From: a virus
Direction: 5' to 3' (one strand)
DNA length: 21,722 nucleotides
Virus record (IMG/VR): IMGVR_UViG_3300047480_001156
Location: 1 to 21,722 of that record
The notes below the pieces were generated by a model. The model worked only from the letters and a program-made list of their open reading frames with translations. It had not been told where the DNA came from and did no database searches. Below are positions 1 to 21,722 of this stretch, in pieces. Within the stretch, counting starts at the first letter, position 1; the number at the start of each line of letters is the position of its first letter. The position numbers and the translations under genes were made by a program.

Positions 1-591
1 ATACCAACCTGTTATGATGTATTTAGTTTCTTTCAACGGTGGATTTCCTCTGTGAGCATGAGTAAATGCAGCAGGCCAAATAACTACAGTTCCAGTTGTA
101 GGAACAACTCTTTTGTGCTGATATAAAAATTCCGTCTCTCCACCATCTTCTATGTCATTCAAGTAAATAATCCAAGCTAAGCATCTGGTGCAGTGCTGAA
201 AAGAATTATTTTCTCCGTGCCAAACATGATATCCGCCGCCAGGATCGGTTTTTTGTACTTTAACTGTATATGAAACCAATGGTTGATCTTTGATTATATG
301 ATATTCATCACAATAATCTTGAACACATGCAGTTAAATATTGATTTATTTCCCTGGTCAGATCATTATCAATTTCTTGTAAATTTATTGAATAATCAGAT
401 CTTCCAAGTTTTCCATTAGGGAACTGAAAATTGCCACTATATCCTCCATCATTTTTTTCATATTCTTGGTGAATATTAATTACTCGATTACATACACTAG
501 GAGGAACGAATTTTTCCCAAGTTCCAATAAAATCCTCAAATTTACCGTCCATCAATTCTAGTGGACGAATAGGTATTGCATTAGTTTCCAT
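1..591 (-). CDS. 2OG-Fe(II) oxygenase, prolyl-4-hydroxylase-like (3' end outside window)
   Basis: The reading frame is open from ATG at 591 to the window edge, giving 197 residues with no stop. Translation shows a double-stranded beta-helix dioxygenase signature: GGGYHVWHGE (residues 118-127) with a candidate iron-binding H125-x-E127, a GGETEF turn (150-155), then IWPAAFTHAHRG (171-182) with the distal histidine at 178 or 180, and a basic residue near KETKY (187-191) suited to binding the 2-oxoglutarate carboxylate. The family uses Fe(II), O2 and 2-oxoglutarate to hydroxylate proline or other side chains. The acidic iron ligand is Glu rather than the usual Asp. The start lies 13 bases after the stop of the preceding collar gene, with only a weak GAG purine stretch upstream, so it is probably the last visible gene of the fibre transcript. 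The substrate is unknown; a fibre protein is one guess. The fold call is fairly secure, the specificity is not. Confidence 0.85.
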   Translation of the reverse strand, partial: METNAIPIRPLELMDGKFEDFIGTWEKFVPPSVCNRVINIHQEYEKNDGGYSGNFQFPNGKLGRSDYSINLQEIDNDLTREINQYLTACVQDYCDEYHIIKDQPLVSYTVKVQKTDPGGGYHVWHGENNSFQHCTRCLAWIIYLNDIEDGGETEFLYQHKRVVPTTGTVVIWPAAFTHAHRGNPPLKETKYIITGWY

Positions 592-604
592 AAAATTCTC
601 AAGC

Positions 605-1642
605 TTAATATGCTTTAATTACCCAAAGTGAGTTTACATATGGTGTTACCAGATTAACTGTATCTGATGTATTGATAGATGCAGACACATGATTTTGGGG
701 TGTCCAACTATTTATTGTTGTAGTCAGAGCGTTGACTGAAATATAATCAGTAGCAGACCAGTTTTGAGAAACGTTTGATCCCCATGCAGACGAATTTCCT
801 TCAATCACTGTATTTCCTTTAACATCACTAGTTCTACTTCCTCTAGCAGCTCCACTATCATTAACACTCAACCAATGACTATGAGCTCTATTTCCAGATG
901 CCATTGTAAATTCAGTTCCACCTGATGTTTGTTCATCAGAGTTTGCGGTATCAAAAGTTCTACTATAATCAGGAGTACCTACATTGTCAACATTTGCTTC
1001 ATGAAAGCTAGGTCCACCACCACCTCTAGAACAGTTAACGGTTTTATTTTCAACTTTCATCCATTTATATCCACCAGCTCCAGCATTTTCTGGATGGTTA
1101 TGATAAATTAGTCCATGAGAATATGAACTAGGTTCACTTGCAGTAAATCCAATATTCCCAGATACTGTAGTATTTTGTTGTACACTTATTCCTGTATGAC
1201 CAGATGCAGTAGTTGTAGAAGCAAGAGAAAACGCACCAGAAATTGAAGAACTGGTAATGTTTGTCGCTCCTCCATGATAGTTTGCGGAGGTTATATTAGC
1301 TGCAGAGTGTACTGCATTGCTAGTAGAACTAGTAGATCCTTGATCTTGTATTGGACCGTGACCAATTAGTTTTCTTCCTCTGTAATCTGGTAAATTAAAA
1401 TTTCCAGAATATGTTTTAGTTGAAGTATTATATGACGCACTTCCTCCATAGTCATTACCAATAATATCAAATAAGGCTGGATATTGAGCAGCACTCACTG
1501 AACTTCCATCACATGCCAAATATCCGTGAGGTATTTGATAATTTGATGCAGAATTTCCACTTCCTGCTCTCCATGTCAATGCTAGCACAGTACCAATTGC
1601 TGTGCCATTTCTTTGTTTGTATGTGTTGTAGAATACTGACAT
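605..1642 (-). CDS. tail-collar-domain fibre tip protein (345 aa)
   Basis: Residues 17-97 match the phage tail-collar pattern: GTVLAL strand, IPHGYLACDGSSVSAAQYP (37-55), LFDIIGNDYGG (58-67) and FNLPDYRGRKLIGHGP (82-97). The rest is Ser/Thr/Gly/Asn-rich beta structure with two HxH pairs, HNH at 181-183 and HSH at 254-256, like the metal-binding histidines that order trimeric T4 fibre tips. It ends in VTPYVNSLWVIKAY, a C-terminal strand resembling the ends of the two genes upstream. It is probably a trimeric receptor-binding or short-fibre component. ATG at 1642 follows the previous stop by 15 bases, with a modest AGG eight to ten bases upstream. It is in the same frame as the preceding gene, separated by a single TAA. 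No signal peptide or membrane segment is visible. Confidence 0.85.
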   Translation of the reverse strand: MSVFYNTYKQRNGTAIGTVLALTWRAGSGNSASNYQIPHGYLACDGSSVSAAQYPALFDIIGNDYGGSASYNTSTKTYSGNFNLPDYRGRKLIGHGPIQDQGSTSSTSNAVHSAANITSANYHGGATNITSSSISGAFSLASTTTASGHTGISVQQNTTVSGNIGFTASEPSSYSHGLIYHNHPENAGAGGYKWMKVENKTVNCSRGGGGPSFHEANVDNVGTPDYSRTFDTANSDEQTSGGTEFTMASGNRAHSHWLSVNDSGAARGSRTSDVKGNTVIEGNSSAWGSNVSQNWSATDYISVNALTTTINSWTPQNHVSASINTSDTVNLVTPYVNSLWVIKAY

Positions 1643-1657
1643 GTCTGAGTACCTATA

Positions 1658-2503
1658 TTAGTATTTAATCAAATAAAGTACAACTGCATATGGTTGTATT
1701 GTCGCAGTTGGAAATTCTGTCATCGTAGAAATTGCTGTTGTAGTAAATGCCTTTGTCAAATTAACTCCAGCAGCAGAGTAAGTTTCAGCAGCAACACTAG
1801 CAGCAATATTGTGTGATGCAGAGCACGAAATATTATGACTGTGAGAAAAACTTGTTATATTTGGATTTCCAGCAGCTCCTACAGAAATATTTTCCACACT
1901 TGTTTTAGTTCTTGCTGTGGTATTACCATCAGCTTGAGTAGCTGGAGATCCATCACCACTTGTAAATTCTGTAGCATACAACCAGTTTAATCTATGAGTG
2001 TGACTTCTGAAGTCCGCCATAGTAATACTGTAATTACTCGTTGTGTAATTACTCGTTGTAGCACTACCGCTTACTGTATAATTTCCTCCAGGAATTGATA
2101 AATTTCCAGTCAATGAAGTTGTAATATTAGAACTAGGAATATCTGTAGTTCTTCTGGCGTATCTGTTATCAGTTCTTTCATATAAACTAAAGGTTCTTCC
2201 TCCAGCTGTTCCAGGAGACAACACAAATCTAGATCTCAAATTAGGTAATTGTATTTGAGTGCTAGTTAAAGTTGCAGAAGACAATTTATAGATGCAATTA
2301 CTTCCAATTCCGATAACTTCTGCTAGAGCAGGATATTGTGTTGCACTTAATATAGATCCATCACACACCAAATATCCAGCTGGAAGATTTTCCAGATAAT
2401 TACTGCTGTCGATAATTTTAGGAAATGCAATAATCGTGCCCGTTGCACTACCAACTCTGCCTTTTTCAAATCCGTAGTTTACAGTTCTGTCTGCAAAAGC
2501 CAT
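1658..2503 (-). CDS. tail-collar-domain fibre tip protein (281 aa)
   Basis: A second, shorter collar protein. The collar pattern covers about residues 20-100: TGTIIAFPKI, LPAGYLVCDGSILSATQYP (40-58), LAEVIG, and IQLPNLRSRFVLSPG (84-98). A low-complexity beta-rich body follows, with HTH at 168-170 and HSH at 221-223, then a hydrophobic end TIQPYAVVLYLIKY. It probably forms a trimeric fibre tip or collar-like adhesin. A clear GGAG ribosome site just after the stop of the 1981-residue gene supports ATG at 2503; the intergenic gap is 10 bases. It is paralogous in architecture to the collar gene downstream and to the last 270 residues of the gene upstream, suggesting duplication of one tip module. 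Which host structure it binds cannot be read from the sequence. Confidence 0.83.
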   Translation of the reverse strand: MAFADRTVNYGFEKGRVGSATGTIIAFPKIIDSSNYLENLPAGYLVCDGSILSATQYPALAEVIGIGSNCIYKLSSATLTSTQIQLPNLRSRFVLSPGTAGGRTFSLYERTDNRYARRTTDIPSSNITTSLTGNLSIPGGNYTVSGSATTSNYTTSNYSITMADFRSHTHRLNWLYATEFTSGDGSPATQADGNTTARTKTSVENISVGAAGNPNITSFSHSHNISCSASHNIAASVAAETYSAAGVNLTKAFTTTAISTMTEFPTATIQPYAVVLYLIKY

Positions 2504-2513
2504 TGTCTTACTC

Positions 2514-5500
2514 CTATTGTGCTTTGATAATATAATGAAGAGTAATATATGCAGTCAATGGATCTACAGTCATAGTTGCAACATCATTAATTGTACTTGT
2601 TGCAATTGAAACACCAGTAGATGAAATTGAAGTAGTAGTTCCTGGAGCTGTCATAGTAACTCCAGTAAGTGAAACTGTTCTTGTGAATGATCCTCCATGA
2701 TTATGTGGTTGTCCGTTATCGATCGGAGAACTTTGTGATCCACTCATGAAATAACCTCTAATTGCACCAGCAACTCCCTCGCAACAACCACTAATTCCAT
2801 TACAGTTTTGGCAGTTTGATCTACATCCATTTGCAGTACAATTTCCACCTCTACATGTTACAGAATTAGAATTGTTTGCATAATACTGTGCAGCATTTTG
2901 CACACTGTGAGAGTGAGCAATAAATTCATCCTGCCCAAAAGCTCTACCAATAATATTTACGGTTACTGATGGACTAGTTCTTGTTACTGTTCCACCAGAA
3001 CGTGTTCCCGAAATATTTGTAACTCCTGTATGGGTCCAAGTTGCATCACAATTTGCAGTGATAGCAGTATCATATGTAGATGGAGACGATGTAACAGCAC
3101 CACCAGGAGCATTCAAATACTTCGCTCTCAGATCAGGAACTCCAAAAGTTTTACTGCTACTTTCGTATGGGAATGTATCAGAAGATGTTACAGTTCCACC
3201 GTGAGTGTTGAGCAATACTTGTGCTAATCTTGGATATGTAGATGCTGCATATGTAGATCCATTACACAAGAGCCATCCTTCAGGAGGAGTATCTTCTCCC
3301 CAGACAACAATTGTTCCAACATCCAAATTATTCAATCCATTCACGCTATGGTAATATTTTGGAGAAGATGTAAATACTGTTCCTGGAGGTAAAATCGATA
3401 AAGTTGCTGGAGGATCTGAAGTGGTAGTTACAGTTCCACTAGGATAATTAGGAGTGCTTACTCTTACTCGGTACTTGTAATTATTTTGTGTAGCAATGAT
3501 GCTAGACAATGATAAATTCTGAGATGTTGCACCACTAATATTGAAGAAGTCACTATCTGCTGTTCCTCCAGTTGATTCTTGCCACTGATAACTAACCGTA
3601 GCACCATTATTTGCAACTGCTGTTGATTCAAATACTAAAGGATTTGCACTGGTTACTTCAGCAACTGTTTTTGCTGCACTTACTGGTAGAGTTGTAAATG
3701 AAATTGAAATAGGATTTACAGTAAGTTTTGCTTGATTGCTATAACTTACTACAGTTAATGACCCGTTTCCATATACTGCAGTGACTTTACATCTATAGAC
3801 ATAGTTGTTCCATCCAGACTGAGCAGTGAATGATAGAGAATTTGTAAGTGCTCCGCTCGTAAATGTCGCAGAATTTCCGATATCTGTAAATAGTCCATCT
3901 GCTAATGGACTGGTTGGAGACCAACTGGATGTTGCGGCAATTGTACTCTTTTGCCACGAGAATTGTAAATCCTCAGCATTTGTCGCAGATGCGCTAACAC
4001 TAAAACTACCAGACTGCCCAACAACGACTGCGGTATTTGTTGGTTGTCCAGATATTGTTATTACTGGAACTGGATAGATGAGAATATTAACTCTTACAAC
4101 AGGAGAGTAAACTGTTGCTGCACCTGGAGATGTAAGAACAACTTGATAGTATGCATCATCACCTGTTAATGGACCAGTAGCAGTAACTCCATTCAATGTT
4201 AGTGTTGGAGATTGAGCTCCTGTACCACCGCCAGAAACAGTCCAAGAACCATTCTGAGCAATCGTAGTAATTGCAGGATCAATATTCGTCACATACCAGT
4301 GAATAAATCTTCCGTTTGGATTTGTAGGAGAAACTGGTGCAGATGCATCCAAGTCTTCCACTAAAATCTCAAACTTAGTAACACTAGATGCAGAAAATCC
4401 TGATAGTGTCCAACTAATCGTAGGACTATCACCTGGAGAAGCAGATGTAGATCCATATTGCGATGGAATATCACCACCAAAAGACCAATATGGACTACTT
4501 ACGGTAATAGTTCTTCCCAGTCCAGCAGTATCTGTAGTTAATCCTGTTGGTATGGTTGGCGTTAACTTTGTTCCACTGCCAAAGTATCCATAGTAATAAC
4601 CAGTTACAGTTCCATTATTTGTAAAAGCTTTAATTCTAAACTGATAGAGATGCTTTTCTCCAGCGGGAGGATTGGGTCCATTCCATCCGTTTGATCTATC
4701 TGCAGGTGATCCCGCGAAAGATGTTTGGTAAATGGTTGCAACAATACCAGAAGCAGTAGAGTTTGCAATATTTTGCCAGGATGAACTACTGTTGTTTGTC
4801 GAAGCTGCTACATCATATGTCTTTCTCCATTGATAAGCAACTGCCCCAGGACCAGTAACACTTGCAATAACACTTAATGTGTTATTGGTAGAAATTGTAA
4901 ACGATTGAGGTGATGTAGTAATATCACTGATGAAAATTTGCGGAGCATTAACAGTAAGAATTGCAATCTGACTGTTAATCGGTGAAATTCCCGCTGCAGA
5001 TAATCTAACTCTATATTTAAAGTTATTTTGTGCTGCCGTAATGTTTGTTAAAGTGAGACCAGCATTGGTAGATCCAACTAAATCTTGGAAACCATTACCA
5101 TCATTCTGATCAACTTGCCACTGATACTGTATAGTAGCACCATTTGATGCAATTGCAATAACATCAATAGTCGTGCTTTCTCCTACTGTAACAACTGGGC
5201 TAGTTACGTTCTGAGTTATGCTAATTGTAGAAGCATTGACAGCAAGTTGAGCAACTTGTGAAATAGTTACTGGAGCACCAGATGCAGTAAGAACGCAACG
5301 GTAGTTATAACCAGAGAATTGTGTTGTTACACTAGATACAGTTAATGTAGTGGTTCCCTGTCCAGAATATGTACTATCATTAGTAATAGTAGACCAATTT
5401 GTACCACCATCAATTGATACTTCCCAAGAATAGTTAATTGTTACTGGAGAAGTAGCAGCAATTGTAAATGTAGCATTAGTTCCAGAGAATACGTTAGCTG

Positions 5501-8459
5501 CCTGAGGTTCTTGAGTAATAGTTAGAGCATTAGCACTAATAGTTCCCGAAATTGTACCAGAAATTGCTGGTTTTGCGTTTTCTTTCGCATCGGTAACAAT
5601 ACATCTAAAGTAATAATTTACACTCGTTACATTCGCAGGGAATACAGCACTGTTAAGTCTTAATGTATTTGTAGTTCCTGTTTTAACTATAGACGTAGTT
5701 CCATCTGGATTATTTACTTGAAGTAATTGCCAATCAAGTTCTAAAGTTTCTCCCCATTGTTCTTCGGTTGGAGGAGAAAATCCTTCAAAATATTGCCATC
5801 TGTAGCGAATATCTGCAGATGGTACAGTTGTAGTAACTCCAAGTGGGAAGAATAGTTCAGATCCCAGCAATCCACTTTGATTTGGAGGAGTTTGTAGTGT
5901 AAATGTAGGAGCATCTGCTTCAGACGCTCTCAATTCATTCCAAATCAATGTAGAAATTGTTGACCCTAGACTTGGAAGAGGATGATACTTATCTGTTGTG
6001 ACTAAACTATTCTGTAATGTAACAACATCACCTACATTATCATGTACTAGTTTTGTGAGATTTAAAAATCCTGTATCCTTATATCCAGCTGCCCAACGTG
6101 CATCTGCAACTTCTTTCATTGCTGCAGCTACTTGATCCATATTAGCAGCATCGTATGCATATGTCGTAGTTGAATATGCACTCGCCTGGAATGTAATATC
6201 AGCGTTTTGTCTAGTAAAATCAGTTGCCTCGTTTGTCAAATCTGCCGTTAATGGCTGTGACAATGTTACAATATTACCAGAAATACTCGTGATTGTAGTA
6301 TTTGGTTGAATGCCAGTTCCAGACTGTGTTACCACCGACATTCCATTACTCAATCCATTCGTGTTGTTAACTTCAATGGTATTAGTAAGTAGAATTCCTG
6401 TGGCATTTTTAGTTTCCGTTGTAGAAATATTAGCAGTTAATGGTTGACTGATATTTACTGTGTTTCCAGAAATACTGTTGACTACAGTTCCATTTGCTAC
6501 TCCATTTCCACTAACACTCATTCCCTGAGTTAAGTTCGTGGTGTTATTTACAGTAATTGCAGTAGATCCAGCAGTTCCACTTCCAATCTTTGTTTCATTA
6601 ACTGCAGGGAAATTATTGATAACTGGATTAGGATCTCTAATTTGATATGGAGAAACCAATACAATTTTCAGAAAATCTGCACTTGGAGCAAGAACAGTTC
6701 CTTCTGAAGTTACTGTCTGGAAAGTTGTATTCCAAGCAGAAGCAATTTTATTAACTAAAGTTTCTAAATTTGTTTTAATTTGTGCTTTAGATCTTCCATT
6801 GATGACATCCTGAGCACCCAAACAAATGAATACTGTATTCCAACCAAAAACTTCAAAGTAAGAATTAAATGCAGATTGAGTAATCTGAGAATATTCCTGA
6901 ATTGAAAGATTATCTCTTCCAATTCCATGAAGGATATTACCCTTCATTTGGTTTCCAGTAAATACTCTGTTTAATGTATTTCGATCCGAATAAATTTGGA
7001 CATGAGACAATCCAAATGTATCTTTTTCAGAGAACGAAATTGTTTTTGTGAATGATATGCTAGCAGCACTGAGAGAACCAGTGATAACTTTATCCAATTC
7101 CAGAGTGAAATAATCTTGTGGACTGCCAGTAAAATCAAGATTTGCATTTGCAAACGTAGAAATACCTACAAGTGTGGTTGCTGATGGAATATTAGTTCCA
7201 GAGACTTCAAGACCTGTGAATAATCCATCAGTGTTTCCAGTAAATACCAGACTTCCACCCGTTAAAGTAGCAGTTGCAGTTGCTGTAGTTCCAGTATTAT
7301 TTGGAGGAGCGATAGTTATTGTTGGAGCACTAGTGTAACCACTACCAGGATTATTGACAGAAAATCCAATAACAGTTTGACTTTCTGGGTCAATAATTGC
7401 AGTGACTTGTGCAGTCAATCCACCAGAAACTTGTGGGGCACTTACAGTAACTGCAGGAGTTGTAGTATATCCTAGTCCAGCATTTGATACCAGAACATTT
7501 GCTACGGATTTACCACCAGCAGCATATACAGTTTTATTAATGTTAATGGAAGATGGTAACTGTACAACAGATCCAAAATCATCTACAGATCCATCGTCAA
7601 TTACAGCTCCACGAACATCTCGGAAGGAATATAACTGCCATCCATTAGATGTAGTATTGATGTTATATGAATCACCAGTGGAATATACACCAGCATTATT
7701 TAAATTCTTAACTTTGTAGCTACCTGTAGCAAATGGAAGTAGTCTATCATTTCTATGCAAGAATATTCCAGTAGTCAAGGTTTTTGCTGCTGGATTAGAT
7801 GTAGTAACAGTACCAGTAAGTTGATTAGTTGGTGTAGATAGTAGCGTAGAAACTGGACTATATCCTACACCTGTGTACTGTCCAAAAACTCTAGGAGCTT
7901 TGAAGATTGTAACATCATTTGAAAAACTATAAGTAGTTGCTGTCGATGGAGGAACGAGAGCAACATAATCACACATGTGAGCAAATCCACTACCGAATGG
8001 ATGGTTACTCAGTGTATTAGTAACGTTAGGATCTACTGGTTGATTAGGATCAATGTAACCACTATTAGTTGCAACCTGGAAAGTTCTTGTAGTATATCCA
8101 GTGAGAGTAGTTGATAAAGATGGTACTTCAATATCAACACCTATTCTTGATGCAGCATCAAGTGCAGCATTCTGAAAGGTTGTTTGAGGATTACTACCAG
8201 GAATTATACTTGTGCTAGTATCTTTAATATTCAGCAAATAGTTTGCAGATACACCAGCACCAACCAAAAATGAATTGGCATGTGCATTAAAATTCCAGTT
8301 AACAAAGTTATATGAGAAAAATCCTCCATAAGGACGATATAAAATACCGTCCCCAATGAATAAAATTCTGTTGTAAAAATAATTCGGAAGTTGATATCTA
8401 ATTTTTAAAAACGCAGGATGTAAATTTACCCTGGTTTGCGATGGTCCAGTATATGCCAT
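2514..8459 (-). CDS. giant mosaic tail fibre: SGNH-like domain, Ig-like array, PEBP-like module, collar tip (1981 aa)
   Basis: Domains in order: an SGNH/GDSL-hydrolase-like domain spread over about residues 30-845, with block I as RILFIGDGIL (31-40), a block II-like GAGVSANYLL (67-76), block III-like LGAQD (547-551) and an intact DKYHP (823-827). It is interrupted by GxGYT-type repeats (about 318-400) and two tandem 60-residue beta repeats (625-745). Six or so Ig-like domains follow (about 850-1690) with recurring YQW and KYRVR strands, enclosing a PEBP-like module (about 1250-1445). A tail-collar domain (1713-1790) precedes the tip, which has HSH (1849-1851), seven cysteines (1869-1893) and HNH (1919-1921). 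It ends in LTAYITLHYIIKAQ. The nucleophile position is Gly38 instead of Ser, so esterase activity is doubtful. A GGAGG site inside the last codons of the upstream gene supports ATG at 8459. Likely role: long host-recognition fibre. Confidence 0.88.
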   Translation of the reverse strand: MAYTGPSQTRVNLHPAFLKIRYQLPNYFYNRILFIGDGILYRPYGGFFSYNFVNWNFNAHANSFLVGAGVSANYLLNIKDTSTSIIPGSNPQTTFQNAALDAASRIGVDIEVPSLSTTLTGYTTRTFQVATNSGYIDPNQPVDPNVTNTLSNHPFGSGFAHMCDYVALVPPSTATTYSFSNDVTIFKAPRVFGQYTGVGYSPVSTLLSTPTNQLTGTVTTSNPAAKTLTTGIFLHRNDRLLPFATGSYKVKNLNNAGVYSTGDSYNINTTSNGWQLYSFRDVRGAVIDDGSVDDFGSVVQLPSSININKTVYAAGGKSVANVLVSNAGLGYTTTPAVTVSAPQVSGGLTAQVTAIIDPESQTVIGFSVNNPGSGYTSAPTITIAPPNNTGTTATATATLTGGSLVFTGNTDGLFTGLEVSGTNIPSATTLVGISTFANANLDFTGSPQDYFTLELDKVITGSLSAASISFTKTISFSEKDTFGLSHVQIYSDRNTLNRVFTGNQMKGNILHGIGRDNLSIQEYSQITQSAFNSYFEVFGWNTVFICLGAQDVINGRSKAQIKTNLETLVNKIASAWNTTFQTVTSEGTVLAPSADFLKIVLVSPYQIRDPNPVINNFPAVNETKIGSGTAGSTAITVNNTTNLTQGMSVSGNGVANGTVVNSISGNTVNISQPLTANISTTETKNATGILLTNTIEVNNTNGLSNGMSVVTQSGTGIQPNTTITSISGNIVTLSQPLTADLTNEATDFTRQNADITFQASAYSTTTYAYDAANMDQVAAAMKEVADARWAAGYKDTGFLNLTKLVHDNVGDVVTLQNSLVTTDKYHPLPSLGSTISTLIWNELRASEADAPTFTLQTPPNQSGLLGSELFFPLGVTTTVPSADIRYRWQYFEGFSPPTEEQWGETLELDWQLLQVNNPDGTTSIVKTGTTNTLRLNSAVFPANVTSVNYYFRCIVTDAKENAKPAISGTISGTISANALTITQEPQAANVFSGTNATFTIAATSPVTINYSWEVSIDGGTNWSTITNDSTYSGQGTTTLTVSSVTTQFSGYNYRCVLTASGAPVTISQVAQLAVNASTISITQNVTSPVVTVGESTTIDVIAIASNGATIQYQWQVDQNDGNGFQDLVGSTNAGLTLTNITAAQNNFKYRVRLSAAGISPINSQIAILTVNAPQIFISDITTSPQSFTISTNNTLSVIASVTGPGAVAYQWRKTYDVAASTNNSSSSWQNIANSTASGIVATIYQTSFAGSPADRSNGWNGPNPPAGEKHLYQFRIKAFTNNGTVTGYYYGYFGSGTKLTPTIPTGLTTDTAGLGRTITVSSPYWSFGGDIPSQYGSTSASPGDSPTISWTLSGFSASSVTKFEILVEDLDASAPVSPTNPNGRFIHWYVTNIDPAITTIAQNGSWTVSGGGTGAQSPTLTLNGVTATGPLTGDDAYYQVVLTSPGAATVYSPVVRVNILIYPVPVITISGQPTNTAVVVGQSGSFSVSASATNAEDLQFSWQKSTIAATSSWSPTSPLADGLFTDIGNSATFTSGALTNSLSFTAQSGWNNYVYRCKVTAVYGNGSLTVVSYSNQAKLTVNPISISFTTLPVSAAKTVAEVTSANPLVFESTAVANNGATVSYQWQESTGGTADSDFFNISGATSQNLSLSSIIATQNNYKYRVRVSTPNYPSGTVTTTSDPPATLSILPPGTVFTSSPKYYHSVNGLNNLDVGTIVVWGEDTPPEGWLLCNGSTYAASTYPRLAQVLLNTHGGTVTSSDTFPYESSSKTFGVPDLRAKYLNAPGGAVTSSPSTYDTAITANCDATWTHTGVTNISGTRSGGTVTRTSPSVTVNIIGRAFGQDEFIAHSHSVQNAAQYYANNSNSVTCRGGNCTANGCRSNCQNCNGISGCCEGVAGAIRGYFMSGSQSSPIDNGQPHNHGGSFTRTVSLTGVTMTAPGTTTSISSTGVSIATSTINDVATMTVDPLTAYITLHYIIKAQ
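6225..6587 (-). repeat. tandem ~60-residue beta repeats inside the SGNH-like domain
   Basis: These bases encode residues 625-745 of the 1981-residue fibre. Two adjacent units share the order T-x-I-x-V-N-N-T, L-x-x-G-M-S-V, T-x-I/V-x-S-I-S-G-N, then SQPLTA. A more divergent third relative lies at about residues 397-480. They are inserted between the block III and block V regions of the SGNH-like domain, so they look like surface insertions. Confidence 0.7.
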
Positions 8460-8462
8460 CTA

Positions 8463-11400
8463 TTATACCTCCGTTAACCACCAACTTGGAGTTCCTGATG
8501 CTGGAACTATATATACAAGTCCGAAGGATGCGTTTGGAGTTTGGATAACCATTGGACCCGCAGCTCCTTGAATATTTGCTCCTGCTTGAGGTTGTACTTT
8601 TAGTTGAACTGTTGGAGATAGAGATCCTCCAATATCTAGAATTCTAATCATATCACCATGACTTGCAAGTGGTAAGTTAATTTGTTTTGTTCCCGAAGTA
8701 AAGTTAGTTGCGTAGTTGATATTTGCCGCAGCATTATACGAACTACCAGATCCACTGAATGATACAGATTCTAGAACAGTCCAAGGTCTTCCGCCAGTAG
8801 CAGTGAAGTAATTAGAAATAGTGTTAAGTCTAATTGATCCATCACTATTGACTTTAAATCTAGTATTTGCACCAGATCTTACCTCAAGTTCGCCGCCCTT
8901 AACGAGTAACGTTCCCTTAGTAATAACATTTCCGTTAGGATCGACTTCAAGATTTAAATCTCCACTAGTTCCAAGTTGTAGCGTGGAACCTGTTGCAGTA
9001 ATCGTACCAGAAACAAAGAAGTTTCCAGTGCTATTCGTGAGAGATAGTCTTGAAGTTGTACCGTCACTAGCGTAAATATTAAGATTTCCGCCATTGACAA
9101 CTGTATTTCCATTTGCGCTATCAACTTGGAACTTAATTGCAGGAGTTGCTGCACCATCGTTGATAACAAATAGATCAGTATTAGGTGTGGTAGAACCAGT
9201 AAGAGTGATGGTTCTTCTAACTTCTAGTGTTCCTAGAATTGTTGTGTTTCCTGTCGATGGAGCAACGTTGAATAGAGAAGTTGGTGTAGAACCAGGAGTG
9301 GTAACGTTTAGTGATCCTCTGATAGTTGCAGCACCAGCAGTGGTAACTGTCATCAATTCGGTTGTTCCATCAACCAAGCGTAGAGCACCGCCAACACTTA
9401 GTTTATAGTTGGTATCAACTGCAGATAATCCAATCGAAGTGAATGAATTCGCATCAGACTGAATACCAGCATTTGGATCACCAATCTTGAATGATCTATC
9501 GCTATTGATAACTAATCTTGTGCTAGTAGTTGCACCAATTCTTAAATTCTGACCTTCAAAAGTAATCGTATTGTTTACGTCAGATGGTTGATCTGCAACA
9601 ATTTCAAACTTCTTAGTTTTTGAAGTTTCGTTATTGTTAATGGTTAGTTTACCACCATTAATAACTTGCTCTCCATCAATGGTTAGATTACCAGTTCCAC
9701 TAGCGTCAACCTTAACTTTAGCATTTCCCTTAATAATAAATCCAGGGTTTGCTCCAATATCTGTATCAGATAACTCTGAATCAGTGATGTTAATACCACC
9801 TCTCTTTGAGGTGCTGTTCATTCTTAATGCAGCATTACTTGTAGCAGAAGTATTAATTCCTCCGACAAGTAGGTTTTTGGAAATCCTTGCTTCACCTTCT
9901 ACGTCTAGAGTTGATTGTGGTTGTCTTGTTCCAGATCTTGTATTTCTTAGGTTAATACCTACTCTAAAGTCTGTACCAAACAATCCACCTTCAACTGGAG
10001 TTGTGTTTGTTGGTCCTGTTGTGTATGTAGTGATAGCTTCAGCACCAATTAATCCAAACTCCTTCCAACCAAATGTAGAACCAGTATAGATCCAACCTAA
10101 ACTAGTGTTATCTGTAGCAGAAGACTGAGCAGCAACAGTATTTGCACGATAGATCATCGTGCCTGTTTCTTTATATGGAGTTCCTGCAACTGTTGGTGCT
10201 AAAGATTCTGTATGAACCTTCATTTCATAGTTTACAGATCCACCTCTGCTGTTGAATTTATAGACAGCAGCCTTAATAGTGTTTGGCTGGTTTTCATTAA
10301 TTGTTAAGTTGGTTCCCTCAAGAGATTGATCGCCAGTTGAGGTATATCTGTTGGACTTGAATAGAACTGCAGCGTTTTGGTTCTTAGATGCTCTTGCTGG
10401 CGATACGTTGATTTCGATTGGTGATAGAATAAAGTTTGTGGAGTTGCTATTATCAAGAGTGATGCTAGCATTATCACGGAACGAAACTGGTTGTGTAAAC
10501 GTAGTTGTTACCGCTCCACTTTCATCCTTACTACCAGAAATCTTAAGTACGCTGTCGCTAACCTTTGTAGTCTCACCAGTGATAGCATTAATTCTCTGAT
10601 TACCTACAAATAGATCTCCATTTGAGTTTAGACCAGAATAGAATACAACACCAGCATTCTGTTTCTTCGACTGGGAGAAAATTACTTGACTATCTTCAAG
10701 AACATTTTCCTGTCTCGATGGGAATGCAGTTGAGTAGTTACCAGGACCAAATCCAGTATATTCAAATGTATGGTTACCAGATCTAGCAACAGAAGGTCTA
10801 CGCAATTCGCAGTATACTTTTGAATTTGCAGCAATACCGTTAGTTCCTTCGATAGGAATTAGACGATCTTCTCTACTGCTTGTTGCTCTTCCTTCTTGTG
10901 CTTCTAATACAATATTTGTTCTGTAAATATTGTTTTGATCGAGAAGATTTAGCATCGATTCTTTGGTCGTGCTATTCTTCTGATCATCAAGAGATACCTT
11001 TCCATGAATATAGTTATCAGCAACAGAGATTGAAGCTGGTGGATCCTTGAGATTTGGATTGATGTTCTTAAACCAAACTGGATCGTCTAGATACAGTTCT
11101 GGATATAGGTTTTCTGGATCTTGACCGAACTGATAAGTATTGAACTTCGTCAAATTATTTTGAGAAGCACTGTTCAAGTTTGGCGAAATATTTCCTTTGA
11201 GCAGTGTTAGATAGTAAATACCATCTTGCTGCTGATATATTCTCTTCTTAATCGTTTCTACTTTGTAGATATAGAAAGTATCTGCAAAGTCTGGAGCATC
11301 AGCAACGCTTTCAATAGTATATTCATAACCATTAGTTCCGTCATCAACAATTTTATCTCCAGGAGTTAAAGTGTACAAGGAAGATCCTTCATTCACATAG

Positions 11401-14400
11401 ATGTAGTTTGGATCTTTAGTATCACTTCGTCCACCGTTAGGCTTTTCTGCTAGAGTTCCACTAGCAGTGATAGATCCACCAGTAGATTGAGTGAATGTAG
11501 TTGCATTCAACGCATCGTAGGAAATTAATCCTAGATTTACATTTTTAACGAGCAGGTATACATTTGTCCCTGAAACTGTAACTGAGTGCAGTTCCGCAGT
11601 TCCCTGACCAGCAGGACCATTCCAACTAATATCTCTAACAGTATTTCCTGATGTTGGAAGGAAAGTTCCAGTTACAGATGAAAGTTTAATTTGAGTTAAA
11701 GTAACTCCACTTGGTAAGAATGTTCCTAGTGCGCTATCATAGTTTACAGCATGATCAAAAACTCTCAGTTTAATCTTATTGGTTGTCGCATCATATGTTG
11801 CAGATTGAACAGTGAATTTACATCCACTCTTAGTATTAATGATTTTTTTATTCGTTACGCTGTATGCATCATAAGTAAAATCATTCTCAAGTTTTGTTCT
11901 AACTGCCTTTGTAATTTCCGAAGGAGAATAGAACTCAGCAGGAGCAGTTACACTAGGAGGTGGAGTTAGTACAATATCCTGTGGCAATAGTTTTCTGGTT
12001 TCGTCAGTTCTTAACTTAAGAACAAATCCAAACAGAGGTTCTCTTACATTCTGTCCATCAGTTAGTTCCTTAGGAATTACATAGCGTACACGATAGATAC
12101 GATCAGAGTTTCTTCTCTGGTCTTCAATACGCTTGATGTAGCTATTATCTGTATTGTCTAACTTATCCTGCGAATAGTCAATCAGGTTTGTGTTAGAAAG
12201 CTGAGAGTAGATCTCGTTTGGTTCTCCAGATGCAACATTATTTTTTACTGTGAGATACCAGTTTCCTTTCTTATCGGTTGTAGTTGCACTAGGATCATAG
12301 CGAAGAGGATGTCTATTATGATATGCATAGACATAGAAATTTCCAACTCCATTTGAACTGAATGAAACAATATCTGTTCCATTAATTGCTCCAGTTGCAG
12401 TTGGAGAAATTTGGAATTGAGTAGCACCGTGGACATTAGACAAATAGCGAACATAAAACTCTTGGTTTTTGTTCAAAAATCCTGCATTATCCTTAGCATT
12501 AATATTAGTTGTAGTTGGAAGCTGATCTATTGTTTCGTCAGCAACTCTGAAAAATACTTTAGTTGGTTCAATATTACCAAATCCAGCGTCAAATACGTGA
12601 GGAGATTCTGCAGTAAAAACGTTATTGCTTAGAGTTACCTTGTATCTCTTTAGATCTGGAATAATATCAAAAACGTATTGATATAATTTGATAGTAACAT
12701 CAGGATCTGCTACTGCTTGCTCAACATAAATTGCAGTACCAGCTGCAGCGTCTTCAATGCTCGCTGCTAGTTGGAATTTTGAACTATCATTGATAGGTAG
12801 TGCCCCGTTTACTGGACTTGTAAATCTACCAGGAGCAATGATATAATAAACTGTATTTGGAGAAAGTCCTTTTGGAAGACGTACTTTACTATCAGGAACT
12901 GAAGAGTTTGCCTTTGTAGGAACTAGACGTACTGGTGTACCAGTTTCAAGTCCGTGAATAGTTGTAGTTGTAAATGTAGTCGTCTTAAATGTAGTTGATC
13001 CTACAGTTTGCGATACTCTAGCAAAACTTGAAATAGTAAACTCTAGGAAACCAGATGGACTGATTACAGCACTCTTTTCTACTGTACCAGATTCTCCAGC
13101 AGCAGGATCTCCAACAAGTTTTACATATAGTTTATCGTCCTTTTTAGATCCAATCTTATATCCATTAATGTTATAAGATGGAGTTACATCTGGCAGATCG
13201 ATCTCATCCTTTTCTCCATAAAGATAAACTCTAGTGGAAGATGGAGTATCATTACTCTTTTTAATGTCAACTGGATAATACTGTACTTTAGTCTCAACAT
13301 CTCCAATTTCTTGAGGAGGAATAATATCTGTAATGTATCCGTGCTTATCTTGGAAAAATGCAAACCCTTTATATCCAATACCTTGGATAGCAGTGTTACC
13401 AAAGTTAGAGTTTGAGTTGGTGATAGAAATGTCACCACCACTTTCTACCAAGAAGTGATCAGCATATCCAACTGCGAAGACTGAAACTGCTTGGATGAAT
13501 GCATCATTGGATACCCTAATGTGATAAGTTCTCCAATCATTTTTGAAGTATGCAAATCCATCTGAGTGGAGAGCAGAACTGTCAAAACTAGAATTGTTGT
13601 TTGCAGTCGATACAAATAGTTCAGTGTTTGGATCAAACTTTACAAATGAACGGTCGTCTTTTTGTAGTGATACACCAGTGAACTGTGCAACAACCATGGA
13701 CTTAAATCCAGTGGTTCTAGAACCATCAGCGTGCATTCCACAGAGACCCCATACAGATCTCAAGGAACAGTTAAAGACATAAGGAGAGGCACTGTCTACA
13801 GTATCAATTTCTGCCTCAACCAGAGCGTTCTGAGATAATGCTGGTGTGGTTGATGTGGTGTATGTAAAATTATTGTTTAAGTTAATGTTTGCAAGTAACG
13901 TTGCTGTTGGAACTTCGTAGTAAAATACACTGGTATTTGTAGTAGAAATTCTCGATACTGGGAATGCGCCATGGAATAGATTATTCAGACCAGTATCAGA
14001 GATAGAAACAAATTGACCAACGAAGTAATTGTGTGGAGATTTAGTCGTTACTTCAAGTTCAATCGCATTATTCAATTGAACTAGTTTAATAGAACTAATA
14101 GTTTTCTTATCGGATAGTGGTCCTACAATTCTATTTTCTTGTTCTCTTGGAGCAATCTCGTTAGCAATACTAATATTGTTAACTACTCCACTATATCCAG
14201 TAGAAATTTTCTTGTAGTATAGAATGAGATCGTCAGACTTAGCGAACTCAAATGTTACTACTTTATGGTGAGAATACTCTGGTGGTCTAGTATTTGTAGT
14301 TGTTGGATCATAGTAAACATTTCCCTGACCATCAAATAGAGAGAACTGCCAGAAATAGCAACCACCAGTTACCTTGAAAATTGATGTCTGAGGTAATGTT

Positions 14401-14876
14401 GAAGTTGGATCTGGAACATACTTAGGGCGAATTTTAGTTTTTCTGAGGTCAACACCAACTAGAGATGTACCTCTAGGGACAATAACTCCACCCTCGGTGC
14501 TATTGAACTTATAGAGAACATTGTTTGGATTATTTAAATCAAAGTTACTATTTTCATCCAGAACTGGAGTATAAAGAGCTGGTGTCAATGATCCAGCTGG
14601 TGCTGCAGTTGCATTTACTACTCCAGGTCTGTTATCAATAAAGTGATCACCAGGAGAAAGAATAATTGAAAACTGGTCAAAACGATCATTTCCTGTGCTT
14701 GGAACGTAGGAAAATCTCGATACTTCTAAAAATGCTCTTTGAATTGTTACGAAAGGTCTTGTGGGCGAAGTGCCTCTATTGTCAATCGAATCTGAGGCGT
14801 TAAAATCGTCGGGAGCAACATAAAGGAAACGACCAGTTTTGCTCGCAATAAGATTCTCTAATCTGGTGATAGGCAT
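8463..14876 (-). CDS. very large beta-helix / stalk virion fibre protein (2137 aa)
   Basis: This is the first gene after the late promoter at 14916-14923. The N-terminus (MPITRLENLIASKTGRFLYV, then NRGTSPTRPFVTIQRAFLEV) is of a type I associate with large structural proteins of T4-like cyanophages. The first 540 or so residues look like a right-handed parallel beta-helix of pectate-lyase type: SIILSPGDH (70-78), a glycine/asparagine-rich ladder and ISITNSNSNFG. The middle has several beta domains. Residues about 1650-2030 form a repetitive stalk of short alternating strands (STLDVEGEARISKNLLVGG, then repeated L-x-V-x-G-x-L-x-V units), typical of trimeric beta-solenoid shafts. The last 110 residues form a separate compact end, finishing SGTPSWWLTEV. 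It is probably a baseplate-attached fibre; no enzyme motif was found. The leader contains GGG 13-15 bases before ATG, so initiation strength is unclear. Confidence 0.85.
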   Translation of the reverse strand: MPITRLENLIASKTGRFLYVAPDDFNASDSIDNRGTSPTRPFVTIQRAFLEVSRFSYVPSTGNDRFDQFSIILSPGDHFIDNRPGVVNATAAPAGSLTPALYTPVLDENSNFDLNNPNNVLYKFNSTEGGVIVPRGTSLVGVDLRKTKIRPKYVPDPTSTLPQTSIFKVTGGCYFWQFSLFDGQGNVYYDPTTTNTRPPEYSHHKVVTFEFAKSDDLILYYKKISTGYSGVVNNISIANEIAPREQENRIVGPLSDKKTISSIKLVQLNNAIELEVTTKSPHNYFVGQFVSISDTGLNNLFHGAFPVSRISTTNTSVFYYEVPTATLLANINLNNNFTYTTSTTPALSQNALVEAEIDTVDSASPYVFNCSLRSVWGLCGMHADGSRTTGFKSMVVAQFTGVSLQKDDRSFVKFDPNTELFVSTANNNSSFDSSALHSDGFAYFKNDWRTYHIRVSNDAFIQAVSVFAVGYADHFLVESGGDISITNSNSNFGNTAIQGIGYKGFAFFQDKHGYITDIIPPQEIGDVETKVQYYPVDIKKSNDTPSSTRVYLYGEKDEIDLPDVTPSYNINGYKIGSKKDDKLYVKLVGDPAAGESGTVEKSAVISPSGFLEFTISSFARVSQTVGSTTFKTTTFTTTTIHGLETGTPVRLVPTKANSSVPDSKVRLPKGLSPNTVYYIIAPGRFTSPVNGALPINDSSKFQLAASIEDAAAGTAIYVEQAVADPDVTIKLYQYVFDIIPDLKRYKVTLSNNVFTAESPHVFDAGFGNIEPTKVFFRVADETIDQLPTTTNINAKDNAGFLNKNQEFYVRYLSNVHGATQFQISPTATGAINGTDIVSFSSNGVGNFYVYAYHNRHPLRYDPSATTTDKKGNWYLTVKNNVASGEPNEIYSQLSNTNLIDYSQDKLDNTDNSYIKRIEDQRRNSDRIYRVRYVIPKELTDGQNVREPLFGFVLKLRTDETRKLLPQDIVLTPPPSVTAPAEFYSPSEITKAVRTKLENDFTYDAYSVTNKKIINTKSGCKFTVQSATYDATTNKIKLRVFDHAVNYDSALGTFLPSGVTLTQIKLSSVTGTFLPTSGNTVRDISWNGPAGQGTAELHSVTVSGTNVYLLVKNVNLGLISYDALNATTFTQSTGGSITASGTLAEKPNGGRSDTKDPNYIYVNEGSSLYTLTPGDKIVDDGTNGYEYTIESVADAPDFADTFYIYKVETIKKRIYQQQDGIYYLTLLKGNISPNLNSASQNNLTKFNTYQFGQDPENLYPELYLDDPVWFKNINPNLKDPPASISVADNYIHGKVSLDDQKNSTTKESMLNLLDQNNIYRTNIVLEAQEGRATSSREDRLIPIEGTNGIAANSKVYCELRRPSVARSGNHTFEYTGFGPGNYSTAFPSRQENVLEDSQVIFSQSKKQNAGVVFYSGLNSNGDLFVGNQRINAITGETTKVSDSVLKISGSKDESGAVTTTFTQPVSFRDNASITLDNSNSTNFILSPIEINVSPARASKNQNAAVLFKSNRYTSTGDQSLEGTNLTINENQPNTIKAAVYKFNSRGGSVNYEMKVHTESLAPTVAGTPYKETGTMIYRANTVAAQSSATDNTSLGWIYTGSTFGWKEFGLIGAEAITTYTTGPTNTTPVEGGLFGTDFRVGINLRNTRSGTRQPQSTLDVEGEARISKNLLVGGINTSATSNAALRMNSTSKRGGINITDSELSDTDIGANPGFIIKGNAKVKVDASGTGNLTIDGEQVINGGKLTINNNETSKTKKFEIVADQPSDVNNTITFEGQNLRIGATTSTRLVINSDRSFKIGDPNAGIQSDANSFTSIGLSAVDTNYKLSVGGALRLVDGTTELMTVTTAGAATIRGSLNVTTPGSTPTSLFNVAPSTGNTTILGTLEVRRTITLTGSTTPNTDLFVINDGAATPAIKFQVDSANGNTVVNGGNLNIYASDGTTSRLSLTNSTGNFFVSGTITATGSTLQLGTSGDLNLEVDPNGNVITKGTLLVKGGELEVRSGANTRFKVNSDGSIRLNTISNYFTATGGRPWTVLESVSFSGSGSSYNAAANINYATNFTSGTKQINLPLASHGDMIRILDIGGSLSPTVQLKVQPQAGANIQGAAGPMVIQTPNASFGLVYIVPASGTPSWWLTEV
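8468..8472 (-). promoter_or_regulatory. strong ribosome binding site of the 1981-aa fibre gene
   Basis: GGAGG lies within the last codons of the 2137-residue gene, eight bases before ATG at 8459. It decides this start, and it means ribosomes finishing the upstream gene stop directly on the downstream start (TAA TAG ATG). Confidence 0.8.
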
Positions 14877-14915
14877 TGTATTTTCTTACCCTTGCAAGGT
14901 TTATTCTTCTTTGGT

Positions 14916-14923
14916 TATTTATA
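14916..14923 (-). promoter_or_regulatory. T4-type late promoter TATAAATA for the fibre operon
   Basis: Read on the minus strand, the bases are exactly TATAAATA, the T4 late promoter -10 consensus also used by T4-like cyanophages. No -35 box is expected for this class. The site is 39 bases upstream of the ATG of the 2137-residue gene and begins one base after the T-run of the preceding terminator. It is the only exact match I noticed at a gene start in the window, so it probably drives all five genes to its left. Confidence 0.85.
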
Positions 14924-14924
14924 C

Positions 14925-14953
14925 AAAAAAACCCCAGGAGATCCTGAGGTTTT
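14925..14953 (-). terminator. rho-independent terminator after the tRNA cassette
   Basis: On the minus strand, CCTCAGG, a four-base loop ATCT and CCTGGGG form a seven-pair stem (one T-G wobble) followed by seven T. Four A precede the stem, so a weaker T-run also exists on the plus strand. It ends transcription coming from tRNA-Thr just before the late promoter. Confidence 0.9.
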
Positions 14954-14993
14954 GATGAGCACAAATGGCTTCTTTCACACGGAAGGGATTTTA

Positions 14994-15009
14994 TGGCGAT
15001 TGCTCGCCA
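14994..15009 (-). other. GCAA-tetraloop hairpin directly 3' of tRNA-Thr
   Basis: On the minus strand, TGGCGA GCAA TCGCCA forms a perfect six-pair stem with a GNRA tetraloop, beginning two bases after the mature 3' end of tRNA-Thr. There is no T-run, so it is not an intrinsic terminator. It could mark or protect the tRNA 3' end before nuclease processing; that role is inference. Confidence 0.55.
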
Positions 15010-15010
15010 A

Positions 15011-15084
15011 AGCCACTTGTCGGACTTGAACCGACGACCTACGGTTTACAAAACCGTTGCTCTATCCAGCTGAGCTAAAGTGGC
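15011..15084 (-). tRNA. tRNA-Thr (anticodon UGU)
   Basis: The 74-base cloverleaf has acceptor GCCACTT/AAGTGGC with all seven pairs, D arm GCTC/GAGC, anticodon stem ACGGT/ACCGT with loop TTTGTAA (anticodon TGT), T arm GTCGG-TTCAAGT-CCGAC and discriminator T. CCA is not encoded and must be added. It reads ACA codons, which suit the Thr-rich fibre proteins. It begins one base after the stop codon of the 88-codon gene and shares its transcript. Confidence 0.95.
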
Positions 15085-15085
15085 A

Positions 15086-15352
15086 TCAATCGTCCTTCGG
15101 AAGCAATTCAGGGTTTTCTACATCTATATCATACATCAAAGGATGCATTCCTTCCATGATGAGATAGTTAGAATACCTGAACAAATCTTCATCATCATAA
15201 TCACGTTGATGAAGTGCTTCCGTTTGAACAGAAGGGTGGTCTTGTATAATTTGAGGAAGTTCATCAAATGTATAAGGAAGACCTTGTATGAAATACATAC
15301 GGACTACCTCGCCCATATAAAAACAATATGCTTGAGATAATGTGTATTTCAT
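15086..15352 (-). CDS. hypothetical protein between two tRNA genes (88 aa)
   Basis: I do not recognise this protein. The frame begins MKYTLSQAYCFYMGEVVRMY and continues with an acidic, aromatic-rich sequence (QRDYDDEDLFRYSNYLIM near the middle, LPKDD at the end). It looks like a small soluble protein, with no membrane segment or signal peptide. I chose ATG at 15352 because GGGAA lies about seven bases upstream; an in-frame GTG at 15364 would add four residues but has no such site. The TGA stop leaves one base before the mature 5' end of tRNA-Thr, and tRNA-Leu lies 35 bases upstream of the start, so the gene is cotranscribed with both tRNAs. Tight fitting and ordinary protein-like composition favour a real gene over the antisense frame on the plus strand (15080-15340). 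Confidence 0.65.
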   Translation of the reverse strand: MKYTLSQAYCFYMGEVVRMYFIQGLPYTFDELPQIIQDHPSVQTEALHQRDYDDEDLFRYSNYLIMEGMHPLMYDIDVENPELLPKDD

Positions 15353-15387
15353 GACATTTCCCACTACTTTTTATTTAGTAGAGAGAA

Positions 15388-15471
15388 TAGGGCGAGGGGG
15401 ACTTGAACCCCCACGGAGTTACCTCCAGCAGATTTTAAGTCTGATGTGTCTACCACTTCCACCACCGCCCC
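15388..15471 (-). tRNA. tRNA-Leu (anticodon UAA)
   Basis: An 84-base class II tRNA: acceptor GGGGCGG/TCGCCCT (G-T wobbles at both ends), D arm GTG/CAC with GGTAGA in the loop, anticodon loop CTTAAAA (anticodon TAA), long variable arm GGAG-GTAA-CTCC, T arm GGGGG-TTCAAGT-CCCCC and discriminator A. CCA is not encoded. The base pair closing the anticodon stem is a T-C mismatch. There is no intron, whereas tRNA-Leu(UAA) in many cyanobacteria carries a group I intron. It decodes TTA, a favoured codon in AT-rich phage genes. Confidence 0.95.
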
Positions 15472-15484
15472 GTGGTATGCATAA

Positions 15485-15513
15485 ATTATAGCATGTGCCC
15501 AACGCCTTGTCAA
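15485..15513 (-). promoter_or_regulatory. perfect sigma-70 promoter for the tRNA cassette
   Basis: On the minus strand, TTGACA (15508-15513), a 17-base spacer and TATAAT (15485-15490) match the bacterial consensus at all twelve positions with ideal spacing. The predicted start is near 15478, about seven bases before tRNA-Leu. The -35 hexamer contains the TGA stop of the spike gene. Host RNA polymerase could therefore read the tRNAs early, before late proteins are made. Confidence 0.88.
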
Positions 15514-16730
15514 GGGGCTGGGGTCTCGGAGGCGGCGGTTGGAGAAGTTACTTCGGTTGGCACGTTGGGCGAGACTGCCCCACCAACAACCATTTGACCA
15601 ATTTGACCAGCAACATATGTAGAAGGTGAAGCAGGTCCAATAGATACGTCATTCACTTGTACAAATGATGGAGATCTTAATACTCCGACCAAATCAATAA
15701 AGTTTCCTGTCAAGCTAATCTGAGTAGATGCATTAATACTAATAGCAGCACCAGATTTGATTGACATAACTCCAGAAGAGTTAATACCAACATCTGTACC
15801 AAACATCTTCAATTTATTTAGAGATTGAATTTGAGTTTCTAAGGTACTCTTAGTGGTAATCTTTCCTACTGCTGTAGCATTAATGTCCTTGGTAGCAGTC
15901 ATATTAATACCCAATCCAGCAGTCTCTATGATAGATCCAGCAGTGGCAGTTGTGGTATGAGATCCTTTCGCAATTGTAGTTGTTACAGATCCAGCAGCGA
16001 CAGTAGTGTTTATATCTCCAACTGTGACTACAACATTCTTACCAGCAGCTTTGCTGCTATCAACACCTATGGTTTCTGAATAAGTAAATGGAACAGTAAC
16101 TATAGGAATTGACACTGGTAAACCAGAGACAATCAATTGCTTTTTGCCAGATATAGTTTCTACTACATCTCCAACAGTATACTTACTATATGAACCAAAA
16201 GCAACGTCTCCCTGACTTCCTTGTGGTTTGTACTGAGAAAATTGAAATTCTCCTAAGGTATCAATATAGTAATTACCAGCAACGTTGGTAGTTTTTGTGG
16301 TAGTTGTTTCATCAATGCGTGGAGCATTCATTACTAGTTTTCCAGTGGATGTTACTGATGTTTGCATTCCACTGTTCACAATAGCATTGGTAGTAGCGTT
16401 AATTGTTACTGTGCCAGCATTTAAGTTTAAATACTCTCCCCCGTCTATAATTAATTTTTTATATGCTTTTATTCTAATTTCTGGGGCATTGACACATAGA
16501 ACTCCTTCGATTGTTTCTACGGTCATGTTGCCAGAGGCAACTAAATCAAAAAATCCCTCTTCAGCATTTTCACTATGCTCTCGGGAAGCACGAACAAAAA
16601 TACCTCTGTCAGTAATTACAATCCCAGATCCGAATTGCCTCAACCATCCAGTAGCATATGAACCTTCAATATAGTCGGTTCCATACTTGGATATTCTTTC
16701 TTGCTCAAAAGCTCTATTAAGTGGTTCCAT
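15510..16730 (-). CDS. baseplate central spike protein, gp5 C-terminal (beta-helix) like (406 aa)
   Basis: N-terminal residues 1-50 contain GWLRQFGSGIVITDRG. The rest is dominated by short alternating V/I/T strands with regularly spaced glycines. Residues 238-274 repeat every nine residues: GDINTTVAA, GSVTTTIAK, GSHTTTATA, GSIIETAGL, then GINMTATKD. This recalls the intertwined trimeric beta-helix of T4 gp5C (octads) and VgrG spikes, which puncture the outer membrane. It ends in a Pro/Ala/Ser/Thr-rich tail. It starts six bases after the gp5-like gene and in the same frame, with no clear ribosome site, suggesting reinitiation. In T4, hub and spike are one chain cut after synthesis; here they are two genes. 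No lysozyme motif is present. The last 60 or so bases are noticeably GC-rich compared with neighbours. Confidence 0.75.
   Translation of the reverse strand: MEPLNRAFEQERISKYGTDYIEGSYATGWLRQFGSGIVITDRGIFVRASREHSENAEEGFFDLVASGNMTVETIEGVLCVNAPEIRIKAYKKLIIDGGEYLNLNAGTVTINATTNAIVNSGMQTSVTSTGKLVMNAPRIDETTTTKTTNVAGNYYIDTLGEFQFSQYKPQGSQGDVAFGSYSKYTVGDVVETISGKKQLIVSGLPVSIPIVTVPFTYSETIGVDSSKAAGKNVVVTVGDINTTVAAGSVTTTIAKGSHTTTATAGSIIETAGLGINMTATKDINATAVGKITTKSTLETQIQSLNKLKMFGTDVGINSSGVMSIKSGAAISINASTQISLTGNFIDLVGVLRSPSFVQVNDVSIGPASPSTYVAGQIGQMVVGGAVSPNVPTEVTSPTAASETPAP
15912..16019 (-). repeat. nine-residue repeats in the spike
   Basis: These bases encode residues 238-273 of the spike: four consecutive nine-residue units starting at glycines 238, 247, 256 and 265, with a fifth unit starting at Gly274. 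The pattern is G-[SD]-x-x-[TE]-T-x-x-x. The register is exact, with no insertion. Confidence 0.8.
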
Positions 16731-16736
16731 AGTTTA

Positions 16737-19700
16737 TCAAGGGCAATCAACGTATTTAGCGGCGGGAGCAGTCCTTGCTTTTTCAGTAATTACAACGCCA
16801 GTTTCCTCTCTAGGAACACAACTTAACTGACCAATTGCTCTTGCTCCAGAACCAGCATTTTCATCAATGATTTGAATTGCTGGAATAGTATCGTAATCAA
16901 ATGTATCATCAATAACTTCGATACCAGTTATATATCCGTTTTCAACAATTGCTGTAGCAACTTTTGAATTTCCATCAACATAAACTTTCGGATTGGTATA
17001 TTTTGCTCCAGGATTTAAAACTTCAATTCCAGTTAATTTACAATAATATGCTTCATCTTTTTGAATGTCTCCTTTATAAGAAAGACCAGGATCTAATACT
17101 TGAATTTCAACTAGTCTCCCTCTGTTATCTAAAACAGGTTTAACTGTTGCTCCATATCCATCTCCCTCGATTAAGGCAACTGGAGCACGATCATATGTAA
17201 CATCACCTGGAGTAACAGGAATGTTAATAATTCTTCCAAAAACATCGGTTATGATTTTAGCAGAAGGTGGAATTGGAGTAGAAAAACTAGTTCTGGGAGG
17301 AACTACAGTTTGTAAAGTAGTTGCGGGTGCTTTAATTATAACGCTTGTTGAAACTCCAGTAGCAACCAAAGTGAACACTAAAGTTTCATCTGCTTCCAAA
17401 TCATTTCCATCAGATGAAATAGTAATAGGAACAACTGCTTGGTTATTATTAATTGTTACTAGTCCCGATAGTGCTCCTCCAAGAATATCATCTGATGTAA
17501 TATTTGTTCCAGAAATACTGTAAGAAAATACTGTTCCATCAGGAATGTTTGTTGTATAAACATTTACATCAAAACTTTCTCCTTCCACAACACTCTGTTT
17601 ACTTGGAACTAGAGCATAAGTTGGGGTTGTGTTTATTGGAGTAACTGGAGCGGGAACACTATTTCCAACGTCAGTAATAGGAACACTTCTTGTTACATTA
17701 ATTCCATTGGGAAGGTTAACTAAAGTAACCGTAATATATTCATTTTCGGATAGTGTATCTGAAGCAATTACGAATGGAATAGTTGCCGAATTATTGCTAA
17801 TGGTAACGGTTCCACTGAAACTAGAGAGACCGACTACATCTGCTAAGTTGTCAATTCCACTAACTTGATAGTTTATATTAGTACCATCAGGTACGTTAGT
17901 TGTGATAACACTAAAAGTAACAGCATCTCCTTCGGCAACTGCAGTTTTATCAGCGAACAAACTATAAGAAGATGCTGAAGCTGCTGCCGCTAGAGCAGGA
18001 CTTACTGGAATTACTGGAGTAATTACTGATGATCCACTAGGAGTAGTTGCTGGACTAAACGCTTGGATATTGATAACCCCATCACTATTGTCAACTACAC
18101 CGTAAGAATCATTAGAAGTAATTCTAACATATAGTTGTTCTTGACTGCTAGTTCCATTTGCTAAAGTTTGCACTGAAATATTTTTGCTAGTTTCTCCAAC
18201 AGAAAATCCCAAAGTTCCGTTTGTTGGAGTATAGTCTCCTCCAGTGGAAGATGCAGTGCCATCAGCAGTTGTATATTGAAGAGAGGAAATATTTTCATAT
18301 ATTCCAGGTCCATAACGAGTAACAGTAAGAGTAGCGAGATCTCCTTCAGTTACTGTAACACTATTAATAGAATACCTAACTTCTTGCGAAGTTGTAGGAG
18401 TTCCAATAAGCGTCAGTGATGTTCCTGCTGTCGCTGGATCAGTTATAGGATTTGTATAAGCTTCATCACAAAACGCTGTTGGCGTCGCTTGCGGATTTGA
18501 AGACAACGAATTTATAATTGAATCTAAAGTATCATATCCTGGAGGTTGCTTTTCTTTCTTAGATTTAAATGGATCTAAACAAATTGCTTCATACTCATCA
18601 CATGCTTCTGCACCTGGATCTGTACAAGATATGCCTAATAGTTGCAATCCAGCACTAAAGGCTGCTTGCAGAGGATCTAATCCAGCATTCAATCCAGATA
18701 AAATAGATGAAGTAAATGATAATACTTCTGTTGTTATTTGTGATGTAAGTCCAGAAAGAAATCCAAGAATACTATTAACTATATTGTTAATAGCACAAAT
18801 TGCTGGGTTTAAAATCTGATCTAATAAATCACGAACAAGTCCTTGCAAATAATCTGTAAGTTGTTCCTGCAAAGACATCATCGAACAACCAACAGAATCT
18901 AAGAGTTGGTCAAAGGTCTTTACCAAACCTTTTAATACTCCTGTCTTTGGATTGAGAAGTAAATCTACTAAATCTTTAATCCCAGCATCAATCTTTGCAT
19001 ATAAGTAACCAAATACCGAACTGAATGCAAGATTTATAACGGAAGAAATCTTATCAATATATCCAGTTGCAATTGCAGCAGTATCATAAATTTTGTTTGT
19101 AATTGGACTTAACAATCTATCACCAGCTGGTTGTCCACTTGAAACTGCATAGAACAACTGCTTTAATTGATAAGTTAATGTTCTTTTCAGTTTATCTTCT
19201 GGTTTACAATCACTAGCTAATTCTTGGCAACGTGCTAATCCAGCATCATTACCACCTAAACTCCACGGAGCTTTACATACTCCACTCATGAATGGAGTTA
19301 GTCTTTCGTCTCTACTTGTTTTATCTTGTTTATTTCCTGGCGTTCTTCCCTTTGGAGCAGGTTGCTCATCTGCATATTGATGTTTATGTGGTAGTGAGTT
19401 TGGGGAAAGAAATGTGTTAAATTCTAGTTCAGTTTGGTCTGGGTTTTGATTATTTTTTAAATCTTCCGTTTGAGAAAGTGCAGTCCTGTTAACAGATCCA
19501 ATAACCAAAGGTTGCTGCATCTCATCATCATCTAGATAAAATCCAACTACCCAATCTCCTTCTTGCAATGCACAAGTTGAAGATCCACCACCAACACTCT
19601 GTTCTACATTGGTTGGTGTCAATACATGAGCGTAAGGAAGATCAACAGTTTTAAGTTTAGAAGCAGACGCTGGATGTCTTCCAACAATTCTAACCTTTAC

Positions 19701-19814
19701 TCTGTTAGAAGCTTTACCATCTTTGTCTGCTGGCTGCTCAACTTGACCAATCCACCACTTAAAACCATCGTTTCCGATGTTATGTGTCTTACCAAAGAAA
19801 CTAGTATCTAACAT
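16737..19814 (-). CDS. 5: baseplate hub protein with gp5-type OB-fold, lysozyme domain absent (1025 aa)
   Basis: Residues 18-110 match the gp5/VgrG OB-fold: FKWWIGQVE, RVKVRIVGRHP (38-48), LPYAHVLTP (59-67), GDWVVGFYLDDDEMQQPLVIGSVN (86-109). In T4 this domain packs on gp27. No T4-lysozyme motif follows. Instead, residues about 210-400 are hydrophobic and helix-forming (ILNPAICAINNIVNSILGFL, 334-353), bounded by Cys-containing segments. Three Calx-beta-like domains come next (about 480-586, 617-715, 733-828), each with a (V/A)EG(D/E) strand start and acidic ends such as ENEYITVTL. The C-terminus (850-1000) has VLNPGAKYTNPKVYV-type repeats. ATG at 19814 is five bases after the CP12 stop and has no strong ribosome site, so coupling to CP12 translation is likely. 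T4 gp5 is 575 residues, so this protein is much longer despite lacking both the lysozyme and the spike parts. Confidence 0.82.
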   Translation of the reverse strand: MLDTSFFGKTHNIGNDGFKWWIGQVEQPADKDGKASNRVKVRIVGRHPASASKLKTVDLPYAHVLTPTNVEQSVGGGSSTCALQEGDWVVGFYLDDDEMQQPLVIGSVNRTALSQTEDLKNNQNPDQTELEFNTFLSPNSLPHKHQYADEQPAPKGRTPGNKQDKTSRDERLTPFMSGVCKAPWSLGGNDAGLARCQELASDCKPEDKLKRTLTYQLKQLFYAVSSGQPAGDRLLSPITNKIYDTAAIATGYIDKISSVINLAFSSVFGYLYAKIDAGIKDLVDLLLNPKTGVLKGLVKTFDQLLDSVGCSMMSLQEQLTDYLQGLVRDLLDQILNPAICAINNIVNSILGFLSGLTSQITTEVLSFTSSILSGLNAGLDPLQAAFSAGLQLLGISCTDPGAEACDEYEAICLDPFKSKKEKQPPGYDTLDSIINSLSSNPQATPTAFCDEAYTNPITDPATAGTSLTLIGTPTTSQEVRYSINSVTVTEGDLATLTVTRYGPGIYENISSLQYTTADGTASSTGGDYTPTNGTLGFSVGETSKNISVQTLANGTSSQEQLYVRITSNDSYGVVDNSDGVINIQAFSPATTPSGSSVITPVIPVSPALAAAASASSYSLFADKTAVAEGDAVTFSVITTNVPDGTNINYQVSGIDNLADVVGLSSFSGTVTISNNSATIPFVIASDTLSENEYITVTLVNLPNGINVTRSVPITDVGNSVPAPVTPINTTPTYALVPSKQSVVEGESFDVNVYTTNIPDGTVFSYSISGTNITSDDILGGALSGLVTINNNQAVVPITISSDGNDLEADETLVFTLVATGVSTSVIIKAPATTLQTVVPPRTSFSTPIPPSAKIITDVFGRIINIPVTPGDVTYDRAPVALIEGDGYGATVKPVLDNRGRLVEIQVLDPGLSYKGDIQKDEAYYCKLTGIEVLNPGAKYTNPKVYVDGNSKVATAIVENGYITGIEVIDDTFDYDTIPAIQIIDENAGSGARAIGQLSCVPREETGVVITEKARTAPAAKYVDCP

Positions 19815-19819
19815 GTTAA

Positions 19820-20029
19820 TCAGTCTTCGTAAATTCTACATTCGGCTGCATCTGGGTGGTCGTCACAAAACAATTCTAAAGCGGTAGGATCATGATCATC
19901 CTCTGGATGTCTTTCATGATATCTCTCTAATCTTTCCAACTCGTCTTCGATGTGACGACGACGCTGTGAATTAATATTAGGATCGTCAAGTTCGTTGCGA
20001 TCTCTTTCGATGTGGTCTTTAATTGACAT
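19820..20029 (-). CDS. cp12: CP12-like Calvin-cycle regulatory protein (69 aa)
   Basis: The last 27 residues (43-69, from EDDHDPTALELF through CDDHPDAAECRIYED) match the CP12 C-terminus. The two cysteines at 55 and 64 have the CP12 spacing of eight intervening residues around a central proline, and the acidic YED end is the tail that enters the GAPDH active site. CP12 is a redox-switched, disordered protein that ties GAPDH to phosphoribulokinase and shuts off the Calvin cycle. The N-terminal half is charged and helical (ERDRNELDDPN, DELERLERYHERHPE), without the first cysteine pair or the AWDxVEE helix of plant-type CP12. AAGGAG overlapping the hub gene's stop, nine bases before ATG 20029, is the strongest ribosome site in the operon. 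Phage-borne CP12 is known in cyanophages; here it sits between two baseplate hub genes. Confidence 0.85.
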   Translation of the reverse strand: MSIKDHIERDRNELDDPNINSQRRRHIEDELERLERYHERHPEDDHDPTALELFCDDHPDAAECRIYED

Positions 20030-20038
20030 TTACTTAGT

Positions 20039-20044
20039 CTCCTT
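20039..20044 (-). promoter_or_regulatory. strong ribosome binding site of cp12
   Basis: AAGGAG on the minus strand overlaps the TAA stop of the gp27-like gene and stands nine bases before the cp12 ATG. It is stronger than anything before the gp27-like or gp5-like starts, so cp12 may be translated more than its structural neighbours. Confidence 0.75.
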
Positions 20045-21512
20045 AAGTATTTGGTACTGAATTACCAGTCATGCCATAAGAATCTCTCATAGCCTCAATA
20101 ATACATGTGCTTTCAAATGGATTTCTACTGAAATTGTAGCACACAGACCCAACTAAGTATGCTCCACTATGAATTCTATCAATTGGATCTGCTTGTTTCT
20201 GTTCGTCGTTATCGTATGTCATTTTTGGTATCATTATATTTATTTTACTACCAGCGCGAATTGTGAGATTTCCTGGCACGATAACACTAAGTTTTTGCGA
20301 TTCTAGTAGTTTTTTACGAGTGAGAGTTTGAGACATGTATTCTTTTTGCCAATCTAAAAACTGCCCTCCCCCAGAAGTTGATGTAGATGATCCATCACTA
20401 GGTCTTGCTGGTTCGTCTGTTCCAGTAAACCATGCCTCATCATTCACTACTTTTGACATGATACGAGTAGGATATTTTGCAAGTTCCTTATGAATTTCAG
20501 GAATACCAGAAGCGGATCCAATATGACCCATTTTTGAATACGTGTCTGGTAATTTGTATATTTGCTCAGAGTATTTACCAGTATTAATATCAAAGAAACA
20601 AATGACGCTAGATAAAGTTCCAAATCTTAATTTGTGCGCTAAATCTAAATCAGACAAATATGAATAGTTCAAAATTCTATATTGATCATCGTTAGCTGAC
20701 TTTGAGTTTGCGAGTGAATATGAATAAGTTGCAACTGGATCATCACCTTTAAATCCAGATGCAGAACCAGAAGCAGATGCTCTTAGTGATAGAAGAGTGT
20801 CTATTGATTTAAATATAAATTTATCATATGTTTCAAAGAATAGATATCCAGCAGTTCCAGATCCTCTCAAAACTTTTTCTGGATTTTGTCCAATGTCAGT
20901 TCCAGAATCTGCAGTGCCAGAACCACCTGTTGATGTTTTGGCTGCATTTGGAATTGCTCTATTTGCATACATACCAATCAACTCATAAGGTCTCTTCATC
21001 ATTCCATTAATCTGCTGATTATATTTGCTTGCTTCAAAATCAAATTTCTTTGTTGTCACCTTAAGGTATTCTTTCATTATCTTTTCAACTGCTGCTTCTG
21101 CCTTTCCTTTGATAGCAATTCCCACTCGAACTCCTTCATTAATGAAGGATTCTGCAGTACATAAATGAATTGTATAAACCTGAGAATTATTGTTAACAAT
21201 TCTGTTCGTTATTTTATAGACATAAAAAGTATATGAATATGTTTTACTATCAGTGAATAGTGTCTTTAATTTAAAAGTAACTTTTTCATATCCATGAATA
21301 GGTAACGAAGAAATCATATTTTTGCCAGAATCCACAACATCGATCTGTGCAGTCATGAATGGCATATAAACACTTTCATAAATTCTTATTCCAGTGTAAA
21401 TTTCTTTGATGTCTAACGGAGATGCATACGAAGATCCACTCAGAGGATATAATTTCAACTCCTCTAATTCATAAGATTTTTGTGATCCGTGTCCTGTAAT
21501 TTCGTTAGCCAT
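20043..21512 (-). CDS. 27: baseplate hub protein, T4 gp27-like (489 aa)
   Basis: The N-terminal region (ELKLYPL, PLDIKEIYTGIRIYESVYMP at 33-52, AQIDVVDSGKNMISSLPIHGYEKVTFKLKT) reads like the first hub domain of gp27/gpD proteins, which form the trimeric ring linking tail tube to spike. A middle section (about 120-200) has ESFINEGVRVGIAIKGKAEA and a helix typical of the inserted hub domain, followed by a Gly/Ser-rich linker (195-210). The C-terminal half returns to beta structure with SVIVPGNLTIRAGSKINIMIP (405-425) and an ending close to a final hub barrel. At 489 residues it is longer than T4 gp27 (391). It lies directly before cp12 and the gp5-like gene, the expected partner. ATG at 21512 is one base after the upstream TAG and has no clear ribosome site, indicating coupling. 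Confidence 0.72.
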   Translation of the reverse strand: MANEITGHGSQKSYELEELKLYPLSGSSYASPLDIKEIYTGIRIYESVYMPFMTAQIDVVDSGKNMISSLPIHGYEKVTFKLKTLFTDSKTYSYTFYVYKITNRIVNNNSQVYTIHLCTAESFINEGVRVGIAIKGKAEAAVEKIMKEYLKVTTKKFDFEASKYNQQINGMMKRPYELIGMYANRAIPNAAKTSTGGSGTADSGTDIGQNPEKVLRGSGTAGYLFFETYDKFIFKSIDTLLSLRASASGSASGFKGDDPVATYSYSLANSKSANDDQYRILNYSYLSDLDLAHKLRFGTLSSVICFFDINTGKYSEQIYKLPDTYSKMGHIGSASGIPEIHKELAKYPTRIMSKVVNDEAWFTGTDEPARPSDGSSTSTSGGGQFLDWQKEYMSQTLTRKKLLESQKLSVIVPGNLTIRAGSKINIMIPKMTYDNDEQKQADPIDRIHSGAYLVGSVCYNFSRNPFESTCIIEAMRDSYGMTGNSVPNT

Positions 21513-21513
21513 T

Positions 21514-21722
21514 CTAGATTATAACATAGGGAATAATTCTACTGTAATCAACAAACTGCTGACCTTGAGATGGTGTTGTAGTCGTTACTGGTTGTCTTGC
21601 AATGATAATTTGGGTTTGTGCTACTTGCTGAGCCTGTTGTTTCTTCTTGTCTACAGGAGGTTTAGCACTTCCTGATTGAGGTGCTGCTGGTTTTGCTGGT
21701 TTTGCTGGTTTTGCTTGAGTAG
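21514..21722 (-). CDS. C-terminus of an unidentified virion/baseplate protein (5' end outside window)
   Basis: The frame is open from the window edge to TAG at 21514-21516, giving 68 residues. It starts with an Ala-Lys-Pro linker (AKPAKPAKPAAP), continues through a Lys/Gln-rich stretch (VDKKKQQAQQVAQTQIIIAR) and ends FVDYSRIIPYVII. Such a flexible tail with a hydrophobic end could bind a partner in the baseplate. The stop is one base from the hub gene start, so it is in the same operon. Too little is present to name it. Confidence 0.7.
   Translation of the reverse strand, partial: TQAKPAKPAKPAAPQSGSAKPPVDKKKQQAQQVAQTQIIIARQPVTTTTPSQGQQFVDYSRIIPYVII
21689..21715 (-). repeat. three perfect 9-bp tandem repeats encoding Lys-Pro-Ala units
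   Basis: The plus strand reads GGTTTTGCT three times without mismatch. It encodes the Ala-Lys-Pro linker of the partial protein at the right edge. Perfect identity suggests slippage-prone recent expansion; length could vary between relatives. Confidence 0.85.

Follow-up and report, generated by a model that had tools for sequence, protein, structure and literature searches.

The sequence studied here (the window) is a 21.7-kb contig of a marine T4-like phage, positions 1-21,722 of IMGVR_UViG_3300047480_001156. It encodes parts of the baseplate and tail fibres, with every one of these genes on the minus strand. When compared with PHROGs, its genes group with T4-like families of the baseplate hub, the tail and the short tail fibre, and the closest isolated relatives of one baseplate gene are those of marine cyanomyoviruses (∼34% identity). 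Window positions 16737-19814 encode a baseplate hub or tail lysozyme-like protein with a Calx-beta domain (residues 486-567; PF03160, E=1.5e-9), after which similar-looking stretches come, and a 2OG-Fe(II) oxygenase (PF13640; window 1-591) adjoins the fibre genes. One of the latter encodes P0001, a fibre of 1981 aa that consists of an N-terminal part, an Ig-like array, an apparently interrupted Ig-like repeat holding a PEBP domain, two further Ig repeats and a C-terminal Collar domain. Gene context and this Collar/Ig architecture suggest that P0001 may act as a receptor-binding protein. Besides, residues 1-870 (window 5850-8459) contain, in order, the motifs FIGDG, GRDN, LGAQD and KYHPL, which resemble those of SGNH/GDSL hydrolases, with the nucleophile serine replaced by glycine. 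Searches for an SGNH hydrolase in this N-terminal part gave no significant match, the only hit being Pfam OSK, which we take to be an SGNH-like family, at E=0.18. The features of the fibre are as follows:

2514-8459, minus strand: P0001, fibre of 1981 aa (open reading frame; Pfam Collar, PBP and Ig_3; PHROGs)
4941-5849, minus strand: three uninterrupted Ig-like repeats upstream of the PEBP domain, residues 871-1173 (Pfam Ig_3 and I-set; repeat profile)
4767-4940, minus strand: residues 1174-1231, forming the first half of a probably interrupted Ig-like repeat (8.2 bits over positions 6-58 of the Ig profile)
4224-4766, minus strand: PEBP domain, very probably circularly permuted, about residues 1232-1412 (PF01161 on rotated versus natural sequence; rotation scan; phrog_5139 in two stretches)
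4611-4733, minus strand: residues 1243-1283, GWNGPNPPAGEKHLYQF, the C-terminal PEBP half that comes first in the chain (PF01161 positions 70-102; bacterial-PEBP profile positions 96-131)
4515-4610, minus strand: residues 1284-1315, a putative linker of ∼32 residues that would connect the former C-terminus with the former N-terminus (plateau of the rotation scan)
4245-4514, minus strand: N-terminal half of the PEBP, placed second, residues 1316-1405, with GGDIPSQYG, SPTISW, EDLDA and IHWYV (PF01161 positions 2-64; bacterial-PEBP profile positions 11-92)
4074-4244, minus strand: residues 1406-1462, which contain TGPLTGDDAYYQVVL and form the second half of the probably interrupted Ig-like repeat (2.4 bits over positions 53-99 of the Ig profile)
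3384-4073, minus strand: two uninterrupted Ig-like repeats downstream of the PEBP domain, residues 1463-1692 (repeat profile)
3123-3317, minus strand: Phage Tail Collar domain, residues 1715-1779 (PF07484, E=3.5e-14)

The initial annotation had placed a PEBP module at 4125-4712, that is, at about residues 1250-1445 of P0001, and all motifs that it quoted are present on the minus strand (GWNGPNPP at residue 1258, HLYQF at 1270, GGDIPS at 1328, EDLDA at 1368, IHWYV at 1386 and TGPLTGDD at 1428). Searched against the whole fibre, the PEBP family profile PF01161 matched with E=2.6e-12 and 47.7 bits in two stretches, which exceeds the curated cut-off of 24 bits and is far above chance. By themselves, residues 1300-1405 scored 33.6 bits over profile positions 2-64, and residues 1232-1300 scored 18.8 bits over positions 70-102. 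The two halves are thus complementary and their order is reversed: the N half does not precede the C half, either in P0001 or in a sibling fibre, L003, encoded on a separate contig. An independent profile, built from 24 ordinary PEBPs of gammaproteobacterial genomes, gave the same arrangement, with its positions 96-131 falling on residues 1243-1279 and its positions 11-92 on residues 1316-1405, and phrog_5139, a PEBP family, likewise matched P0001 in two stretches.

Rotating the sequence restored a continuous match. PF01161 scored 60.7 bits on the rotated sequence, as one match over positions 2-102, versus 35.5 bits on the natural one; the bacterial profile rose from 30.8 to 49.7 bits; and a profile made of normal-order fibre PEBPs only gave 64.4 bits after rotation versus 31.5 and 24.1 bits for the halves apart. 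In the rotation scan with the bacterial profile, any cut from residue 1283 to 1316 restored the full match, and it is this plateau near 49.7 bits that sets the limits of the linker. Among the controls, the N half joined to a shuffled C half reached at most 39.3 bits (n=200) and the N half joined to other pieces of the fibre at most 34.2 bits (n=167), while the composition-shuffled segment did not exceed 4.2 bits with the PEBP profile. Reversed order is not a common state, since all 36 PEBP matches in 31 gammaproteobacterial genomes were single stretches in normal order.

Of the two readings that the initial annotation had left side by side, only the permuted one was borne out, by profile rotation, by the complementary profile ranges, by the sibling virus and by normal-order relatives in phage fibres. 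The other held that the PEBP is in normal order, with TGPLTGDDAYYQVVL as its degenerate C-terminal part and GWNGPNPPAGEKHLYQF as a look-alike Ig strand. While the natural-order Pfam match does run over the TGPLTGDDAYYQVVL stretch up to profile position 97, including this downstream flank raised the score from 33.6 to 35.5 bits only (+1.9), whereas the upstream motif scores 18.8 bits to PF01161 on its own, aligns with the fibre PEBPs and adds about 25 bits when rotated. Moreover, the TGPLTGDDAYYQVVL stretch fits the Ig repeats instead, and the region downstream contains no C-half match when scored alone. We hence reject the look-alike assignment and regard a normal-order domain as hardly tenable.

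Two separate partial copies in tandem, the first lacking its start and the second its end, would be the expected intermediate of permutation by duplication, and each half might pair with a half from another fibre chain, an arrangement that the sequence alone would allow. Yet the profile ranges covered by the two halves meet almost without overlapping, and neither a second N half upstream (0.1 bits) nor a second C half downstream (-2.1 bits) left a trace, so that both variants appear very unlikely. An assembly error is likewise an unlikely cause of the reversed order, because L003 shows the same order on a different contig. Taken together, the swapped complementary halves, their fusion into one match upon rotation and the existence of unpermuted relatives make it very probable that the PEBP domain of P0001 is circularly permuted. 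The known permuted copies are two only, P0001 and L003, and they are close relatives of each other: they share the entire architecture and are 91.5% identical in amino acids over the fibre and 93.7% over the PEBP domain. The dN/dS ratio of the domain between the two is 0.05, among the lowest of the fibre segments measured, and the permuted domain is under purifying selection.

The surroundings of the domain were examined with an Ig profile for which the remaining Ig repeats in P0001 and L003 had served as training set. Residues 1180-1236 fell on profile positions 6-58 and residues 1410-1459 on positions 53-99, each weakly when taken alone, and joining the two flanks without the PEBP gave one Ig match of 23.6 bits over positions 6-99. 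The flanks hence behave as complementary halves of a repeat, though a weak one when set against the 90-117 bits of its neighbours, on which the profile had been trained. Since the flanks join into one match, the PEBP most likely occupies a loop of a single diverged Ig-like repeat, a nesting that we consider probable but less certain than the permutation. The earlier placement of the module inside the Ig array therefore stands and can be sharpened to one repeat within it. A search for direct repeats marking the insertion revealed only short ones, none of them at the domain edges.

Structure prediction gave models of the region that fold with moderate confidence. For residues 1170-1470, AlphaFold2 returned a mean pLDDT of 53, with the blocks of the PEBP core at about 57-87 and the Ig flanks below 50; for residues 1225-1415, pLDDT was 72.9 and pTM 0.75, and the model placed strands at the motif-bearing HLYQFRIKAF, SVTKFEILVEDLDA and RFIHWYVTNI. 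Foldseek, whose alignments follow the order of the chain, placed three PEBPs third to fifth for the 301-residue model, without significance (top probabilities of the list 0.54-0.75, E >0.5), and returned no PEBPs among the top 50 for the 1225-1415 core model. The latter outcome is expected of an order-dependent aligner faced with a permuted fold.

Five polar residues are near-invariant in PEBPs, namely D71, D73, H87, H118 and R119 in FT numbering (PMC8793217). Alignment with the bacterial-PEBP profile assigned their counterparts, all of them identical in L003, as follows:

4644-4652, minus strand: His1270-Leu1271-Tyr1272; the His corresponds to FT His118, with Leu at the family Arg119
4353-4355, minus strand: Asp1369, corresponding to FT Asp71 and human Asp70 (pocket rim)
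4347-4349, minus strand: Asp1371, corresponding to FT Asp73
4299-4301, minus strand: His1387, corresponding to FT His87 (pocket rim)

Both permuted copies thus hold four of the five (D1369, D1371, H1387 and H1270), R119 being replaced by L1271, and Tyr1272 is kept as well. Of the pocket equivalents named initially, His1387, His1270 and Tyr1272 agree with this alignment, whereas Asp1371 turned out to be the second aspartate and Asp1369 the one at the rim; the leucine at the family arginine, next to the second histidine, had not been mentioned.

A scan for a degenerate PEBP motif, together with follow-up searches, recovered a PEBP in normal order from another fibre of 11 contigs (L004, L007, L010, L011, L013, L014, L021, L036, L064, L116 and L076). 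The fibres that contain these PEBPs are of the collar type and very long, the largest reaching 2975 aa, and come from uncultured marine T4-like phages. Ten are virus contigs and the eleventh, L076 (PAPD01000060.1), is a phage-like contig that had been assigned to a MAG of a gammaproteobacterium; its fibre cluster is either misbinned or hints at the host of this phage group. Among the relatives whose whole records were tested, all were above the Pfam cut-off except L021, in which that Pfam search found no PEBP match. In L076, the Collar profile scored 24.6 bits (positions 10-39) on the intact sequence and 30.5 bits (positions 10-55) once the PEBP insert was taken out; by these scores, the PEBP interrupts the Collar domain. 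In L116, the PEBP gene cluster has as its neighbour a gene homologous (E=6e-15) to P0002, which also encodes a fibre and lies upstream of P0001. In a tree, the two permuted and 10 normal-order fibre sequences separated from cellular PEBPs with a branch support of 97/98, to be read with caution given the long branches. The searches also yielded L012, a 188-kb virus contig, probably from a large DNA virus, on which a free-standing PEBP shows the DPDAP/HW/HRY signature in clean form.

Most of the normal-order fibre relatives lack the equivalents of Asp73 and Arg119 and often that of His87: by eye, the five positions read D,A,H,H,T in L076, D,S,N,H,I in L004 and N,S,Q,H,L in L036. The permuted copies therefore have the least degraded pocket of the fibre group. 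Given the losses in most of the relatives, the PEBP module may not need its pocket.

We propose, with a probability of roughly 60%, that P0001 carries a permuted YbhB-like PEBP in an Ig loop, derived from a normal-order fibre module and serving as a side-mounted pocket for a small polar or anionic group of the host surface. The starting point would most likely have been a normal-order PEBP that related marine T4-like phages were already using in their collar-type fibres. Its old ends would have been joined through the ∼32-residue linker and new ends opened in the loop that connects the HW strand with the GxxGPxPPxGxxHxY motif; insertion in a loop of one Ig-like repeat would bring these new ends near each other and let the domain stick out to the side of the Ig shaft. 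The main contact with the host would be made by the Collar-bearing tip or by other fibres, and the PEBP pocket, most likely binding a sugar, a sugar-phosphate or a head group, would add weak binding to the adhesion of the fibre. An adhesin module binding phosphate or lipid heads, as first suggested, would be plausible, and we lean slightly towards a ligand-binding role for the putative pocket.

The main rival, since the relatives lose the pocket, is a purely structural role, in which a genuine permuted PEBP fold would decorate or stiffen the fibre as a spacer without ligand. The residue losses in the normal-order fibres speak for this, as does the loss of the arginine in P0001 itself. Multiple replacements of the five residues are otherwise confined to L35/L38, whose function has changed, and to one plant group (PMC8793217), and these PEBP-like mitochondrial ribosomal proteins L35/L38 keep the fold after loss of the pocket. 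However, P0001 and L003 have identical Asp1369, Asp1371, His1387, His1270 and Tyr1272, and the low dN/dS of their domain also sits poorly with a mere spacer. We therefore consider the structural role unlikely, albeit a serious competitor. Less probable still is an enzyme acting on a cell-surface glycan or nucleotide-sugar group, by analogy with the enzyme proposal for YbhB/FT. The five-residue polar set has been argued to be typical of enzymes, and P0001 still has two His and two Asp residues from the proposed catalytic set; yet the family has no established activity (PMC8793217), the arginine is replaced and most of the set is missing from the fibre relatives.

Returning to the side-mounted binding pocket, the data suggest that phages reuse the PEBP fold as a surface-binding module. 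In a broader scenario, which we advance tentatively and rate short of even odds, marine T4-like phages might have adopted PEBP as an exchangeable receptor-binding module that one lineage permuted so as to fit it into an Ig loop without losing a working pocket. If true, this would provide a circular permutation that arose naturally within the PEBP superfamily as well as a new class of phage adhesin module. PEBP proteins occur in bacteria, plants and animals and in all domains of life, and their basic molecular function is disputed. A permuted, virion-borne PEBP with most of its pocket kept would represent a natural experiment that separates the needs of the fold from those of the pocket. For phage biology, it would add another fold to the adhesins and illustrate how modules are slotted into Ig and Collar domains.

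Among 50,697 isolated phage records, a recognisable PEBP was present in 7 only (E<=0.01), those annotated by name being host-type (e.g. ybcL, ybhB), and neither the PEBP domain of P0001 nor the fibre domain of L004 found a match there. No fibre PEBP emerged from these isolates, and relaxing the threshold up to E=1 gave host-type ybcL/ybhB or other free-standing PEBPs only. None of the papers searched described a whole PEBP domain interrupting an Ig repeat, and searches of an open-access library, which leaves most subscription journals outside, brought up no article that links PEBP to phage tail fibres, cyanophages or circular permutation.

Compared with the PEBP/YbhB family (PF01161; E. coli YbhB, PDB 1fjj and 1vi3; PDB 3n08 and 2evv), the domain of P0001 shares both signature halves and the pocket Asp, Asp, His and His followed by Tyr, but it has the halves reversed and Leu in place of Arg, resides in a virion fibre, and contains no detectable C-terminal helix region. 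The normal-order PEBPs of the 11 contigs are its closest sequence relatives, likewise located in fibres and with a similar tail past the last strand, yet they differ in their order, in being set in a Collar domain (tested for L076) rather than an Ig repeat, and in a mostly lost pocket. Phage-carried host PEBP genes (phrog_5139; ybcL/ybhB in coliphages, e.g. PhiR34_1) belong to the same family, but they are free-standing, host-type and in normal order, while phage Ig-like and Collar fibres (Pfam Ig_3, PF07484) correspond to the scaffold of P0001. Thus, the PEBP family, the Ig scaffold and the process of permutation are each known, and it is their combination that is new as far as we have checked.
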